Shown here piece by piece: positions 1 to 64,000 of a stretch of 64,000 bases of DNA (positions within the stretch are counted from its first letter, which is position 1; the number at the start of each line of letters is the position of its first letter). Origin of the DNA: Pseudomonadota bacterium. GTDB lineage: Bacteria > Desulfobacterota > Desulfovibrionia > Desulfovibrionales > Desulfovibrionaceae. Position numbers and translations under genes: made by a program. The DNA lies in contig JAHIUW010000006.1 in the NCBI GenBank assembly GCA_018816865.1, forward strand, positions 1 to 64,000, written 5' to 3'. The notes beneath the pieces are model-generated. The model saw only the letters and a list, made by a program, of their open reading frames with translations. It did not search any database and was not told the DNA's origin.

Positions 1-18
1 CTTCTTCCTCGTGGTCAT
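1..18 (-). CDS. start of a gene running off the left edge
   Basis: On the minus strand an ATG at 16-18 opens a frame reading Met-Thr-Thr-Arg-Lys-Lys before the window ends. An AGGAG element lies 6 bases upstream of it, which is why I treat it as a real start. Only six codons are visible, so no function can be assigned. It would be transcribed in the same direction as leuB, from beyond the leuB stop. Confidence 0.45.
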
Positions 19-176
19 GACGTTCTCCTGTGTTGAGGTTCCGGTGAAGTTTTGCAACTCCAACCGTACCCCAGCCAAGGACGGCATGACCACTTTCACT
101 TTTGTGGCCAACTGTCAGGTGATAACCATCTCACTACACCCCACGACACATTCGTCCACGGCGACTTCCCTTCCAA

Positions 177-205
177 CTTATAATCCTATAATTTTCTTGG
201 TCGAA
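177..205 (-). promoter_or_regulatory. candidate promoter for the left-edge gene
   Basis: Read on the minus strand, TTCGAC (200-205) and TATAAG (177-182) are separated by 17 bases, a sigma-70-like arrangement with a good -10 and a poor -35. It lies between the leuB stop and the start at 18, leaving a leader of roughly 150 bases. The assignment rests on sequence pattern alone. Confidence 0.3.
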
Positions 206-268
206 AGGGAATAGTCAAATCCGTGGATAGATCGTCAGCCGTTCCATTATTCTATTCTGAGCAATCTG

Positions 269-1342
269 CTAAATCATGCCCACCACCAGTTCACCCATCT
301 TGACGCAGCCCACCAGCTTGCAGCCTTGTTCCGCGATATCGCCGGTGCGCCAGCCCTGGTCCAGGACCTTGGACACGGCGGCCTCGATGGCCTCGGCCTC
401 GGCGGTGAGGTTGAAGGAATACCTGAGCATCATGGCCACGGAAAGGATGGTGGCCAAGGGATTGGCCTTGTCCTTCCCGGCGATGTCCGGGGCCGAGCCG
501 TGGATGGGTTCAAACAGGCCAGGGCCGTCCGCGCCGAGCGAGGCCGAGGGCAGCATGCCGATGGAGCCGGTGATGCAGCCTGCCTCGTCGGACAGGATGT
601 CGCCGAACAAGTTACCGGTGACGATGACGTCGAACTGCGAGGGGTTGCGCACCAGCTGCATGGCCGCGTTGTCCACGTACATGTGGGAGAGCTCCACGTC
701 CGGATAGTCGGCGTGCACGCGGATCACCACCTCGCGCCACAGGCGCGAGACATCCAGCACATTGGCCTTGTCCACGGAGCACAGGCGCTTGCCGCGCTTA
801 CGTGCGGCCTCGAAGGCAACCCGGGCGATGCGCTCCACCTCATGTTCGTAGTAGACCATGGTATTGAAACCCATCTTCTCACCGTCCTGCTCCACGATCC
901 CCTTGGGCTCGCCAAAGTAGATGCCGCCGGTCAACTCGCGGATGACCATCACATCCAGGCCGTCCTGCACCAGATCCGGGCGCAGGAAACAGGCGTTCTT
1001 GAGCTGCGGGAACAGCTTGGCCGGGCGCAGGTTGGCGAACAGGCCCAGCTCCTTGCGGATAGCCAAGAGCCCACGCTCGGGGCGGATGGCGGGGTCGATG
1101 GTGTCCCATTTGGGCCCACCCACAGCGCCCAGCAACACCGCGTCAGCGGCCTTGCAGGCGTCGATGGTCTCCTGGGGCAGGGGCACGCCGTCGGCGTCGA
1201 TGGCCACGCCGCCGATGCGCGCACTGCTCGCGATCAGGGTATGGCCGAATTTCTCGGCCACGACCTCAAGCACGTTGCCTGCCTGTTCCATGATCTCGGG
1301 GCCGATGCCATCGCCGGGTAGAAAACAGATCTTGAGTTCCAT
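269..1342 (-). CDS. leuB: 3-isopropylmalate dehydrogenase
   Basis: LeuB oxidatively decarboxylates (2R,3S)-3-isopropylmalate with NAD to 2-oxoisocaproate, the third step specific to leucine synthesis, in the cytoplasm. The 357-residue product has the family length, begins with the PGDGIGPE motif and contains the C-terminal [17 protein letters not shown] and [14 protein letters not shown] signatures of this dehydrogenase family. I start at the ATG at 1340-1342, preceded by an AAGGGAG ribosome site, rather than at an upstream in-frame start that would add an unconserved stretch. leuD ends 13 bases upstream, so it is the last gene of the leuACDB operon. The symbol could be confused only with isocitrate or tartrate dehydrogenases, which the neighbours make unlikely. 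Confidence 0.96.
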
Positions 1343-1355
1343 AAGTATGTCTCCC

Positions 1356-1856
1356 TTACGCCGACTGAGCCAGACGGTTTTTGACGTAGCCCACAAGACC
1401 GCCTGCGTTCAGGATCTCGTTCATGAAGGCGGGTACAGGCTGGCAGGTCACTTCCACGCCCGTGGTCAGATTGCGCACCAAACCGGTTCCAGGATCGGCC
1501 TCGACCTGATCCCCGTCGGAGAACTTGGCGTAGTCGTCGCCCACTTCCAGAAGGATGAGGCCCATGTTGAAACCGTTGCGGTAGAAGATGCGCGCAAAGC
1601 TATGGGCCACCACCACGGGCATACCCGCGCCCTTGATGGCGATGGGGGCGTGCTCACGCGAGGAGCCGCAGCCGAAGTTGGGCCCGGCGACCATGATGTC
1701 GCCCTGGGAGACGCGCTTGACCCAGCCTTCCTCCTGGCCCGCCATGCAGTTGGCGCCCAGTTCCGCTTCATCGGTGGTGACCAGGAACCGGGCCGGGATG
1801 ATGGCGTCGGTATCGATGTTGGTGCCCACCACGTGGGCCTTGCCTGAATATTTCAT
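1356..1856 (-). CDS. leuD: 3-isopropylmalate dehydratase small subunit
   Basis: LeuD is the small subunit that, with LeuC, isomerises 2-isopropylmalate to 3-isopropylmalate. At 166 residues it is the short form typical of the archaeal/HACN-type enzymes, matching the short LeuC encoded upstream. The conserved [12 protein letters not shown] and [11 protein letters not shown] segments, the latter forming the substrate lid, are visible. Two ATGs lie close together (1862 and 1856). I prefer 1856 because GGAG then sits about 9 bases upstream, whereas it is only 3 bases from 1862. A 220-base gap to leuC holds an intergenic repeat. Confidence 0.95.
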
Positions 1857-1934
1857 AATCATATTCTCCGTACTTTCTGAACTTGAGGAAGTCTTCTTCC
1901 CACAGGCCGGTCAAAAATTTTGAAGACCGGGCAT

Positions 1935-2075
1935 GAGGGCTGTGCGAGGCCGAAGTCCTGATGTCGTTGGCGAGTCTTCGAGCCTTACACCCGCAGGGAG
2001 CATTGCTGTATTCCAAATACATGAGGGTTTGCATTCACCGCAACAACGCCGCCATGGGAAGATTTTCATAGGCCG
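1935..2075. repeat. intergenic structured repeat, copy A (leuC-leuD gap)
   Basis: The gap between leuC and leuD contains a core hairpin, GTATTCCAAATAC at 2008-2020, followed by CAACAACGCCGCC near 2041. The same architecture recurs near 33435, 38490 and 56535. The arrangement is a GTAT/ATAC palindrome, then a purine-rich arm, then a GCAAC/GCCGC block. This copy is the most diverged together with the 33.4-kb copy. It sits inside an operon, so it would be transcribed as part of the leu mRNA. Confidence 0.55.
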
Positions 2076-2076
2076 C

Positions 2077-3336
2077 CTAAAGGTCCTTGGGATGAGTGAT
2101 GATCCCGGTGACGGCAGAAGCCGCTGCCACCGCGGGGTTGGCCAAATAGACCTCGGCATCCAGGCTGCCCATGCGGCCCTTGAAGTTGCGGTTGGTGGTG
2201 GCCAGAGCTCGCTCACCGCCCGCCAGGATGCCCATATGGCCGCCCAGGCAGGGTCCGCAGGTCGGGGGTCCAATCACGGCCCCGGCGTCCATGAAGATCG
2301 CGAACAGGCCCTCGTCCATGCTTTGGCGCCAGATTCTGGGGGTCGCGGGCAGCACGATGCAGCGCACACCCGAGGACACCTTGCGGCCCTTCAGGATGGC
2401 TGCGGCCTCGCGCATGTCCTCGATGCGACCATTGGTGCAGGAACCGATCACGACCTGATGGATCTCGACATCGCGCACCTCGGACACGGGGTGCACGTTG
2501 TCGGGCAGGTGCGGGCAGGCGATCTGCGGCTCCATGCCCGTGACGTCGATCTGCACCACGCGCTCATAGCTCGCGCCCGGATCGGCGGACAACAGCTCGT
2601 CGCCCGTGCGCCCGGCCGCCCGGGTGTATTCCAGGGTCTTGGCGTCCGCGGCGAACAGGCCGACCTTGCCACCGGCCTCAATGGCCATGTTGGCCATGGT
2701 CATGCGCCCCTCGATGGTCAGCGCGTCCACCGCGCTGCCGCCGAATTCCAGGGCCTTGTACAAGGCTCCGGCCACGCCGATCTTGCCGATGAGGTTCAGG
2801 ATGTAATCCTTGCCCCCGACATGCGCGTCCGGGGTGCCGTTGATCTCCACGCGGATGGTGGGCGGCACCTTGAACCAGGTCTCACCAAGGGCCATAGCCC
2901 CGGCAATGTCCGTGGAGCCCATGCCCGTGGCAAACGCGCCCAGGCCACCGTAGGTACAGGTGTGGCTGTCCGCACCGACCACGATGTCGCCAGGGCCCAC
3001 AAGCCCCAGTTCAGGCAGCAGGGCATGCTCCACGCCCACGTTTCCGCCCTCGTAGTAGTGGGTAATGCCCTTTTCATGGGCAAACTCGCGCACCCCCTTG
3101 ACCTGCTCTGCGGAGTCGATGTCCTTGTTGGGCGTGAAATGGTCACAGACCAGGGCGACCTTGTCCTTGTCAAAGACATCGGCTGCGCCCATGGCCCTGA
3201 AGGACTTGATGGCCAGAGGGGCCGTGATGTCGTTGGCCAGCACCAGGGACACACGACAGCGGACGATCTGGCCCGCCTCGCGGACCGTGTCATCGCTGTG
3301 CCGCTGCAAGAGTTTCTGGGCTACAGTGCGGGGCAT
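2077..3336 (-). CDS. leuC: 3-isopropylmalate dehydratase large subunit
   Basis: LeuC carries the [4Fe-4S] cluster of isopropylmalate isomerase, an aconitase-family enzyme. The 419-residue length is that of the HACN-type (archaeal/deltaproteobacterial) LeuC rather than the roughly 466-residue enterobacterial form. Cluster ligands are visible in GSCTNGRIEDM and in TCGPCLGGHMG. The NVGVEHALLPE and GADSHTCTYGG segments are also family signatures. A GGAGGAAGC ribosome site precedes the ATG at 3334-3336. The gene overlaps the end of leuA by 16 bases, suggesting translational coupling. HACN-type proteins can include homoaconitase, but the leuA/leuB neighbours support leucine synthesis. Confidence 0.96.
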   Translation of the reverse strand: MPRTVAQKLLQRHSDDTVREAGQIVRCRVSLVLANDITAPLAIKSFRAMGAADVFDKDKVALVCDHFTPNKDIDSAEQVKGVREFAHEKGITHYYEGGNVGVEHALLPELGLVGPGDIVVGADSHTCTYGGLGAFATGMGSTDIAGAMALGETWFKVPPTIRVEINGTPDAHVGGKDYILNLIGKIGVAGALYKALEFGGSAVDALTIEGRMTMANMAIEAGGKVGLFAADAKTLEYTRAAGRTGDELLSADPGASYERVVQIDVTGMEPQIACPHLPDNVHPVSEVRDVEIHQVVIGSCTNGRIEDMREAAAILKGRKVSSGVRCIVLPATPRIWRQSMDEGLFAIFMDAGAVIGPPTCGPCLGGHMGILAGGERALATTNRNFKGRMGSLDAEVYLANPAVAAASAVTGIITHPKDL

Positions 3337-4856
3337 TTTGCTTCCTCCATGGATTTAGCGAGTCGATTCATTGCGTTCAAAAAGGCCTTGGCGCTGGCGA
3401 AGATGATGTCCGGGTCGGAGCCACGGCCCACGGCCGTGCGATCATGGGCACGGATCTTCACCGTCACTTCGCCCTGGGCATCGGTACCGCCAGTGATGGC
3501 GTTGACCAGATACTGTTCCAGCACGGGCCGTTGGCCGATGATTTCCGAGATGGTATTAAACACGGCATCCACAGGTCCCACGCCAAAGGTGGTCATCTTG
3601 CGTTCCTCACCATCCACCTCCATCACAACGGCCGCGGTGGGTGGGATGTCCATATTACCGGACTGGATGTGCAGATACTTCAAACGGTACTTGTCCGGGA
3701 TGCGAAAGACCTCTTCCAGGACAATGGCTTCAAGGTCCTCGTCGTAGATATTTTTCTTGATGTCCGCCAGCCTTTTCACTGCGGTAGCAACCAGATCGAT
3801 ATCCTCGTTGGAGAGCCGATAGCCCATGTCGGCCACCTTCTGGCCGATGGCGTGACGACCCGAATGCTTGCCGAGCACCATGTCGTTGCCGGCACGGCCC
3901 ACGCTTTCCGGGGTCATGATTTCGTAAGTCTGGCGATGCTTGAGCACCCCGTCCTGATGGATGCCGGACTCATGGGCAAAGGCGTTGTCCCCGGTGATGG
4001 CCTTGGTCGGCGGAATGGGCCTGCCAATAATTCGCGACAACAGACGATTGGCCGGATAGAGCTGCTCGGTCAGGATATTCGTCTCAAAGGGATAATGCAC
4101 GGGCCGGGTACGGATGTTCATCACCACCTCTTCCAGGGCCGCGTTGCCCGCGCGCTCACCGATGCCGGACAAGGTGACCTCGGCCTGGCGTGCCCCGGCG
4201 CGCAGGGCGGCCATGGTGCTGGCCACGGCCATGCCCAGATCATTGTGGCAATGGACGGAGAAGATGGCCTTGTCCTGGTTGGAGACATTCTTGATGAGGT
4301 AGGCGATCAGTTCCGCATATTCGTCGGGCTGGGCGTAGCCTACGGTGTCCGGAATGTTGACCACCCTGGCCCCGCAGTCGATGACCAGTTCGCAGACCTT
4401 GACCAGGAAATCCCAGTCCGAGCGCGAGGCGTCCTCGGCGGAAAACTCGACATTCTCCGTGTACTGCGCGGCATGGCGCACGGCGGCCTCGGCCATCTTC
4501 AGCACCTGGTCCGGCTCCTTGCCGAGCTTGTACTTCATGTGCAGCGGGCTGGTGGCGAGGAAGGTATGGATGCGCGGGTGCTTGGCATCCTTGACGGCGT
4601 TCCAGGCCCGGTCGATGTCCGAGGTCATGGCCCGGCACAGACCGGCGACCTGGGCATTTTCCACGGCCTCGGCAATGGCCCGCACGGCCTCGAAATCACC
4701 ATCGCTGGCAGCCGGGAACCCGGCCTCGATGATGTCCACACCCAGGGCGTCGAGCTGCCGCGCCAGACGCACCTTCTCGCGCAGGTTCATGGTGCAGCCG
4801 GGGGACTGTTCGCCGTCACGAAGGGTTGTATCAAAAATATACACGCGATCTGACAT
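3321..4856 (-). CDS. leuA: 2-isopropylmalate synthase
   Basis: LeuA condenses acetyl-CoA with 2-oxoisovalerate to begin leucine synthesis. The 511-residue protein starts with [13 protein letters not shown], the metal- and substrate-binding motif of the HMG-CoA-lyase-like TIM barrel. It has the [10 protein letters not shown] metal-binding segment and [11 protein letters not shown]-terminal regulatory (LeuA allosteric) domain from about residue 360 includes the region that normally senses leucine. I use the ATG at 4854-4856, which has AAGGAG 7 bases upstream, rather than a longer in-frame start. The 159-base gap to pssA holds an inverted repeat that may belong to a leader. Citramalate synthase is a less likely alternative. 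Confidence 0.96.
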
Positions 4857-4880
4857 GGGACTTCTCCTTGTCTGAATAGT

Positions 4881-4911
4881 GTCATCCGCACAAATAATCC
4901 TGCGGGGTGAC
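4881..4911 (-). promoter_or_regulatory. hairpin in the leuA leader
   Basis: About 25 bases upstream of leuA, GTCA-CCCCGCA and TGCGG-ATGAC form an imperfect stem in the minus-strand transcript. No run of U follows it and I see no leucine-rich leader peptide, so a classic attenuator is not shown. It may be an mRNA-processing or stabilising hairpin between pssA and the leu genes. Confidence 0.3.
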
Positions 4912-5015
4912 AATGGGAAATGCTGTTCTGAGGGTGTTTCGCCACATCGCTGAACGATGCGGGAAAGGTTGCCACGTGCCGGGGATGATCCCCATCCGCA
5001 CGGGACGGGGGAGCT

Positions 5016-5777
5016 CTACGTAATCTTCGGGGAAGCGTTACGCAGCGCGCCGGGGCGACGTAGCAATAGATAGTAGGTATAAATGGGACCAGAGAGCATG
5101 TAGCCAAAAAGAATCACGAATCCGAGGACCTTGGGCTGGGAAGCCACCATCACGAAGAGCAGAATCACGGTGACCATGCTGGAGAAGGGATGCGCCTTGA
5201 CGAATCCATACTCCTTGAAAGAGGCGTAGCGTACACGGCTGACCATGAGGAAGGAACAGAGATAGGCCAAGGCCAGCAAGCCCATGGGCTCATAGGGCAC
5301 CAGGGCCTGGGGCAGGAACGGTGCAAAGAGGACAAAAGCAGCCAGGATACAAGCCTGCGCCGGAATAGGCAGGCCAATGAAGAACTTCTTGGAGCTGGTG
5401 GAGGAAACCACGTTGAAGCGCGCCAGCCGGAGCGCCCCGCAGACCACGATCAGGAAAGAGGCCATCAGCCCCAGCCGCCCGAAGGCCTGCAGCTTCCAGA
5501 GATAGATCATGATCGCCGGCGTCACGCCGAAGGCCACCAGATCGGCCAGGGAGTCGAACTGCACGCCAAACTCGCTGGCGGTGCCTGTCAGGCGGGCAAC
5601 CTTGCCGTCCAGTCCATCGAACACCGCACTGACCAGAATCGCCATGGCGCAAGCTTCAAAGCTCCCTTCAATAGCCCACATGATACCCAGGAAGCCTGAG
5701 AGCAGGCTTGCCGTGGTCAGCAGGTTAGGGAGGATGTAGACTCCCTTATGTATGGGCCTTGGCTTTTCTTCAGTCAT
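5016..5777 (-). CDS. pssA: CDP-diacylglycerol--serine O-phosphatidyltransferase
   Basis: PssA is an integral membrane enzyme that makes phosphatidylserine from CDP-diacylglycerol and serine. The 253-residue protein contains the CDP-alcohol phosphotransferase signature, seen as DGLDGKVARLTG followed by FDSLADLVAFG (about residues 54-86). Several hydrophobic membrane segments follow. Its start lies 18 bases from the psd stop, so the two phospholipid genes are evidently co-transcribed. The product is the substrate of Psd. The sequence is of the gram-positive-like, multi-spanning PssA type rather than the PLD-like enterobacterial enzyme. Confidence 0.95.
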   Translation of the reverse strand: MTEEKPRPIHKGVYILPNLLTTASLLSGFLGIMWAIEGSFEACAMAILVSAVFDGLDGKVARLTGTASEFGVQFDSLADLVAFGVTPAIMIYLWKLQAFGRLGLMASFLIVVCGALRLARFNVVSSTSSKKFFIGLPIPAQACILAAFVLFAPFLPQALVPYEPMGLLALAYLCSFLMVSRVRYASFKEYGFVKAHPFSSMVTVILLFVMVASQPKVLGFVILFGYMLSGPIYTYYLLLRRPGALRNASPKIT

Positions 5778-5795
5778 GATCGTGTCGTGTTGATG

Positions 5796-6437
5796 TTAGG
5801 CTCTGCGGGCCAGGACGGTTTGTCCTGCAAAGACTTGTTCGCCTACGTGGACAGATACTTCATAGGCATCCGGAACGTAAAGGTCAACCCTGGAGCCAAA
5901 CTTGATGAGCCCGAACCGCTGGCCGCGCGCCAGCTGGTCGCCCTCTTCGGCCCAACACACGATGCGCCGGGCGATGAGTCCCGCAATCTGGACCACGGTC
6001 CAGTCGCCGCCCTCGATCCCGCGGATGGACATGGCCAGACGCTCATTGTCCTCGGAGGCCTTATCCAGCGAGGCATTGAGGAACTTGCCCGGGAAGTATT
6101 TGATGACCTCCACCTCGCCGTCCACGGGGCTGCGGTTCACATGCACGCTGAAGACGTTCATGAACACGCAGACCACCTTGCGGTTCTTGCCGGTAATGGG
6201 GTCCACGGCCATGCCAACCTTACAGACCTTGCCGTCCGCCGGACTGATGGCCATGCCCGGGCCCCTGGGGGCGACCCGCTCGGGATCGCGAAAGAAATGC
6301 ACCACGAAAAACGTGAGCACGAACATCACCGCCGTGCCCGTGGCACAGCCCAAAAAGGCCAGGCTCAAGGTCAACAGGGCGCACAAGGCGGCAAAAGGGG
6401 TCCCTTCGCGGGAGAATCCAAAGGACGGGCTTTTCAT
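5796..6437 (-). CDS. psd: phosphatidylserine decarboxylase proenzyme
   Basis: Psd decarboxylates phosphatidylserine to phosphatidylethanolamine, the main membrane lipid of most gram-negative bacteria. The 213-residue protein is of the short Psd class, with a hydrophobic N-terminus (about residues 15-45) and VNRSPVDGEVE in the middle. Near the end FGSRVDLY has the Gly-Ser at which the proenzyme is expected to cleave itself to form the pyruvoyl group. It lies between the HAD gene (18-base gap) and pssA (18-base gap), one transcription unit. Confidence 0.95.
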   Translation of the reverse strand: MKSPSFGFSREGTPFAALCALLTLSLAFLGCATGTAVMFVLTFFVVHFFRDPERVAPRGPGMAISPADGKVCKVGMAVDPITGKNRKVVCVFMNVFSVHVNRSPVDGEVEVIKYFPGKFLNASLDKASEDNERLAMSIRGIEGGDWTVVQIAGLIARRIVCWAEEGDQLARGQRFGLIKFGSRVDLYVPDAYEVSVHVGEQVFAGQTVLARRA

Positions 6438-6455
6438 GATCGTACTCCAACCCCG

Positions 6456-7088
6456 CTACAGCGGGCAGATATCGTTGATGCGGCGCGTAAAGTCCTCGCG
6501 GTCGATGTAGTGGATGGCCTTCATTCCCTGAGCCTCGGCCCGCCGGACATGCCCGCCGTGGTCGTCCACGAACAGAACCCGTTCGGGTGAAACACCCAGG
6601 GCCGCGGCGAAATCATCGAACAAGGCGGGTTCCTTCTTGGTCCTGCCCGTGCGGTGGCTGTTCCAGACCAGATCGAAGCGTCTGAAGATACCGTGCTCGG
6701 CATCCAGTTCTTCCAACCAGTTGGTCTGATCGCTCAGGATGGCCACCTTGTACCCGGCGGCCTTGAGCTTGTCCACACACTCGAACATCCAGGGCCGCAG
6801 AATGAACCTGGATAACAGCTCCTGACGCAGTTCGGCGTCGCTGCCCGTGAGTTCGGTTTGCGCCTTGAGCCGGGTCCAGAATTCCTGTTCGCTGATACGC
6901 CCCTCGGCATAACCACCGGCCCGTGCCAGATCCACGGCCGTCTCGGATAACAGGGTGTAGTCGATGCCCTGGGCCTCGGCCAGGACGCGGAAGCCATCGA
7001 AAAACCCCTCTTCCGCCAGGACTCCGCCAAAATCGAAGATCACGGCATCCACTTGGCGCATGCCGGAATCATTGCGTTTCTTTTCCAT
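6456..7088 (-). CDS. HAD-superfamily hydrolase
   Basis: A 210-residue cytoplasmic hydrolase of the haloacid dehalogenase superfamily. Motif I is FDFGGVL, with the nucleophile Asp near residue 16. Motif II is ILSDQTN, motif III is the Lys in GRTKKEPALFD, and motif IV is LFVDDHGGH. The FDFGGV form is common in epoxide-hydrolase-N/YihX-type sugar-phosphate or nucleotide phosphatases; the actual substrate cannot be read from sequence. I start at the ATG at 7086-7088 because upstream in-frame sequence is low-complexity and unconserved; 7061 is an alternative. It appears to be the first gene of the psd-pssA-leu operon. Confidence 0.85.
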   Translation of the reverse strand: MEKKRNDSGMRQVDAVIFDFGGVLAEEGFFDGFRVLAEAQGIDYTLLSETAVDLARAGGYAEGRISEQEFWTRLKAQTELTGSDAELRQELLSRFILRPWMFECVDKLKAAGYKVAILSDQTNWLEELDAEHGIFRRFDLVWNSHRTGRTKKEPALFDDFAAALGVSPERVLFVDDHGGHVRRAEAQGMKAIHYIDREDFTRRINDICPL

Positions 7089-7211
7089 GCCCCACCCTAC
7101 CCCGGCCCCGGCCCCACGTCCAGAGTCCAGGCATCTCACCCCTCGACCGAGGCGGTTCCGTCCCCGCGCCCAGCCCCCGGACTGACATCCACGTCCAAAG
7201 CCAACACCCGG

Positions 7212-7240
7212 TTGCCGTAGCCAAGCCACTGGGGTACAAT
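7212..7240 (+). promoter_or_regulatory. candidate sigma-70 promoter
   Basis: TTGCCG (7212-7217) and TACAAT (7235-7240) are separated by exactly 17 bases. The start codon of the membrane hydrolase gene is only 8 bases after the -10, so either the mRNA is nearly leaderless or translation starts a little later. Confidence 0.45.
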
Positions 7241-7247
7241 AACAACT

Positions 7248-8246
7248 ATGGACCCCGTCACCCACATCGTCTCAGGCGCGCTGGCGGGCCGCCTGCTGCA
7301 CACGCGCTTTGGCACGCGTCTGGCCTACGCCCTGTGCATCCTGGCGGCGTGGCTGCCGGACATCGACAATTTCGTGGGCCTGAATCCCGAACAATACCTG
7401 CTGCACCACCGGGGCATCACCCACTCCCTGCTGGGCATCGCTGTCCAGGCCCTGGCGCTGACCGGACTGTTCTGGATGTTGCACAAGGCCTTCACACCCG
7501 TGAAGACCTTTGTCGTCGCCCTCTCGCTGCTGGCCCTGCACCTCTGGCTGGACGTGGTCACCACCTACGGCACCCAACTCATGGCCCCGTTTTCGAAGGT
7601 TCGCTACGATTGGGGGGCCCTGTTCATTATCGACCCCATCCTGACCCTCACGGCCCTGGGGCTTCTCGTCTGGTCCCTGCGCTCCAAGGAATACGGCAGG
7701 CGCATCGCCACCCTGGGGCTGGCCCTGATGCTGGTCTACCCAGTGGCCGCCCACAGCATTCGCACAGTGGTTTGGGAATCCCTGCCCAAGATTCTGGCCG
7801 AACAAGGCATCCGGAGTGAATCCATCACGGTGAGCACGGACTTCTTGTCCCCCATTTTCTGGAAGATAATTCTTGAAGACGGGACACGCCTGCGCATCGG
7901 CTCCATCAGCGCCATCCCAACCCTGCACACCAACCTCGACCTTGCCGAGTTCACCCGGGCCGACCCGGAACTGCTGGCCAGGCTGGGACGAGAGATCTCG
8001 TTCTTCCAGACCTGGGCATGGTTCGCCAAATGGCCCACCATGAAGGAAACCCCCAGGCAAGACGGCGGGCGCGACATCGAGTTTCTGGATACCCGCTTCT
8101 ACAGCCACAGCCCCCTTGCCCGACGCTTTCTGAGCCGCGACCAGGTGCCCTTCACCCTGACGGCGCGGCTGGAGCCCGACGGCACCCTCGACGGATTCCT
8201 GTACAATCACCACGGCCAGATCATCGCCTACGCCGTGACCAACTAG
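7248..8246 (+). CDS. membrane-bound metal-dependent hydrolase (YdjM/DUF457-like)
   Basis: A 332-residue membrane protein beginning MDPVTHIVSGALAG, with the early His and the AAWLPDIDNF and HHRGITHSLLG motifs that mark the LexA-binding, inner-membrane metal-dependent hydrolase family (DUF457). These His/Asp residues are the presumed metal ligands. Roughly four hydrophobic segments occupy residues 1-180; the C-terminal half is a soluble, less conserved domain. Substrate unknown. The next gene starts 6 bases after the stop, so it is probably co-transcribed with the EamA transporter. Confidence 0.8.
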   Translation: MDPVTHIVSGALAGRLLHTRFGTRLAYALCILAAWLPDIDNFVGLNPEQYLLHHRGITHSLLGIAVQALALTGLFWMLHKAFTPVKTFVVALSLLALHLWLDVVTTYGTQLMAPFSKVRYDWGALFIIDPILTLTALGLLVWSLRSKEYGRRIATLGLALMLVYPVAAHSIRTVVWESLPKILAEQGIRSESITVSTDFLSPIFWKIILEDGTRLRIGSISAIPTLHTNLDLAEFTRADPELLARLGREISFFQTWAWFAKWPTMKETPRQDGGRDIEFLDTRFYSHSPLARRFLSRDQVPFTLTARLEPDGTLDGFLYNHHGQIIAYAVTN

Positions 8247-8252
8247 GCCGCC

Positions 8253-9125
8253 ATGCTTTGGTTCAGTCTCTCGTTTCTAACAGCAGCCCTCTCGGCCACC
8301 GAAGCGGCCTATCTCAAACGTACATTTCGCGGCCTGAACCCGTTCGAGGCGGCACTCTTGCCTTCGGTGTTCTCCATCCCGCTCTTCGCGGTGCTGCTGC
8401 TATTCCTAGACTCCCCGGTTCTGGATCCGAACTACTGGCCGACCTTCGCCCTACTGCTGCCCATCAACATCACAGGATCATTGTTTTATTTCCGAGGCAT
8501 CAACCTCTCGCCCCTGTCTCTGACCCTGCCCTACCTGGCCTTCACCCCGGCCTTTGCCCTGGGCACCGGGTATCTGATCCTCGGCGAGGTCCCCAACCTC
8601 TGGGGCTCATCCGGGGTGCTGCTCATCGTCCTGGGCAGCTACATCCTGAACCTGGAGTCCAAGCACTCCGGCGGTTGGCTGGCCCCCTTCAAGGTCATCA
8701 CCGCCGAGCCGGGGACCAGGGCCATGCTTGGCGCGGCTTTTGTCTTCGCCTTCAGCGCCGTGCTCGGCAAAAAAGGCATCATCGAATCCGACCCCCTGTT
8801 CTTCGCCTGCACCTTCTTCATCGCCCAAGGCCTGACCATGCTCATCGTCCTGCCGCTCATGGGCAAGGCCCGATTGTCCGCCCTCAAGGTCGCCCCCGGC
8901 AGGGGCCTGACCATGGGACTCTTGGTCTTCGTCCACATCCTCTGCCACTGCCTCGCCATGTCCCTGGTCAAGGCGGCATACATGATCGCCGTCAAACGCC
9001 TGAACGCCGTATTCGGGGTCCTGCTGGGAGGCCTGTGGCTGGGAGAGTCGGGTATGAACGCCAAACTGGCCGGGGCCTCACTGATGTTCGCCGGGGCCGC
9101 GGTGATCGGTCTTCTGGGGCAGTGA
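8253..9125 (+). CDS. EamA/DMT-family transporter
   Basis: A 290-residue inner-membrane protein with about ten hydrophobic segments in two repeats, the pattern of the drug/metabolite transporter EamA family. The second repeat holds the typical LGESG...LAGASLMFAGAAVI ending. These proteins export small metabolites, amino acids or drugs, and the substrate is not predictable here. It starts 6 bases after the preceding gene with only a weak ribosome site, consistent with translational coupling. No clear terminator is visible before the RND promoter. Confidence 0.85.
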   Translation: MLWFSLSFLTAALSATEAAYLKRTFRGLNPFEAALLPSVFSIPLFAVLLLFLDSPVLDPNYWPTFALLLPINITGSLFYFRGINLSPLSLTLPYLAFTPAFALGTGYLILGEVPNLWGSSGVLLIVLGSYILNLESKHSGGWLAPFKVITAEPGTRAMLGAAFVFAFSAVLGKKGIIESDPLFFACTFFIAQGLTMLIVLPLMGKARLSALKVAPGRGLTMGLLVFVHILCHCLAMSLVKAAYMIAVKRLNAVFGVLLGGLWLGESGMNAKLAGASLMFAGAAVIGLLGQ

Positions 9126-9166
9126 GCCCTCCTCCCGAAGAATAATTCAAACACCGTTTTATTCCC

Positions 9167-9195
9167 TTGACAGTCCCTCATTCAAGGCATAACTA
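9167..9195 (+). promoter_or_regulatory. candidate promoter for the RND efflux operon
   Basis: A perfect TTGACA lies at 9167-9172. With 17-base spacing the -10 is TAACTA (9190-9195), which is weak. The transcript would start just before the inverted repeats at 9214-9250, so a repressor bound there could block it. Confidence 0.4.
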
Positions 9196-9213
9196 CTCCA
9201 AACAAAAGATAGC

Positions 9214-9262
9214 GGGCTAATAGATAGCCCTACATATTTGTTTAAAACAAGAGGTTTCAAAC
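9214..9262 (+). promoter_or_regulatory. cluster of inverted repeats, possible MarR operators
   Basis: Three short palindromes lie between the putative promoter and the adaptor start codon. They are GGGCTA-N5-TAGCCC (9214-9230), a perfect TTGTTT-A-AAACAA (9238-9250) and GTTT-C-AAAC (9254-9262). AT-rich palindromes of this size are typical MarR-family sites, and a MarR gene ends the operon. The link to that regulator is an inference. Confidence 0.45.
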
Positions 9263-9263
9263 A

Positions 9264-10430
9264 ATGCACATCCATCAGAAATTACTTCTCTTTTCTCTTC
9301 TTTTTCCACTCCTCGCCGCCGGATGCATGGACAAAGAGGCCAACGGCCATGCCAAAGCGACCACCCCGCCGCCGCTGGTCAAGGCCATCGTCGTGCCCCG
9401 GGCCGACGTGCCCCTCGACAACGAATACGCCGCCCAGGTGGAGGGCTCGCGCGAGGTCGAGGTCCGGGCCCAGGTGAGCGGTATCCTGCTTGAGCGCACC
9501 TACCGCGAAGGGTCCTTTGTGCAGGAAGGCGACGTCCTGTTCCGCATCGACCCCAATACCTATCACGCGGCCCAGGAACAGGCGCGCGGTGCATTGCAGC
9601 AGCAGGAAGCCAACCTGGAGCTGGCGCGCTTGTACCGTGACCGCACCTTGTCCATCTACGAGCAGGGCGCGGTCAGCACCCACGAACGCGATGACGCCAC
9701 CGCCAAGTACGACTCTGCCCTGGCTGTGGTACGCACCGCGCGTGGCACTGTGGAGACCGCACAGTTGAACCTGGGCTACACCGAGGTTCGGGCACCCATC
9801 TCCGGCATCACCAGCAGAGAGACCCGTTCCGAGGGCAGCCTTATCACTCAGGACGCCCAAGGCAGCCTGTTGACCACCATCACCCGGCTCGATCCCGTGT
9901 ACGTCAACTTTTCCGTGCCCGGCACCGAGGTCCTGAAACGCAAGCGCCAGGCCGAGGAAGGCCTGATCAGCCAACCCGATGACGGATTGATCGTCCTGCT
10001 GCGCCTGTCCGACGGCAGCATCTACAAGCACGCCGGACGCATCAACTTCATGGACCGCCACGAGGACCCGCAGACCGGGGCCGTGCGTGCACGCGCCGAA
10101 GTGCCCAACCCCGATGGCATGATCCTTCCCGGCAGCTTCGCCCGCGCCGTGGTCCAGGGCATGGTCCTCAAGGACGCCATCGTGATCCCGCAGCGCGCCG
10201 TACTGTTCACCAAGGATGTGTCCCTGGTCTACGTGCTGGACGAGAACAACGCGGCCCAACCCCGCCCCATTGAGATCGGCGAGACCGTGGGCAACGGCTT
10301 CCAGATCGTCCAGGGCCTGTCCGGCGGCGAGCGCATCATTTCCGACGGCGTCATCAAAGTACGCCCCGGCGTCACAGTGACCGTATCCAAAGCCGAAGTC
10401 GCTGAAGCTGGTAAGGGGAGCGCTCAGTAA
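9264..10430 (+). CDS. RND efflux periplasmic adaptor lipoprotein
   Basis: A 388-residue membrane-fusion protein of the AcrA/MexA type, which links the inner-membrane RND pump to an outer-membrane channel. The N-terminus is a lipoprotein signal ending in the lipobox LLAAGC, so Cys16 would be acylated. The order is a barrel-sandwich/lipoyl half ([21 protein letters not shown]), an alpha-hairpin rich in Gln/Glu, the second lipoyl half ([14 protein letters not shown]), and beta-barrel and membrane-proximal domains. The stop overlaps the pump ATG by one base, so translation is coupled. No outer-membrane TolC-like gene is present nearby. Confidence 0.95.
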
Positions 10431-13400
10431 TGTTCTCAAAATTCTTCATTTACAGGCCCATCTTCGCCACGGTCATCTCGCTGCTGATCTTATTGGCGGG
10501 AATCATGGCGATGAACACGTTGCCCATTGCCGAATTCCCGGAAATCGTTCCGCCCGAGGTCGAAGTCAAAGCGTATTATCCCGGAGCCAGCGCCGAGGTT
10601 ATTTCCCAGAACGTCGCCGCACCTCTGGAACAGGAGATCAACGGCGTCGACAACATGCTGTACATGCGCTCCACAAGCGCCAGTGACGGCACCCTGAAGG
10701 TCACCGTCACCTTTGCCGTGGGCACGAACCCGGACCAAAACACCATCAACGTCAATAACCGGGTTCAAGCCGCCACCAGTTCCCTGCCCACCGAGGTCAC
10801 TCGCCAAGGCGTCACAGTCACCAAAAAATCATCAAGTATGCTTCAGGTTGTGGGCCTTCGTAGCGACGACGAACGCTACGACACCATTTACATGAGCAAC
10901 TATGCTTCCGTAAACGTGGTGGATGAGATCAAACGTCTGCCCGGTGTTGGCGACGCCGAAGTACTAGGCGCCAAGGATTATTCCATGCGTGTCTGGCTCA
11001 AGCCCGACAAGCTGGCCCAGCTCAAGATGACCCCTGCAGACATCGCCTCTGCCATCAACGAGCAAAACGCCCAGTTCGCAGCAGGTGCCATTGGCAACCT
11101 GCCCCAGGCCAATCCTGTGGAAACATCCTATACGGTCACCACCAAGGGTCGCCTGGTCACCCCCGAAGAATTCGGGAAGATCATCCTGCGCGCCAATGAA
11201 GACGGTTCATACCTGCGCCTGAAAGATGTGGCGCGCCTGGAGTTGGGTTCCCAAAACTACAACATGGTCACCCTGCGCAAGGGTAAACCATCGGTAAATA
11301 TTGCCATCTATCTCTCGCCGGGTGCCAATGCACTCCAGACAGCCGATTCGGTCATCGCTGCCATGGACAGACTCGCCCCTTCGTTCCCTGATGGCCTGAC
11401 ATGGTCCATGGACTACGACATCACCGATTTCGTGCGCATCTCCGTGGAAGAGGTCCGGACAACCCTGTTCGAGGCCTTCGCCCTGGTGGCGATCATCATC
11501 TTCCTGTTCCTGCAGAATTGGCGGCCCACCATCATCCCGCTGCTGGCCGTGCCCGTGTCCATCATCGGCACCTTCGCGGGCATGTACGCCCTGGGATTCT
11601 CCATCAACACCCTGACCCTGTTCGGACTGGTGTTGGCCATCGGCATCGTGGTGGACGACGCCATCGTGGTCATCGAAAACGTGGAGCGCGTCATGCGCAC
11701 CGAAGGCCTGGGTCCCAAAGAGGCCACCATCAAAGCCATGGAAGAAGTGGCAGGTGCGGTCGTCGCCATTGTGCTCGTGCTCTGCTCCGTATTCGTGCCC
11801 GTGGCCTTCATGGGCGGACTGGCCGGTGAGATGTACAAGCAGTTCGCGGTGACCATCGCCGTGTCCGTGGTCATCTCGGGCATCGTGGCCCTGACGTTGA
11901 CCCCGGCCCTGTGCGCCATCTTGCTCAAGCCCGGACATCAGGAACCTATCGCTCCATTGCGCTGGTTCAACCGTTTCTTCGAGCGCATCACCAACGGCTA
12001 CACCACAGGAGTCCGCCTGCTGCTGAAACGCGGCGTACTGGCAGTCGTCCTACTGTTGGGCCTGTGCGGTGTGACCTGGCATCTGTTCCAGATCGTACCT
12101 AGCGCCCTGGTTCCCGAAGAGGACAAGGGCTACGCCATTGCAGTGGCCATCCTGCCGCCTGGCGCGTCCATTTCGCGTACCGAGCAGTTGATGCGCGAGC
12201 TGGAAACCCAAATCGGACAGCTCCCGGAAGTAGACACCAGCATCAACCTGATCGGATTCAACCTGCTGTCTGTCACAGCCAACAGCAACTTCGGCACCAT
12301 GTTCATCAAGCTCAAGCCATGGGACGAACGAGGTCCAGGCCAATCCTCCCATGATGTGGTCAAAAAGATCTTCGGCATGGGAGCCGGAATGGAGGAAGGT
12401 ATCGTCCTGGCCTTCATGCCCCCGCCCATCAACGGCATGAGTAACACTGGCGGATTCGAAGGCTACATCCAGTCCCGTACGGGTGCCAGCGCGTTTGAAC
12501 TTGCCGACACACTGGCAAAGCTTCAGCAAGCAGCAGCCAAACGCCCTGAGCTGGCTTATGTGCAAAGCACTTTCAACGTAAACTCGCCGCAATTACACGT
12601 GGAATTGGACCGTGAAAAGGCCCGTGCCATGGGTGTGCCGGTCAATGACGTTTTCAGTGTGATGCAAGCCACCTTCGGTAGTTATTACGTCAACGACTTC
12701 AACAAGCTGGGCCGAACCTTCCAGGTCAACCTGCAATCCGAGGGCGACTACCGCCGCAGCCCTGAAGATCTGGGCCGAGTCTATGTACGATCCAACTCCG
12801 GAGACATGGTGCCCCTGACGGCTTTAGTCAGGGTCGAACGAACCACAGGGCCCGAAGTCATGGAACGTTACAATGTATTCCCGGCGGCAAAGATCATGGG
12901 TGCCCCGGCCCCTGGCTACAGCTCTGGGCAGGCCCTGGCAGCTCTGGAAGAAGTTGCTGCCGAGACCCTGAGCGATGGCTACACCCTGGCCTGGACCGGA
13001 TCGGCCTATCAGGAACGACTTTCGGGCGGCAGTTCCTATTCCGTCTTCCTGCTCGGCCTGCTGATGGTCTTCCTGATCCTGGCGGCACAGTATGAAAAAT
13101 GGAACCTACCTCTTGCCGTCATCATGGTGGTTCCGTTCGCCCTGTTCGGCGCCATCGCGGCCAACTGGATGCGCGGACTGTCCAACGATGTCTACTTCCA
13201 AATCGCACTGATCACCCTGATCGGCCTGTCTGCCAAGAACGCCATCCTTATCGTGGAATTCGCAGTGCAGAAACGCGCCGAAGGTATGTCCGTGCATGAT
13301 GCCGCGCTTGAGGCGGCCCGGCTGCGCTTCAGACCCATTGTCATGACCTCGCTGGCTTTTGTCCTGGGTTGTGTGCCGCTGGCCATCTCCAGTGGTGCCG

Positions 13401-13555
13401 GTGCTGCCAGCCGCCATTCCATCGGAACCGGCGTCATCGGCGGGATGCTGGCGGCGACGTTCATCGCCACCTTCTTCATTCCGGCTTTTTACAAAGGGAT
13501 CACCCGTTTCACGGACCGTTTTCATAATCCGAAGAAACGCACCCCCATAGAGTGA
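10430..13555 (+). CDS. RND multidrug efflux permease (HAE1 family)
   Basis: A 1041-residue proton-driven inner-membrane exporter of the AcrB/MexB family, the usual length. The first transmembrane helix ([19 protein letters not shown]) is followed by a large periplasmic loop. [18 protein letters not shown] carries the two proton-relay Asp residues in TM4, and [14 protein letters not shown] carries the partner Lys in TM10. The family and mechanism are clear, but not the substrate range. It is co-translated with the adaptor upstream and followed, after a GC-rich hairpin, by a MarR regulator. Confidence 0.97.
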
Positions 13556-13564
13556 CCCCGACCC

Positions 13565-13600
13565 GGCGCCCCCGCCCTGCCCCCCCGGGGCGGGGGCGCC
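13565..13600 (+). terminator. GC-rich hairpin after the RND pump gene
   Basis: A 13-bp perfect stem (13565-13577 with 13588-13600) begins 9 bases after the pump stop. It lacks a following T-run, so it may be a weak or Rho-assisted terminator, or a hairpin that lowers expression of the downstream MarR gene. Confidence 0.5.
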
Positions 13601-13652
13601 ACCTATGACAACCCTCCATGAAAAGGTTATCGAGACCCTCAAGGAGTGAGGC

Positions 13653-14150
13653 ATGAAAAAAATGAGAACCCACTGGCAAAGCCTGAGTCACGACTTCATC
13701 GTCAGTCTTGACATTACGGCTCGCGACGTGCGCAATCTGGCGGATGAACTGGCCCGCCCTTTCGGCCTCTCCAACTCGCGCTGGCTTGTGTTGCGTATCT
13801 TGGAAGAACACGGCTGTGCACTCTCCCAAAAGGAACTAGCGGCTGAAATCGGTATCGAAGGGCCGACGATGGTGCGTATTCTGGATGGCATGGAGCGTGA
13901 CGGCTGGGTTCGGCGCCGTATTTCGGACAAGGACCGGCGAGTCAAACTCATCGATGTCGAGAATCAGTCCTGGGAGGTCATGGAGCAACTGGGCGAAAAG
14001 CTGGAAGCCGTGAAGGTCAAGATGCTCAAGGGCATCACCGATGAGGAAATAATGGAGGGAACGGCCCTGCTCAGCCGGGTCCGCGAGCGAATCCTTCAGA
14101 TCTCCGGACGCAAGGACCCCAGCCCCACGTGTGTGGACAGCAAGAAATAG
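13653..14150 (+). CDS. MarR-family transcriptional regulator
   Basis: A 165-residue winged-helix regulator. The segment LSQKELAAEIGIEGPTMVRI (about residues 56-75) is the helix-turn-helix. The wing follows as DGWVRRRISDKDRRVKLIDV, a typical MarR signature with the conserved DxRxxxL pattern. An AAGGAG site lies just upstream of the ATG. Position directly after the RND genes, and AT-rich palindromes in their promoter, suggest that it represses the efflux operon, but this is inferred. Confidence 0.9.
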   Translation: MKKMRTHWQSLSHDFIVSLDITARDVRNLADELARPFGLSNSRWLVLRILEEHGCALSQKELAAEIGIEGPTMVRILDGMERDGWVRRRISDKDRRVKLIDVENQSWEVMEQLGEKLEAVKVKMLKGITDEEIMEGTALLSRVRERILQISGRKDPSPTCVDSKK

Positions 14151-14238
14151 TCCGCGACTGCCGCAGCCGCCCTCGGGCCTCCCCCCAAATAAACAATCAA
14201 CGACCCACAGCATCCGGGGATTCTCACTCCCGGCTTTC

Positions 14239-15078
14239 TCAAAACATCCCGTGGCGGGCCATGAGCCTGTCCACAAGCCCGCGGTCCGGCTCGTGGCGAA
14301 CGGGCAGGGCCGGACGTTCGTCCTGCCGGTTTCCCTGGGCAAAGGGCGTCTCATCCAGCAACTTATTGTAGGCGTGGACCAGCAGGGACTCCAGATTGAC
14401 CACATCTGCCGCATTGTAGGCCAACAGCGTCTCCAGGGCGGCGGCGTTGCCCGTATTCTGGTACTCGTGCCACAGGATGACCGCAAAATAGCCGTCCACC
14501 CCGTCCAGGTCGTCGCGACCGATGCCCATCTGCTTTTCGATGCTCTTCAACCCGCCAGAAAAACCGATCTTCTTGAGCACGTAGCGCAGATCGATGTGCC
14601 CCATGTCCAGGCGGATGCCAAAGGTTCGTTCGATGAACGGCACGTCAAAACACTTGCCGTTGAAAGTGGCGATGACGTCGAAGGCCCGGATGTCGTCCTG
14701 GAAATCTGCCAGATTGTCGCCATGCACGTAGGTCCTGACCTCACCCGCCCCGGACAGGGCGATGGTCGTGATGTGATCCTCACCGTGGGTCAGGCCCGTG
14801 GTCTCGATGTCCACGTAGGCCACCCGCTCGCGGAACTCGCCGAACAGCCGCCAGCTCTCGGCGTTGGGGAGACCGGCATCGAACCACCGTGCGTCCCCCG
14901 CCTCCAGGCGTTCCAGGGATTCGTCCAGGTGCTGGCGCACCCAGGTGGCATTGTTCCCCAAGGCGGCCTCTCCGGCTTGACTGGCGGCGTCGGCCCAGTG
15001 CTTGAGGCCCTTGCCCCAGTATCGCTGTTCCGTGGTCGTGCCGATGCGTGGGATATGGCAAAAGGTGTGCTTGAGCAT
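14239..15078 (-). CDS. YprB-like 3'-5' exonuclease (RNase H fold)
   Basis: A 279-residue protein with a DEDD-type exonuclease domain. YVDIETTGL (residues about 130-138) gives the first Asp/Glu pair, ATFNGKCFDVPFIERTF the second Asp, and YNAADVVNLESL the last Asp. This is the ribonuclease H-like YprB domain found in many bacteria; substrate unknown. The true start is the ATG at 15076-15078, with AAGGA upstream. A much longer in-frame opening up to 15705 is antisense to the next gene and not real. It is divergent from the HMCES-like gene. Confidence 0.82.
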   Translation of the reverse strand: MLKHTFCHIPRIGTTTEQRYWGKGLKHWADAASQAGEAALGNNATWVRQHLDESLERLEAGDARWFDAGLPNAESWRLFGEFRERVAYVDIETTGLTHGEDHITTIALSGAGEVRTYVHGDNLADFQDDIRAFDVIATFNGKCFDVPFIERTFGIRLDMGHIDLRYVLKKIGFSGGLKSIEKQMGIGRDDLDGVDGYFAVILWHEYQNTGNAAALETLLAYNAADVVNLESLLVHAYNKLLDETPFAQGNRQDERPALPVRHEPDRGLVDRLMARHGMF

Positions 15079-15226
15079 GAACGTCCTTGCAGCTGCGGAC
15101 ACCCGGGCGGGCAGGATCGCAGCGGGTGATCCGGGTTGGCGGTATTTGCCGCAGGACGCTACGCGGAGGGCCGTGACTGCGTCAAGGGCGCTTGACGAGC
15201 CTGTCCCAAGCCGCCATGCTCCAGGG

Positions 15227-15961
15227 ATGTGCGGACGATTCGGCCTCGACACCCCACCCAAACGCATGGCGAAGCATTTCAGCCTGGACAAGGAACCCGA
15301 AGAGCTCCTGCGCTTCAACATCGCCCCCTCCCAGATGATCAGGGCCGTGTTGGCACTTCCCCACTCCGGGACCCCTGTCTTGCGCTTGCTGAAGTGGGGA
15401 CTTGTGCCCTCCTGGGCCAGGGACGCCGGAATCGGCAACCGGCTGATCAATGCCCGCGCCGAGACCATGGCCCACAAACCTGCTTTCCGCTCGGCCTTCC
15501 AACAGAGGCGCTGCATCATCCCTGCCTCGCACTTCTTCGAATGGCAACGGCTGCCAGGGGGGAACAGACAAGCCCATTGCATCCGCCTGAAGGACGGCTC
15601 CCCCATGGGCTTCGCCGGACTCTGGGAGCATTGGCCAACGCCGGGAGCAGACGATTCGCCGCCCGGCAGCCTGTTCAGCTGCACCATCCTGACCACTGCG
15701 GCCAATGAACTGCTGGCCCCGCTGCACCAGCGGATGCCCGTGATCCTGCCCCTCGAGTCCTACGACGCATGGCTCAACGCCCCGTCTGCCCAGGTGGCGT
15801 CCCTGCCCGCACCCTGGCCGGCCGACACCATGGAGTCCTGGCCCGTCTCAACCAGGGTCAACTCCCCGCTGAACGATGACCCCACCATCATGGAAAAACA
15901 GAAGAACTCCCTCAGGCGCAACACTATTTCAGACCTCAAGGAAGGCAAGGCCTCAGTATGA
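15227..15961 (+). CDS. SOS-response-associated (HMCES/YedK) abasic-site protein
   Basis: A 244-residue SRAP-domain protein. In this family the Cys at position 2 forms a thiazolidine cross-link with abasic sites in single-stranded DNA, shielding them during replication. Here the sequence begins MCGRFG, so after Met removal Cys2 is exposed. NIAPSQ (Asn), ASHFFEW (Glu) and the later His in LHQRMPVIL complete the known active site. I chose the start from the required Cys2; a longer frame to 15002 is rejected. A long hairpin overlaps its stop codon. No LexA box is obvious to me upstream. Confidence 0.92.
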   Translation: MCGRFGLDTPPKRMAKHFSLDKEPEELLRFNIAPSQMIRAVLALPHSGTPVLRLLKWGLVPSWARDAGIGNRLINARAETMAHKPAFRSAFQQRRCIIPASHFFEWQRLPGGNRQAHCIRLKDGSPMGFAGLWEHWPTPGADDSPPGSLFSCTILTTAANELLAPLHQRMPVILPLESYDAWLNAPSAQVASLPAPWPADTMESWPVSTRVNSPLNDDPTIMEKQKNSLRRNTISDLKEGKASV

Positions 15962-15982
15962 TCCGTCGGCCTTGCCTTCCTT
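15938..15982 (+). terminator. hairpin enclosing the HMCES stop codon
   Basis: A perfect 15-bp stem (15938-15952 with 15968-15982) whose loop contains the TGA stop at 15959-15961. It is followed by TTGCCTATTTTG, a weak T-rich tract. It probably acts as terminator for the HMCES-like gene. Confidence 0.6.
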
Positions 15983-16064
15983 GCCTATTTTGATATATTA
16001 CGCGGTTTCACCTAGTTCTATAGTATAGTACCCGCAACCATCGGACCGGACAGCGAACAGAACC

Positions 16065-18203
16065 ATGCAGCAACTTCAAGAGATTATTGCCGCCAATGAA
16101 GAATGGCTGATGGAACGCATCCTGTACTACGCCAAGAAGCAGGGCTTCGCGCGGTACAGTTCCACCAAGGTCGCGGACTGGCAGGCCTCCATCGCCGGAA
16201 TCTCGACCTCACTGTTCATGGCCCTTGAGCAGTTCGACAACACCGCTCCGGAATTCGGTCCTGACGATGACTACACGTCTCATCCCGTGGCGGCCTTCGG
16301 CATTGAGCAGGCACGCACGCACCGCAACCGGGGCATCTCCCTGTCCATGTTCTTGGGCCTGCTCAAATACTACCGCCAATGCTACATCGACCTGATCAAC
16401 GAGCACATCGCCACCGGCAAGGACCGGCGTCGCTTCCGCAAATTCATCGCCCGCTGCTTCGACCTGTTCGAGATCGCCTTATGCTCGCATTGGACCACTC
16501 TGGAAAAGGACCACCGCATCGCAGAGATGCAGGACGCCAACCGCCTCCAGACCAACGAAAAGAACAAGTACCTGACCCTGTTCGAAAGCATCTCGGACCC
16601 GGTCTTCCTGGTGGATCATGCCGGGATCGTAGAGAACTTGAACGTCTCCGCAGCCATGTTCATGGGCATCGGGGTCAACCCAAAAGAACTCTCCCCGCTG
16701 ACGGACCCAAAAAACGGTTGCGAGATCACCGTTCCCGGGATCAAGAGCCGTCAATCCGTGGTGGGCCGCAGGCTTTCGGAATCTCTGCCCTGGCTGAGCG
16801 GCGAGATACGCGCCTTCCTGGCCCAGGACCGCCGCGTGCTGCGCCTGGAAAAAAAGGCCCGCTGCCACGGCGAGGACCGCTACTTCAAGGTCACCCTGTC
16901 CAGCATGTTGGACATCTCCGGAAAGTTCTCGGGCGCGGTGGTGGTGCTCTCGGACATCAGCAAACAGACACTCACGGAGATGGAACTGGTCCGCAGCCGG
17001 GACCTGATGCAAACTCTCATGGACGGCACCCCCGCACTCATCGCCTACGTGGGCCGTGACCTGCGCTACCACTTCGTCAACCACTACTACGAAACCATCT
17101 ACGGCATCCCCGTGGAGGACATCGTGGGCCGGCACGTCTCCGAGGTCATCGGCGACGATGTCTTCGCCGATGTCGCCGAGCGCTATGAACGGACCCTCGC
17201 AGGGGAGCCACAGCATTTCGAACTGACCTTCAAGACCAAGGCCATGGGCACACGCTACTTCGACGTGTCTTACCTGCCGCACCGTTTCGGCGAGTCGGTG
17301 GTGGGGGTCATCCTGCTCATCCTGGACATGACGGACCGGACCCTGGCGGAAATCGAACGCGAAAAATTTTTCCATGTCTCACCGGACATGATGTGTGTCG
17401 CCGGGTTCGACGGCTACTTCAAACAGTTAAACCCCGCCTGGACCAAGACACTGGGTTGGTCCGAAGAGGAACTGCTCAGCAGGCCCAACATCAGTTTCGT
17501 GCTGCCCGAGGACATCAACGCCTCCGTGAACGCCGTGGAACAGCTGACCAAAGGTCATGAAAGCATCGGGTTCGAAAACCGCGTCCGCTGCAAGGACGGC
17601 AGCTACCGCTGGATCACCTGGAACGCCATCCCTTCTCTTGATGACAAATTTATCTACGCCGTGGCCCACGACACCACCAAGCGCCGCGAGATGGAGGAGG
17701 CCCTGCGCAAGCTGGCCGCCAAGGACTCGCTCACCGGCACCAACAACCGCCGCCACTTCTTTGAGCTGGGCGAACAGGGATTCGCGGGGGCCAAGCGCTA
17801 TGGCCGCGCCCTGTCCGTGTTCATGCTGGACCTCGACCATTTCAAGCGCATCAACGATGCCCATGGGCACGCCGTGGGCGACGCCGTGCTCAAGGCCCTG
17901 GTTCAGACATGTGGGGAAGCCCTGCGCGATGCCGACATCCTGGGCCGGCTGGGGGGCGAGGAATTTGCCGCCGTGCTCCCGGAGACCAACGCCATCCGCG
18001 CCTTCGCCACGGCTGAACGCCTGCGCGAGCAGCTTGCCGGGACCATTGTCGATGCAGGGGGACAGGAGATTCGCTTCACGGTGAGCATCGGCGTGGCGAC
18101 CCTCGACGAGCAGGACCACTGCCTGGACGAACTCTTGAAACGTGCCGACGACGCCCTCTACGACGCCAAGCGACGCGGGCGAAACCGGGTCTTCAGCGCC
18201 TAA
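16065..18203 (+). CDS. PAS-domain diguanylate cyclase
   Basis: A 712-residue soluble signalling protein that should make cyclic di-GMP. Residues 1-160 form an alpha-helical sensory region resembling the RsbR N-terminal type. Three PAS-like segments follow (about 165-300, 310-430 and 440-550; the last contains FKQLNPAWTKTLGWSEEEL). A GGDEF domain ends the protein with LGGEEFAAVLPE. RDAD five residues before GGEEF is the inhibitory I-site, so product inhibition is expected. There are no obvious transmembrane segments. The ligand sensed is unknown. It stands alone between convergent and same-direction neighbours. Confidence 0.92.
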   Translation: MQQLQEIIAANEEWLMERILYYAKKQGFARYSSTKVADWQASIAGISTSLFMALEQFDNTAPEFGPDDDYTSHPVAAFGIEQARTHRNRGISLSMFLGLLKYYRQCYIDLINEHIATGKDRRRFRKFIARCFDLFEIALCSHWTTLEKDHRIAEMQDANRLQTNEKNKYLTLFESISDPVFLVDHAGIVENLNVSAAMFMGIGVNPKELSPLTDPKNGCEITVPGIKSRQSVVGRRLSESLPWLSGEIRAFLAQDRRVLRLEKKARCHGEDRYFKVTLSSMLDISGKFSGAVVVLSDISKQTLTEMELVRSRDLMQTLMDGTPALIAYVGRDLRYHFVNHYYETIYGIPVEDIVGRHVSEVIGDDVFADVAERYERTLAGEPQHFELTFKTKAMGTRYFDVSYLPHRFGESVVGVILLILDMTDRTLAEIEREKFFHVSPDMMCVAGFDGYFKQLNPAWTKTLGWSEEELLSRPNISFVLPEDINASVNAVEQLTKGHESIGFENRVRCKDGSYRWITWNAIPSLDDKFIYAVAHDTTKRREMEEALRKLAAKDSLTGTNNRRHFFELGEQGFAGAKRYGRALSVFMLDLDHFKRINDAHGHAVGDAVLKALVQTCGEALRDADILGRLGGEEFAAVLPETNAIRAFATAERLREQLAGTIVDAGGQEIRFTVSIGVATLDEQDHCLDELLKRADDALYDAKRRGRNRVFSA

Positions 18204-18264
18204 CTCCGCAGCAGGGTTGCCTTGCCCTTGGCCTCCCCTCTCAGCTCAGCCTGGGGAGTGCGGC

Positions 18265-19641
18265 TCATGCGTCCGGGAAGAATGGCGGCCTGGGCCGCAT
18301 GGCGTGGAGGACCTCGGAATACGTCAAATCGGACAATCGAAAATCCGGGGCCTTGCGATCCACACTCGCGTAATAGCGCATCAATTCAAGATACTTGCCC
18401 ACCGTATGCGGCAACAACAATTCTCGGCGCACATGCTCGTGCGCGGCCTCGCCCATCCCGGAACAGACGTTGTCATCCTGAAGCAGGCGCGCCATGGCTT
18501 TGGCAATGGCTTCAGGATCCTCCGGTTCCACCAGAAAACCCGTCCGGCCATCGATGACCTGGCTCCTGATGCCGCCGCGGTTGGCCCCGATGACCGGCGT
18601 GCGCTGCCACAGGGCCTCGGTCACCGTCAATCCGAACCCCGCGCGCGTGGCCGTATGGACCACCCCGCGCGCCACGCTCATCAGCGAGCCCACCACCGCG
18701 TCGTTGTTCTGCACGTTCACCAGGAAATGGATATCCGGATCACCGTCGGCCAGTTCCCGCAATTGCGCCAGGACCTGTTCACCTTCGAGGTCGTCGGGAA
18801 AGGTATTGCCCAGAAAAAGCAGCTGCGGCGCGGGGTCCAGGCGCACCTCGTCGCGCATCCGGCAAAAGGCTCTGAGCACCGAGGCCTGATTCTTGTGCGG
18901 GTCAAAGCGTGCGATGGCCGCCAGGATCGGCCGCTCGGGGTCGATGCCATGCTCCCCCAGCAACGGAGCCAGGGCATCCAGGGCCTCGGCACGGGTCCGC
19001 AGACGGTTCTTCTCGCACAGGGGATCGATACCCGGCATGATCTGGTACACGGGAATCTGCACCCCCGGCCTCACGAACTCGGGCCTTGCGAAGATCGCAC
19101 CGGCGCAGTGATTGATGTAGGGCAAGAGGAAGCGCCAAAGGGTCATGTCCGGCTCGGATGTGTCCAGAGGGCAGTGCCAGAGCACGTTGCCATAAATCAC
19201 CCCGTTCATGACCATGGCTGCGGGCTGCGGGTCGTGCACCACCACCAGATCCGAAGTGATGAAGGTCTCCCGGGTCTGCTTGTCGATGCTGCCCACATAG
19301 GCCCGGAAGATCTCTTCCATGGAGATGTCCTGTTCCATGCCCTGGAGCAGGTTGCGAATCTTTTGAGTGACCGAGGAGGACTCAGCCCCGCTTTGCAACA
19401 CGTGCCAGTGGGCGTCGATGCCCAGACCACGGGCCAGGGGCAGGATACCCTTGAGCATCTCGGCCACGCCACCGCCCATGGGACTGGAATTGACGTTGGC
19501 CCAGCCCTTGCCCTCCAGGGGCAAGGCCAGGGTATTCAACCGCTCGACACCTTGCGGACCAATGAATTCCAGGTACTCATCAGGGCGGGTGGAAGACTGG
19601 AGGACGTACTCGCTGATGAGGTCTTTCTTGCTGCCGGGCAT
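18265..19641 (-). CDS. TreT-like trehalose synthase / GT4 glycosyltransferase
   Basis: A 458-residue glycosyltransferase with two Rossmann domains. The N-terminal NVNSSPMGGGVAEMLKGI and the C-terminal EALWQRTPVIGANRGGI with GFLVEPEDPEAIA are characteristic of the GT4 family. The former resembles trehalose glycosyltransferring synthase (TreT), which joins NDP-glucose and glucose reversibly to trehalose. I infer a role in compatible-solute or storage-sugar metabolism; a different acceptor is possible. It stands alone on the minus strand, converging with the GGDEF gene, with no trehalose transporter or phosphatase beside it. Confidence 0.8.
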   Translation of the reverse strand: MPGSKKDLISEYVLQSSTRPDEYLEFIGPQGVERLNTLALPLEGKGWANVNSSPMGGGVAEMLKGILPLARGLGIDAHWHVLQSGAESSSVTQKIRNLLQGMEQDISMEEIFRAYVGSIDKQTRETFITSDLVVVHDPQPAAMVMNGVIYGNVLWHCPLDTSEPDMTLWRFLLPYINHCAGAIFARPEFVRPGVQIPVYQIMPGIDPLCEKNRLRTRAEALDALAPLLGEHGIDPERPILAAIARFDPHKNQASVLRAFCRMRDEVRLDPAPQLLFLGNTFPDDLEGEQVLAQLRELADGDPDIHFLVNVQNNDAVVGSLMSVARGVVHTATRAGFGLTVTEALWQRTPVIGANRGGIRSQVIDGRTGFLVEPEDPEAIAKAMARLLQDDNVCSGMGEAAHEHVRRELLLPHTVGKYLELMRYYASVDRKAPDFRLSDLTYSEVLHAMRPRPPFFPDA

Positions 19642-19739
19642 GTCTGATCCTTCTCACGGGTTGGGCTGGTGGATGCGGACAACCGCTCCGCAAAAATCTA
19701 GCACATTCCCCAGTGACGCAAAAGCTCCGAGATGCGGAA

Positions 19740-20663
19740 TCAGGAATTGAACGTGTCGCGCAGCTGCTTGAAAAAACCCAACAGAAAATTGTCCGGAACC
19801 TCGTTGCCGTCGACGATCAGGTACGTCAGCCGGGCCACGAGATTGCCATTGGGGGTCCTTGTTTCATGGAGCATGAACACCAACGCCTGTTCGCGGCCCG
19901 TGCCGGGGTCAGTGGTCAACACCTTGAGGATCCAGTGATCCTGGTCGCGATCCCAGCCCATGTCCACGCTGCGAGCCGCGCTGGCGCTTTTCTGGATCAG
20001 GCTGACCAGACCCTTGGGAGTGAAAGCCCCCCTGGAGGGAGCGGCTACGCCCAGGTATTCCCCGCGTTCGGAGCGGATGACCAGGGGCAGATCCAGGAAG
20101 GCTTCAGAAGGCTTGGAATGCAGGGGATTGTCCTGGCGGATATGTTTCTCGATGTAGAGTGAGAGGCGAGAGTTTTCTTCGCGCAGGGACGACAACTCGG
20201 CTTCCATGCCCTGCAGCACTTGCTCATGAGCGGCCTCGCTGCGGACAAGCTCCTTTTTGAGTCCGGCGAGTCCCTCGCGCAGGGACCCGATCTCGCGCCG
20301 ATAGAGAATCTGGTCATCCAGCAACCCGGAGACACACCCCATCAGCTTGGTCACCGAGTCCGGCGGCTCCACCACCCTGGGTCCCGGGACCAAGGCTCGG
20401 CCAAAGCGCAGTTCAAGATCGCGCTCAATCTCGGATGCAGAGCTGCTCATATCATACATCTCCCTGATTCTCATAAATATTGCGAGAACCGATGGACAAT
20501 AACGCTGCCGACGCCCCACCCCCGAGGACGAGGGGATGTACCGCCGGTAGCGATCCTTGTAATAGGCGACGGTGGACGAAGGCAGCCCCAACCGCCGGGA
20601 AATCTCCCGCAGGCTGATGAGTTCCGGGACCTCTGCGCTCCCCGTCTTGCCGCTGGTCGCCAT
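19740..20663 (-). CDS. MerR-like transcriptional regulator with coiled-coil
   Basis: A 307-residue protein. Residues about 16-70 form a MerR-type winged helix (LREISRRLGLPSSTVAYYKD, then a wing with RYIPSSSGVGRRQRYCPS). Residues about 120-190 are strongly heptad-like and probably dimerise. The C-terminal 110 residues do not resemble a known ligand domain that I recognise. The winged helix plus long unrelated tail suggests a regulator with a specific but unknown signal. It is divergent from the rhodanese gene, which it might control. Confidence 0.72.
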   Translation of the reverse strand: MATSGKTGSAEVPELISLREISRRLGLPSSTVAYYKDRYRRYIPSSSGVGRRQRYCPSVLAIFMRIREMYDMSSSASEIERDLELRFGRALVPGPRVVEPPDSVTKLMGCVSGLLDDQILYRREIGSLREGLAGLKKELVRSEAAHEQVLQGMEAELSSLREENSRLSLYIEKHIRQDNPLHSKPSEAFLDLPLVIRSERGEYLGVAAPSRGAFTPKGLVSLIQKSASAARSVDMGWDRDQDHWILKVLTTDPGTGREQALVFMLHETRTPNGNLVARLTYLIVDGNEVPDNFLLGFFKQLRDTFNS

Positions 20664-20877
20664 TTTCTGGTTATCCCCTGCTCGACGCTATGTCTAGACT
20701 TTTTCAAGACTTCGTTGCTGCCTTCGCTTGTCTTTCCATCTTGTACAACTGTCCAAGGTGCAGCAACCAAAAACCGGGCCGCGCTCTTCGCGCTGCAAAA
20801 TCTTGGGACAAGGACTGACGAGAACCGCCTGGACGTGCTACGATCCTGGCATGAACCATACCAGGAAGGAGACTACA

Positions 20878-21279
20878 ATGACCAAACAGCTGATAGGTAC
20901 AACGCTCGTGCTGCTGACCCTGCTCAGCGCGTCCCCCCCTGCCTGTGCTGTGGACGTGAACATGATCGAGCCCGCCGAACTGCTCCTGAGGATCGGGTCC
21001 CCGGATCTCTTTGTGGTGGACGTGCGCACCCCCTCCAGTTGGAACAGGAGCGACCACAAGATCCCCGGGGCCATCCGGGCGAACCCCAAGGACGTCACCG
21101 AGCTCGAACAGCAGATCCCCCCGGGCAGTGAAGTCGTGCTGTATTGCGCCTGACCCAATGAATACACCAGCGCCCGTGTGGCGCGTCAGTTGCTGGAATG
21201 GGGCCACGAAAGGGTCACTGTCCTACGGGGTGGCTGGCAGGCCTGGGAGGAAGCGGGATACCCCGTGGAGCCCAAGTAG
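20878..21279 (+). CDS. secreted rhodanese with in-frame TGA (probable selenoprotein)
   Basis: A 133-codon rhodanese-domain gene if TGA at 21151-21153 (codon 92) is read through. A signal peptide (about residues 1-24, ending PACA) predicts a periplasmic protein. After LFVVDVRTPSSW and KIPGAIRANP the frame reaches VVLYCA, then TGA, then PNEYTSARVARQL and the canonical rhodanese ending VLRGGWQAWEEAGYPV. In relatives the motif is YC-x-C-PNE, so TGA stands where a cysteine is expected, one base from TGC. A SECIS-like hairpin follows. I infer Sec92; a nonsense mutation or sequencing error is the alternative. An AAGGAG site precedes the ATG at 20878. A terminator-like perfect palindrome follows at 21431. 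Confidence 0.78.
21151..21184 (+). promoter_or_regulatory. UGA codon and candidate bacterial SECIS hairpin
   Basis: After the in-frame TGA (21151-21153) comes GCGCC-CGTGT-GGCGC at 21170-21184, a perfect 5-bp stem with a 5-base loop. The loop begins 21 bases after the TGA and has G as its second base, within the limits used for bacterial SECIS elements. The flanking CCAG and CTGG could extend the stem with bulges. The fit is a by-eye assessment, not a folding calculation. Confidence 0.6.
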
Positions 21280-21651
21280 GGCGGCGTCTTCCGCGCACAC
21301 CCAATGCAGGAACCCGGAACCGACCCCGAACGGAATACGGCCCGAGTCTTGCCGGACAGGACACTCTTGCCCTGCGCTGCCTGGAATTGAATCCCCTTTC
21401 ATGGAGCAAGGTTAGCAAAAATTCACTTCTGTCTTGCGTTGCAAGATTAATCTTGCAACGCAAGACGCTTTTCATGGCTTTTCCCCCGTTCACCTGGCCC
21501 ATCCAGGGAATCAACACTACTTCATCCCCCTGCAACTGCACATCAATCTCACCTGTGGCATCCTTTATGTTTGTTGATGCAGCAGACTACGTCCGGCCCA
21601 TGCGGGGCCATGGCCGCTGGCACGACCAACGAACCAGACGCTGGAGGGAGT
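21280..21651 (+). other. gene-free stretch with a 36-base perfect palindrome
   Basis: No convincing gene lies between the rhodanese stop and the HdrD-like start. The main feature is an exact 36-base palindrome at 21431-21466: each half is 18 bases, beginning GTCTTGCGTTGCAAGATT, and it has no spacer. It is followed by GCTTTTC. It could be the terminator of the rhodanese mRNA or a dimeric protein site. Confidence 0.7.
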
Positions 21652-22977
21652 ATGGAGGCTGCACTGGTACCGAGGGAGCTACCCTCAGAAATCAAGGCGC
21701 ACCTGGGCAAGTTCGATTTCAACGCCTGCATGGCCTGCGGCACCTGCTCCAACGGTTGCCCGGCCACGGGTTCCGAGAGCGGGCAGGGCCTGACCACCCG
21801 CCGGGTGCTGCGCATGATCGCCTTGGGCATGATCGATGAGGTCGTGGATTCCAACTTCCCGTGGATTTGCACGGGCTGCGGCCGCTGCTCCTACGCCTGC
21901 CCCATGGGTCTCGACATCCCGGCCATCATGGCCCACATGAAACACCTGCGTGACCGCGACAAGGTGCCCGGCACCCTGCACAAGGGCATGCAGAACAACG
22001 TGGATACGGGCAACAATCTGGCCATTGCCATGGAAGACTACCTGCAAGGCATGGCCGAACTCGGCCAGGAGATGTCCGACGACGACTGCCCGGGATTCTA
22101 CGTGCCGGTGGACAAGGACAAGGCCAAGATTCTGTTCTTCCCCAACTCCAAGGAGGTTTTCGGCGACTTCGAGGATCAATTCTGGTGGTGGCGTATCTTC
22201 TACGCCGCACGCGAGAACTGGACCGTGCCCAGCGAAGGCTGGGAGGCCGTGGACTGGGCGTTGTTCACCGCCAACTACGAAGCCAACAAGTTCCTGGCAC
22301 AGCGCAAGATCGACTACATGCACAAGCATGAAATCGACCGCATGATCATGCCGGATTGCGGTGGAGGCTCCTATGGCTGCCGCACAGGCATGGAGAAATG
22401 CAGGCTGGAGGATCCCACCAACACAGCGGGCTACACCTATCTCTATGACTATCTGGTCGAGATCATCCGTCAGGGGCGCATCAAGCTCGACCCTAGCCGC
22501 AACGCGGGCAAAATCTTCACCTGGCACGACTCCTGTAAGCATGGCCGCGAACTGCAACGCCACTTCGGGCGCGGGTTCTTCGAGGAGCCGCGCTGGGTCA
22601 TCCGGCGCTGTGTGGACAACTTCGTGGAGATGACCCCCAACCGCGAGCTGAACTATTGCTGCGGAGCGGGCGGAGGCAACTGGCCCATGCCCTTCGAAAA
22701 GGATTCGGCCTTCCATGGCCACCACAAGTACCGCCAGATCCAGCGCAGTGGCGCAAATGTTGTGGTGGTGGGCTGTTCCAACTGCCGCGACCAGATCATG
22801 AAGCGCCTGCCCAAGTTTTACAAGGACGCGGACTACGAGGTGAAATACATCTGGCAGCTGGTGGCCGAGACCTTGGTCCTGGAGCCCTGGCAGGAGGAGC
22901 ACATCAATCAGGCCCAGGCCGAGGCCAAGGCCCAGTGGGAAAAGTTCGGAATCGAGCTGGACGATACGGAATACTGA
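21652..22977 (+). CDS. HdrD/DsrK-type iron-sulfur protein
   Basis: A 441-residue soluble protein built like the catalytic subunits of heterodisulfide reductase-related complexes. Two [4Fe-4S] motifs come first: Cys26/29/32/36 in CMACGTCSNGCP and Cys73/76/79/83 in CTGCGRCSYACP. The C-terminal half has CCG-type motifs, HDSCKHG, NYCCGAGGGNW and GCSNCRDQI, which in relatives hold a noncubane cluster that handles disulfide or thiol-trisulfide electron transfer. No membrane or cytochrome partner is adjacent, so the redox partner is unknown. I start at 21652, which has GGAGGG upstream, rather than at 21571. Whether it works with the neighbouring rhodanese is speculation. Confidence 0.85.
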   Translation: MEAALVPRELPSEIKAHLGKFDFNACMACGTCSNGCPATGSESGQGLTTRRVLRMIALGMIDEVVDSNFPWICTGCGRCSYACPMGLDIPAIMAHMKHLRDRDKVPGTLHKGMQNNVDTGNNLAIAMEDYLQGMAELGQEMSDDDCPGFYVPVDKDKAKILFFPNSKEVFGDFEDQFWWWRIFYAARENWTVPSEGWEAVDWALFTANYEANKFLAQRKIDYMHKHEIDRMIMPDCGGGSYGCRTGMEKCRLEDPTNTAGYTYLYDYLVEIIRQGRIKLDPSRNAGKIFTWHDSCKHGRELQRHFGRGFFEEPRWVIRRCVDNFVEMTPNRELNYCCGAGGGNWPMPFEKDSAFHGHHKYRQIQRSGANVVVVGCSNCRDQIMKRLPKFYKDADYEVKYIWQLVAETLVLEPWQEEHINQAQAEAKAQWEKFGIELDDTEY

Positions 22978-23008
22978 CGATCCAACAGACCAAAAACGGC
23001 ATCACCAG

Positions 23009-23068
23009 GCGGGACCCCTTTTTCCCGCCGAGCCCATGGGGGCCGCACCACAAGGCGCGGCCCCTTTT
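23009..23068 (+). terminator. two hairpins ending the HdrD-like transcript
   Basis: GGCGGGA (23009-23015) pairs with TCCCGCC (23023-23029), and GGGGCCGC (23039-23046) pairs with GCGGCCCC (23057-23064) directly followed by TTTT. The second is a convincing Rho-independent terminator about 60 bases after the stop. Confidence 0.75.
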
Positions 23069-23127
23069 CATTGCCCCGCGTCCGTGCCAGACTGACCTGC
23101 AAAACCACACAAACAGGAGGACACCTC

Positions 23128-24051
23128 ATGCTGGTCACCATCGCTGGCTGCGGGGCCCTGGGCTGTTCACTGGGCGCGCGGCTGATCGATTCGGGACTGG
23201 ACGTGCAGGCCTTCGGACGGCCCGGTCCCCATCTGGATGCCCTGCACCACAAGGGCATCGTCCTGGCCCCGGACTGGAACGGCCAGGAGCGATCCTTTCC
23301 CCTGGTTGCGGCCTCCCACGACCCCGGCGAACTGAAGCCCTCGGAACTGATCATCGTGCTGGTCAAGGCTCACCAGACCGCAGCCGTGGGCCCGGTGCGC
23401 CGGGTCCTGAAGCCCGGCGGGGTCTGCCTGACCCTGCAAAACGGCCTGGGCAACGCAGAGCTCCTGGCCCCCCTGTTCGGGGAAGAGAATCTCGCGGCGG
23501 GCATCGCCACCTATGGTTCGACGCGCAAGGCAGCGGGAGTGGTGGACGGCTCCAGCCAAGGCTTTATCCTTGCCGGGCCCTGGCTCCCCGGCAGCTCCCT
23601 GGACTGGGTGGGGACTTTGCTGGCCAATTCGGTCCTGGACGCCACCTGGGTGCAGGACCCACGCCCGGCCATCTGGAACAAGCTCTGCCTGAACGCCATG
23701 ATGAATCCCGTCGCCGCACTGACCGGGCAGCCCAACGGCGAGCTGCTGAAGAACACGTACACCCTGGGACTGATGCGCGCCCTGTTTGACGAGGCCGCCA
23801 CCGCCGCCGGTCGAGCCGGAGTGGACATCGACAGGCAGACGGCCTGGGACAAGGCAATCGACACCATCGGAAAAACAGCCCGGGTCAGGCCGTCCATGCT
23901 TCAGGACCTGGACCATGCGGCACGCACCGAGGCCGACGCCATCTGTGGCGGCGTGCTTTCCCAGGCCCTGTCCGAGGCCGACTTCCCACAGACCCGCACG
24001 GTGCATGCTCTGCTGAAAGCCATCGACGCCCGCAATGGGCACTCGGACTGA
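23128..24051 (+). CDS. ketopantoate reductase-family oxidoreductase (ApbA/PanE)
   Basis: A 307-residue NADPH-dependent reductase of the 6-phosphogluconate-dehydrogenase C-terminal superfamily. The N-terminal IAGCGALGCSLGARL is the GxGxxG dinucleotide fold, LVKAHQT holds the lysine expected in the active site, and LNAMMNPVAALTGQPNGEL is the typical ApbA/PanE helix. PanE converts 2-dehydropantoate to pantoate for coenzyme A synthesis, but paralogues with other 2-oxoacid substrates are common, so I leave the symbol blank. The ATG at 23128 has AGGAGG 8 bases upstream; longer frames are not supported. Confidence 0.85.
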   Translation: MLVTIAGCGALGCSLGARLIDSGLDVQAFGRPGPHLDALHHKGIVLAPDWNGQERSFPLVAASHDPGELKPSELIIVLVKAHQTAAVGPVRRVLKPGGVCLTLQNGLGNAELLAPLFGEENLAAGIATYGSTRKAAGVVDGSSQGFILAGPWLPGSSLDWVGTLLANSVLDATWVQDPRPAIWNKLCLNAMMNPVAALTGQPNGELLKNTYTLGLMRALFDEAATAAGRAGVDIDRQTAWDKAIDTIGKTARVRPSMLQDLDHAARTEADAICGGVLSQALSEADFPQTRTVHALLKAIDARNGHSD

Positions 24052-24146
24052 ACAGCGTGAGGGGAGGGACACGGGCGTAAGAGGCGTGAGGGGGAGTGAG
24101 AGCCTGGAGGTCCTGGACACCAGCGACACCTGGACACCTGGACACG

Positions 24147-24174
24147 AAAAAGCCGCCTCCTTGCGGAGGCGGCT
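24147..24174 (-). terminator. terminator of the first tRNA-Lys
   Basis: On the minus strand, the 10-bp stem AGCCGCCTCC/GGAGGCGGCT (24151-24160 with 24165-24174) is followed by a run of T (24147-24150). This is a strong Rho-independent terminator 10 bases after the tRNA 3' end. Confidence 0.9.
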
Positions 24175-24183
24175 AAATCAGCG

Positions 24184-24259
<76 letters not shown>

Positions 24260-24282
24260 ACGTTTCCCGTTTGGGAGGGGTT

Positions 24283-24311
24283 TAACTATTATTCTTCACG
24301 CCAACTGTCAA
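24283..24311 (-). promoter_or_regulatory. promoter of tRNA-Lys copy 1
   Basis: A perfect TTGACA (24306-24311, minus strand) lies 17 bases from TAGTTA (24283-24288). The latter is a weak -10, but the position about 25 bases upstream of the tRNA 5' end is right. Confidence 0.5.
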
Positions 24312-24348
24312 CACCCTGCCACCATTTTTTTCTAAATCAAAAAAATAA

Positions 24349-24376
24349 AGAAAGCCGCCTCCTTGCGGAGGCGGCT
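24349..24376 (-). terminator. terminator of the second tRNA-Lys
   Basis: The same 10-bp stem as the copy-1 terminator recurs (24353-24362 with 24367-24376), followed on the minus strand by TTTCTTTATTTTTT. It lies 10 bases from the tRNA 3' end. Confidence 0.9.
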
Positions 24377-24385
24377 GAATCTACG

Positions 24386-24461
<76 letters not shown>

Positions 24462-24485
24462 ACGTTTCCCGTTTGGGAGGGCCAC

Positions 24486-24514
24486 TTCTATTCCCAGTCC
24501 CGGCTTTCTGTCAA
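24486..24514 (-). promoter_or_regulatory. promoter of tRNA-Lys copy 2
   Basis: A perfect TTGACA at 24509-24514 (minus strand) is followed, at 16-17 base spacing, by AATAGAA (24486-24492) as a moderate -10. Each tRNA copy therefore has its own promoter and terminator. Confidence 0.5.
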
Positions 24515-24566
24515 CAGCAAACTTTCGGCTTTATGAAAAATTATCTCCATGGCATGGTGAGCACCT

Positions 24567-26489
24567 ATGAAAATCAACTCCATACGCCTTGCGGCCCTGC
24601 TGCTGCTGATTCTGCTAATGCCCGCCTCCGCGCTGGCCGTGCCCGCAGCCCCGCCAGATTTCTACTCCCTCAAATGGGAGTTGTTCCGCGTGGGCGAGGC
24701 CGAACCGGCCCCCGAACTGCTGGCTGTGCTCTGGCTGGAGCTGGACGAGGGCTACCACGCCTATGCCAACCCGCCCGGCGAAACGGGAATGCCCACGCAC
24801 CTCTCCGTCTCCGTGGACCAAGGCCCGGCACTCAAGGTCATCTATCCCGAAGGCGAGGAAGGACCCGACGTGTTCGACCCCTCCCTCAGGGTGCATTCCT
24901 ATTATGGCGCCACGCCGCTGTTCGTGCGCCTGGGGCGACTGCCAGCCAAGGCCGAAGCCCTGTCCGGGACCCTGTCCTTTGCCGCCTGCTCCGACACCAA
25001 CTGCTGGCCGCTGCGCGAAAATGTCTCCCTGCCACTGGCAGGCCTGGACCTCGCAGCCCTGCCCGATGCCCGGAGCTTCTTCTGGTACGAATTCTATCTC
25101 AGCAACGAATTCACCAATGATGGCGCCTCGGCCAAGGGCGGTCTCCCGTCCGCGGCGGGCTCCACCGGCCAACCCACCGTCAACGACGCCCAGGCAGGAT
25201 TTCGGCCCGAGGCGATCCCCGTGACGACCCCCGAGGCGGTCCCCACGCCAAGCACACAGTGGAGCTTCAGCCCCAGCTATTTCCATCCGGGCCTGGAGGT
25301 CTCCAGCATTGGTCTGGCTCTGGCCTTCGCCTTTGTGGCGGGTCTGCTGTTGAATTTCATGCCCTGCGTCCTGCCGGTCCTGAGCCTGAAGCTCTCGGGG
25401 CTGATGGCCGGGTCCGAGGGAAAAGGCGAGGCCGCGCGCAAGCGCACCTTCCGCGATCACAACCTGTTCTTTTCCGCCGGGGTCCTGCTCTATTTCCTGT
25501 TTCTGGGTGCGCTGCTGTCCAGCCTGGGACTGGCCTGGGGGCAGTTGTTTCAGACCCCAAAGATCGTCCTGGCACTAGCCGCCGTGGTCTTCGCCCTGGG
25601 TCTGTCCCTGTTCGGGCTGTGGGACCTGCCCGTGGTGGACTTGAAGTCCGGCCTTCCTTCCAAGAACCCCAGGGTCTGCGCCATGTTCACGGGCGTCCTG
25701 GCGACCCTGTTGGCCACCCCGTGCAGTGGGCCGTTCCTGGGCGGGGTCCTGGGCTGGGTGCTGCTGCAACCGCCCGAGGTCATCATGGCTGTCTTCCTGT
25801 CCATCGGCCTGGGCATGGCCTCGCCGTTTCTGCTCATGGTCGCCCAACCCGGCCTGGTCCGTTTCTTCCCCCGTCCAGGGGCCTGGATGAGCTACCTCGA
25901 GACCGGGGTGGGCTTCTTCCTGATGGGCACCGTGCTCTACCTGCTGGCCATCCTGCCCCAGGCCATGCTGCTGCCGTCCCTGATGCTGCTCCTGGCCGTG
26001 GCCTTCGCCGCCTGGATGTGGGGCCGCTGGACCAACCTCTCGCAGCCCGCAATCAAGCGCGGGACCATCCGTCTTGCGGCCACGGCATTGGTCGCCCTGG
26101 CCGCGCTGATGCTCTTTGCGCCCCAGGCAGCCCCCGTGAAATGGCAATCCTTCGAGCCCCAGGCCTTTCGCTCCTTGCTGGGTCAACAACCTCTTGTGGT
26201 GGATTTCACAGCAGACTGGTGCCCCAACTGCAAGGTCCTGGAGCACACCACCCTGAAGCCCGACAACCTCATCGCATGGCAAGAGCGCTTCGGGCTGACC
26301 TACGTGCAGGTGGACATGACCCAGGACAACCCCGAGGGCCTGGCCCTGCTGCGCGCCCTGGGCAGCCAGTCCATCCCCGTGGTGGCCATCTTCCCCCCCG
26401 GCGCGGGCTCTGCGACCCCGCTGGTGCTGCGCGACCTGTTCAGCGCCGCGCAGATGGACGAGGCCCTGCGAACAGCCCTGGGCCAATAG
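24567..26489 (+). CDS. dsbD: thiol:disulfide interchange protein DsbD
   Basis: DsbD carries electrons from cytoplasmic thioredoxin across the inner membrane to reduce periplasmic disulfides, for instance in cytochrome c maturation. The 640-residue protein has all three parts. A signal peptide and periplasmic N-domain contain the cysteine pair in CSDTNCW. A central membrane domain of about eight helices has Cys in MPCVLPVLSLKL and ATPCSGPFLGG. The C-terminal thioredoxin-like domain has DWCPNCKVLE. About 25 bases separate it from the PhzF-like gene, so they may share a transcript. The ribosome site is weak. Confidence 0.95.
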   Translation: MKINSIRLAALLLLILLMPASALAVPAAPPDFYSLKWELFRVGEAEPAPELLAVLWLELDEGYHAYANPPGETGMPTHLSVSVDQGPALKVIYPEGEEGPDVFDPSLRVHSYYGATPLFVRLGRLPAKAEALSGTLSFAACSDTNCWPLRENVSLPLAGLDLAALPDARSFFWYEFYLSNEFTNDGASAKGGLPSAAGSTGQPTVNDAQAGFRPEAIPVTTPEAVPTPSTQWSFSPSYFHPGLEVSSIGLALAFAFVAGLLLNFMPCVLPVLSLKLSGLMAGSEGKGEAARKRTFRDHNLFFSAGVLLYFLFLGALLSSLGLAWGQLFQTPKIVLALAAVVFALGLSLFGLWDLPVVDLKSGLPSKNPRVCAMFTGVLATLLATPCSGPFLGGVLGWVLLQPPEVIMAVFLSIGLGMASPFLLMVAQPGLVRFFPRPGAWMSYLETGVGFFLMGTVLYLLAILPQAMLLPSLMLLLAVAFAAWMWGRWTNLSQPAIKRGTIRLAATALVALAALMLFAPQAAPVKWQSFEPQAFRSLLGQQPLVVDFTADWCPNCKVLEHTTLKPDNLIAWQERFGLTYVQVDMTQDNPEGLALLRALGSQSIPVVAIFPPGAGSATPLVLRDLFSAAQMDEALRTALGQ

Positions 26490-26513
26490 CCCGAAGCCCT
26501 CCATGAGGATCCC

Positions 26514-27392
26514 ATGAGCACTTCTTCCCTCTCCGGCCTCGTCTATCGTCACGTAGACGTCTTCTCGCGCAGCCCCCTGCGCGGCAACGGGCTGACGGTC
26601 TTTCCCGACGCCGCCCGACTGGACACCGCCACCATGCAGGCCCTGACCCAGGAGATGCGCCAATTCGAGTCCATCTTCCTCTGCCCCACGGACGATGCCG
26701 GGGTCTATGTGGCCCGCATCTTCACCATGGAGGAGGAACTGGATTTCGCCGGGCACCCCATCCTTGGGGCCGCCGCCGTGCTGCATGAACGACTCGGGCA
26801 GGAAGACTCCGCCCGCTTCGAACTGCGCCTGAAGGCCAAGACAGTGCGCGTGGACAGCCGCCGCAAGGACGGCTGGTACGAGACATCCATGGATCAGGGC
26901 AAGCCCGTGCTGGGCGAACCCATTGAAGGCGCAATAGCCGCACGGCTCCTGGCCGCCTTGAACCTTGGCCCAGAGCACTTGGCCCCAGGACTGCCCTTGC
27001 AGATGGTCAGCACCGGATTGCCCTATCTGATCCTGCCCCTGGCTTCGGGCTTGGAGCAGGTGCGCGTGACCACCCCGAGCTTGGAGGAACTGCTGGCATC
27101 CGTGGGTGCCAAGTTCTCCTACCCCCTGGACGTGCAGACCCGCGAAGGCCGCAGCTGGGACAATCTGGGAATGGTGGAGGACATCGCCACGGGCAGCGCT
27201 GCCGGGCCTGCGGGGGCGTATCTGGTGCGCCACGGGCTGGCCGGGGCGGGTGAAGAGATCGTCATCCGCCAGGGCCGCTTCTGCGGCCGCGACAGCGAAA
27301 TCAGCGTGAGGATCGAAGGCAATGCCAACACCCCGATCCGCGCCATTGTCGGCGGGGATGTGGTGCTCGTCGCCAGGGGAAGCTTCGACTAG
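26514..27392 (+). CDS. PhzF-family isomerase/epimerase-like protein
   Basis: A 292-residue protein of the PhzF/diaminopimelate-epimerase-like fold. The first domain has the conserved DVFSRSPLRGNGLTVF and, after it, MRQFESIF with the likely catalytic Glu. EELDFAGHPILGAAAVL follows, and the second domain includes EDIATGSAAGPAGAYL, a signature of the family. Most bacterial members have no assigned substrate. A GAGG site lies 5 bases upstream of the ATG. Its last four bases overlap the end of the convergent small membrane-protein gene. Confidence 0.88.
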   Translation: MSTSSLSGLVYRHVDVFSRSPLRGNGLTVFPDAARLDTATMQALTQEMRQFESIFLCPTDDAGVYVARIFTMEEELDFAGHPILGAAAVLHERLGQEDSARFELRLKAKTVRVDSRRKDGWYETSMDQGKPVLGEPIEGAIAARLLAALNLGPEHLAPGLPLQMVSTGLPYLILPLASGLEQVRVTTPSLEELLASVGAKFSYPLDVQTREGRSWDNLGMVEDIATGSAAGPAGAYLVRHGLAGAGEEIVIRQGRFCGRDSEISVRIEGNANTPIRAIVGGDVVLVARGSFD

Positions 27393-27733
27393 ATTTTTGG
27401 TTCAGGGCCCCTGCGCTCAATGTCACCGCTATGGGAGTCCTCGCGCGAGGGGTCCTTGCCCAGGCCCTTCATCAGATACTCATAGAACCCGGGGCGGCCT
27501 TCGCTGGCCTTGCAGCGCTTAGAGAAGATATTGATGGCCCCCTCCCAGGTCCGCTTGGGCAGCCCCTTTCTGGTCTGCCACAAAAACAGCCCCACAAAGA
27601 ACGCCAGCACCAGATACAAAAAGCCCCCCGCGCTGGGGGACAACGTCCATTCCTCGGGGTCCCGGGCCAGGGCCGGGGCAACGGTCATCAGAGTGGTCAG
27701 AACCGCGGACGCGGCAATCGGAAGCCTTCGCAC
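27389..27733 (-). CDS. small membrane protein of unknown function
   Basis: A 114-residue protein with an N-terminal signal peptide (residues about 1-23, ending ALA) and a single transmembrane helix (about 35-53, GFLYLVLAFFVGLFLW). A basic, charged cytoplasmic-type tail follows. I recognise no domain. It overlaps the PhzF-like gene tail to tail by 4 bases and lies upstream of surE in the same direction. The coding assignment rests on the clean signal/TM architecture and its extent across otherwise empty DNA. Confidence 0.6.
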   Translation of the reverse strand: MRRLPIAASAVLTTLMTVAPALARDPEEWTLSPSAGGFLYLVLAFFVGLFLWQTRKGLPKRTWEGAINIFSKRCKASEGRPGFYEYLMKGLGKDPSREDSHSGDIERRGPEPKI

Positions 27734-27873
27734 AAGCTACCCGCCTTGTTGAGGTCTCAGGGGGACAGTGGTCAGCCGTGTCACCTGCGTAGCACAGCCT
27801 CGGCACAAGGGGAAGAATTCCACCCAATTCCGAGCACCCAGGCAGGATTCAGCCCTCCTCGGGCAGAACAGGC

Positions 27874-28668
27874 CTACTCCCCTCCCAACCAGGAGCGAAT
27901 CACGGAGAACCGCTCGCGCGAGGTACAATCCAGGCTCAGCGGGGTCACGGACACGACCTTGTCCACGGCCAGGGCATGGACGTCGGTATCCGTGGGCTCG
28001 CCCTGGGCCACGGCCTTGGTGATGCGATAGTCACCGAGCAGGCTTTGCAGCGACGCACCGGGCAATTCGATGCCGTAGTAGGAATCCAAGGACAGGCGGG
28101 TCAGCCGCCAAGGGGTCTCCCGGGTGGCGCCACAGGGCACGTCGATCTTCAGCACATCCACGTCCCTGGGACGTCTGCCCCCCAGCATGATCCCAGCGAA
28201 CAGACGCAGAAAATGGGCGGCCACATCCCAGTCCTGTTCCGTGTATTCGTGGATTGTGTCGATGCTGGTCTCCAACGAGATGGCGATGGCCGGGATGCCC
28301 TCTCCGGCGCCTTGCAGGGCCGCGCCCACGGTGCCCGAGCCGGTGATGCTCGACCCCAGATTCTCCCCATAATTGATGCCCGAGACAACGAGGTCCGGGC
28401 GAAGCGACTGCATACACCTCAGCCCATGGCGCACCGCAAAGGCCGGGGAGGCGTCGCAAGCGTAGGCCTGATACTCCCGGCCCCCGATGCACAAGGGCAC
28501 GGCCTGCATGGCGCTCTGCTTGTTGCCGGTCAGGGAACGACCCATGGCCGTCTGCTGATGCAGCGGGGCCACGATCTGAACCTCTGCCAAGCCGTGCAGC
28601 CCGTGCACGGCGGCGTGCAGCCCAGGGGAATGCACCCCGTCATCATTGGTCACCAGAATCTTCGGCAT
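27874..28668 (-). CDS. surE: 5'/3'-nucleotidase SurE
   Basis: SurE is a metal-dependent phosphatase acting on nucleoside 5'- and 3'-monophosphates, linked to stationary-phase survival. The 264-residue product begins MPKILVTNDDGVHSPGL with the metal-binding Asp pair. It also has VSGINYGENLGSS with the conserved Ser/Asn and SGTVGAALQG. I use the ATG at 28666-28668 from the conserved start; an in-frame TTG six codons upstream is less likely. A 3' fragment of an M24 peptidase gene ends 18 bases upstream, suggesting that surE once followed an intact copy of that gene. Confidence 0.95.
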   Translation of the reverse strand: MPKILVTNDDGVHSPGLHAAVHGLHGLAEVQIVAPLHQQTAMGRSLTGNKQSAMQAVPLCIGGREYQAYACDASPAFAVRHGLRCMQSLRPDLVVSGINYGENLGSSITGSGTVGAALQGAGEGIPAIAISLETSIDTIHEYTEQDWDVAAHFLRLFAGIMLGGRRPRDVDVLKIDVPCGATRETPWRLTRLSLDSYYGIELPGASLQSLLGDYRITKAVAQGEPTDTDVHALAVDKVVSVTPLSLDCTSRERFSVIRSWLGGE

Positions 28669-28686
28669 AGCTTGCTGTTTCCCCAA

Positions 28687-28890
28687 TTATTCGATGCACA
28701 GGATGTTATACTCATGCCCGCTGATGCACTTGGCACCGGCCGCGGTGACCTCGAAGGTGTTCTCCACGCCCACCATGCCCAGTCCGGGCACCCCGAACTT
28801 GGGCTCCAGGGCGAAGACCATGCCCTCTTCCAGGGGGGTCTTGATCCTGTCGGCGATGGCCGGGAACTCGTCGATGACCAGCCCGATGCA
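28687..28890 (-). pseudogene. 3'-terminal fragment of an M24 peptidase gene
   Basis: This piece encodes the last 67 residues or so of an M24 (aminopeptidase P-like) protein, from [15 protein letters not shown] to the C-terminus, ending NILCIE and a TAA stop. It matches the intact gene at 31987-33213 at a constant offset of exactly 3300 bases. From 28722 to 28889 the two differ at a single base (28855/32155), but they diverge over the last dozen codons ([12 protein letters not shown] versus ITGSAYDILCIE). Homology stops abruptly at 28890; the open frame extends to 28968 in unrelated sequence. It lacks the metal ligands Asp, Asp and His, so it cannot be an active enzyme. Confidence 0.85.
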
Positions 28891-29266
28891 GCAGCAGGAA
28901 TCCAGAGACAGACAAGGCACTTGCCAGGAGGGAATGGAATCATCCCACCCAAGGCTCACCTTTGACAAAAAAAGTATGCCGCGTCGCCTCCGCCTCTACC
29001 TGCATCATCTGCAGCGCCCCAGTCAAGGGCCGCCCCGCGGTCCAATTCTTCCAGACGTTTCAGCCCATATACGGAGCACGAGGCAAGCGGCATCCCAGTC
29101 CGGCCTGCCTGCCGCTTAGCACTCAAATAATCCGCATACGCTTGAGTGCATACGAATTTTGATAATATATACTTTCAAATTGACATATATCATTTTCGTA
29201 TGCTTTAAAGAGTTCGACCCACGGATTGATACCCATATCATCACACAAACCATTGGAGGTGGTTCG
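28891..29266 (+). promoter_or_regulatory. cbiM upstream region: promoter and inverted repeats
   Basis: No gene is evident here. TTGACA (29180-29185) with TTTAAA (29204-29209) at 18-base spacing is a plausible promoter. GCACTCAA (29119-29126) and TTGAGTGC (29142-29149) form an 8-bp inverted repeat with a 15-base gap. GCATACGAA (29148-29156) and TTCGTATGC (29195-29203) form a perfect 9-bp pair, and the second half overlaps the promoter spacer. GCATACG also occurs at 29134. A metal-sensing repressor such as NikR is a reasonable inference. A stem AAGCGGC/GCCGCTT lies just upstream (29083-29117 region). I see no cobalamin-riboswitch motifs. Confidence 0.5.
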
Positions 29267-30331
29267 ATGCACATGGCGGACGCGCTTATTTCTCCGGCTG
29301 TAGGGGGTGTTTTCTGGGCGGCTACGGCTGGCCTGATGACCTATTGTTCCAAAAAAATGCGCAACAGCTTTGAAAGCTTGCAAGTACCGCTCATGGGCGT
29401 TCTGGGTGCCTTCATCTTCGCGTCCCAAATGATCAATTTCACCATACCGGGCACGGGCTCCAGCGGACATTTGGGCGGCGGCCTTCTGTTGGCGATCCTG
29501 CTCGGACCCTGCCCCGCATTCATGACCATCGCCTCGGTGCTCACCGTGCAGGCCTTGTTTTTTGCGGACGGCGGACTGCTGGCCCTTGGTTGCAACATCT
29601 TCAACCTCGGGTTTTTCCCCTGCTTTTTGGCCTACCCCTTTATCTACAAGCTGATCGCTGGTGAAAAACCAACCCAATCACGCATCGTTGCAGGATCAAT
29701 CCTGGCGGCGGTGGTGGGGCTGCAACTCGGTGCCTTCGGCGTGGTGCTCGAAACCCTCTTCTCCGGCATTTCGGAATTGCCTTTCAGCACGTTTGTGTTG
29801 CTCATGCAACCCATCCATTTGGCCATCGGAGTGGTGGAAGGCCTTGTGACCGCCTCGGTTGTGGCCTTTGTCTGGGCAGCCCGGCCTGAGATTCTGGAGA
29901 TGGCCGCCGGTCACGCACCTGCCAAATCTTTTTCAATACAAAAGGTGCTTGCAACCTTGATGATTTTGGCCCTGGTAACGGGTACCGGCCTGTCGTGGTT
30001 CGCCTCGGCCCACCCCGACGGCTTGGAGTGGTCCATGGCCAAGACCTCGGGCAAGGAAGAGCTTGAAGCCCCAGAGCAAGGCATCCACAGCATGTTGGGA
30101 CACCTTCAGGAGGCAACCTCCTTCTTGCCGGACTACGGCTTTAAAAGCGCGGAAGTGACGGAAGCCGCTGAGGGCGAAGCACAGCATGAAACAGCGGTTG
30201 TTGAAGAAGCAGAGGCCTGGCCCGCAGTAGACATCGGCACCAGCGTCGCCGGTGTTGTCGGAGGCAGCCTGACACTGCTCATGGCCTGGAGCATCGCCTT
30301 GTTCTTGAGACGCGAACAAAAGACGTCTTAG
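29267..30331 (+). CDS. cbiM: cobalt/nickel ECF transporter substrate-binding protein CbiM/NikM with fused N domain
   Basis: The substrate-capture membrane protein of a group I ECF metal transporter. The 354-residue protein starts MHMADALISP; the second residue His2 and neighbouring MHMADAL form the known metal site of CbiM/NikM. About seven hydrophobic segments follow. Residues from about 225 contain AHPDGLEWS, the hallmark of CbiN/NikN domains, so M and N are fused, and a last transmembrane helix lies near the C-terminus. Cobalt and nickel cannot be distinguished by sequence. The ATG at 29267 has GGAGG upstream; earlier in-frame starts are rejected because His2 must follow Met1. Confidence 0.93.
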   Translation: MHMADALISPAVGGVFWAATAGLMTYCSKKMRNSFESLQVPLMGVLGAFIFASQMINFTIPGTGSSGHLGGGLLLAILLGPCPAFMTIASVLTVQALFFADGGLLALGCNIFNLGFFPCFLAYPFIYKLIAGEKPTQSRIVAGSILAAVVGLQLGAFGVVLETLFSGISELPFSTFVLLMQPIHLAIGVVEGLVTASVVAFVWAARPEILEMAAGHAPAKSFSIQKVLATLMILALVTGTGLSWFASAHPDGLEWSMAKTSGKEELEAPEQGIHSMLGHLQEATSFLPDYGFKSAEVTEAAEGEAQHETAVVEEAEAWPAVDIGTSVAGVVGGSLTLLMAWSIALFLRREQKTS

Positions 30332-30400
30332 AGTACGACTCACATCCAAGACTGCAAGAGGGCGGGGAAAATACCCTGCCCTCTTGCTTGTGAACAAGAC

Positions 30401-31213
30401 ATGCCAAAAATCGAAAGCTCGCTTTTCGAAATCGGCGTTCTGGACCAACTGGCCTTCCAGGATACGCCCTTGCACCGCATTGATCCCAGGATCAAGCTGA
30501 TCACGACCCTGTGCTTCATTGTCACCGTTGTGTCCTATAATCATTACGAATTCAGCGCTCTGTTGCCTCTCATTCTCTATCCCATCGCTCTGAGCGCTTC
30601 GGGGCAGCTTCCGGGCGCATACCTCTGGCGCAAGCTCCTGATCGCTTCGCCGTTCGCCCTGCTGATTGGCATGTTCAACCCACTGTTTGACCACAGCACC
30701 CTGCTCCAGATCGGTGGTCTTTCCATCTCGGGCGGGTGGGTCTCCTTTGCCTCCATCATGCTGCGCTTTACCCTGACCGTCAGCGCAGCCCTGATCCTGG
30801 TAGCCTCCACGGGTTTTGCCACCGTATGCATGGCCCTGGGACGCATGGGCATATCCAAGGTCTTTACAACGCAGTTGCTGTTTCTCTACCGCTACATCTT
30901 CATCCTCACCGACGAGGGCCTGCGCATGATGCGGGCGCGGAACCTGCGAAGCTTCGACAAGCGCGGGACAGGACTGAAGATTTACGGCTCCATGCTTGGG
31001 CAATTGCTGCTGCGCACCATGGACAGGGCCCAGCGTATTCATCAGGCCATGCTCTGCCGGGGCTTCACGGGTGACATTCGCCTGAACCGGCAATTCAGGC
31101 TCCGTTCCACTGACATCACCTTTGCCGCAGGATGGCTGACCTTTTTCATCCTGGCCCGAACCTGCAACCTCCCCCTGGCCGTGGGGCAGTTCGTGATGGG
31201 AATAGCCGCATGA
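30401..31213 (+). CDS. cbiQ: ECF transporter transmembrane protein CbiQ
   Basis: The T-component that couples the ATPase to CbiM. The 270-residue membrane protein has DPRIKLITTLCF near the start and the coupling-helix motifs ARNLRSFD and, further on, MLCRGFTGD, the two Ala-Arg-Gly-like signatures by which CbiQ proteins contact the ATPase. It starts about 70 bases after cbiM and overlaps cbiO by the ATGA arrangement, so the three genes form an operon. Confidence 0.93.
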   Translation: MPKIESSLFEIGVLDQLAFQDTPLHRIDPRIKLITTLCFIVTVVSYNHYEFSALLPLILYPIALSASGQLPGAYLWRKLLIASPFALLIGMFNPLFDHSTLLQIGGLSISGGWVSFASIMLRFTLTVSAALILVASTGFATVCMALGRMGISKVFTTQLLFLYRYIFILTDEGLRMMRARNLRSFDKRGTGLKIYGSMLGQLLLRTMDRAQRIHQAMLCRGFTGDIRLNRQFRLRSTDITFAAGWLTFFILARTCNLPLAVGQFVMGIAA

Positions 31214-31947
31214 GTCATCATATCGTGGAAGTGTGCGACCTTCGCTACTGCTATCCGGACGGGACCGAGGCCCTGCTGGGCGTTGATTTTCGCATCCACC
31301 ACGGCGAGTCCGTGGCCATCGTGGGTGCCAACGGAGCGGGCAAGTCCACCCTGTTGCTGCATCTGAACGGTTGCCTGGTGCCCAAGGTCGGGCAGGTACG
31401 CATCGGAGACTGCCCGCTGACCCCGTCAACGCTGCAACAAATCCGGCGCACCGTGGGCATGGTGTTTCAAGACCCCGATGACCAGCTGTTTCTGCCCACG
31501 GTCTATGACGATGTGGCCTTCGGCCCCCTCAACCTGGGCCTGCCCCCTGACGAGGTGGAAGCACGTGTCCGGCACGCCCTGGACACCGTGAACTGCGAGC
31601 ACCTCAGCAAACGGCCCCCCTACAAACTATCCGGCGGCGAGAAACGGTCCGTGGCCATTGCCACGGTTCTGGCCATGAGCCCCGACATCCTGGTGCTCGA
31701 CGAACCCTCTTCGAATCTCGATCCCCGGACGCGCCGCAAACTCATCACCCTGCTCCAAGGGTTCGAGCACACCAAAATCATCGCCACACACGATCTGGAT
31801 ATGGTCATGGATGTCTGCGAACGGACGATTGTATTCCACAAGGGCAAGGTGCTGGCCGACGGGGCCACTCGCGACATCTTCTCAAACGACGCATTACTAG
31901 AACAAGCGCACCTGGAACGACCGCTTTCCATGAATGGGCGCGGCTAG
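31210..31947 (+). CDS. cbiO: ECF transporter ATP-binding protein CbiO
   Basis: The ATPase that powers metal uptake. The 245-residue ABC protein has Walker A GANGAGKST, Q-loop MVFQDPDDQLF (the DPDDQLF form is typical of ECF ATPases), signature LSGGEKRS, Walker B ILVLDEP and the switch His in THDLDMV. It starts inside the cbiQ stop (ATGA). Only one ATPase is present, so a homodimer is expected. About 40 bases after its stop, the M24 peptidase gene ends on the opposite strand. Confidence 0.95.
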   Translation: MSHHIVEVCDLRYCYPDGTEALLGVDFRIHHGESVAIVGANGAGKSTLLLHLNGCLVPKVGQVRIGDCPLTPSTLQQIRRTVGMVFQDPDDQLFLPTVYDDVAFGPLNLGLPPDEVEARVRHALDTVNCEHLSKRPPYKLSGGEKRSVAIATVLAMSPDILVLDEPSSNLDPRTRRKLITLLQGFEHTKIIATHDLDMVMDVCERTIVFHKGKVLADGATRDIFSNDALLEQAHLERPLSMNGRG

Positions 31948-31986
31948 GCCCATTTCAAAGCGAGGTGGGCAAACGGGTTCAGACGG

Positions 31987-33213
31987 TTATTCGATACACA
32001 GGATGTCGTATGCCGAGCCTGTGATGCACTTGGCACCGGCCGCGGTGACCTCGAAGGTGTTCTCCACGCCCACCATGCCCAGTCCGGGCACCCCGAACTT
32101 GGGCTCCAGGGCGAAGACCATGCCCTCTTCCAGGGGGGTCTTGATCCTGTCGGCAATGGCCGGGAACTCGTCGATGACCAGCCCGATGCCGTGGCCCAGG
32201 AACACGACCTTGTTCTTGCCCAGCGACATGAAGCCCTCACCCATGCCCCGGCGCGCCGCTTCCTCCATGACCTGGTTGTACAGATCCTGGGGCAGCACGC
32301 CCGGCAGCATGCGCTCGGCCAGCCAGGCCTGCATCTCCACGCAGAAATCATGCCCGCGCCGCACATCATCCGGGATGCTGGTCTTTGGACCCGCCCAGTA
32401 GCTCTGGGTCTTATCCGTGACGTAGCCTTCCAGGCAGAAACCAATATCGCAGGCCAGAGGCTCGCCCATCTTCCAGAGCTGACCCGCGTAGCCCATGAAG
32501 GGCACGGCGGGATGCTCGCCCCGGATACCCACGGGACCGTTGAAGACGCTGGGATAGTTACCGGAATCACCGGCCGAGACATGCCCCAGAAAACATTCCT
32601 CGCCGAAGTTGCCCATGCGCAGGGGTCCGCCGTGGCCCAGGGAGAAGAACGCCTCCCAGGCCTTATGGCTGATCTCGCGCTCGCTCATACCCGGGTGGAT
32701 CATGCCGGGCAGCAGCTCGTACAGGGCCTTGTGGTGCCGTGCGCCGCACAGGCGCATCTTGACCAATTCCCACTCGGTTTTCTTGACGCGGGCCATGGTC
32801 AGCGCGAAATCGGCAGGCACAAGTCTGGTCTCGCCGTTCAGGGTCTCTTGCAGCTTCAAGCCGAAGCTCCAGGGCAGGCCGTCCATCTGCACGCCCACGG
32901 TCTTGCCCAGAGGCGAACCGGCCTCAGCCAGCAACCCCTTCACATCCTTGTAAGAGCGGTATTCAGCAATGTGGGTCACGCTGGATTCCAGGCGCGCGCG
33001 CTCGATGCCCTTGCGGCAGAGCAGCACGGGTTCGCCGTTTTTGGGCAGCCAGAACAGGCCGTTGGCTAGGTGGCCGGTCAGGTAATAGAGGTTCACCCGC
33101 GAGAACGCCAACAGACCATCGGCCTCGGGGGCGTGGGTCTCAAGCATGGCCCGGCAGCGCGCCCAGCGCAGTTCCAGTTCCTCGCGGGGGATGGTTTCAA
33201 TGGCGGTAAACAT
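31987..33213 (-). CDS. M24-family metallopeptidase (Xaa-Pro aminopeptidase-like)
   Basis: A 408-residue creatinase/aminopeptidase P-type protein. The N-terminal domain (1-150) holds DGLLAFSRVNLYYLTG, common in this family. The pita-bread domain has the five metal ligands: Asp in LACDIGFC, Asp in YVTDKTQS, His in FLGHGIGL, Glu in LEPKFGVPG and Glu in VENTFEV. It should remove N-terminal residues from Xaa-Pro peptides, though the substrate is unproven. The last 67 codons are duplicated next to surE (28687-28890). An obvious reading is that the cobalt/nickel transporter genes entered between surE and this gene. Confidence 0.9.
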   Translation of the reverse strand: MFTAIETIPREELELRWARCRAMLETHAPEADGLLAFSRVNLYYLTGHLANGLFWLPKNGEPVLLCRKGIERARLESSVTHIAEYRSYKDVKGLLAEAGSPLGKTVGVQMDGLPWSFGLKLQETLNGETRLVPADFALTMARVKKTEWELVKMRLCGARHHKALYELLPGMIHPGMSEREISHKAWEAFFSLGHGGPLRMGNFGEECFLGHVSAGDSGNYPSVFNGPVGIRGEHPAVPFMGYAGQLWKMGEPLACDIGFCLEGYVTDKTQSYWAGPKTSIPDDVRRGHDFCVEMQAWLAERMLPGVLPQDLYNQVMEEAARRGMGEGFMSLGKNKVVFLGHGIGLVIDEFPAIADRIKTPLEEGMVFALEPKFGVPGLGMVGVENTFEVTAAGAKCITGSAYDILCIE

Positions 33214-33369
33214 CAGCGGCTCCTTGAAAGAAAATGCCCCGACGGGTCATCCCGCCGAGGCATGGTCATACGAAATATATTAGAGAGAAGGCAACCTCAA
33301 AGGCAGAGCTGTTCGACCCGCCCCAACACCTCTCCAGCAACCCTTGCAACGTAAACCCCCGGATCGTAC

Positions 33370-33488
33370 TCAGGCCACGGGTCGTGCCGAAAGGGATGAG
33401 ATGTAAGGCCTCAGGGCATCGTCAATCGTAGCGTATTCAAGATACGTGAAACTTAACGTACCCTGTAACAACCAAGCAAATCGTCCTT
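33370..33488. repeat. intergenic structured repeat, copy B (downstream of aspA)
   Basis: The 275-base gap between the M24 gene and aspA contains the core GTATTCAAGATAC (33433-33445), a short hairpin. It is followed in the same reading by purine-rich sequence and CTGTAACAACCAAGC, aligning with the copies near 2.0, 38.5 and 56.5 kb. A separate hairpin CGTCCT-TTT-AGGACG (33482-33496) overlaps the aspA stop codon. Confidence 0.5.
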
Positions 33489-34898
33489 TTAGGACGACCT
33501 GAACTGGCGCGGGGCCATCATGTTCTCGGGTTTGAGGATATCCTCCAGCTCCTCGGAAGTCAGGATGCCTTTTTCCAGGACGATCTCGGCCACAGTGCGG
33601 CCCGAGGCCATGGCCTCCTTGGCGACCTCGGAGGCGCGCTCGTAACCGATGTAGGGGTTCAGCGCCGTGGCCAGGCCGATGCTGTTCTCCACCATGCGCC
33701 GGCAATGCTCGCGATTGGCGGTGATGCCCGTGACGCAACGCTCGCGCAGGGTCCGACAGGCCCGGCGCAAGATGGTCAGAGTGCTGAACAGGGTGTGCGC
33801 GATGACCGGTTCCATGACGTTCAGCTCCAGCTGTCCGGCCTCGGCGGCCATGGTCACGGTGATGTCGCCACCAATCACGCTGAAGGCCACCTGGTTGACC
33901 ATCTCAGGGATCACGGGGTTGACCTTGCCGGGCATGATGGTCGAACCCGGGGCCATGGGCGGCAGATTGATCTCGTTCAGACCGCAGCGCGGACCCGAGG
34001 ACAACAGGCGCAGATCGTTGCAGATCTTGGAGAGCTTCACGGCCACGCGCTTGCACACGCCAGACAACTGCACATAGGCCCCGGTGTCCTGGGTGGCCTC
34101 CACCAGGTCCGTGGCCGTGACCAGCGGCAGCGCGGACATGGCGATCAGAAACTCGGTCACCGAGCGGCGGTAATCCGGATGCGCGTTCAGGCCCGTGCCG
34201 ATGGCCGTGCCACCCAGATTGATCTCATGCACCAGGGACTGGGCCTCGGCCAGACGCTGCATGTCTTCGCGCATGGTCACACCCCAGGCCCCGAACTCCT
34301 GGCCCAGGGTCATGGGCACGGCGTCCTGCAACTGGGTGCGCCCCATCTTCAGGACATCCGAAAACTCGTCACGCTTGGCCTCAAAGGCCCGGGCCAGCTT
34401 CTCCACTTCCTCGATCAGCACCCGGATCTTGGAGATCAGGGTCATGCGCAGGGCCGTGGGATAGACGTCGTTGGTGGACTGGGACATGTTGACGTGGGTA
34501 TTGGGCGAGATGATGTCGTAGCGCCCCTTTTCGTGGCCCAGCAACTCCAGGGCGCGGTTGGCGATGACCTCGTTGGCGTTCATGTTGGACGAGGTACCGG
34601 CCCCGCCCTGGATGACGTCCACCACGAACTGATCGTGCAACTTGTCATCCAGGATATCGTCGCAGGCCCGACCGATGGCCATGGCCATCTCCGGTTCCAG
34701 CATCCCCAGCGAGGCGTTGGCCGCCGCCGCCGCCTTCTTGATGAAGGCCAGGGAATACAGGAAACGGGGGTAGTGGGAGATGGGAATCCGAGTGATGCTG
34801 AAGTTCTGGACCGCGCGCAGGGTCTGAATGCCGTAATAGCAGTCCGCCGGGACCTCCATGGTCCCCAAGCTGTCCTTCTCAATACGTGTCCCGACCAT
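33489..34898 (-). CDS. aspA: aspartate ammonia-lyase (fumarase/aspartase family)
   Basis: Aspartase reversibly deaminates aspartate to fumarate and ammonia. The 469-residue protein is close to the 478-residue E. coli AspA. It has GTRIEKDSLG, VIQGGAGTSSNMNANEVIA, THVNMSQSTNDVYPTA and the family signature GSTIMPGKVNPVIPE with the catalytic Ser in the flexible loop. The last two and the N-terminal IEKDSLG/VPADCYYGIQT favour aspartase over class II fumarase. I use the ATG at 34898. Starts further upstream add a segment that spans a CCCGCC/GGCGGG hairpin and has poor ribosome sites. Confidence 0.9.
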   Translation of the reverse strand: MVGTRIEKDSLGTMEVPADCYYGIQTLRAVQNFSITRIPISHYPRFLYSLAFIKKAAAAANASLGMLEPEMAMAIGRACDDILDDKLHDQFVVDVIQGGAGTSSNMNANEVIANRALELLGHEKGRYDIISPNTHVNMSQSTNDVYPTALRMTLISKIRVLIEEVEKLARAFEAKRDEFSDVLKMGRTQLQDAVPMTLGQEFGAWGVTMREDMQRLAEAQSLVHEINLGGTAIGTGLNAHPDYRRSVTEFLIAMSALPLVTATDLVEATQDTGAYVQLSGVCKRVAVKLSKICNDLRLLSSGPRCGLNEINLPPMAPGSTIMPGKVNPVIPEMVNQVAFSVIGGDITVTMAAEAGQLELNVMEPVIAHTLFSTLTILRRACRTLRERCVTGITANREHCRRMVENSIGLATALNPYIGYERASEVAKEAMASGRTVAEIVLEKGILTSEELEDILKPENMMAPRQFRSS

Positions 34899-35097
34899 GA
34901 CCGCCTCGCTTTGGCTCTGCCCGCCGGTCAGGCGGGTCGTTGTTCGCAACTTGGTCATGTTACTCGACGAACACACCCCAGGCAACGGGTTGCCAAGCCC
35001 CCAAGGGATGACATAAAGAGCGGGCTGTGATCCCACCCCCCCCATCGCCCCCCCAAAAAAACGGGCAGGGACCATCAATGACCAGGAGACCGAGAGC

Positions 35098-35412
35098 ATG
35101 GATTTCCAATGGCTGTTCAAGGCCCGCGACTATCTGAAAGTGAAAAATCACACCCCCGGCCTCCTGAAGCTCGGCGTCAGTCCGGCCATCATGAGCGTGC
35201 CGGGGCTGTCCAGCATCCCCAAAACCAACGCCCTGCCCAAGGGCATCACAAAGGTGGACGTCTCCATCTTCACCATGTCGGCCACCATCGAATACGACAC
35301 TGCGGTGCTTGACCATTCCCTGGTGGAGGAGCTGTTCAGCACCAGCGACCTTGACCGCGGCGCACAAATTGTGGCCGACCTGAACGAACGCCTGGGCCTG
35401 GGGCTGACCTAG
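35098..35412 (+). CDS. small protein, possible HMA-like domain
   Basis: A 104-residue cytoplasmic protein without signal peptide or membrane segment. The middle (about 45-70, KGITKVDVSIFTMSATIEYD) has the strand-rich pattern of heavy-metal-associated-like ferredoxin folds, and the C-terminal part is helical. There is no CxxC metal-binding pair, so metal binding is doubtful. It is followed 35 bases later by a soluble P-type-ATPase-like HAD protein, a pairing that resembles pieces of a metal ATPase. A GGAGACC element precedes the ATG. Confidence 0.6.
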   Translation: MDFQWLFKARDYLKVKNHTPGLLKLGVSPAIMSVPGLSSIPKTNALPKGITKVDVSIFTMSATIEYDTAVLDHSLVEELFSTSDLDRGAQIVADLNERLGLGLT

Positions 35413-35447
35413 CAACCGCCCCAACGAGCCGCCCTACGGAGGACGCC

Positions 35448-35918
35448 ATGTTCCGCTTCGATATCCCCGGACGCCCACCCCTGGAGATCATCCATCTGGT
35501 GCTGGACCTGAACGGCACCCTGTGCGTGGACGGCGACCTGCTGCCCGGCGTGGCCGAGCGCATCCGGGACCTGGCCCAGGAGCTCTACGTTCACGTGGTC
35601 ACGGCAGACACGCACGGCACGGCTGCGCGATTGTTCAGCGACCTGCCCGTGCAGTTGGTGGTGCTGCCCGAGGGCGACCAGGACAAGGCCAAGCGGGACT
35701 TCGTACGAGACTTGGGGGCCAGTAACGTGGCGGCCATGGGCAACGGCTGCAACGACCGGCTGATGCTGGCCGAGGCCGCCCTGGGCGTAGCCCTGCTTCA
35801 GACCGAAGGCGCCTTTGCGACCACCCTGCTGACAGCGGACGTGGTCTGCCGGGAGATCACCGACGCCCTGGACCTGCTGCTCCTCCCCCGGCGGCTGCTG
35901 GCCACGCTGCGCCGCTGA
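35448..35918 (+). CDS. soluble P-type-ATPase-like HAD protein
   Basis: A 156-residue HAD-fold protein similar to the small soluble P-type ATPase group. Motif I is LDLNGTL with Asp20 as nucleophile; the second acidic residue usual in phosphatases is replaced by Asn, as in P-type ATPase-like proteins. MGNGCNDRLMLAEA provides motif IV and GDQDKAKRDFV the lysine. It ends with an Arg/Leu-rich tail. Function is unknown; phosphatase activity may be reduced or altered. It forms a probable operon with the HMA-like gene. An ACGGAGG ribosome site precedes the ATG. Confidence 0.75.
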   Translation: MFRFDIPGRPPLEIIHLVLDLNGTLCVDGDLLPGVAERIRDLAQELYVHVVTADTHGTAARLFSDLPVQLVVLPEGDQDKAKRDFVRDLGASNVAAMGNGCNDRLMLAEAALGVALLQTEGAFATTLLTADVVCREITDALDLLLLPRRLLATLRR

Positions 35919-36127
35919 AGCCCCAGCCCCACAGCAAGGAACAATAGCAAGTAGCCCCTGCGACGGGCCATGTTTTCTCGGTGCCGCCAGGCAGGCCCAC
36001 GGCCAGCCCATGGCCACTCCACCGGGCTTGGCGCAGGCGGGAGGCTGAAGTTGGGTGCCTGCCTCGACGGGCAGCCCTGTCCACAGCCTGGCTCCCTGAC
36101 TCCCCAGCCTCACCCGCGCCCCTTCTT

Positions 36128-36156
36128 TTGACCCCGGACCCAAGCTGGGGCACAAT
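36128..36156 (+). promoter_or_regulatory. candidate promoter for the transglycosylase gene
   Basis: TTGACC (36128-36133) and CACAAT (36151-36156) are spaced by exactly 17 bases, 36 bases upstream of the lytic transglycosylase start. The preceding 200 bases (35919-36127) show no gene. Confidence 0.5.
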
Positions 36157-36191
36157 GCCCCGGTCACCGAATCCCAAGACCGGAGCCATCC

Positions 36192-37382
36192 ATGCCCAAC
36201 CGTCCCCTGGCCCTGCCCCTCGCGTCCCTGGCCCTCTGTCTGCTGCTTGCCGCGTGCAGCGCCAGCGACGCCGTGCGCACCGTACGCATCATCGCCACGG
36301 GCGACGCTGCCGGGGCGGGTGTCATGGCCGCTGAAAAGGCCACACGCTACGCCCTGAATCCCGAAGCCCTCAGCTGGGACCTGAAGAAATTCAAACAACA
36401 GCTGGACGCCTTCCGCAAGGCCATCGGCGGTGTCTGGGGCGAGAAGGAACGCCAGGAGCCCACGCCCAAGCGCTACGTCAAATACACCCGCAACTATCTT
36501 GCGCGCGCCAGCGTGGACTTCGACACCGGGCTGGTCACGGTGGAAACCCTGGACCCCAAGGACCCGCGGGGCAGCCTGAAAAACGCCATCGTGACCACGG
36601 TCCTGGCCCCGGCGGACCCGCGCTCCCTGGATCTCTATTCCGACAAGGAAATCAAGCTGGGCGACACCCCGTTCCTGCTGGGCGAGGTCAAGGACTTCGA
36701 CGGCCAGGACATCCGCTGGGCCTGGCGGGCCGAGAACTTCGCCAACGCGCTCCTGGCCCGTGGCGTGGCCACGCGCACCGTGGAAGGCCCGGGCGGCCCG
36801 ACCACGGCCCACGGGGTGCAGTTCCAGCTGATCAAGGACCATCTGCACGTACGCGCCAGCAAGTACGCCGGGTTGGTCAGCCAGCACGCCGCCAAGTTCA
36901 ACATCAGCCAGAACCTGATCTACGCGGTGATCAAGACCGAGAGCGACTTCAACCCCTTTGCCGTGTCCAGCGCCCCGGCCTTCGGATTGATGCAGATCGT
37001 GCCGCGCTCGGCCGGTGCCGAGGTCTCCAAATACCTGACCGGCAAGGCGGGCCAGCCCGACAAGCAGTTCCTGTTCAAGGCCGATAACAACATCCTCTAC
37101 GGCGCAGCCTACCTGCATCTGCTGGACACCCGGCACCTGAACAAGGTGACCGACCCCGTGTCGCGCGAGTACTGCACGATCGCGGCCTACAACGGCGGCT
37201 CAGGCGCGGTGCTGCGCAGTTTCCACAAGGACCGCGCCAAGGCCGTGGCGCAAATCAACACCCTGACGCCCAACCAGGTTTACGAGCACCTGCGCGCCCA
37301 CCTGCCTTATGAAGAAACACGGAATTATCTGGGCAAGGTGGTCAACAGCAAGAAGCTGTTCGTGGGCACGGCCAAGGGCTAG
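36192..37382 (+). CDS. membrane-bound lytic murein transglycosylase (MltC-like lipoprotein)
   Basis: A 396-residue peptidoglycan-cleaving lipoprotein. The signal peptide ends in the lipobox LLLAAC, so Cys20 would be lipidated and the protein anchored in the outer membrane. An MltC-type N-domain (about 40-210) is followed by an SLT domain. ISQNLIYAVIKTESDFNPFAVSS contains the catalytic Glu in the TESD motif, and GLMQIVPRSAGAEV and YLHLLDTRHL... AAYNGG are also SLT features. It acts in wall turnover and muropeptide recycling. It stands alone. Confidence 0.9.
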   Translation: MPNRPLALPLASLALCLLLAACSASDAVRTVRIIATGDAAGAGVMAAEKATRYALNPEALSWDLKKFKQQLDAFRKAIGGVWGEKERQEPTPKRYVKYTRNYLARASVDFDTGLVTVETLDPKDPRGSLKNAIVTTVLAPADPRSLDLYSDKEIKLGDTPFLLGEVKDFDGQDIRWAWRAENFANALLARGVATRTVEGPGGPTTAHGVQFQLIKDHLHVRASKYAGLVSQHAAKFNISQNLIYAVIKTESDFNPFAVSSAPAFGLMQIVPRSAGAEVSKYLTGKAGQPDKQFLFKADNNILYGAAYLHLLDTRHLNKVTDPVSREYCTIAAYNGGSGAVLRSFHKDRAKAVAQINTLTPNQVYEHLRAHLPYEETRNYLGKVVNSKKLFVGTAKG

Positions 37383-37397
37383 GATACGGACGCAGAA

Positions 37398-37425
37398 CTG
37401 CCCGGGCAGAGCACCACCCGGGCAG
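37398..37425 (+). terminator. hairpin after the transglycosylase gene
   Basis: CTGCCCGGG (37398-37406) and CCCGGGCAG (37417-37425) form a perfect 9-bp stem 15 bases after the stop. No T-run follows, so it may be a weak terminator shared with the convergent GDPD gene. Confidence 0.45.
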
Positions 37426-37523
37426 GATTCAGAAATAACCAAAAGAAGACAGCGCACCCCGGGCACAGAGTCCAGGCACGCGCGAGACTATCCAGGGCTA
37501 CAGCAGGAAGGTCCTGGCTCCCC

Positions 37524-38297
37524 CTAGGCGAGGGCTTCAGCGCACCGGGTCAGAAAAGCGTCCACATCATTGGCGAAGAAGCCGTCCGCGCCCATCTCCA
37601 GGATCTGAGCCATGGCCAGGGCCTCGTCGTCATACGACTCCGTCCAGCAGAAGACCCGCACCCCATCCTCATGCAACAGGTCCACTACATCGGGGATCAG
37701 CTCCGCCGCGCGGATATGGAAGGAGAAAGCGTCGATGGCCTGGACCAGGGCACGGAAATCGATGTTCTCCTCCTCGCCCGTGACCAGCAGACCCAGGCGC
37801 AGGTCCTCGTCCAACCCGCGCAGGCGGATCAAGATCATGTAGTCGAAGCTGGAGACCAACACCGAGTCCAGCAGACCGCGCTCGCGGATCAGATCCAGCA
37901 CTTGGCGCTCCACCGGCACTTCGGCGGGCACGTGCGCTGCCTCGGGCTTGATCTCGATATTCACGAGCATCTTCCCACCCACCATATCGAGCACCTCGGT
38001 GAGCAACGGCAGGCGCTGGCCAGCGAACTCGGGACCGAACCAGATCCCGGCGTCCAGGGTCCGCAGCTCGGCCAGGTCCAGGGCGCTGACCGACCCCGTT
38101 CCGCTGGTGGTGCGCTCCAAGGTCTCGTCGTGGATGACCACCAGCTGCCCGTCGCGGGTCAGGGTCACGTCCAGCTCGATGCCCTCGGCCCCGGCATCCA
38201 GGGCGGCCTGGAAAGCGGCCAACGTGTTCTCGGGGTACTTGGCGCTGAAACCACGGTGGGCCCAGCACAGGGGCTGGTCGAATTCAAATGTCGGCAT
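37524..38297 (-). CDS. glycerophosphodiester phosphodiesterase
   Basis: A 257-residue GDPD/UgpQ-type TIM-barrel enzyme that hydrolyses glycerophosphodiesters to sn-glycerol-3-phosphate and an alcohol. AHRGFSAKYPENTLAAF carries the first catalytic His. IELDVTLTRDGQLVVIHDETL carries the Glu and Asp metal ligands and the second His. There is no signal peptide, so it is cytoplasmic, like UgpQ. The start at 38297 has AGAGAA at suitable distance; 38303 is possible. A structured repeat (copy C) lies upstream. Confidence 0.92.
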   Translation of the reverse strand: MPTFEFDQPLCWAHRGFSAKYPENTLAAFQAALDAGAEGIELDVTLTRDGQLVVIHDETLERTTSGTGSVSALDLAELRTLDAGIWFGPEFAGQRLPLLTEVLDMVGGKMLVNIEIKPEAAHVPAEVPVERQVLDLIRERGLLDSVLVSSFDYMILIRLRGLDEDLRLGLLVTGEEENIDFRALVQAIDAFSFHIRAAELIPDVVDLLHEDGVRVFCWTESYDDEALAMAQILEMGADGFFANDVDAFLTRCAEALA

Positions 38298-38339
38298 ATG
38301 CATTTCTCTTGAAGGATGCGGATGCACCCCGGTTGAAGG

Positions 38340-38555
38340 CTATCTCACCAGATGGGCAGTCATTTCGGCACTCACGACACAGGGCGGCAAAGGGTTGAGG
38401 CTTTCAAAAACAGGCCTCGGTCTGCCCCCAAGGGCGATCAAAAACCACGCTGGCGCGACGCAAGGCTCGTCCAAGCTCGACGCGTATTTTGACATACGCG
38501 AGAGTTTGGACGGGCCGCAGCAACAAAGCCAGCGGGGGAATTTCATCGCCCAACT
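38340..38555. repeat. intergenic structured repeat, copy C (mqnC-GDPD gap)
   Basis: This gap contains the clearest hairpin of the family. The inner palindrome CGCGTAT-TTTGAC-ATACGCG (38481-38500) sits inside an outer pair GTCCAA (38469-38474) and TTGGAC (38506-38511). GGGCCGCAGCAACAAAGCCAG comes next in split form, matching the GCAAC/GCCGC block of the other copies. The outer arms differ from those of copy D but remain complementary, suggesting that the structure, not the sequence, is conserved. Confidence 0.65.
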
Positions 38556-38558
38556 CCA

Positions 38559-39590
38559 CTACTGCTCCAGCAGCGTGTAATCCATGGTACGGCGGCAGGG
38601 TGTGAAACCCGCAGACTCCACCAGACGGCGCAACTTGTTCTCGGGCAGGCGGAAGTGCACGCCCGCGGCGGCCACCACGTTTTCCTCAATCATGGTGGAG
38701 CCAAAGTCGTTGGCCCCCCAGAACAGCGCCAATTGCCCCACCAGAGGTCCCTGGGTGACCCACGAGGCCTGCACGTTGGGGATGTTGTCCAGGTACAGGC
38801 GCGACACGGCCAGGGTCTTCAGATAGGCGTCGCTGGAGGCCTCGGGCATGGGGTTGCGCGTGTTCTCGGGCTGGAAGGTCCAGGGAATGAAGGCCGTGAA
38901 CCCGCCTGTCTCGTCCTGCAGGGTGCGCAGCCTGTCCAGGTGCTCGATGCGCTCCTCCAGGGTCTCGCCCTGGCCGAACATCATGGTGGCCGTGGTTTTC
39001 AGGCCCTGGTGATGGGCCTCGCGCATCACGTCCAGCCAGGCGTCGGCGCTGCACTTGCGCGGCGAGACCTTCTGGCGCATGCGGTCGGTCAGGATCTCCG
39101 CCCCACCACCGGGGATGGAGTCCAACCCCGCTGCCACCAGCCTGCGGATGACCTCGGCCACGCCCAGGCCCGTCGCCTCGCCCAGGTAGGCGATTTCCGT
39201 AGGCGAAAAGCCATGCACGGCCACGGACGGGAACTCTTTCTTCAGGAAGGACAGCATGTCCTCGTAGAAATCCAGGCCCAGGTCCGGATGCATCCCACCC
39301 TGGAGCAGGATCTGGTAGCCTCCCAGCTCCACGGTCTCGCGCATCTTGTGCGCCAGTTCGTCCTTGCTGAGCACGTAGCCCTCGGGATCGCCAGGCGCAC
39401 GGAAGAACGCACAAAACTTGCACCCGGAGACGCAGACATTGGTGTAGTTGATATTGCGGTCCACGATGTAGGTCACCCGGCCATGCGGGTGCATCTCAAG
39501 ACGTCGTTCATGGGCCATACGACCCAGACTGAAAACGTTTTCCGATGCAAGAAGCCTGATCGCATCATCCTGGCTCAGGCGCTGGGGCAT
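38559..39590 (-). CDS. mqnC: cyclic dehypoxanthine futalosine synthase (radical SAM)
   Basis: MqnC catalyses the radical SAM cyclisation of dehypoxanthine futalosine in the futalosine route to menaquinone. The 343-residue protein has CVSGCKFCAFF, the CxxxCxxC cluster motif, near residue 55. IPGGGAEILTDRMRQKVSPRK and TATMMFGQGET, found in MqnC/MqnE/CofG-H relatives, follow. Length and motifs favour MqnC over MqnE, but the two are similar. The ATG at 39588-39590 has a very good CGGAGG site. It points to menaquinone as the quinone, fitting an anaerobic respirer. No other mqn genes are in the window. Confidence 0.85.
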   Translation of the reverse strand: MPQRLSQDDAIRLLASENVFSLGRMAHERRLEMHPHGRVTYIVDRNINYTNVCVSGCKFCAFFRAPGDPEGYVLSKDELAHKMRETVELGGYQILLQGGMHPDLGLDFYEDMLSFLKKEFPSVAVHGFSPTEIAYLGEATGLGVAEVIRRLVAAGLDSIPGGGAEILTDRMRQKVSPRKCSADAWLDVMREAHHQGLKTTATMMFGQGETLEERIEHLDRLRTLQDETGGFTAFIPWTFQPENTRNPMPEASSDAYLKTLAVSRLYLDNIPNVQASWVTQGPLVGQLALFWGANDFGSTMIEENVVAAAGVHFRLPENKLRRLVESAGFTPCRRTMDYTLLEQ

Positions 39591-39717
39591 AGTCCCTCCG
39601 GGTGTAGTTCTTGACGAGGCCATGAAATTCGCAGAGAACAAAAGGCCCGGCGGGGATCGCCCCATTCCGGTCCATCTCCGATCCTTTCACTATCCATATT
39701 CCGGCCTCGGAGTTTTC

Positions 39718-40128
39718 ATGCTGTTTGACGATGAGCTAAAGGCGCTGCTCGAAAAGGTCAAGACCATTGCCATTCTCGGAGCCAAAGATAGACCCGGTCA
39801 GGCCGTGAACACGGTGGGCCGGTATCTGCTTGACGCGGGATTCGATGTGATCCCTGTCCATCCCGTACGCACCGGAGTCTGGGGCCTGCCGACTTACAAG
39901 TCCCTGGCCGACGTGCCGCGCCCGGTGGACCTGGTGGACGTGTTCCGCGCCCCCCTGCACTGCCTGGATCACGCCCGGGAGACCGCGGCTCTGAACCCCA
40001 GCCCGCTGTGCTTCTGGATGCAGTCCGGCATCACCAGTCCCGAGGCCACGCAGTTTTTGCGGGCCGCAGGCATCGCCGTGGTCCAGGATGCCTGCGCCAT
40101 GGTTGAACACCGGAGGCTTCTGGGATGA
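39718..40128 (+). CDS. CoA-binding protein
   Basis: A 136-residue single-domain Rossmann-like protein of the CoA-binding (succinyl-CoA synthetase alpha-like) family. KTIAILGAKDRPGQAVNTVG is the nucleotide-binding loop and SLADVPRPVDLVDVFR the typical middle strand. LCFWMQSGI and the ending AVVQDACAMVEHRRL are shared with this small family. It overlaps the next gene by 4 bases (ATGA). Its true cellular role is not established. I start at 39718 with CGGAG upstream. Confidence 0.88.
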   Translation: MLFDDELKALLEKVKTIAILGAKDRPGQAVNTVGRYLLDAGFDVIPVHPVRTGVWGLPTYKSLADVPRPVDLVDVFRAPLHCLDHARETAALNPSPLCFWMQSGITSPEATQFLRAAGIAVVQDACAMVEHRRLLG

Positions 40129-40577
40129 GCGAGCAGGTAGCCTTTGAATGCCGGATGTGCGGGCAATGCTGCGAAGGTGCGGGCGGCATCGTCATGGCCC
40201 GCAAGGACCGCGCCCGTCTGGCCGAGCACCTGGGTCTGCCCGAGGAAGAAATGCTCAGCCAATACGCCGAACAGGTGGCCGGAAAAATCCGCCTCGTGAC
40301 CGGGGAGGACGATTTTTGCATCTTCTTCCGGGAGGGTAAAGGATGCAGTGTGCACCCCGCCCGCCCGGACATCTGCCGGGCCTGGCCGTTCTTCAGGGGA
40401 AATCTTGTGGACGAGGTCAGTTGGGAGATGGTCCAGACCGACTGCAAGGGCATCTGCCACGAGGCCGGCCACGCCGCATTCCGCCGGCAAGGGGTGGCCT
40501 ACGTGCTGGCCCTGGATGTGGACGAATCCGACCCCGAGGCCCCCACGGCCCTGCGCGTGGCGGATTTGTCAGGGTAG
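40125..40577 (+). CDS. YkgJ-family cysteine-cluster protein
   Basis: A 150-residue protein with the YkgJ/Zn- or Fe-S-type cysteine cluster. ECRMCGQCCEGAGG near residue 10 and CSVHPARPDICRAWPFF around residue 71 give the CxxCxxCC and CxxH/CxxxP features of the family. The metal and role are unknown. It starts in the stop of the CoA-binding gene and is followed by a J-domain gene after 41 bases, so the three may be one operon. Confidence 0.85.
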   Translation: MSEQVAFECRMCGQCCEGAGGIVMARKDRARLAEHLGLPEEEMLSQYAEQVAGKIRLVTGEDDFCIFFREGKGCSVHPARPDICRAWPFFRGNLVDEVSWEMVQTDCKGICHEAGHAAFRRQGVAYVLALDVDESDPEAPTALRVADLSG

Positions 40578-40618
40578 GCAACGAGGGACAGGTTTCAACG
40601 TTTTTTCTGGGGGGGGCA

Positions 40619-41431
40619 ATGGATATCAAACAATGCTACAAGGTGCTCGGAGTTCGTTCCGGAGCGGGCATGGAGGAGGTCAAATCCGCCTTCCGGGCCC
40701 GTGCCTTTGAACTGCACCCCGACCTGAACCCCAATAACCCCGATGCCCACGCCAAATTTCAGGAAGTCAACGAGGCCTACGTCCTGCTCAAGGAGGCCCT
40801 GGTCAACGAGCCCGCCCCCCGCCGGGCAAAGCAACGCCCCGCACCCAAGCCTGGCCCGCCCACAGCCGACAAGACCGAAGGTGCCCGCCGCTACGACCAG
40901 CAAGCCAAGACCGAGGCTCCCGGACGCCCGGGGGCTGCAAGCCCGAGACCGGGACCCAAACGCGAAGCGACCCCCGGAGCACGCTTCACCTACAAGAAGG
41001 AAGACGTTCTCAAGAACATCCTGAACGACCCCTTCGCCCGCAAGGTCTTCGAAGACATCTACAGCCAGATCCGTAAAGGCGGTGCCGCGGCCAGAAACGC
41101 CCCGCAGGTGGTCAAACGCCGCAGCCTGTCCATGCACTGGGGCAGCAAGGAACTGAAGCTGGACCTGTCCAGGGGGGTTCTCGGCGGCATCAAGCACTGG
41201 CTCTCCAGGCAGATGGACGATGAGCAGACAGTGACGTTGCAGGCCGGACAGCTGATGCCCGGCAACATCATCCGCCTGACCATCCGTAGGGCCTGGTCCG
41301 GCAACCCGGTGACCGTGGAGGTCCCCATCCCCACGGACTACGTAATCGGGCGGCCGCTCAGGCTCCGGGGCCTGGGCCGTAAGCTGGGGCCGCTGACGGG
41401 CGACCTGTATCTGCGGCTAATGGCAAAATAG
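40619..41431 (+). CDS. J-domain co-chaperone-like protein
   Basis: A 270-residue protein. Residues 1-60 are a J domain with the essential HPD in FELHPDLNPNNPDAHAKFQEVN, so it should stimulate a DnaK ATPase. A proline-, lysine- and alanine-rich linker (about 65-130) follows. The C-terminal part (about 180-270) has TLQAGQLMPGNIIRLTIRRA and LRGLGRKLGPLTGDLYL, resembling the last substrate-binding domain of DnaJ/CbpA. The zinc-finger and Gly/Phe regions are absent. The ATG at 40619 follows a G-rich run. Confidence 0.88.
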   Translation: MDIKQCYKVLGVRSGAGMEEVKSAFRARAFELHPDLNPNNPDAHAKFQEVNEAYVLLKEALVNEPAPRRAKQRPAPKPGPPTADKTEGARRYDQQAKTEAPGRPGAASPRPGPKREATPGARFTYKKEDVLKNILNDPFARKVFEDIYSQIRKGGAAARNAPQVVKRRSLSMHWGSKELKLDLSRGVLGGIKHWLSRQMDDEQTVTLQAGQLMPGNIIRLTIRRAWSGNPVTVEVPIPTDYVIGRPLRLRGLGRKLGPLTGDLYLRLMAK

Positions 41432-41614
41432 CCAAGATAGCAGGATGTTCGATACCTGAAACCAAATTTTTCCCAGGCGACAATCCCTGAACCGCTGCAG
41501 GACGCCACCTCCCGGCTTGCAATCCTCGCGCATCCATGCGAGGGAAGCGTGCGCGCGGGCGTCTCAACCCTGTCGCGCACCATCCACGAATACGACGAAA
41601 AGGAGCACAACCGC

Positions 41615-41914
41615 ATGGCCGAGACCATCGACGACATCACGATCAATTGGGAAGACGAGGAAGGCCGTCTCCTGGTGAAGGAACTCAAGAAGGAAGTGCT
41701 GACCAAGGGATCCTGGTCGACCATCATCTTCCTGTATCAGGAGATGGACAAGCGGACCAATGAGTACAAGCCCCCCAAGATTCGAGTGGGCCGCTACCAG
41801 AAACGTGGTGGACGCTACTCCCTGCAATCCAAGTTCAATATCTCCTCGGCCAAGCAGGCCAAGCAGCTGGTGGACGTGCTCGAAGTCTGGCTGCCGGACA
41901 TGGATCAGGTCTAA
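41615..41914 (+). CDS. conserved-looking small protein of unknown function
   Basis: A 99-residue, highly charged cytoplasmic protein. It starts MAETIDDITINWEDEEG. The middle has basic, strand-like KIRVGRYQKRGGRYSLQSKF and a final helix AKQAKQLVDVLEVWLP. No known domain is recognised; the strand-helix pattern resembles small nucleic-acid-binding folds, which is only a guess. AAGGAG lies 9 bases upstream of the ATG, and the codon use is like its neighbours, so I consider it a real gene. The 180 bases before it hold a small hairpin (CCTCGC/GCGAGG near 41523-41542). Confidence 0.65.
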   Translation: MAETIDDITINWEDEEGRLLVKELKKEVLTKGSWSTIIFLYQEMDKRTNEYKPPKIRVGRYQKRGGRYSLQSKFNISSAKQAKQLVDVLEVWLPDMDQV

Positions 41915-42037
41915 CTCGCAAGCTGCCAAGCCCTTTTCGCCGGGCCGCCTCGCCATCTGTGGTTGGGCGGCCGGCCGAAAGGCCCGGTCAAATGTCTGGC
42001 TGATTCCGTGCCCGGCAGGACGCCAAGCACTGTCTTG

Positions 42038-42238
42038 TCAGTAGTCTTCAGGGGGTGTGACAGGATCGGGATGCGGTTCATAGAACTCGCAGCACCCGCA
42101 GGCCTCGGTCAGGCACTGAACCTTGTGCTCCCCGTCGTCCCCGGGGGGGCGATACAGACACAGGCCTTCCACCTCACAGAGGATGACCTTGCCCTCGGGC
42201 GGGCACCAGTATTTGCAGCGGGCGCACAACTTTCGCAT
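42038..42238 (-). CDS. small cysteine-rich protein
   Basis: A 66-residue protein with nine cysteines in CARCKYWC, ILCEVEGLC and QCLTEACGCCEFY, suggesting a zinc- or Fe-S-binding knot. There is no signal peptide. A G-rich AGAGGGGGC site lies just upstream of the ATG. I recognise no family. It is in the same direction as the DUF457-like gene upstream. Confidence 0.6.
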   Translation of the reverse strand: MRKLCARCKYWCPPEGKVILCEVEGLCLYRPPGDDGEHKVQCLTEACGCCEFYEPHPDPVTPPEDY

Positions 42239-42335
42239 CTGCCCCCTCTATCTGCCACCCGAACGGGCGTCAAGGCCCCACCCTCCTCGTTCTTTTTTTC
42301 CCGTGTCATTCCGAGCCGCAAGGCCCGTCGCAGGA

Positions 42336-42788
42336 TCAAAGCAAGGCATCCAGCACCAGGTGCGACAGGTACCCTAGCACCGCCGCCCCATAGAACAGGG
42401 CCAGGGCCAGGGGGTGCACCCCCCAGAAAATGACCGGCAAAACCAGAATGGGCAGGGGCATCACGAACATGGCCCACCAGGAATGCGTCCAGCCCCGATG
42501 ATGCCCCAGGGCGGGCAGCATGGCTGCGAAACCGATGACCGCCGCCCACTTGAACTGCCCGCGGATGAGCAGCCCCAGGTCCACCGCCGCCAGGATGGCG
42601 TAGAACAGGCTCTGGCCCTTGGAGTCCGTATCCACGTCTGGAAACAAGGCCGCCAACACGGTAATGGCCGTGAGCACGATCCCCAGGAGGGGCCCCGGCT
42701 CCTGCTCGGGCAGCCAGAGGGCCACGGCGGCCCAGGCCACCCCGGCGAACAGCCCGCCGCCCATCAGATGCCCCCTGTATCCGGGCAC
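42336..42788 (-). CDS. small membrane-bound metal-dependent hydrolase (YdjM/DUF457-like)
   Basis: A 150-residue membrane protein, the short version of the family seen at 7.2 kb. GYRGHLMGGG has the early His, FPDVDTDSKGQ the Asp motif and LGHHRGWTHSWW the His cluster. Several hydrophobic helices separate them. I propose a GTG start at 42786-42788 because AAGGAG lies 6 bases upstream and this keeps the conserved RGHL; a GTG at 42839 has no ribosome site. Substrate unknown. Confidence 0.75.
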   Translation of the reverse strand: MPGYRGHLMGGGLFAGVAWAAVALWLPEQEPGPLLGIVLTAITVLAALFPDVDTDSKGQSLFYAILAAVDLGLLIRGQFKWAAVIGFAAMLPALGHHRGWTHSWWAMFVMPLPILVLPVIFWGVHPLALALFYGAAVLGYLSHLVLDALL

Positions 42789-43042
42789 GTCCCACTCCTT
42801 CTCCCGCCAACGGGACCCAATTGAAAAACCTTGCACCACACGTCTTGCGGCTGCCGGCAGCAGCTTGTTCCCTGGCCGAATGAAGGGGTCCTACCAGCGA
42901 CCGGAGTCGAGCGCAATGTCACTGTACAAGTGCCCCTGTGCGATTCCCCTTGGGTCCGGCACCGGCCTGTGATACACAGCGATGCCCCGCCCATGAAGCC
43001 CTCGGACGCGAAGCTCAACCCCAACGGACACCGGAGCCACTG

Positions 43043-43906
43043 TTGCAGGACACCACCAAGGCCGCACTTCTGCTGGCCGCCACAGCGCTCATCTGGAGTT
43101 CGGGCGGCCTGGCCATCAAACTCATCGAGCTGCACCCCATGGCCATCACCGGGCTGCGCAGCGCCCTTGCCGCAGCGACGCTGGCCGCACTGCTGCGCGA
43201 TCGTCTGAGCTTCAGCCTGTCGCGCGCGCAACTGGGCGCGGCCCTGGGCTATGCGGGCCTCTTGATCTCCAACGTGGCGGCCACAAAGTTGACCACCTCG
43301 GCCAACGCCATCCTCCTGGCCTACACGGCCCCGATCTATGTGGCCCTGCTCGCCCCCCTGTTCCTGGGGGAACGGACGCGGCGCTCCGACTGGCTGTTCA
43401 TCGCGCTGACCATGGGCGGCATGATCCTGTTTTTCATGGACAAGCTGTCAACAGCGGGCCTGTGGGGCAACATCATCGCCATCGGCACCGGCATGTCGTA
43501 TGCCGCCTTCACCCTATGTATGCGCGCCCAGAAATCGGCCTCGCCCGTGGAATCCGTGGTGCTCGGCCACGCCCTCACGGCCGTCCTGGGCCTGCCGTTT
43601 CTGCTCCAGGGGCTGCCCAGTGCCGAGGGTTGGTTCGGGCTACTCTATCTGGGGATCTTCCAGCAGGGGATGTCCCTGCTGCTCTATGTGTGGTGCATCA
43701 AACGCCTGGGAGCGCTCCCGGCCATCCTGATCCTGACCCTGGAACCGATCTTCAACCCCGTCCTGGTGGCCCTGGGTTACGGCGAACTGCCCGGCCCCTG
43801 GGCCATGGTGGGCGGCACGGTGGTCATCCTGGCCATCACCTTGCGCGGGATTCCAGGTGCGCTGCGCGCCAAGGCTGCGCGCCCTGCCCCTCTCCCCAGC
43901 GAATGA
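43043..43906 (+). CDS. EamA/DMT-family transporter (second copy)
   Basis: A protein of about 287 residues with ten hydrophobic segments in two EamA repeats. It begins LLLAATALIWSSGGLAIK, has LLAPLFLGERTRRSDWLF at the repeat joint and ends LTLEPIFNPVLVALGYGE. The start is uncertain: no ATG is well placed, and I suggest the TTG at 43043 with CGGAG 6 bases before it. The frame is open from 42938. It is not an obvious recent duplicate of the EamA gene at 8.3 kb. Export substrate unknown. Confidence 0.78.
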   Translation: MQDTTKAALLLAATALIWSSGGLAIKLIELHPMAITGLRSALAAATLAALLRDRLSFSLSRAQLGAALGYAGLLISNVAATKLTTSANAILLAYTAPIYVALLAPLFLGERTRRSDWLFIALTMGGMILFFMDKLSTAGLWGNIIAIGTGMSYAAFTLCMRAQKSASPVESVVLGHALTAVLGLPFLLQGLPSAEGWFGLLYLGIFQQGMSLLLYVWCIKRLGALPAILILTLEPIFNPVLVALGYGELPGPWAMVGGTVVILAITLRGIPGALRAKAARPAPLPSE

Positions 43907-43922
43907 AAAGCCCTCGGCAATG

Positions 43923-43960
43923 AAAAAGCTCCCGACATGGTGATCGCCATGTCGGGAGCT
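43923..43960 (-). terminator. strong terminator for the membrane GGDEF gene
   Basis: On the minus strand, a perfect 14-bp stem (43927-43940 with 43947-43960) is followed by five T (43923-43927) and lies about 48 bases after the GGDEF stop. It may also end the plus-strand EamA transcript, although there no T-run follows. Confidence 0.9.
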
Positions 43961-44007
43961 CAGGATCATCTCTTGCCAGCGCCACACAGTGGGCCGACCA
44001 CAATCAG

Positions 44008-46326
44008 TTAATAGGACTCTTCCGTCCACATGCCGGGTTCGAAACGCACGACCTTGTTGCGGCCGCCGTCCTTGGCGCTGTACAGGGCAACGTCCGCAAA
44101 CTTGATGGCCTTGTACATGCCGTCGGCATCGTTGGGGAACTCGGCTACGCCGACGCTGATGGTCTTGTGTAACCGCGTCCCTGAAGGCAGCTCAAAGCTT
44201 GTGCTCTCCACCGCGTTGCGGATCTTCTCGGCCACCGCCTCGGAGGAACCCTTCTCCACATTCTGCAACAGCGCAAGAAACTCCTCGCCTCCGTAGCGGA
44301 TCAACACGTCGCTGCGCCGGATATTGGCCTCGATGATGCCCACCACCTGTTGCAGCACCGCGTCTCCGGCCTCGTGGCCGTGCTCGTCGTTGACCTGCTT
44401 GAAATAGTCCATATCGCACATCAGCAGCCCCATGGCCCGCTCCTCGCGGTCGATGAGTGGCTCGTACTTGGTGATGAACTCGTCCAGGAAGCGCCTGTTG
44501 TGGCAATGGGTCAACGGGTCGCGCAGGGCCTGCTCCTTGGAGAGCTTCAACAGCTTCAGGGAACTCAAGACCGGGCCCGCCTCATCCAGGTACTTGCGCA
44601 GGATGGGGATTTGGGCGCGCAGGGATTCCCAGTCGCGCCGAGCGGACATGAACGAGACCACGGCCCCCACCTTACCGCTCATGACCACCGGCATGCAGAC
44701 GCGCACGTCCTCTTTCAGGTCGCAGTTGAAATGCGGGCACAGTTTGGGATTGTAGAACGAGACCACGTCCTCGGCCACACGGCTGGCCCGGCAGACCTCG
44801 CAGGAAAGCAGGACCTCATGCTTGCACAGCATGTCGTCGGGCATACCGTCCAACGCAACCGCCAAACGGTTCGTCTCGGGGTCCACCTCGAACAGCACAT
44901 GCCTGGGCAACCCGAAGGCCGACGTGAACACATGCCCCAACTGGTCGTAGACCTCGCCTTTGTCCCAGGCCCCCTGCACGTCACGGCCGAAGAACGTCAA
45001 CTTGGCCATCTGCTCCAGGCGTTCGGAAATCTCATCCAGCGAGGGCATGGCTCCCGAGCCCCCCTGGCTGCGCAGCACATAGACCAGCAAATGTCCCACC
45101 CGTTCCAGGAACTCGCTCCACAGACGCATCATGGTGTTCATCACGTTGCGCATCTCGGTCAGTTCATCGCCCTTGCGCAGGGTGTACACGGGGCATTTAT
45201 GGCAGGAGTCATATTTGTTCAGGAAGATGCAGGTATCCCGCCATTTGGGCGAAATGGCCTCGGACCCGGTCTCCAGATAACAGGTCAGGGACGGGTTCTG
45301 GTACACCGGGCATTCCTCGTTGTGACAATGCAGCACATCCAGGCAGTGCACGTTGTCGCTTTCGAAACGCTCGGCGAAATAGTTGGAGTGCGAGGAGATG
45401 ATGATCTTCTTCATCCTGGAGAAGAAGCGCTCGATGCGGATGACGTTCAGGTAGAGCACCGTCATCATGAACAGCGCACCGCCCAAGAAGAACCAGATGA
45501 AGATGTTGATCTTGTTCCAGCGCGACTCGTTCAAGCCCGAAGCATCAAAGGAGAGTACCGTCCACAGCCCCGAGCCCAGAGGCATCACAAGCCCGAATCC
45601 GTGCCCCTCGCCTTCCGCCAGGCCCGTGGAGGCCTCCTTGTAGTCCAGACCCTGAGACAGGATTCCGCGCTGATCCAGGATCTGCAACGCACTCTCGGCC
45701 TGCCCCGAAGCCAAAGCCAGTCCCAGGCCCTGGGGTAAATCGATCTTGGAGAGGCCTTCCCAGACATTGCAGCGGGTGATCACGCAGCCCACCCGGGTAT
45801 CGCCCCGCTGAACCGGCCAACGTGCAAAGAGTACGGTCTCTCCCCCCACGTTCCTCATCCAGGTCGCGGCCTCGGTCTCCTGGGCCTCGCTTCCGCACAG
45901 CTCAAAATCCAGGGTCATCAGGCCCAGGGCCTTGCGCACGTTGTTGCCATAGGCCATCAGAAAATCGGACATACCCTCGGACGCGCCCGCAGCCAGGGAC
46001 GCCTTGACCCCGGGGACCTCTGCCAGGGCAGCGGCCTGGGAACGGACCGTCCCCTCCAGGGACTGGACCTGACTGCTCACCGTGGTCCGCACCAGATTCA
46101 ATTGGGCCTGGGCCGAGCGCTCGAGCACGTCACCGAAAATCAAATACAAATAGCCGATCAGAAAGAGGTTGCCCATGATGAGCAAGGCCCCGGTCAGATA
46201 CAGGAAGCGCCCCTTGATGCTCCAGCGGTTGGGGTCGAAGCGATGCACGAGGGTTCGCCACCAGGGAGCCTTGTTTCTGCGGTGGTCGGACTTGACTTCA
46301 GCGTTGTCTTTTTCTTTTCCGGCCAT
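44008..46326 (-). CDS. membrane diguanylate cyclase with periplasmic sensor and Cys-rich linker
   Basis: A 772-residue inner-membrane signalling protein. A transmembrane helix (about 42-65) and a second (about 265-290) enclose a periplasmic sensor domain of Cache/dCache size. Residues about 325-385 form an unusual cysteine-rich cytoplasmic segment (CLDVLHCHNEECPVY, then TCYLE, CIFLNKYDSCHKCPVY). A GAF-like part follows, itself with CEVCRA and LCPHFNC, and then a GGDEF domain with YGGEEFLALL. RRSD five residues before the motif is an I-site. The cysteines suggest a metal or redox centre. It should synthesise cyclic di-GMP. Confidence 0.9.
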   Translation of the reverse strand: MAGKEKDNAEVKSDHRRNKAPWWRTLVHRFDPNRWSIKGRFLYLTGALLIMGNLFLIGYLYLIFGDVLERSAQAQLNLVRTTVSSQVQSLEGTVRSQAAALAEVPGVKASLAAGASEGMSDFLMAYGNNVRKALGLMTLDFELCGSEAQETEAATWMRNVGGETVLFARWPVQRGDTRVGCVITRCNVWEGLSKIDLPQGLGLALASGQAESALQILDQRGILSQGLDYKEASTGLAEGEGHGFGLVMPLGSGLWTVLSFDASGLNESRWNKINIFIWFFLGGALFMMTVLYLNVIRIERFFSRMKKIIISSHSNYFAERFESDNVHCLDVLHCHNEECPVYQNPSLTCYLETGSEAISPKWRDTCIFLNKYDSCHKCPVYTLRKGDELTEMRNVMNTMMRLWSEFLERVGHLLVYVLRSQGGSGAMPSLDEISERLEQMAKLTFFGRDVQGAWDKGEVYDQLGHVFTSAFGLPRHVLFEVDPETNRLAVALDGMPDDMLCKHEVLLSCEVCRASRVAEDVVSFYNPKLCPHFNCDLKEDVRVCMPVVMSGKVGAVVSFMSARRDWESLRAQIPILRKYLDEAGPVLSSLKLLKLSKEQALRDPLTHCHNRRFLDEFITKYEPLIDREERAMGLLMCDMDYFKQVNDEHGHEAGDAVLQQVVGIIEANIRRSDVLIRYGGEEFLALLQNVEKGSSEAVAEKIRNAVESTSFELPSGTRLHKTISVGVAEFPNDADGMYKAIKFADVALYSAKDGGRNKVVRFEPGMWTEESY

Positions 46327-46729
46327 GAATATCCCCCGCCCTGGTGCGGTTAAACCGGGGAGAGGACCTGCCCCGGCGAGTTGATTCTCCCCCTATAGAC
46401 CACAAATGCAAACATTGACAACCGGTTAAGTGCTCCTACCAAAAAAATGGGGATTTAACCCATGCTCCAGGGCTGACAAGCTTCCCAAGATAAAGAGAAT
46501 CGCGCAACAGCAGGGCACGATCACGCAAGGAACAATGGGGGCTGTGCCAAACGCTTCATTTTCATGCCTAACAATGAACACCAGCAAATAAAAAAGGCCC
46601 GGTCGTTTCCGACCAGGCCTTGAACATTTTTGGAACCCAAACGCCCCGTCAAGGGGAAAGTCATGGGAACGCGGCTCTTCCCGACAAAGGAAATAACCAT
46701 GGTTACCCTGTGTTCACGCCCAAAGGGGG
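46327..46729 (-). other. gene-free stretch: GGDEF promoter and sufBD terminator
   Basis: No gene is seen in these 400 bases. On the minus strand TTGTCA (46416-46421) and TATAGG (46392-46397), spaced 18 bases, form a candidate promoter for the membrane GGDEF gene. AAGGCC-type arms at 46594-46605 and about 46609-46621, followed on the minus strand by TTTTTTATTT, form a good terminator for sufBD about 110 bases after its stop. Confidence 0.65.
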
Positions 46730-47896
46730 CTACATCGCGTCGCTGGAATCCAGATGATTGATCTGCTCGTCGATGGCCTTCTTGAGGGCCTCGGGCAGGC
46801 CTTCCATCTCCACGTTCAAAAAGCCACGCACAATGGTGGAGGTGGCCTCGTCCTCGTCCAGGCCACGGGCCTGGAGATACTCGATTTCCTCCTGGGCGAT
46901 CTTGCCCACTGCAGCCTCGTGGGACAGCTCCACGCCCTCGCGTGAGGCGTCCAGCTCCGGAATGGCATGGATGCGCCCACTGCCCAGGATCAAGCCCTTG
47001 CACTCCAGATGGCCGCGCGCAGGCGCCGCAGAGGCCGTGATGCGCCCGGGGGCGATGATGGTCCCGCCCGTGGTCAGGGTGCGCGAAATGATCTCGCCGC
47101 GCGTATTGGGGGCCATCAGATTGATGGCCGAGCCGGAGTTCACGTGACTGCCCTCGGGGGCCACGATCACGGAGTTGAAGCGGGCGCGAGCGCCCTCGCC
47201 CACCAGATCGATGGTGGGATAGGACTGCAAAGTGCCCACGGCCTTCATCAGCACGTAGTTGCTCTGAAACACGCCGCCAGCCTCCACAATGCCCCGGGTG
47301 CGCGGACGGACGACCACGTTCTTGCCCCAGTTGTGGATCATGGTGAAGGTCAGCTTGCCGCCCTTCTTCACGAAAAACTCGGAGATACCCAGATGCGCAG
47401 CGGACTCGGTCTCGCCGGACACGGCGCAACCGGTGATGATGTGCAGCTCGCTGTCCTCTTCGACAATGACGATGTTATGCACGTTCTGGCCCACATTCTG
47501 CCCCTTCAGGAACAGACAGGACTGCACGGGCTCCTCGATCTTTGCGCCCTTCTCGGTGCGCACGAAATAGCCGCCGTGCAGATTGTCGAAGGCCTGGCGG
47601 GTGAACTCGTCCTTGTCGGGCTCAATGAGCTTCCAGAAATAATCGGGCAGGCCGTCGTACTTGGCCAAGGCCTTCTTGATGTCCAGGATCTCCACGCCCT
47701 TGTGATGGGACTTGCAGTGCACCCCGGAGTGATTCAGGTGCAGGAAGGAACCGGCGCGCTTGTCCTGCTCCACGTCCACACCTGCCATGAGCAGCTGATG
47801 CTTGTCGTCGGCGGACAGATTACGCAGGTCCTCGATGGCGCCATCCTCGACGCCTGAAAAGGTAAAATCCGACAGCTTGACGTCGTTCACGTTCAT
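46730..47896 (-). CDS. SufBD-family Fe-S cluster scaffold protein
   Basis: A 388-residue SufB/SufD-type protein, the scaffold partner of SufC in iron-sulfur cluster assembly. The beta-helix core contains SGSAINLMAPNTRGEIISRT and HLECKGLILGSGRIHAIPEL, and the end has LSHEAAVGKIAQEEIEYLQARG, the conserved SufBD C-terminal helix region. Only one SufBD gene accompanies sufC, so a minimal two-component SUF system of the SmsCB type is inferred, as in many anaerobes. GGAGACGG precedes the ATG, and sufC ends 25 bases upstream. Confidence 0.92.
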   Translation of the reverse strand: MNVNDVKLSDFTFSGVEDGAIEDLRNLSADDKHQLLMAGVDVEQDKRAGSFLHLNHSGVHCKSHHKGVEILDIKKALAKYDGLPDYFWKLIEPDKDEFTRQAFDNLHGGYFVRTEKGAKIEEPVQSCLFLKGQNVGQNVHNIVIVEEDSELHIITGCAVSGETESAAHLGISEFFVKKGGKLTFTMIHNWGKNVVVRPRTRGIVEAGGVFQSNYVLMKAVGTLQSYPTIDLVGEGARARFNSVIVAPEGSHVNSGSAINLMAPNTRGEIISRTLTTGGTIIAPGRITASAAPARGHLECKGLILGSGRIHAIPELDASREGVELSHEAAVGKIAQEEIEYLQARGLDEDEATSTIVRGFLNVEMEGLPEALKKAIDEQINHLDSSDAM

Positions 47897-47921
47897 ATCC
47901 GTCTCCGAAAATCGATTGTCG

Positions 47922-48692
47922 TTACTTGGTCAGGCAGCGGACGCATTCCTGATAGCCGTACTTGCCCACGTGCTCCAGGATATCCCGGGGCCGGGCCTCA
48001 CAGCACAGGTGGCCGTTGTACATCACCTGGCCGCGGTCGGCGTTGATGTAGTCCAGGATGTATCCGGTATGGGTAATGATCAGCCCCGAGGTCTTATGGC
48101 TGGAGCGGATCTCTTTCATGGTCCGCAAGGGGTCAGGGACCACGAAACCGTCCAGCAGTTGGCGGGCGGTCTTGCCAATGAGCTGCATATTCTCCAGGTC
48201 CACGCCGGATTCGGGCTCGTCGAAGAGCACCAGGTCCGGGCACTGGGCCATGAGCTGCAACAGCTCGGAACGCTTGATCTCGCCGCCGGAGAATCCGGCA
48301 TTGATGTCGCGCTCCAGAAAATCGGTGAAATTGACCATGCCCGAGAGCCGGTCCACGTTGGGCTGACCATTGCGGCTGTACTTGCCGCACATCTCCACCA
48401 GATGGCGGGTCTTCAGGCCGTGGATGGTCGGGGGGCGCTGAAAGCTCATGCCGATGCCCAGGCGGGCGCGCTCGTGGATGGGCGCATGGGTGATGTCCAC
48501 GCCCTTGAAGGTGATGGCGCCGCCGGTCACGGTGTAGTTGCCGAAACCCATCAGGCTCATCAGCAGGGTTGTCTTGCCCGAACCGTTGGGTCCGAAGAGG
48601 ATGAAAGTCTCGCCTTCCTCGATGGTCAGATCGATGCCGCGCAGGACTTCCTTGTCGCCTATGTTGACGTGCAGATTCTCTATTTTCAGCAT
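47922..48692 (-). CDS. sufC: Fe-S cluster assembly ATPase SufC
   Basis: The ABC-type ATPase that drives SufB/D scaffold rearrangement. The 256-residue protein has Walker A GPNGSGKTT, signature FSGGEIKRSE (the Lys-Arg after SGGE is typical of SufC), Walker B LVLFDEPESGVD and switch THTGYIL. The start at 48692 has a GGAAG site. A Cys-containing tail (HLCCEARPRDI and ECVRCLTK) is seen in SufC proteins of the minimal systems. No cysteine desulfurase gene is in the window. Confidence 0.93.
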   Translation of the reverse strand: MLKIENLHVNIGDKEVLRGIDLTIEEGETFILFGPNGSGKTTLLMSLMGFGNYTVTGGAITFKGVDITHAPIHERARLGIGMSFQRPPTIHGLKTRHLVEMCGKYSRNGQPNVDRLSGMVNFTDFLERDINAGFSGGEIKRSELLQLMAQCPDLVLFDEPESGVDLENMQLIGKTARQLLDGFVVPDPLRTMKEIRSSHKTSGLIITHTGYILDYINADRGQVMYNGHLCCEARPRDILEHVGKYGYQECVRCLTK

Positions 48693-48837
48693 GTATTCTT
48701 CCTTACTTGGTCTGGGCGGATGCCACCTCGCGCCCGCGTGCCAACACACATAATCTTCTCAGCGAAAATGTCCAGCCAGCGCCGCGGATAAGTCTCCTAC
48801 CAGATTGATCGGGATTCGCAAAGCCCTGGATCGGGGC

Positions 48838-49746
48838 TCAGGAACGCGGGGGCTTCTTGCCGCGGCCCAGAATGCGGATGCCGCGGTCGTGGTGCACCAA
48901 CCCCAGGCGGGACCTGAGTGACGCGTCCGTCCGTTGCGGCTCGCTCACCGCTGAGACTCCCAGTCCATCCTCATGGCGGACCATGCCGTCACGCGCGCGC
49001 ATGGGAATATCTCCGGCTTCTCGCCTTAGCAGGATGGCGAGTCCGCTCTGATGCTCGACCAGCACCCCTGGGGGCGTCTTCTCGCAGGCAAAACGATCAC
49101 TGTAGCAGCAGATCCTAGCCATCAGCATACCCGCCGCAAAGCCGCCGACATGGGCCCACCAGGCCACACCGTCGGTTTCGTCGGAGAGCAGACCGCTCAC
49201 GACCTGCTCGATGAACCACAAACCCACAAAGACCCAAGCCGGAAAACGAATGATCTGATAGACGAACACTATCGACATTCTGTTGTTCGGGAACATATAC
49301 AGATAGGCGCCCATCATTCCAGCGATGGCCCCGCTGGCGCCGATGACCGGCACCGGAGAGTGCAAATTTGCCAAGACATGCGCAGCCAAAGCCGCCAGCC
49401 CCGATATCAAATACACCGCCAGGAACAGGGGGGTGTCCAGGGCCTCCTCGACATTGTCGGCAAAGACCCAGAGCATCCACATATTGCCGATCAGATGGCC
49501 CTCGTTCGCATGCAGAAACATATGTGTCAGCACTGAGAACACGCTGGAGGTCTGGAGCCCCTGGGAAGCCATCAGCGCCGGATCGATGAAACTGGCCGGA
49601 GAAACTCCGAAACGCATGAAGAAATGGGCCAGTTGCTGGTCGCGCAGAAACAGGATCGGGCCGAGCCCGATCAACCCGTTGAGCGCGATCAGACCAATCG
49701 TGGCAAACGGCACGAAATAGATGTTCGAGCGATCGTCCCAGACCAT
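48838..49746 (-). CDS. rhomboid intramembrane serine protease, copy 1
   Basis: A 302-residue rhomboid protease that cleaves transmembrane substrates within the membrane. The catalytic Ser138 is in GASGAIAGMMGAY and the partner His199 in WWAHVGGFAAG. LTHMFLHANEGHLIGNMW is the other conserved segment. Six hydrophobic helices cover residues 10-215. Residues 215-302 are a hydrophilic tail, probably cytoplasmic, not seen in the neighbour. It lies 24 bases downstream of the second rhomboid gene in the same direction. Confidence 0.92.
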   Translation of the reverse strand: MVWDDRSNIYFVPFATIGLIALNGLIGLGPILFLRDQQLAHFFMRFGVSPASFIDPALMASQGLQTSSVFSVLTHMFLHANEGHLIGNMWMLWVFADNVEEALDTPLFLAVYLISGLAALAAHVLANLHSPVPVIGASGAIAGMMGAYLYMFPNNRMSIVFVYQIIRFPAWVFVGLWFIEQVVSGLLSDETDGVAWWAHVGGFAAGMLMARICCYSDRFACEKTPPGVLVEHQSGLAILLRREAGDIPMRARDGMVRHEDGLGVSAVSEPQRTDASLRSRLGLVHHDRGIRILGRGKKPPRS

Positions 49747-49770
49747 GGTTTCCCCCCAGAATGAACCGTT

Positions 49771-50538
49771 CTAGAAATCCCTTCCCGGCGGCCAGCCCCC
49801 GCCCCCGTCCCTGCGTCGACGGAGAAAATCCTGTCCGTCGGGCTTGGCGCAGAAATAGCAGCGCCCCTTCTTGCGGAACAGGGGCAAGAGCAGCATCCCG
49901 GCCACGAACCCGCCCGCATGGGCCCACCAGGCGATGCCCGCGCCAGAGCCCGAAGACGCGAGGTCCGAGACGCCCGAGAAGAACTGCGCCGCGAACCAGA
50001 TGCCCAGATACAGCACAGCCGGGATGTTCAGGATCAGCGGAAAGATGAAGATCGGGATCAGCGTGACCACCTTGGCGTGGGGATAGAGCAGGAAATAGGC
50101 CCCCATGACCCCGGCGATGGCTCCGCTGGCTCCCACCACCGGCGCAATGGACTCGGGATTAAAGAGGTAATGCACACCCAGGGCCGCCAGACCACAGCTG
50201 AGGTAGAAGCCCACAAACCTCAGCGGCCCCATGACGTCCTCGATGTTGTCCGCGAAGATCCACAGGGTCCACATATTGACGATGACATGCAGCCAGCCGC
50301 CATGCAGGAACATGTAGGTCACGAAGGTCTGCAACCCGAAGGCCGGGTAGCCCACCGCCTGAGCCGCCAAGGGGTGGCTGAACCGCGCCGGAACCACTCC
50401 GTAGAGATGGAACAGCTGGGCCACCTCGGGCCGGGTCAGGGTCAGGGTATAGGCAAAAGCCAAGGCGTTAAGCGCGATGAGGGCATACACCGCGTAGGGC
50501 ACATGCACACGGGGGATGGAATCCCGCAGCGGGAACAC
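49771..50538 (-). CDS. rhomboid intramembrane serine protease, copy 2
   Basis: A 255-residue rhomboid with Ser138 in GASGAIAGVMGAY and His207 in WWAHAGGFVAG, similar in plan to copy 1 but clearly diverged. A C-terminal CYFCAKPDG segment and a Gly/Arg-rich tail could bind metal. The ATG immediately precedes the stop of the RluD-CoaE fusion (adjacent bases), implying coupled translation. Two tandem rhomboids suggest different substrates; none can be named. Confidence 0.92.
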   Translation of the reverse strand: MFPLRDSIPRVHVPYAVYALIALNALAFAYTLTLTRPEVAQLFHLYGVVPARFSHPLAAQAVGYPAFGLQTFVTYMFLHGGWLHVIVNMWTLWIFADNIEDVMGPLRFVGFYLSCGLAALGVHYLFNPESIAPVVGASGAIAGVMGAYFLLYPHAKVVTLIPIFIFPLILNIPAVLYLGIWFAAQFFSGVSDLASSGSGAGIAWWAHAGGFVAGMLLLPLFRKKGRCYFCAKPDGQDFLRRRRDGGGGWPPGRDF

Positions 50539-52182
50539 TCAGCGATCTCCGGCCCACAACTCGTTCAAATGGCGATGCAGTTCGTCGCGGGCGACCTGTC
50601 GCATGGCGGCGAGCTTGTCCAGCAGCCCGGCAGCGCCCTGCTTCAACTCCTCCAGGGTCCCCGCGTTGTCCACCACGAAGTTGCAGCCGGCCAGCTTGTC
50701 CGCCTCGGGCCATTGCCAGGACTCAAGGATCGCCACGGTCTCCGGGTCCCAGTCCCGCGCCGACAGACGGGCGCGGCGTATCTCCTCGGGGCAGGAAACA
50801 CCCACGACGACATCCACCAAGCCCTGCTCGACCCAGCCGCCCTCTTGCAGGAGCGGCACCTCGGCCACGGCCAAGTCCGCCTGGCAATGGGTCCGCCAGA
50901 ACTCGAGCATGCGATGCTGCACCAACGGATGCACCACATCCAGGGCCTCGCGGCGCTTGGCGGCAGAGCTGCGCATGACCTCAAACAGCCGGGCCTTGTC
51001 CACCCCGGAGCCGGTGGGGGCGAACTCCTCCCCGAAGCGTCTGCGCAGCATGGTCCAACCGTCCGCGCCTTCCTCATACAGCTCGGCCACGCAGGCGTCC
51101 GCCGAAAACACAGACACACCGGCCTCGGCCAACAGGCCCGTCAACGCGGACTTGCCGCATCCGGGCATGCCCACCACGCCCACGCGCTGCACGGTGTGGC
51201 CCAAGGCCTGGGCCAGACGCTGGAAGTCGGCAAGCGGGGGCGAAATAAAATCCAACCGTTCCCCGGAGTGGGGATGGGTGAAGCCCAGTTGCCAGGCATG
51301 CAGCATCTGGCGCGAGGCCAGGGCCGGGTCCAACCCGGATTCCCGGCTCCACTCCGCATGCTGGCGCGATCCGTAGACCAGATCCCCCACCAGGGGATGA
51401 CCGATATGCTCCATGTGCACGCGAATCTGATGGGTCCGGCCGGTGTGAATGGTCACCGCCACCAGGCTGACCGAGGCGTCCGGGGAAACCCACAGGATCT
51501 CCCAGTCGGTCAGGGCTTCAAGCCCACCCTTCTCCACGACGGCCATCTTGGTCTTGCTGCGCGGATGACGGCCAATGGGCGCCTCGATGGTGCCCCGCTT
51601 CTTGACCGTGCCTTGGGGAACGCCATGCACCAGGGCCAGGTAACGCTTGTCCACACTGCGCTCGGCAAAATCAGCCGACAGGATCAAGCGCGTGGGTTCG
51701 TCCAGGGCAACCAGCAGCAGGCCCGAGGTGTCCTTGTCGATGCGATGCACGATACCCGGGCGCTCACCCTCCATGTCCAAGACCTGGGGGAACCGATGGG
51801 CCAGCCGATGCACCAGGGTGCCGTGGGGCCGTCCGGGGGCGGGATGGACGGTCAACCCGGCGGGTTTATTGAGAACAGCCAGTCGCCCGTCCTCAAACAG
51901 CACGTCCAGTTCCAGGTCCTCGGGAACAATGCCCGAGCTGGGCATATCCAGAGTCACCTCAACGACCTCGCCGGGCATGAGCCTAAAATTGGGCTTGGTG
52001 CGCGGCTTACCGTCCACCAAAGTCTTGCCCGCCTTGATCAGATCCTGGATCTTACCACGCGACACGCCCTCATCGGCCAGCAACCCGGCCATGAACGCGT
52101 CCAGGCGCTCACCCGCCGAGGCAGAGGGGACTTCAAAACGCCGCATGATCCCGGCAGCAGAGGATTCGTTGGAAGAATTCAT
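50539..52182 (-). CDS. fusion of RluD-type pseudouridine synthase and dephospho-CoA kinase
   Basis: A 547-residue two-domain protein. Residues 1-85 are an S4-like RNA-binding part (ERLDAFMAGLL). Residues 90-320 are the RluA/RluD catalytic domain, with VHRIDKDTSGLLLVAL containing the catalytic Asp and HTGRTHQIRVHM. From about residue 340, VGMPGCGKSALTG is a P-loop. ADACVAELY, PEADKLAGCNFVVDN and the LLQEGGW-type segment match dephospho-CoA kinase (CoaE), which makes coenzyme A. No stop separates the domains. I start at the ATG at 52182; the ribosome site is poor. Confidence 0.88.
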   Translation of the reverse strand: MNSSNESSAAGIMRRFEVPSASAGERLDAFMAGLLADEGVSRGKIQDLIKAGKTLVDGKPRTKPNFRLMPGEVVEVTLDMPSSGIVPEDLELDVLFEDGRLAVLNKPAGLTVHPAPGRPHGTLVHRLAHRFPQVLDMEGERPGIVHRIDKDTSGLLLVALDEPTRLILSADFAERSVDKRYLALVHGVPQGTVKKRGTIEAPIGRHPRSKTKMAVVEKGGLEALTDWEILWVSPDASVSLVAVTIHTGRTHQIRVHMEHIGHPLVGDLVYGSRQHAEWSRESGLDPALASRQMLHAWQLGFTHPHSGERLDFISPPLADFQRLAQALGHTVQRVGVVGMPGCGKSALTGLLAEAGVSVFSADACVAELYEEGADGWTMLRRRFGEEFAPTGSGVDKARLFEVMRSSAAKRREALDVVHPLVQHRMLEFWRTHCQADLAVAEVPLLQEGGWVEQGLVDVVVGVSCPEEIRRARLSARDWDPETVAILESWQWPEADKLAGCNFVVDNAGTLEELKQGAAGLLDKLAAMRQVARDELHRHLNELWAGDR

Positions 52183-52356
52183 GGGAGATAGGCCTTTTGT
52201 TGGCTTTACAGTTCTGCCCAGAGGCCTCGGCGGCAACAACCGGGAGGTCCTCAGGGCACGACAAACGAAGCAGGCACTTCTACGCGCAAGCGATGCCCCC
52301 GGCAAGGCCGGACAAACGCCCGGATTCCGGCGCGTCCCCGGCAAGGAGCCTGAGGC

Positions 52357-53103
52357 TCAAAGCATGTAGGCCCGGGCGACCTTGAACATGTCATCGTAAC
52401 TCATCTTGGCGCGCAGAGCCAAGGCCATGTCCAGAGCCAGATTCATCTTCAACGTCGCGGCGCCCAATCGCTCGGCTTCGGCAATTTCGAGACAACTCAG
52501 GATAACGCTACGCTCGAACCCGTCCATGACCATGCCCAACCCCTGGTTGAAGAACCGGCAACGGCCGTTTTCAGCCATGGGTTCCAGCCCCGCCTTGCCC
52601 TCGCGCCGAGCCCAGAGCACATAGAACATCAACTTCAGAACCAACTGCTCGGCGGGCAGAGAGGCGTCCACGGTGACCACGTAGTTGTCCTTACTCTTTT
52701 CGGCCAGACGCACCATGTCCAGGGCCATCTTGGTGATCTGTTCCTCGCTCAGCGACGGCTCCGGCAGATAGGCCCCCATACGCAGCAACGCCTTGCGGGG
52801 GTTGCCCGCGGCAGCGATGGACAACAGGGCTTCGCGCATCAGCGCCATCTTGAGACGCAGGTCATTCAGAGTGCTCTCGCGGCGGATCCACCCCAAACGG
52901 CGCACCTCGGACTCGGGGATGGAGGTGAAGCACGTATCGAGCAGATACCTGATGTAGGGTTCCTCGGTCTTCTCCGCCTCGTCCTGAAGGACCTTGGGCA
53001 CCACCTTGGTGCCCATGATCTTCTTTAGGGACAACCAATAGGCGGCGATGCCCTCCATGGGCATTTCCAACAAATTGATATCCTTAACGCTCTCTTCACT
53101 CAC
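52357..53103 (-). CDS. protein of unknown function
   Basis: A 248-residue, predominantly alpha-helical cytoplasmic protein without signal peptide, membrane segment or recognised motif. It has KGAYLP-type and FYVLWARREGKAGLEP segments that do not match a known family to me. The gene is well formed with neighbour-like codon use and is transcribed toward the RluD-CoaE fusion. Divergent from the PilZ gene, it may share its regulatory region (53104-53304), where I see no clear motif. Confidence 0.65.
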   Translation of the reverse strand: MSEESVKDINLLEMPMEGIAAYWLSLKKIMGTKVVPKVLQDEAEKTEEPYIRYLLDTCFTSIPESEVRRLGWIRRESTLNDLRLKMALMREALLSIAAAGNPRKALLRMGAYLPEPSLSEEQITKMALDMVRLAEKSKDNYVVTVDASLPAEQLVLKLMFYVLWARREGKAGLEPMAENGRCRFFNQGLGMVMDGFERSVILSCLEIAEAERLGAATLKMNLALDMALALRAKMSYDDMFKVARAYML

Positions 53104-53304
53104 GATTCATCCCCCGCCGAAGGTTTGGCACGACTACGCATTATCCATTGAAATCGTAATGGAATCAAGGGCGCACGGGAAACACCCCGCAGCCCCAACC
53201 ACATGGGGGTTTCCCTTATATTTGTCTGGGGCAATTGATCAAACAAACAATGAACGGAAAAGATGATAGGAGGACTGCTTATAAAACAGGGAGGAATGGG
53301 GACC

Positions 53305-53973
53305 ATGGCCCCGGAAGGCAATCAATTGCTGCCCAGCAGCATTTACAACATCACGCCAGGGACGCAATTACTGGTCACCTTGGCCGGACTCGGCGAACGA
53401 CTAAAAACGTCGTTCATCGGTCTGGAACGCGGGCGCTATTTCCTGTTCAAGACACCCCAACGCCAGATACACAACGGCATCTACGACTACCTCTACTCCG
53501 GCAACGAGGCCACGATCAGCTTTCTATACGAAGGGAATATCTGGAGCTTCGTCTCACGCATCCAGAGCTACATCGCCACCCCTTACCCGCTGGTTTTCGT
53601 GGATTTCCCAAGCGCCATCGAATCCCACAACCTACGCAAGGAACACCGCATCGAATGCTATTTTCCGGTGCAGGTCTTCTGTGGCGACACCGAGTATCAA
53701 GCCATGATCCAGGACCTGAGCCGCAACGGCTGCGGCCTGTCCTACCCGGTCAACGATGCGGGCCAGACCCCGGCCCTGGGCGACACGGTCATCATCGAAA
53801 GTCCCTTGTTCGGTGCCGTGGGAGAAAGACGCATCAGCGGCGTGGTGCGCCGGGCGGCCTGCGAATCCAAAAGCATCATCAACCTGGGCCTGACCTTCAA
53901 CCAACTCGACCCCAAGGTCGACCAGTGGATCAAGAACTACCTGGCCCAGGTCATCGGGCTGTTCTCGTCCTGA
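53305..53973 (+). CDS. PilZ-domain cyclic di-GMP effector
   Basis: A 222-residue protein with an N-terminal YcgR-like flagellar-brake-type domain (about 1-95) and a C-terminal PilZ domain. RKEHR gives the RxxxR c-di-GMP motif and IQDLSRNGCGLSY the DxSxxG motif, so binding is expected. Two diguanylate cyclases are encoded in the window. I start at 53305, where GGGAGG lies about 10 bases upstream; 53263 and 53296 are alternative ATGs with poorer spacing. Its last 37 bases overlap the convergent HD gene. Confidence 0.85.
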   Translation: MAPEGNQLLPSSIYNITPGTQLLVTLAGLGERLKTSFIGLERGRYFLFKTPQRQIHNGIYDYLYSGNEATISFLYEGNIWSFVSRIQSYIATPYPLVFVDFPSAIESHNLRKEHRIECYFPVQVFCGDTEYQAMIQDLSRNGCGLSYPVNDAGQTPALGDTVIIESPLFGAVGERRISGVVRRAACESKSIINLGLTFNQLDPKVDQWIKNYLAQVIGLFSS

Positions 53974-54743
53974 TCGCGATGCAGATCACCCTGCAGCTGA
54001 GCGGCCAGGGCCCTGAACTCCGGCCGGTCGGGCAGCAACTCTAGCAGCTCATCCAGCAGCCCCCTGTCGCGCAGCAGCGCACGGCTGGAAGCACAATTCA
54101 GATCATAAACCCATGACGCCAGAAGCAGCTTGAAGTCGTTGACAAAGCGCATGTCCATGTAATTTGCCTGGCGACGTCCCCGGACCTGTTCCAGCACTAC
54201 GGGGGTATAGGCCTCGGCGTCTTCCTCCAGCTCCAGCATCACGGTCCTGTCCCGCGTGGCCCCGGGGCAGACGTGATCCAGCATCACCCGCAGGATATCC
54301 AGCTTGTCGGCATCTCGCACCACGCGAGCGCCCAGGTCAACCTCGTAGGGCAACTCCCTGGGCAGATCACGGCGGTTATGCAAGATCACCGTTGAAAGCA
54401 CCACCTTGCGCCGGGCCAAGGCCAGATCGTCCAGCAATCCTTCCTCGCGCAAGGAGCGCACACCCATGCGCCCGTGATTGTCCGACTTGCTGTCCTTGAA
54501 GGTCCCGTAACGCAAGAGCTGCGGAAAGCGCCCGGTGTCGTGGTACAAGGCCCCCAGGAGCACGGTTTCAGCTATTATCTCGTCCAGCCCGGCCTGCGAG
54601 ATAATCAGCCGGGCGTTGTCCAGAACCCGTAGCGAATGGTCCCGCTTGAGGTCGAAATTTGCCAGCTGACTGGTGGCCCTGGAACGTTGCTCGGCCACAT
54701 AATCCAAAAAACGACGGCGATGCCGTTCCACAAGCTCAGACAT
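53937..54743 (-). CDS. HD-domain phosphohydrolase
   Basis: A 268-residue HD-family protein. RDHSLRVLDNARLI, GALYHDTGRFPQLLRYGTF (the His-Asp), HNRRDLP and DADKLDILRVM are the four metal-binding motifs in order. Substrate is unknown; relatives hydrolyse nucleotides. It overlaps the PilZ gene tail to tail (37 bases) and its start overlaps the upstream small membrane-protein gene by 8 bases, so the latter is probably translated first. Confidence 0.85.
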   Translation of the reverse strand: MSELVERHRRRFLDYVAEQRSRATSQLANFDLKRDHSLRVLDNARLIISQAGLDEIIAETVLLGALYHDTGRFPQLLRYGTFKDSKSDNHGRMGVRSLREEGLLDDLALARRKVVLSTVILHNRRDLPRELPYEVDLGARVVRDADKLDILRVMLDHVCPGATRDRTVMLELEEDAEAYTPVVLEQVRGRRQANYMDMRFVNDFKLLLASWVYDLNCASSRALLRDRGLLDELLELLPDRPEFRALAAQLQGDLHRDQDENSPMTWAR

Positions 54744-55074
54744 CGTCTTTCCAGAGGGCTTTCAGGGCGGCATCGTAGTCATCGTCGGACAACTCCCCAT
54801 CCTTCCAACGCTGCCGCAGCACCTTGGCCTCGGTTTTCTTGAGTTTGCGCTCATCGATATGGCCGGTGCCAAACTCATCGGGTCGCAGCCTGCCGCCCGG
54901 GCCAAAAAGCAGCCTCAACACCCAGGCGATCCCCACGAAGACCAGGAGTACAAACAGCAATCGGGCCGCTCCGGCCACCCACGGGCTGCCGACGCCGCTA
55001 AAAGGCCAACCTTCCCAGCCACTGCGCTGGGCGACACCCTGGGCCTGAACTGCCACTGAAATCAGACTGAACAC
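54736..55074 (-). CDS. small membrane protein with SHOCT-like tail
   Basis: A 112-residue protein. I propose a GTG start at 55072-55074 with a perfect AAGGAG 6 bases upstream. A signal-like N-terminus is followed by one transmembrane helix (RLLFVLLVFVGIAWVLRLLF). The C-terminal KVLRQRWKDGELSDDDYDAA resembles the short SHOCT-type oligomerisation motif. Function unknown. It overlaps the HD gene downstream. Confidence 0.6.
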   Translation of the reverse strand: MFSLISVAVQAQGVAQRSGWEGWPFSGVGSPWVAGAARLLFVLLVFVGIAWVLRLLFGPGGRLRPDEFGTGHIDERKLKKTEAKVLRQRWKDGELSDDDYDAALKALWKDDV

Positions 55075-55237
55075 ATTGTACTCCTTAAATAATTGACGGC
55101 ACGGCACGGCAATCCCCGGACACGGCAGAGCACGGTAACCGTTTCACCCGTCATCCTCAACTGCCGTGATTGCCAAACCTGCCTATTTTATTTATGCAGT
55201 CCAAAGCAACCTTTGTCATTACCGGGGGTTCTCTACC

Positions 55238-55654
55238 ATGCGATTCCTGATCGTTGACGACGACTTCGACAGCCGCCGCCTGATGCAGAAAATCTTGTAC
55301 AATTACGGCTACTGCGATGTGGCCGTGGATGGAGAAGAAGCTGTGGAGGCGTTTCGGAGCTCACTTAAAAACAGAGAACCCTATGACCTGATATGCTTGG
55401 ACATCATCATGCCCAACATGGACGGTCAGCAGGCCCTGCGCGAGATTCGCGAGATCGAGAACGAGCAGGACACCCCCTCGGACAAACGCGTCAAGGCCGT
55501 GATGATCTCGGCCCTGGACGACACCAAGGAACTGCACGATGCGTTCTTCCTCGGCGAGGCCACATCGTACCTGGTCAAACCCATCCGCAAAAAAACACTG
55601 CTGAACGAGATCAGGAACCTGGGGTTGCCCCTGGAGGAGAAGAGTCCGGCCTAA
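55238..55654 (+). CDS. CheY-like single-domain response regulator
   Basis: A 138-residue receiver domain. LIVDDDFDSR gives the acidic pocket, Asp55 in CLDIIMPNMDG is the phosphorylation site, and MISALDD and YLVKPI (Lys114) complete the receiver. There is no output domain, so it should act by protein contact. The ATG at 55238 follows a CGGGGG-like weak site. No histidine kinase is adjacent, so its partner is unknown. A strong terminator follows at 55745. Confidence 0.9.
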   Translation: MRFLIVDDDFDSRRLMQKILYNYGYCDVAVDGEEAVEAFRSSLKNREPYDLICLDIIMPNMDGQQALREIREIENEQDTPSDKRVKAVMISALDDTKELHDAFFLGEATSYLVKPIRKKTLLNEIRNLGLPLEEKSPA

Positions 55655-55744
55655 GGCGGGTCCGGCATCCGCCCCAGCCCACCGGCCTTTGCAAACGCAG
55701 ACCAACCCCTCGCCGTCCCTGGCGATCCGCTTGCCCTTGCCCCC

Positions 55745-55774
55745 AAAGCCGGAAAGGTATACTTCCGGCTTTTT
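55745..55774 (+). terminator. terminator before gcvH
   Basis: AGCCGGAA (55747-55754) and TTCCGGCT (55763-55770) pair and are followed by TTTT. It lies between the receiver gene and gcvH, probably ending the former's transcript. I see no glycine-riboswitch core in this region. Confidence 0.85.
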
Positions 55775-55870
55775 ACAATGGTTACGGACAGATTTCCCAC
55801 CCGCGGAACCCTTCCGCAGCGATCGAGGAGCCACCGCACGCGGTGCGTTCCACACCCAAGGAGGACCATC

Positions 55871-56251
55871 GTGATTCCCGCAGAACTGAAATACGCCAAG
55901 ACCCACGAGTGGGCCAAGATCGAAGGCGACACCGCCACCGTCGGCATCTCCCATTTCGCCCAGGAGCAACTGGGAGACATGACCTACATCGAACTGCCGG
56001 ATGTGGGCGATACCTTCGAGGCTGGCGAGGAAATGGGCTCCGTGGAGTCCGTCAAGGCCGCCAGCGAGATTTACGCCCCCGTGTCCGGTGAGGTCATCGC
56101 CGTGAACGAGGCCCTGGAAGACGCTCCCGAGACCGTCAATCAGGACCCCTATGGCCAAGGCTGGCTAGTCAAGTTCAAGCTCAGCGGTGGCGCGGACGAC
56201 CTGCTCGACGCCGCCGCCTACGAAAAGATCGTCGCCGCCGAGGCCCACTAG
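55871..56251 (+). CDS. gcvH: glycine cleavage system H protein
   Basis: GcvH carries the lipoyl group that shuttles the aminomethyl intermediate. The 126-residue protein starts at a GTG with AGGAGG 6 bases upstream; its first residues are [14 protein letters not shown]. Lys62 in [12 protein letters not shown] is the lipoylation site. [13 protein letters not shown] and [11 protein letters not shown] are typical. gcvPA follows after a 362-base gap filled by repeats; gcvT is absent. Confidence 0.96.
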
Positions 56252-56613
56252 ACCGGGCTTCCCCCTTTGCCCTTTGTTGAGTTTCTCATCAAGAGGCAAA
56301 GAGCCCGTCGACATGAGCTACGATTAATTACAGTTAAGCGAAGGACCGCTTTGCTGAAACCAACCAGTCGATTGTCAAAAAGGGCCGGATGCCAATAACG
56401 ACAATCAACGATCAGTTTCATTGAAAATGATCGAATGCAACGCCGCAGACGGTCGATTTTCAGAAGCGCAAACCAGATTGTCAAAAAGGATTGGATGCCA
56501 AGCGCAAGGATAATTCAGGATTGAGCTGTATTCCGACATACGCGAAAATCTGAATTGTCCGATGCAACGCCGCAGACGGTCATTTTTCACAATCTGAAAA
56601 GGAGCCGGTTGCC
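56252..56613. repeat. intergenic structured repeat, copy D (gcvH-gcvPA gap)
   Basis: The gap contains an extended copy of the repeat family. A hairpin GTATTCCGACATAC (56528-56541) sits inside arms AATTCAG (56512-56518) and CTGAATT (56550-56556). Two shorter units occur twice each: GATTGTCAAAAAGG at 56370 and 56476, and ATGCAACGCCGCAGACGGTC at 56435 and 56562. They suggest two nested, partly duplicated elements. No gene is evident here. Confidence 0.75.
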
Positions 56614-57951
56614 ATGCCGTATGTTCCCCATACCGAGGAAGAGACCAGACAGATGCTTGAGACCGTGGGCGTGACGTCCATGGAAGAGCTGTTTGCCGAT
56701 ATTCCCCGCCATCTCCGCCCCAAAAGCTTCGATATCCCCCACGGCCTGTCCGAGATGGAGGTCATGGCGCGCATGGAGCGCCTGGCCGCCAGGAACAAGG
56801 TCGACCTCGTCAGCTTTCTGGGCGCGGGTTTCTACGACCACCACATCCCTGCCGCCGTTGACGCCCTGGTCAGTCGCGGGGAATTCTACACCGCCTACAC
56901 ACCCTATCAGCCCGAGGCTTCCCAGGGGACGCTGCAGGCCATCTTCGAGTTCCAGACGGCCATCTGCCGCCTGATGGACATGGATTGCACCAACGCCAGC
57001 GTCTACGACGGCGGCTCGGCCATCTTCGAGGCCATGATGATGGGTGTGCGCGCCTCCAAGAAACGCAACAAGCTGGTCATCAGCGAAGCCCTGTCGCCCA
57101 TCTACCGCATCATGCTCAGTTCCTACACGTTCAACCTGAACCTGGAACTGGTGACCGTGCCGCACAAGCAAGGCCAAACCGACATCCGGGCCCTGATGGA
57201 CGCCGTGGACACCGACACCGCCGCCGTGGTGGTCCAGAACCCCAACTTCTTCGGTCAGGTCAACGACTTCAGCGAGCTGTGCCAGCACGCCCGCGCAGTC
57301 AAAGCCACCAGCGTGATCAGCGTCTACCCGCTGATGCAGTCGGTTCTGAAGACCCCCGGCGAGATGGGGGCCGACGTGGCCGTGGCCGACGCCCAGAGCC
57401 TGGGGCAACCCCTGTCCTTCGGCGGGCCGTACCTGGGGATCATGGCCTGCACCAAGCAAATGGTGCGTCAGTTGCCAGGCCGCATCGTGGGCCGCACCGT
57501 GGACGGTCAGGACCGCACCGGTTATGTGCTGACCTTGCAGGCCCGCGAGCAGCATATCCGTCGCCAGAAGGCCACCTCCAACATCTGCTCCAACCAGGCC
57601 CTGTGCGCCCTGCGCACCCTGATCCACATGAGCCTGCTCGGACCCGGCGGCCTGGAACAGACCGCTACCCGCTGCATGGAGCTGGCCCACTACGCGGCTA
57701 AGCGTCTGACGGACATCCCCGGCGTGGAGCTGCTCACCGACGGCCCATTCTGCAACGAATTCGCGCTCAAGCTTCCGGTCTCGGCCTACGAGGTGGTGGA
57801 CGCGCTCACCGAGCGCGGCTACGTGCCCGGTTTCCCCCTGGGCCGCTACTACGAAGGACTGGAAAACTGCCTGCTGGTGGCCTGCACCGAAAAGCACACT
57901 CGCGAAGACATCGGCATCATGGCCGAGATGCTGGGAGGTCTGCTCAAATGA
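56614..57951 (+). CDS. gcvPA: glycine dehydrogenase (decarboxylating) subunit 1
   Basis: Subunit alpha of the two-gene P-protein, which decarboxylates glycine and loads the aminomethyl group on GcvH. The 445-residue protein has MPYVPHTEEETRQML at the start. FLGAGFYDHHIPAAVDALV, YTPYQPEASQGTLQAIFEF and LALQAREQHIRRQKATSNICS-like segments characterise it. The lysine for PLP lies in the other subunit. An AAAAGGAG site precedes the ATG. It overlaps gcvPB by 4 bases. Confidence 0.96.
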   Translation: MPYVPHTEEETRQMLETVGVTSMEELFADIPRHLRPKSFDIPHGLSEMEVMARMERLAARNKVDLVSFLGAGFYDHHIPAAVDALVSRGEFYTAYTPYQPEASQGTLQAIFEFQTAICRLMDMDCTNASVYDGGSAIFEAMMMGVRASKKRNKLVISEALSPIYRIMLSSYTFNLNLELVTVPHKQGQTDIRALMDAVDTDTAAVVVQNPNFFGQVNDFSELCQHARAVKATSVISVYPLMQSVLKTPGEMGADVAVADAQSLGQPLSFGGPYLGIMACTKQMVRQLPGRIVGRTVDGQDRTGYVLTLQAREQHIRRQKATSNICSNQALCALRTLIHMSLLGPGGLEQTATRCMELAHYAAKRLTDIPGVELLTDGPFCNEFALKLPVSAYEVVDALTERGYVPGFPLGRYYEGLENCLLVACTEKHTREDIGIMAEMLGGLLK

Positions 57952-59402
57952 AAACCATGTTCGAAAAATCCACACCCTGCCGCCAGGGTGTCTGCCAGAA
58001 TCTGACCACTTCCAAAGCTGCGGACTTCCTGCCCAGGGGGTTGCTGCGCTCGGCCCGCGTGCGCCTGCCCGAACTGGGCGAGCTGGACGTGGTGCGCCAC
58101 TTCACACGCCTTTCGCGCCGCAACTTCGGTGTGGACGGCAATTTCTATCCGCTGGGCTCCTGCACCATGAAGTACAACCCCAAGTTCACCGAGGTCGTGG
58201 CCGCCCTGCCCGGGTTCACCCGACTGCATCCGCTCACGGCGCAGCTCAAGGGCGCAGGCCACTTCACTCAGGGTGCGCTGGAGGTCATGTATGACATGGA
58301 GCACCTGCTGTGCGAAATCACCGGCATGGCGGGCTACACCCTGCATCCCATGGCCGGAGCGCATGGCGAGCTGACCGGGGCCATGATCATCGCGGCCTAC
58401 CACAAGGCCAAGGGCAACAAGAAGACCAAGATCATCTGCCCCGACTCGGCCCACGGCACCAACCCGGCCTCGGCCGCACTGGCGGGCTTCGAGGTGGTGA
58501 ACATCGAGTCCAAGGACGGCATCGTGGACCCCGAGGCCCTGCGCGCCGCGCTGACCGACGACGTGGCGGGCGTGATGCTGACCTGCCCCAACACCCTGGG
58601 GCTGTTCGAACGACACCTGCCCGAGATCGTCAGGATGATCCACGACGTGGACGCCCTGCTCTACTACGACGGCGCAAACATGAACGCCATCATGGGCAAG
58701 ATGCGCGTGGGTGACGCGGGCTTCGACGTGGTGCACCTGAACCTGCACAAGACCTTCGCCACCCCGCACGGCGGCGGCGGCCCCGGGTCCGGCCCGGTGG
58801 GCGTTTGCGAAAAGCTGGTGCCGTTTCTGCCCATCTCCAGGGTCAAGAAGCTTGAGGACGGACGCTACATCCTGGACTACGACCACCCGCAGTCCATCGG
58901 CTACATGGCCCCGTTCTACGGCAACTTTGGCGTGATGCTCAAGGCCTACGCCTATATCCTGCGCCTGGGCCGCGAGGGCCTAACCCGCGCCACGGAATAC
59001 GCGGTGCTCTCCGCCAACTACCTGCGCAAGCGTTTGGAAGACGTGCTGGAGATCCCCTACAACCGGATCTGCATGCACGAGTTCGTGGCCTCGGCCGTGG
59101 GGGACGCACTGAACGGCGTCCGCGCTCTGGACATCGCCAAGGCGCTGCTGGACAAGGGGCACCACGCGCCCACCATCTACTTCCCGCTGATCGTCAAGGA
59201 ATGCATCATGGTGGAACCCACGGAGACCGAATGCAAGGACACCCTGGACGGCTTCGTGGACGACCTGATCGAGATCGTGCAGCGCGCCGGGACCGATCCT
59301 GATTCCGTCAAGGCCTCTCCGGTAACCTTGCCCGTGAGCCGACTGGACGAAACCAAGGCTGCCAGGGACATGGTGCTGACCGATGACTGCGGCTGCGAAT
59401 AA
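57948..59402 (+). CDS. gcvPB: glycine dehydrogenase (decarboxylating) subunit 2
   Basis: Subunit beta, bearing the PLP lysine. The 484-residue protein has FYPLGSCTMKYNPK, PDSAHGTNPASAALAG and HLNLHKTFATPHGGGGPG, where Lys268 should bind PLP. It begins inside the gcvPA stop, and its last 20 bases overlap the lpd start, so P and L proteins are co-translated. The P complex can work in either direction; in anaerobes it may run in the reductive glycine pathway, which I cannot decide here. Confidence 0.96.
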   Translation: MKTMFEKSTPCRQGVCQNLTTSKAADFLPRGLLRSARVRLPELGELDVVRHFTRLSRRNFGVDGNFYPLGSCTMKYNPKFTEVVAALPGFTRLHPLTAQLKGAGHFTQGALEVMYDMEHLLCEITGMAGYTLHPMAGAHGELTGAMIIAAYHKAKGNKKTKIICPDSAHGTNPASAALAGFEVVNIESKDGIVDPEALRAALTDDVAGVMLTCPNTLGLFERHLPEIVRMIHDVDALLYYDGANMNAIMGKMRVGDAGFDVVHLNLHKTFATPHGGGGPGSGPVGVCEKLVPFLPISRVKKLEDGRYILDYDHPQSIGYMAPFYGNFGVMLKAYAYILRLGREGLTRATEYAVLSANYLRKRLEDVLEIPYNRICMHEFVASAVGDALNGVRALDIAKALLDKGHHAPTIYFPLIVKECIMVEPTETECKDTLDGFVDDLIEIVQRAGTDPDSVKASPVTLPVSRLDETKAARDMVLTDDCGCE

Positions 59403-60771
59403 CCCCGGCGTGCGTTTCTCGCTGGTGGTGCTGGGAGCCGGCCCCGGCGGGCTGGACTGCGCCGTGGAGGCCGCGCGCCTGGGCCTGGACGTGGCCTTGG
59501 TGGAACGTTCCGAACTGGGCGGCACCTGCCTGAACCGGGGCTGCATCCCCACCAAGCTCTTCCTGGGGGCCACCGAGTGTGTGCATGAACTCCATGCCCA
59601 GGCCAAGCTCAAGGTGGTCAGCGGTGAGATCTCGGTGGACCTGCCCGCCCTGCAGAAACGCAAGGAGCAGTTGCTCTCGGGCAACCGCAAGGCCCTGGAA
59701 AAACGCCTGGCAGACTCGGGCATAGCCCTGTTCAAGGGCCTGGGGGTTGTGACCTCCTCCGATACCGTCACGGTGAAAACAGAGAACGGCCCCATGGCCA
59801 TCGGTTTCGACCGCATGGTCATCGCCACGGGCTCACGGCCCACGGCCTTCCCGGGCATGACACCCGACGGCGACCGGGTACTGGATTCCGACGGCATCCT
59901 GGAACTGACCGAGGCGCCAGGCTCGCTGCTCATCGTAGGCGGCGGAGTCATCGGCCTGGAACTGGGGCGCTTCTTCTCGCGCCTGGGTGCGGCCATCACC
60001 GTGGTCGAAGCCCTGGAGCGCATCGCCCCGTGGGAGGACCCCGAGGTCTCCAAGACCCTCGCCTCACTCGCCAAACGCGACAAGTGGACCCTCTTGACCG
60101 GCCAGCGCGTGGCCAGTCTCGTCTCCAAGGACGGACAGGCCCAGCTGACGCTGGAATCCGGAGAGCTGCTGACTGCGGACCTGGCCCTGGTGGCCACCGG
60201 GCGCGGCCCCAATACCAGCGGGCTGGGTCTGGAGGACAGGGGTGTGGTCCTGGGCAGGGGCGGCTTTGTCCAGGTGGACGAATACCTGGAAGCCGCACCC
60301 GGCATCTCCTGCATCGGTGACGCCAACGGCCAGGCCATGCTGGCGCATGCGGCCTCGCACCAGGGTGTCTACGTGGCACGCCTGGCGGCGGGCAGGGTCG
60401 AAGGCCCATACGCCCCCGGCCCCATGCCGTGGTGCATCTACGGCGCACCGGAATCGATACGCGTCGGACGCATGTTCGAGGAACTCACAGCACAGGGGCT
60501 GACTCCCAAGGTCAGCCGCTCCCAACTTGCCGCCAATCCCATTGCCCAGAGCCACGCCATGGCCCAGGGCTTTGTGAAGGTGATCTGGCTGGACGGCAGG
60601 GTAGCGGGTGTAACCGCTGTGGGACACGGGATTTCACACCTTGTTACCCAGGCCACCCTCATGGTACGCGATAGTTGGACGAACGAGGATGCTGAGAATC
60701 TCATCTGGGCTCACCCGACCCTGGACGAGGCCCTGCTGCATGCCCTGACCGCCGAACCCACTGACAGCTGA
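59383..60771 (+). CDS. lpdA: dihydrolipoyl dehydrogenase
   Basis: L-protein that reoxidises the dihydrolipoyl group of GcvH with NAD. The 462-residue flavoprotein has an FAD motif LGAGPGGLDCA, the redox-active pair in GTCLNRGCIPTK, an NAD motif IVGGGVIGLELG and the C-terminal WAHPTLDEALLHAL with the active-site His and Glu. The gene overlaps gcvPB by 20 bases, linking it to the glycine system rather than to a 2-oxoacid dehydrogenase. A strong terminator follows. Confidence 0.95.
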   Translation: MTAAANNPGVRFSLVVLGAGPGGLDCAVEAARLGLDVALVERSELGGTCLNRGCIPTKLFLGATECVHELHAQAKLKVVSGEISVDLPALQKRKEQLLSGNRKALEKRLADSGIALFKGLGVVTSSDTVTVKTENGPMAIGFDRMVIATGSRPTAFPGMTPDGDRVLDSDGILELTEAPGSLLIVGGGVIGLELGRFFSRLGAAITVVEALERIAPWEDPEVSKTLASLAKRDKWTLLTGQRVASLVSKDGQAQLTLESGELLTADLALVATGRGPNTSGLGLEDRGVVLGRGGFVQVDEYLEAAPGISCIGDANGQAMLAHAASHQGVYVARLAAGRVEGPYAPGPMPWCIYGAPESIRVGRMFEELTAQGLTPKVSRSQLAANPIAQSHAMAQGFVKVIWLDGRVAGVTAVGHGISHLVTQATLMVRDSWTNEDAENLIWAHPTLDEALLHALTAEPTDS

Positions 60772-60793
60772 CACACGTCGCAGTGACTTCAAG

Positions 60794-60829
60794 GGCCGGT
60801 CGGGACAGTTGTTCCGTCCGGCCTTTTTT
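60794..60829 (+). terminator. terminator after lpdA
   Basis: GGCCGG (60794-60799) pairs with CCGGCC (60818-60823), extended by GGGA/TCCG, followed by six T (60824-60829). It is 22 bases after the lpdA stop. Confidence 0.9.
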
Positions 60830-60846
60830 ATTACGCTGGAGTGGCA

Positions 60847-61107
60847 ATGAAGCGGATTATCTTTCTGGTAGGGGCCTTTGGCCTGGGGATCGCCACCGGA
60901 GCCCTGCTGTTCCAACAGCTAGCATTCTCCGAGGTATTCTCGTATCTGTTCGACCTGGAATCAGTCCGAGCAGGAATCGACACGGGGCATGTGCTGCTGA
61001 CGATCTCCGTTCTTTTGCTGGGCCTGCTGCTGGTCAGATGCGTCTACCTTGGCTGCCGCAAAAATCCCCAAGCCTGTGCGAATCGATCCGACAGCAAGCG
61101 CCTCTGA
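60847..61107 (+). CDS. small two-helix membrane protein
   Basis: An 86-residue protein with two hydrophobic helices (about 4-22 and 48-66) and a basic tail. The tail includes CVYLGCRKNPQAC. GGAG lies 5 bases before the ATG. No homologue is recognised. It follows the gcv terminator, so it needs its own promoter or read-through. Confidence 0.55.
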   Translation: MKRIIFLVGAFGLGIATGALLFQQLAFSEVFSYLFDLESVRAGIDTGHVLLTISVLLLGLLLVRCVYLGCRKNPQACANRSDSKRL

Positions 61108-61194
61108 TCCGCCCCAAGTCTCTGCCCCCCCCCCCGACACACCCGGGACTCATGGGGCCTTGACCAGCCATGAACCGTGCCGCAGGAGTCCACC

Positions 61195-61695
61195 ATGACC
61201 GACATCCAAGCCATCCTTTCCGGACTGCGTTCCGCCCCTGCAATCCTGGGTGGATTCATCCGCGAAATCCCGCCGCATACCCTGACGCGCAGGCGCGGAG
61301 AAGGCGTCTGAACCATTGCTGAACATCTGAACCATCTGGCCTCCGTTCAACCGATGCTCTGCGAACGATTCCGGCGGATCATCGAGGAGGACACCCCCGA
61401 GTTCGTGCCCTTCATCCCCGATGCGAATCCCTGCGACGCCCCTGCTGACCCGATCCAGGCCATGACGACCGAACAAGCCCTGGAGTTCTTCCAGATCCAT
61501 CGCGACAGGCAATTGGCCCTACTGGAGGCCCAGCCCGACACGGCCTGGAAACGACTGGCCACGCATCCCGAATACGAGCGCTACGGGCTGCACATCCTGG
61601 CCCGACACGCGATGCTGCATGACCACTGGCACTTGTATCGCATGGAAGAACTCAGGCTGACCCGGGAGGCCTACCTGTCGGTCCTGCCCGGCTGA
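61195..61695 (+). pseudogene. DinB-family gene interrupted by in-frame TGA
   Basis: The frame from the ATG at 61195 (AGGAG upstream) to the stop at 61693-61695 would encode 166 residues of a DinB/YfiT-like metal-dependent enzyme. TGA at 61309-61311 (codon 39) interrupts it, just before TIAEHLNHLASVQ, a His-bearing DinB motif. LHILARHAMLHDHWHLYRMEEL follows with the other His residues. Many relatives have Trp at the interrupted position, one base from TGA, so a nonsense mutation is the simplest reading. Selenocysteine is possible but the downstream hairpin (61328-61349) is weak. Alternatively translation could restart at 61354. Confidence 0.7.
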
Positions 61696-61787
61696 ACCGG
61701 GAGCACCGCACTTCCCCAGAGCCAGGAATCCGGTTTGAGGGCAAGCTTGTGCTTTTCGCCCAGCCTGTTTTCGTCTACAAGTGGCCC

Positions 61788-62408
61788 ATGCATATCGACA
61801 TCCTTCCCGGCCCCCTTGAGGCCGTCCAACCCATCATCCTCGCGTCCGGTTCGCCTCGACGCAGGGATATGCTCGAGTCCCTAGGCATCGACTTCGAAAT
61901 CCAGATCTTTCCGGGAGAAGAACCCGAGCCCATGCTGGGCGAGGACCCGGATGGTTATGCCCGACGCGCGTCCCTGGCCAAGGCCGAAGCCGTGGCCAAG
62001 CAGCACCCCGAGGCCATCGTCATCGGCTCGGACACCATCGTGGTCCTAGGCAATGAGATCATGGGCAAGCCCAGCGGCCCCAACGAAGCCATGCTGATGC
62101 TCTCCAAGCTGGTGGGCAACACCCACCGCGTGATCTCGGGCTGCGCCGTGTTCCTTCCCGGTGGCGAGCCCAAGGTCTTCTCCGTGTCCACGGAGGTGAC
62201 CATGGGGCCCCAACCCCTGGAGATGCTGTTCGCCTATGTGGCCACGAACGAGCCCATGGACAAGGCCGGGGCCTACGCCATCCAGGGACGGGGCGGGTTC
62301 CTGGTGGAGTCCATCCGCGGATCATACAACAACGTGGTCGGGTTACCTTTGGCAGAATTAGTTGAAATATTAGTATATTGTGGTGTTGTCGTTCCAAGGC
62401 AAGGCTGA
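61788..62408 (+). CDS. maf: Maf-like nucleotide pyrophosphatase with replaced 3' end
   Basis: A 206-residue Maf/YhdE-type enzyme that hydrolyses dTTP/UTP or modified nucleotides and affects septum formation. IILASGSPRRRDMLESLGI, IGSDTIVVLGNEIMGKP and KAGAYAIQGRGG are the catalytic signatures. The final 20 residues (LAELVEILVYCGVVVPRQG) are encoded with sharply AT-rich codons from about position 62345, unlike the rest. A second maf-like tail lies at 63421-63501. I infer that foreign DNA entered near codon 186 and supplied a new tail. The ATG at 61788 has a weak ribosome site. Confidence 0.9.
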   Translation: MHIDILPGPLEAVQPIILASGSPRRRDMLESLGIDFEIQIFPGEEPEPMLGEDPDGYARRASLAKAEAVAKQHPEAIVIGSDTIVVLGNEIMGKPSGPNEAMLMLSKLVGNTHRVISGCAVFLPGGEPKVFSVSTEVTMGPQPLEMLFAYVATNEPMDKAGAYAIQGRGGFLVESIRGSYNNVVGLPLAELVEILVYCGVVVPRQG

Positions 62409-62486
62409 ACAATTGTACATTCGCTGTTTTTACCAACCGAAGTCTCCGCTCAATACCCCTTGATGTCCAGAATCGAGGAAACGCTT

Positions 62487-62603
62487 ATGTCCATTCTTCT
62501 TTACTCAGGGCAAGAAGCATACACTTCACTGGAACACAGAAGACACGGCAAAGCTCTTGCAGAGAGCTTCCATAGTGAGCTAAGAATATCATTTTCACCT
62601 TGA
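62487..62603 (+). CDS. possible 38-residue small ORF in the AT-rich insert
   Basis: An ATG at 62487 with GAGG 8 bases upstream opens a 38-codon frame beginning MSILLYSGQEAYTSLEHRRH and ending at a TGA at 62601. It is soluble and without known motif. It could be a small protein, or the worn remnant of a larger gene (for example a toxin tail next to an immunity gene). The evidence is weak. Confidence 0.25.
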   Translation: MSILLYSGQEAYTSLEHRRHGKALAESFHSELRISFSP

Positions 62604-62644
62604 TGATGCGATATTTAACGACCGACGACAGAGGTATTTAAATA

Positions 62645-63298
62645 ATGGCGATCAAGTACATTTATGGAAAAAACAACGAAGTAATTGCCGTCGAGATAAC
62701 CATGGAGCAGTGGAAATCGATTGAAAAGTTTATTGGAGAAGATGCTGATCACATTATTTCTTCATCATTAACTACAGATGGACAGAAAGATTCGATACAA
62801 GATATAAAGCCAATCTCTTTGACTATTGAAAAGTGCCAAGCTGGTTGGATTCCGATTATTTTTTCATCACCCACTTCATGGGTTAAAATTTTTGCTTCTG
62901 ATTGCTTTGATCCATTTCAAGATATAATTAACTGGCTATGCAAAATTATAAATCTCGATCTTCCTGCTATAATTACCATCGCCGAAGAAGGAACTTCAAA
63001 GACTCTCCGCGCAGAAAAAGCAAATAATATATACGTTAAATTTTTGATAGTTGACTTCGATTATGACGAAGGAATGACACCAGATCCCATCGAAGACGAC
63101 CTAGAATACCCACGAACATACATTAAAACTTTCATCGACCCAGACATGCTCATAAATGAAATGCTTTTTGCATTAAAATCATTCTTCTCTGAGCCTGAAA
63201 ACTATTCACAATGGAGAACTTTTGGCAGTAAACAATTCCATCTTAACTTCAAAACACTTGAAGACCTTCTTTCGAATCGCAAAGGAGTACTTCACTGA
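62645..63298 (+). CDS. AT-rich orphan gene, possible immunity-like protein
   Basis: A 217-residue acidic, soluble protein with no recognised domain. It contains a Trp/Pro-rich patch (AGWIPIIFSSPTSWVK), DCFDPFQDIINWLCKI and a C-terminal SQWRTFGSKQFHLNF. AT-rich DNA and codon use differ strongly from the rest of the window, indicating recent transfer. Lone, soluble, acidic orphan proteins in such islands are often immunity proteins for polymorphic toxins, but nothing in the sequence proves that. GAGG lies 10 bases before the ATG. Confidence 0.7.
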   Translation: MAIKYIYGKNNEVIAVEITMEQWKSIEKFIGEDADHIISSSLTTDGQKDSIQDIKPISLTIEKCQAGWIPIIFSSPTSWVKIFASDCFDPFQDIINWLCKIINLDLPAIITIAEEGTSKTLRAEKANNIYVKFLIVDFDYDEGMTPDPIEDDLEYPRTYIKTFIDPDMLINEMLFALKSFFSEPENYSQWRTFGSKQFHLNFKTLEDLLSNRKGVLH

Positions 63299-63420
63299 TT
63301 ACAGTCATTCACGAGGATTAAATCTTTAACTGGCTCCAGAGCCATGCTGGACAGTCCCACACAAGCCCCACCAAAGATGTACCAAGGTTAATGACTACAT
63401 AAGATTACAGCTTAAAATTG

Positions 63421-63501
63421 CTGACCAACATGGTGGACCTGCCCCAGCATCGACTGGTCAAGGTCCTGTTCAAACTGCGCGCCGTGCGCCCCCGGACCTG
63501 A
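63421..63501 (+). pseudogene. displaced maf-like C-terminal tail
   Basis: A GC-rich open stretch with no start of its own ends at a TGA (63499-63501). It reads NMVDLPQHRLVKVLFKLRAV and ends RPRT. Against the tail of maf it matches at N-x-V-x-LP-x3-LV-x2-L and the final PR, 10 of 25 positions. I take it as the original maf 3' end, separated from maf by the AT-rich insert. Confidence 0.55.
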
Positions 63502-63543
63502 ACCGACCGCGCCCCAGCACCCACAACCTCCTGGATATCCACC

Positions 63544-64000
63544 ATGAAGCACACCAACGTCAGCGATCGTCTCGCCACAGCCTTTGCCACCTTGGGGCCC
63601 GTGGGGCACCTGCCCAAGGGCCCGGGCACCTGGGGCTCCGCCGCCGCAGTGATCGCAGCCCCGTTCCTGTTCATGCCCTTCTCGCTCATGACCCGCTCGC
63701 TGATCCTGGCGGCGTTGTTCGTTGTGGGATCGTTGGCGGCCACTCGAGCCGAGACCGTGCTCGGCAAAAAGGACCCCGGCTGCGTGGTCATCGACGAAGT
63801 GCTGGGCCAATGGCTGACGTTTCTGCCCTTCTCCATCCTGCCCACCTGGCAGGTCCTGGCGGGCTTTTTCTTCTTCCGGCTGTTCGACATCACCAAGCCC
63901 TTCCCCATCCGCCGCTCCGAGAACTGGCTACCCGCCGGCTGGGGCGTGATGCTCGACGATGTGCTGGCGGGCCTTTACGCCGCTGCCGCGCTGTTCGCTG
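63544..64000 (+). CDS. pgpA: phosphatidylglycerophosphatase A, cut by the window end
   Basis: PgpA dephosphorylates phosphatidylglycerophosphate to phosphatidylglycerol. The visible 152 residues begin with MKHTNVSDRLATAFATLGPV and have the family motifs GTWGSAAAVIAA, DPGCVVIDEVLGQWLTF, FFFFRLFDITKPFPI and a membrane segment. The protein is incomplete at the right edge. The ribosome site is unclear. It is downstream of the maf tail, so it probably shared a transcript with maf before the insertion. Confidence 0.9.
   Translation, partial: MKHTNVSDRLATAFATLGPVGHLPKGPGTWGSAAAVIAAPFLFMPFSLMTRSLILAALFVVGSLAATRAETVLGKKDPGCVVIDEVLGQWLTFLPFSILPTWQVLAGFFFFRLFDITKPFPIRRSENWLPAGWGVMLDDVLAGLYAAAALFA

Follow-up and report, generated by a model that had tools for sequence, protein, structure and literature searches.

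The canonical active loop of rhodaneses has the form CxxGxR. Sud, the polysulfide-sulfur transferase of Wolinella succinogenes, is periplasmic and, to our knowledge, carries no Cys-x-Sec pair. Rhodanese-related selenoproteins have also been described already, as the original prediction had held. NCBIfam includes the family NF041203 ('rhodanese_LYCAU', rhodanese-related (seleno)protein), and the table of a 2026 review gives this type as 'rhodanese-like domain-containing protein form 3, CxU', with one Sec (PMC13188914). TsoB (NF045694), which resembles a rhodanese/DsbD fusion, is a further selenoprotein of this kind, with UxxxxU as its listed motif, two Sec and a DsbD part. A passage of a 2022 review describes the functions of most such predicted selenoproteins as not clear (PMC9312934).

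The window, that is the whole stretch of 64,000 nucleotides analyzed here, contains a gene of this type. We conclude with high confidence that this NF041203 gene truly encodes a selenoprotein, in a bacterium that possesses dissimilatory sulfite reductase. The window gene adds a member to a family that had been catalogued before. Its product scores 134.7 bits against NF041203 (cut-off 115), covering profile positions 6-126 of 126, and agrees with the family in score, in the LYCAU motif and in having one Sec, with no difference seen. When the whole genome was scanned with the same model, seven places matched and only the window gene was above the cut-off (127.2 bits). Unlike TsoB, the window protein is a single CxU domain, and the TsoB model (cut-off 805 bits) is not among the six NCBIfam matches of the window rhodanese. 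With Sud (PDB 1qxn) it shares the rhodanese fold at 21% identity, and with GlpE-type and other canonical single-domain rhodaneses it shares the fold and PF00581; the GlpE model, however, gave 23.2 against a cut-off of 102, and in the window protein the loop Cys and Ser stand two residues further apart than in the canonical proteins L059-L061.

Gene structure and active-site loop

Translation of the frame from the ATG at 20878-20880 confirmed a single in-frame TGA, at codon 92 (Table 1), flanked by VVLYCA and PNEYTSARVARQL and followed by 41 more codons and a normal TAG stop. The Pfam rhodanese domain extends across the TGA. The 133-residue product has a signal-like start, MTKQLIGTTLVLLTLLSASPPACA, and the loop VVLYCAUPNEYTSARVARQL, in which YCAU at residues 89-92 forms the CxU. 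An AlphaFold2 model, computed with Cys substituted for Sec and an input of nine sequences, had a mean pLDDT of 85.8 and comprised a rhodanese domain with a strand at 85-89, then Cys90 and a helix at 93-107. Foldseek searches with this model retrieved rhodaneses, including Sud of Wolinella (E 1.6e-5).

Export of the protein, also anticipated, is supported but not proved. All 26 Sec-encoding members of the same taxonomic family have a hydrophobic stretch at the N-terminus, with 13 or more of 14 residues drawn from a loose set, and simple rules place an AxA motif ahead of the mature part in 19 of them. The window protein is thus putatively exported to the periplasm.

Table 1. Features of the window gene and of related loci. 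Window features carry window positions; positions at other loci follow the locus identifier.
Feature	Position	Strand	Remarks
Sec-containing rhodanese-fold gene	20878..21279	+	133 codons, TGA almost certainly Sec, stop TAG 21277-21279
Shine-Dalgarno-like AGGAAGGAG	20863..20871	+	6 nt 5' of ATG, read off the sequence
Putative signal peptide	20878..20949	+	Residues 1-24, end ACA; hydrophobic stretch and AxA rules
Rhodanese domain	20971..21252	+	Residues 32-125, Pfam PF00581 57.2 bits; AlphaFold2 model matches rhodanese folds
Cys90 codon	21145..21147	+	First residue past strand 85-89 in the model; second TGA (Sec) in 12/128 placed phylum matches
Sec92 codon TGA	21151..21153	+	Same place in family and phylum homologues
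Bacterial SECIS hairpin	21170..21184	+	Stem GCGCC/GGCGC, loop CGTGT, loop 21 nt past TGA
Upstream membrane-protein-like gene	L063:6548-7873, L069:6500-7873, L084:6641-7879, L088:6823-8016	+	Plus 14 more loci
Sec rhodanese + eight-CxxCH cytochrome fusion, UxU	L127:2197-3846	+	CxxCH count
Sec rhodanese + eight-CxxCH cytochrome fusion, UxU	L128:544-2148	-	CxxCH count, Pfam Multi-haem_cyto
Sec rhodanese + eight-CxxCH cytochrome fusion, UxU	L130:2815-4653	+	CxxCH count
Sec rhodanese + eight-CxxCH cytochrome fusion, CxU	L131:1129-2736	-	CxxCH count, Pfam Multi-haem_cyto

The active loop reads C-A-U-P-N-E-Y-T-S, which is two residues longer than CGGGYRS of L059-L061, and the canonical CxxGxR motif was not found in it. 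Which residue occupies the canonical catalytic position depends on the alignment. Profile alignment with canonical relatives by hhalign favors Cys90, which it pairs with the canonical Cys, leaving A91-U92 as two inserted residues, while the ungapped phmmer alignment with 6mxv favors Sec92, placing it on the YC cysteine of that protein.

Both loop residues were compared among homologues from the wider phylum. Among 395 genomes, 89 had a match at E 1e-18 or better, yielding 129 rows besides the window, of which 128 could be placed and one contained an internal TAA. At position 92, 106 of the placed matches have Sec, 9 have Cys, 10 have Ser, 2 have Ala and one has Val; as the profile was built from 17 Sec and one Cys sequences and cut at E 1e-18, the share of Sec cannot be taken as unbiased. 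At position 90 they have Cys in 114, Sec in 12 and Ser in 2, so that each of the two positions is found both as Cys and as Sec. The expectation that relatives would carry Cys or Sec at position 92 therefore holds for all 28 homologues of the same family and for 115 of the 128 placed phylum matches, but not for the remaining 13, a minority of distant relatives. Among the nine rows labelled CxS, three have a TGA at some other place of the aligned stretch, and at least one of these (L167, YCCSU) reflects an alignment shift.

These data bear on the possibility that the same selenoprotein is a classical ping-pong sulfurtransferase with thiosulfate or mercaptopyruvate as donor, in which Sec92 would be the sulfur-carrying nucleophile and Cys90 secondary. 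The rhodanese fold, recognized both by PF00581 and by Foldseek, agrees with such a role, as does the ungapped alignment, in which not only does Sec92 fall on the YC cysteine of 6mxv but the spacing from Sec92 to Ser98 also equals the Cys-to-Ser spacing there. However, the profile alignment assigns the canonical Cys to Cys90 and treats A91-U92 as inserted, Cys or Sec is more regularly present at position 90 (126 of 128) than at position 92, and the loop departs from CxxGxR. We consider this reading rather unlikely. The original prediction of a periplasmic Sec-dependent sulfurtransferase stands as regards the TGA, the loop, the hairpin and likely export; sulfurtransferase activity we only infer, since the loop lacks CxxGxR and is longer. 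Instead, we favor a Cys-Sec redox pair, for which the two-Sec and cytochrome-fused relatives described below are the main grounds.

Decoding of the in-frame TGA

Homologues with one TGA at the aligned place were found in 26 of 199 genomes of the same family, the window genome included. The original prediction had placed this TGA in the reactive loop of a rhodanese, in the place of a cysteine. The loop position was borne out, and among the 28 family homologues position 92 is Sec in 26 and Cys (TGC) in two, L020 and L027. The weaker family matches, among those listed, have no TGA. In the scan of named genomes the query carried Cys for Sec, so that only Cys forms were detectable. From the TGA to the stop, 25 of the 26 members have exactly 41 codons and one has 46. 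A sequencing error is unlikely, since the same TGA is found in 26 genomes.

The codons past the TGA evolve as coding sequence. Between the window gene and that of its congener, dN is 0.22 and dS 0.64 in this tail, and the eight closest pairs have dN/dS values between 0.02 and 0.17. When all 325 pairs are taken, pN/pS spans 0.05 to 0.90 and synonymous sites are saturated. Window and congener differ more at nonsynonymous sites in the tail than in the 41 codons 5' of the TGA (pN 0.19 vs. 0.13). Purifying selection acts on the tail, as seen in the close pairs.

The 5-bp hairpin with a G near the loop start that had been noticed 21 bases past the TGA is present (GCGCC/CGTGT/GGCGC). Its stem begins 16 nt past the TGA, the loop has 5 nt with G second, and the energy is -7.6 kcal/mol for the stem alone or -9.0 kcal/mol. 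The published bSECIS model, as given in the Fig. 2 legend of PMC13188914, has a loop of 3-9 nt situated 16-37 nt after the UGA, a stem of 4-16 bp, G among the first two loop positions and an energy of -7.5 or lower. The window hairpin lies within these limits, energy included. An Rfam scan returned no family at threshold. Folded in isolation, it was not more stable than shuffled sequences in three cuts of the window (z +0.46, +0.51 and +1.39). Since its stability is like that of shuffles and no Rfam family matched, a single sequence would not prove the hairpin, and comparison was needed.

We therefore scored a fixed hairpin (loop at 21 nt and of the form xG[GU]xx, stem of at least 4 pairs). 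It is kept in 24 of the 26 Sec members of the family, where 400 synonymous recodings of each sequence give an expectation of 1.16; L012 and L024 fail. Of the phylum's CxU rows, 92 were tested and 89 have it, against 5.2 expected (2 of the 94 were left out as too short, unreadable or with a stop), as do all 12 UxU rows against 0.5 expected. When a contiguous stem of -7.5 kcal/mol or lower is required, which is stricter, 12 of the 26 family members pass against 1.1 expected, the window gene among them. Neither of the family's two Cys forms passes the fixed-hairpin test; both retain a 4-bp hairpin that is weaker (-3.7) and displaced by one base.

Covariation points the same way in part. Stem cells are paired at 98.5% in the family, the covariation score is 0.320 against 0.156 in shuffles, and 10 stem cells are changed on both sides against 1.9, with changes from C-G to U-A and from G-C to A-U and U-G. 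Of the five covariation measures, three were matched by none of 500 shuffles, while two were unexceptional, namely pairs changed on both sides (reached in 62 of 500 shuffles) and further pair types (445 of 500). Codon choice is tightest in the hairpin, where Val is GTG in 20 of 20 cases, Arg is CGT or CGG in 24 of 24 and Ser is AGY in 26 of 26.

As the original prediction had proposed looking for, the machinery for selenocysteine is encoded in the same genome: tRNA-Sec (76.3 bits), SelB (391.9), SelA (606.3) and SelD (345.1) are each above the cut-off. The presence of tRNA-Sec in all 26 carriers was rejected as weak evidence, since 169 of the 199 family genomes also have it. The SelD match (L048, G000:C21:41386-42303, minus strand) itself contains one in-frame TGA, and this protein is probably a selenoprotein as well. 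By a dsrA match of 620.7 bits the host possesses dissimilatory sulfite reductase, and it probably reduces sulfite or sulfate.

Taken as a whole, both sides of the TGA are conserved and selected as one protein and a SECIS-type hairpin lies at a fixed distance, which shows that the codon is decoded; by this comparison of sequences it is almost certainly a Sec codon. By homology, SelB and Sec-tRNA would read it, aided by the hairpin. Insertion of another residue, Trp or Cys by suppression, would fit the Cys or Ser that some relatives have at position 92; against it are the complete Sec machinery, the fixed hairpin that both Cys forms of the family fail and the fact that neither tally, of 28 or of 128, includes a Trp here, and we judge it highly improbable. 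That the TGA is a true stop, leaving a pseudogene or a 91-residue protein with a relic frame downstream, would accord with the standard code and with the unexceptional stability of the isolated hairpin, but it is strongly disfavored by the comparative data (the same TGA across the family and in 106 of the 128 placed phylum matches, selection past it in close pairs and the kept hairpin), and its probability is close to nil.

Two-selenocysteine, fused and cysteine-containing relatives

In 12 loci from 11 genomes (L117, L119 and L121-L130) a second TGA lies exactly at the Cys90 codon, so that the rhodanese loop reads Tyr-Sec-x-Sec (UxU). On a tree from which the columns in question were left out, the UxU label needs nine changes by parsimony, and starred branches force at least four; the tree has few columns and many open forks, and the changes may be gains or losses. 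The two-Sec loop thus appears to have changed more than once. UxU is not mentioned in PMC13188914 or PMC12013277, and a limited literature search for UxU selenoproteins found one paper, unrelated to judge by its title and the opening of its abstract; a like search for multihaem-cytochrome forms gave one genome paper.

Fusions were sought in 14 chosen loci. Four of these, a minimum number for the relatives as a whole, encode a rhodanese that runs on without a break in frame into a region with eight CxxCH motifs (Table 1). The two that were scanned, L128 and L131, match Pfam Multi-haem_cyto and, at scores far under its cut-off, hydrazine dehydrogenase. Attachment of c-type haem takes place outside the cytoplasm, which supports a periplasmic, electron-transferring role of the fused relatives. 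The UxU and the cytochrome-fused relatives go beyond the entry 'CxU, 1' in the table of the 2026 review (PMC13188914).

Other arrangements were also observed. A VTT/DedA-type membrane domain is, by sequence, fused to a CxU rhodanese in L132-L135 and L139, and to a CxC (Cys-form) rhodanese in L053-L057, which are Nitrospirota and Bryobacterales records. The domain scan of L132 gave 34.3 bits for VTT against a cut-off of 33.9, and L054 was the Cys form scanned for it. A stand-alone Cys form in Desulfatitalea (L052) scores 170.4 bits against NF041203.

Genomic neighborhood

The neighbors of NF041203-type genes vary between lineages. In 18 of 26 relatives with a Sec rhodanese, belonging to three genera, a gene that by eye encodes a membrane protein lies directly upstream on the same strand (17 cases from the neighborhood comparison, and G095 from match coordinates). 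Its product has 392-474 residues in most cases. None of the four members scanned matched Pfam or NCBIfam, and a profile search against PDB sequences gave no match. The gene occurs in 23 of the 199 family genomes, in 22 of them strongly, and 18 of these 22 have the Sec rhodanese (Fisher p 6e-16, uncorrected for kinship, with the 18 falling in three genera). In four genomes a gene of this type occurs with no NF041203-family rhodanese in the surrounding 3-kb stretch. A genome search did not find it in the window genome or its congener, and we have thus rejected it as an obligatory partner of the window protein.

Five neighbors of the window rhodanese were compared. These are a regulator-like gene on the minus strand (helix-turn-helix by eye, no Pfam match), a gene for an iron-sulfur protein weakly like HmcF, DsrK and TmcB, a ketopantoate-reductase-like gene, a DsbD-like gene and, upstream, a glycosyltransferase gene. 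All five adjoin the rhodanese of the congener and none adjoins any of the 26 other loci compared, so that synteny singles out none of them. The DsbD-like thiol:disulfide interchange gene (24567-26489, plus strand) lies 3.3 kb downstream; the thioredoxin-like part of its product contains Cys-Pro-Asn-Cys, and its score against the selenoprotein TsoB is 149 bits (cut-off 805). It was considered as the electron donor by adjacency and rejected, since all the neighbors are equally shared with the congener only.

Between the rhodanese and the iron-sulfur gene there is a perfect 36-nt palindrome, GTCTTGCGTTGCAAGATT/AATCTTGCAACGCAAGAC, at 21431-21466, followed by GCTTTT. Its pattern recurs at one other place in the window genome, with 3 mismatches, and no inverted repeat was found in the scanned stretches of the congener. 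The palindrome is probably a terminator.

Proposed function and implications

In the reading that we favor, Cys and Sec would form a redox pair whose substrate is sulfane sulfur or a related species; our grounds are that some relatives are UxU and some are fused to cytochromes. As homology suggests, the exported protein would fold as a single rhodanese domain, with the loop Cys90-x-Sec92 just ahead of a helix. In the periplasm Sec92 and Cys90 would form a selenenylsulfide redox pair, which may take up or reduce sulfane sulfur (persulfide, polysulfide or thiosulfate) or a related chalcogen species, with electrons supplied to the pair by periplasmic carriers. A diselenide would take the place of this pair in the UxU relatives, and the fused relatives would have the multihaem cytochrome of the same chain as electron partner. 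The mechanism as a whole we give an even chance.

A broader suggestion, offered tentatively and with some doubt, is that NF041203 proteins might be periplasmic chalcogen-handling enzymes wired to the respiratory chain. The rhodanese fold would have been turned into a dichalcogen redox centre (Cys-Sec, and Sec-Sec in a dozen relatives) at which electrons from c-type cytochromes serve to reduce sulfane sulfur or a selenium species, Cys having been swapped with Sec apparently more than once to give a diselenide site.

The gene in the window is easily mis-annotated, and the comparison gives quantitative support for reading its TGA as Sec. It also provides testable handles on the function of NF041203, namely the two-Sec loop, the fusion to an eight-CxxCH cytochrome, which points to periplasmic electron transfer, and the unrecognised membrane-protein-like gene that is consistently adjacent in three genera. 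We believe that the UxU and the cytochrome-fused relatives, more surprising than the window gene itself, are the part worth following.
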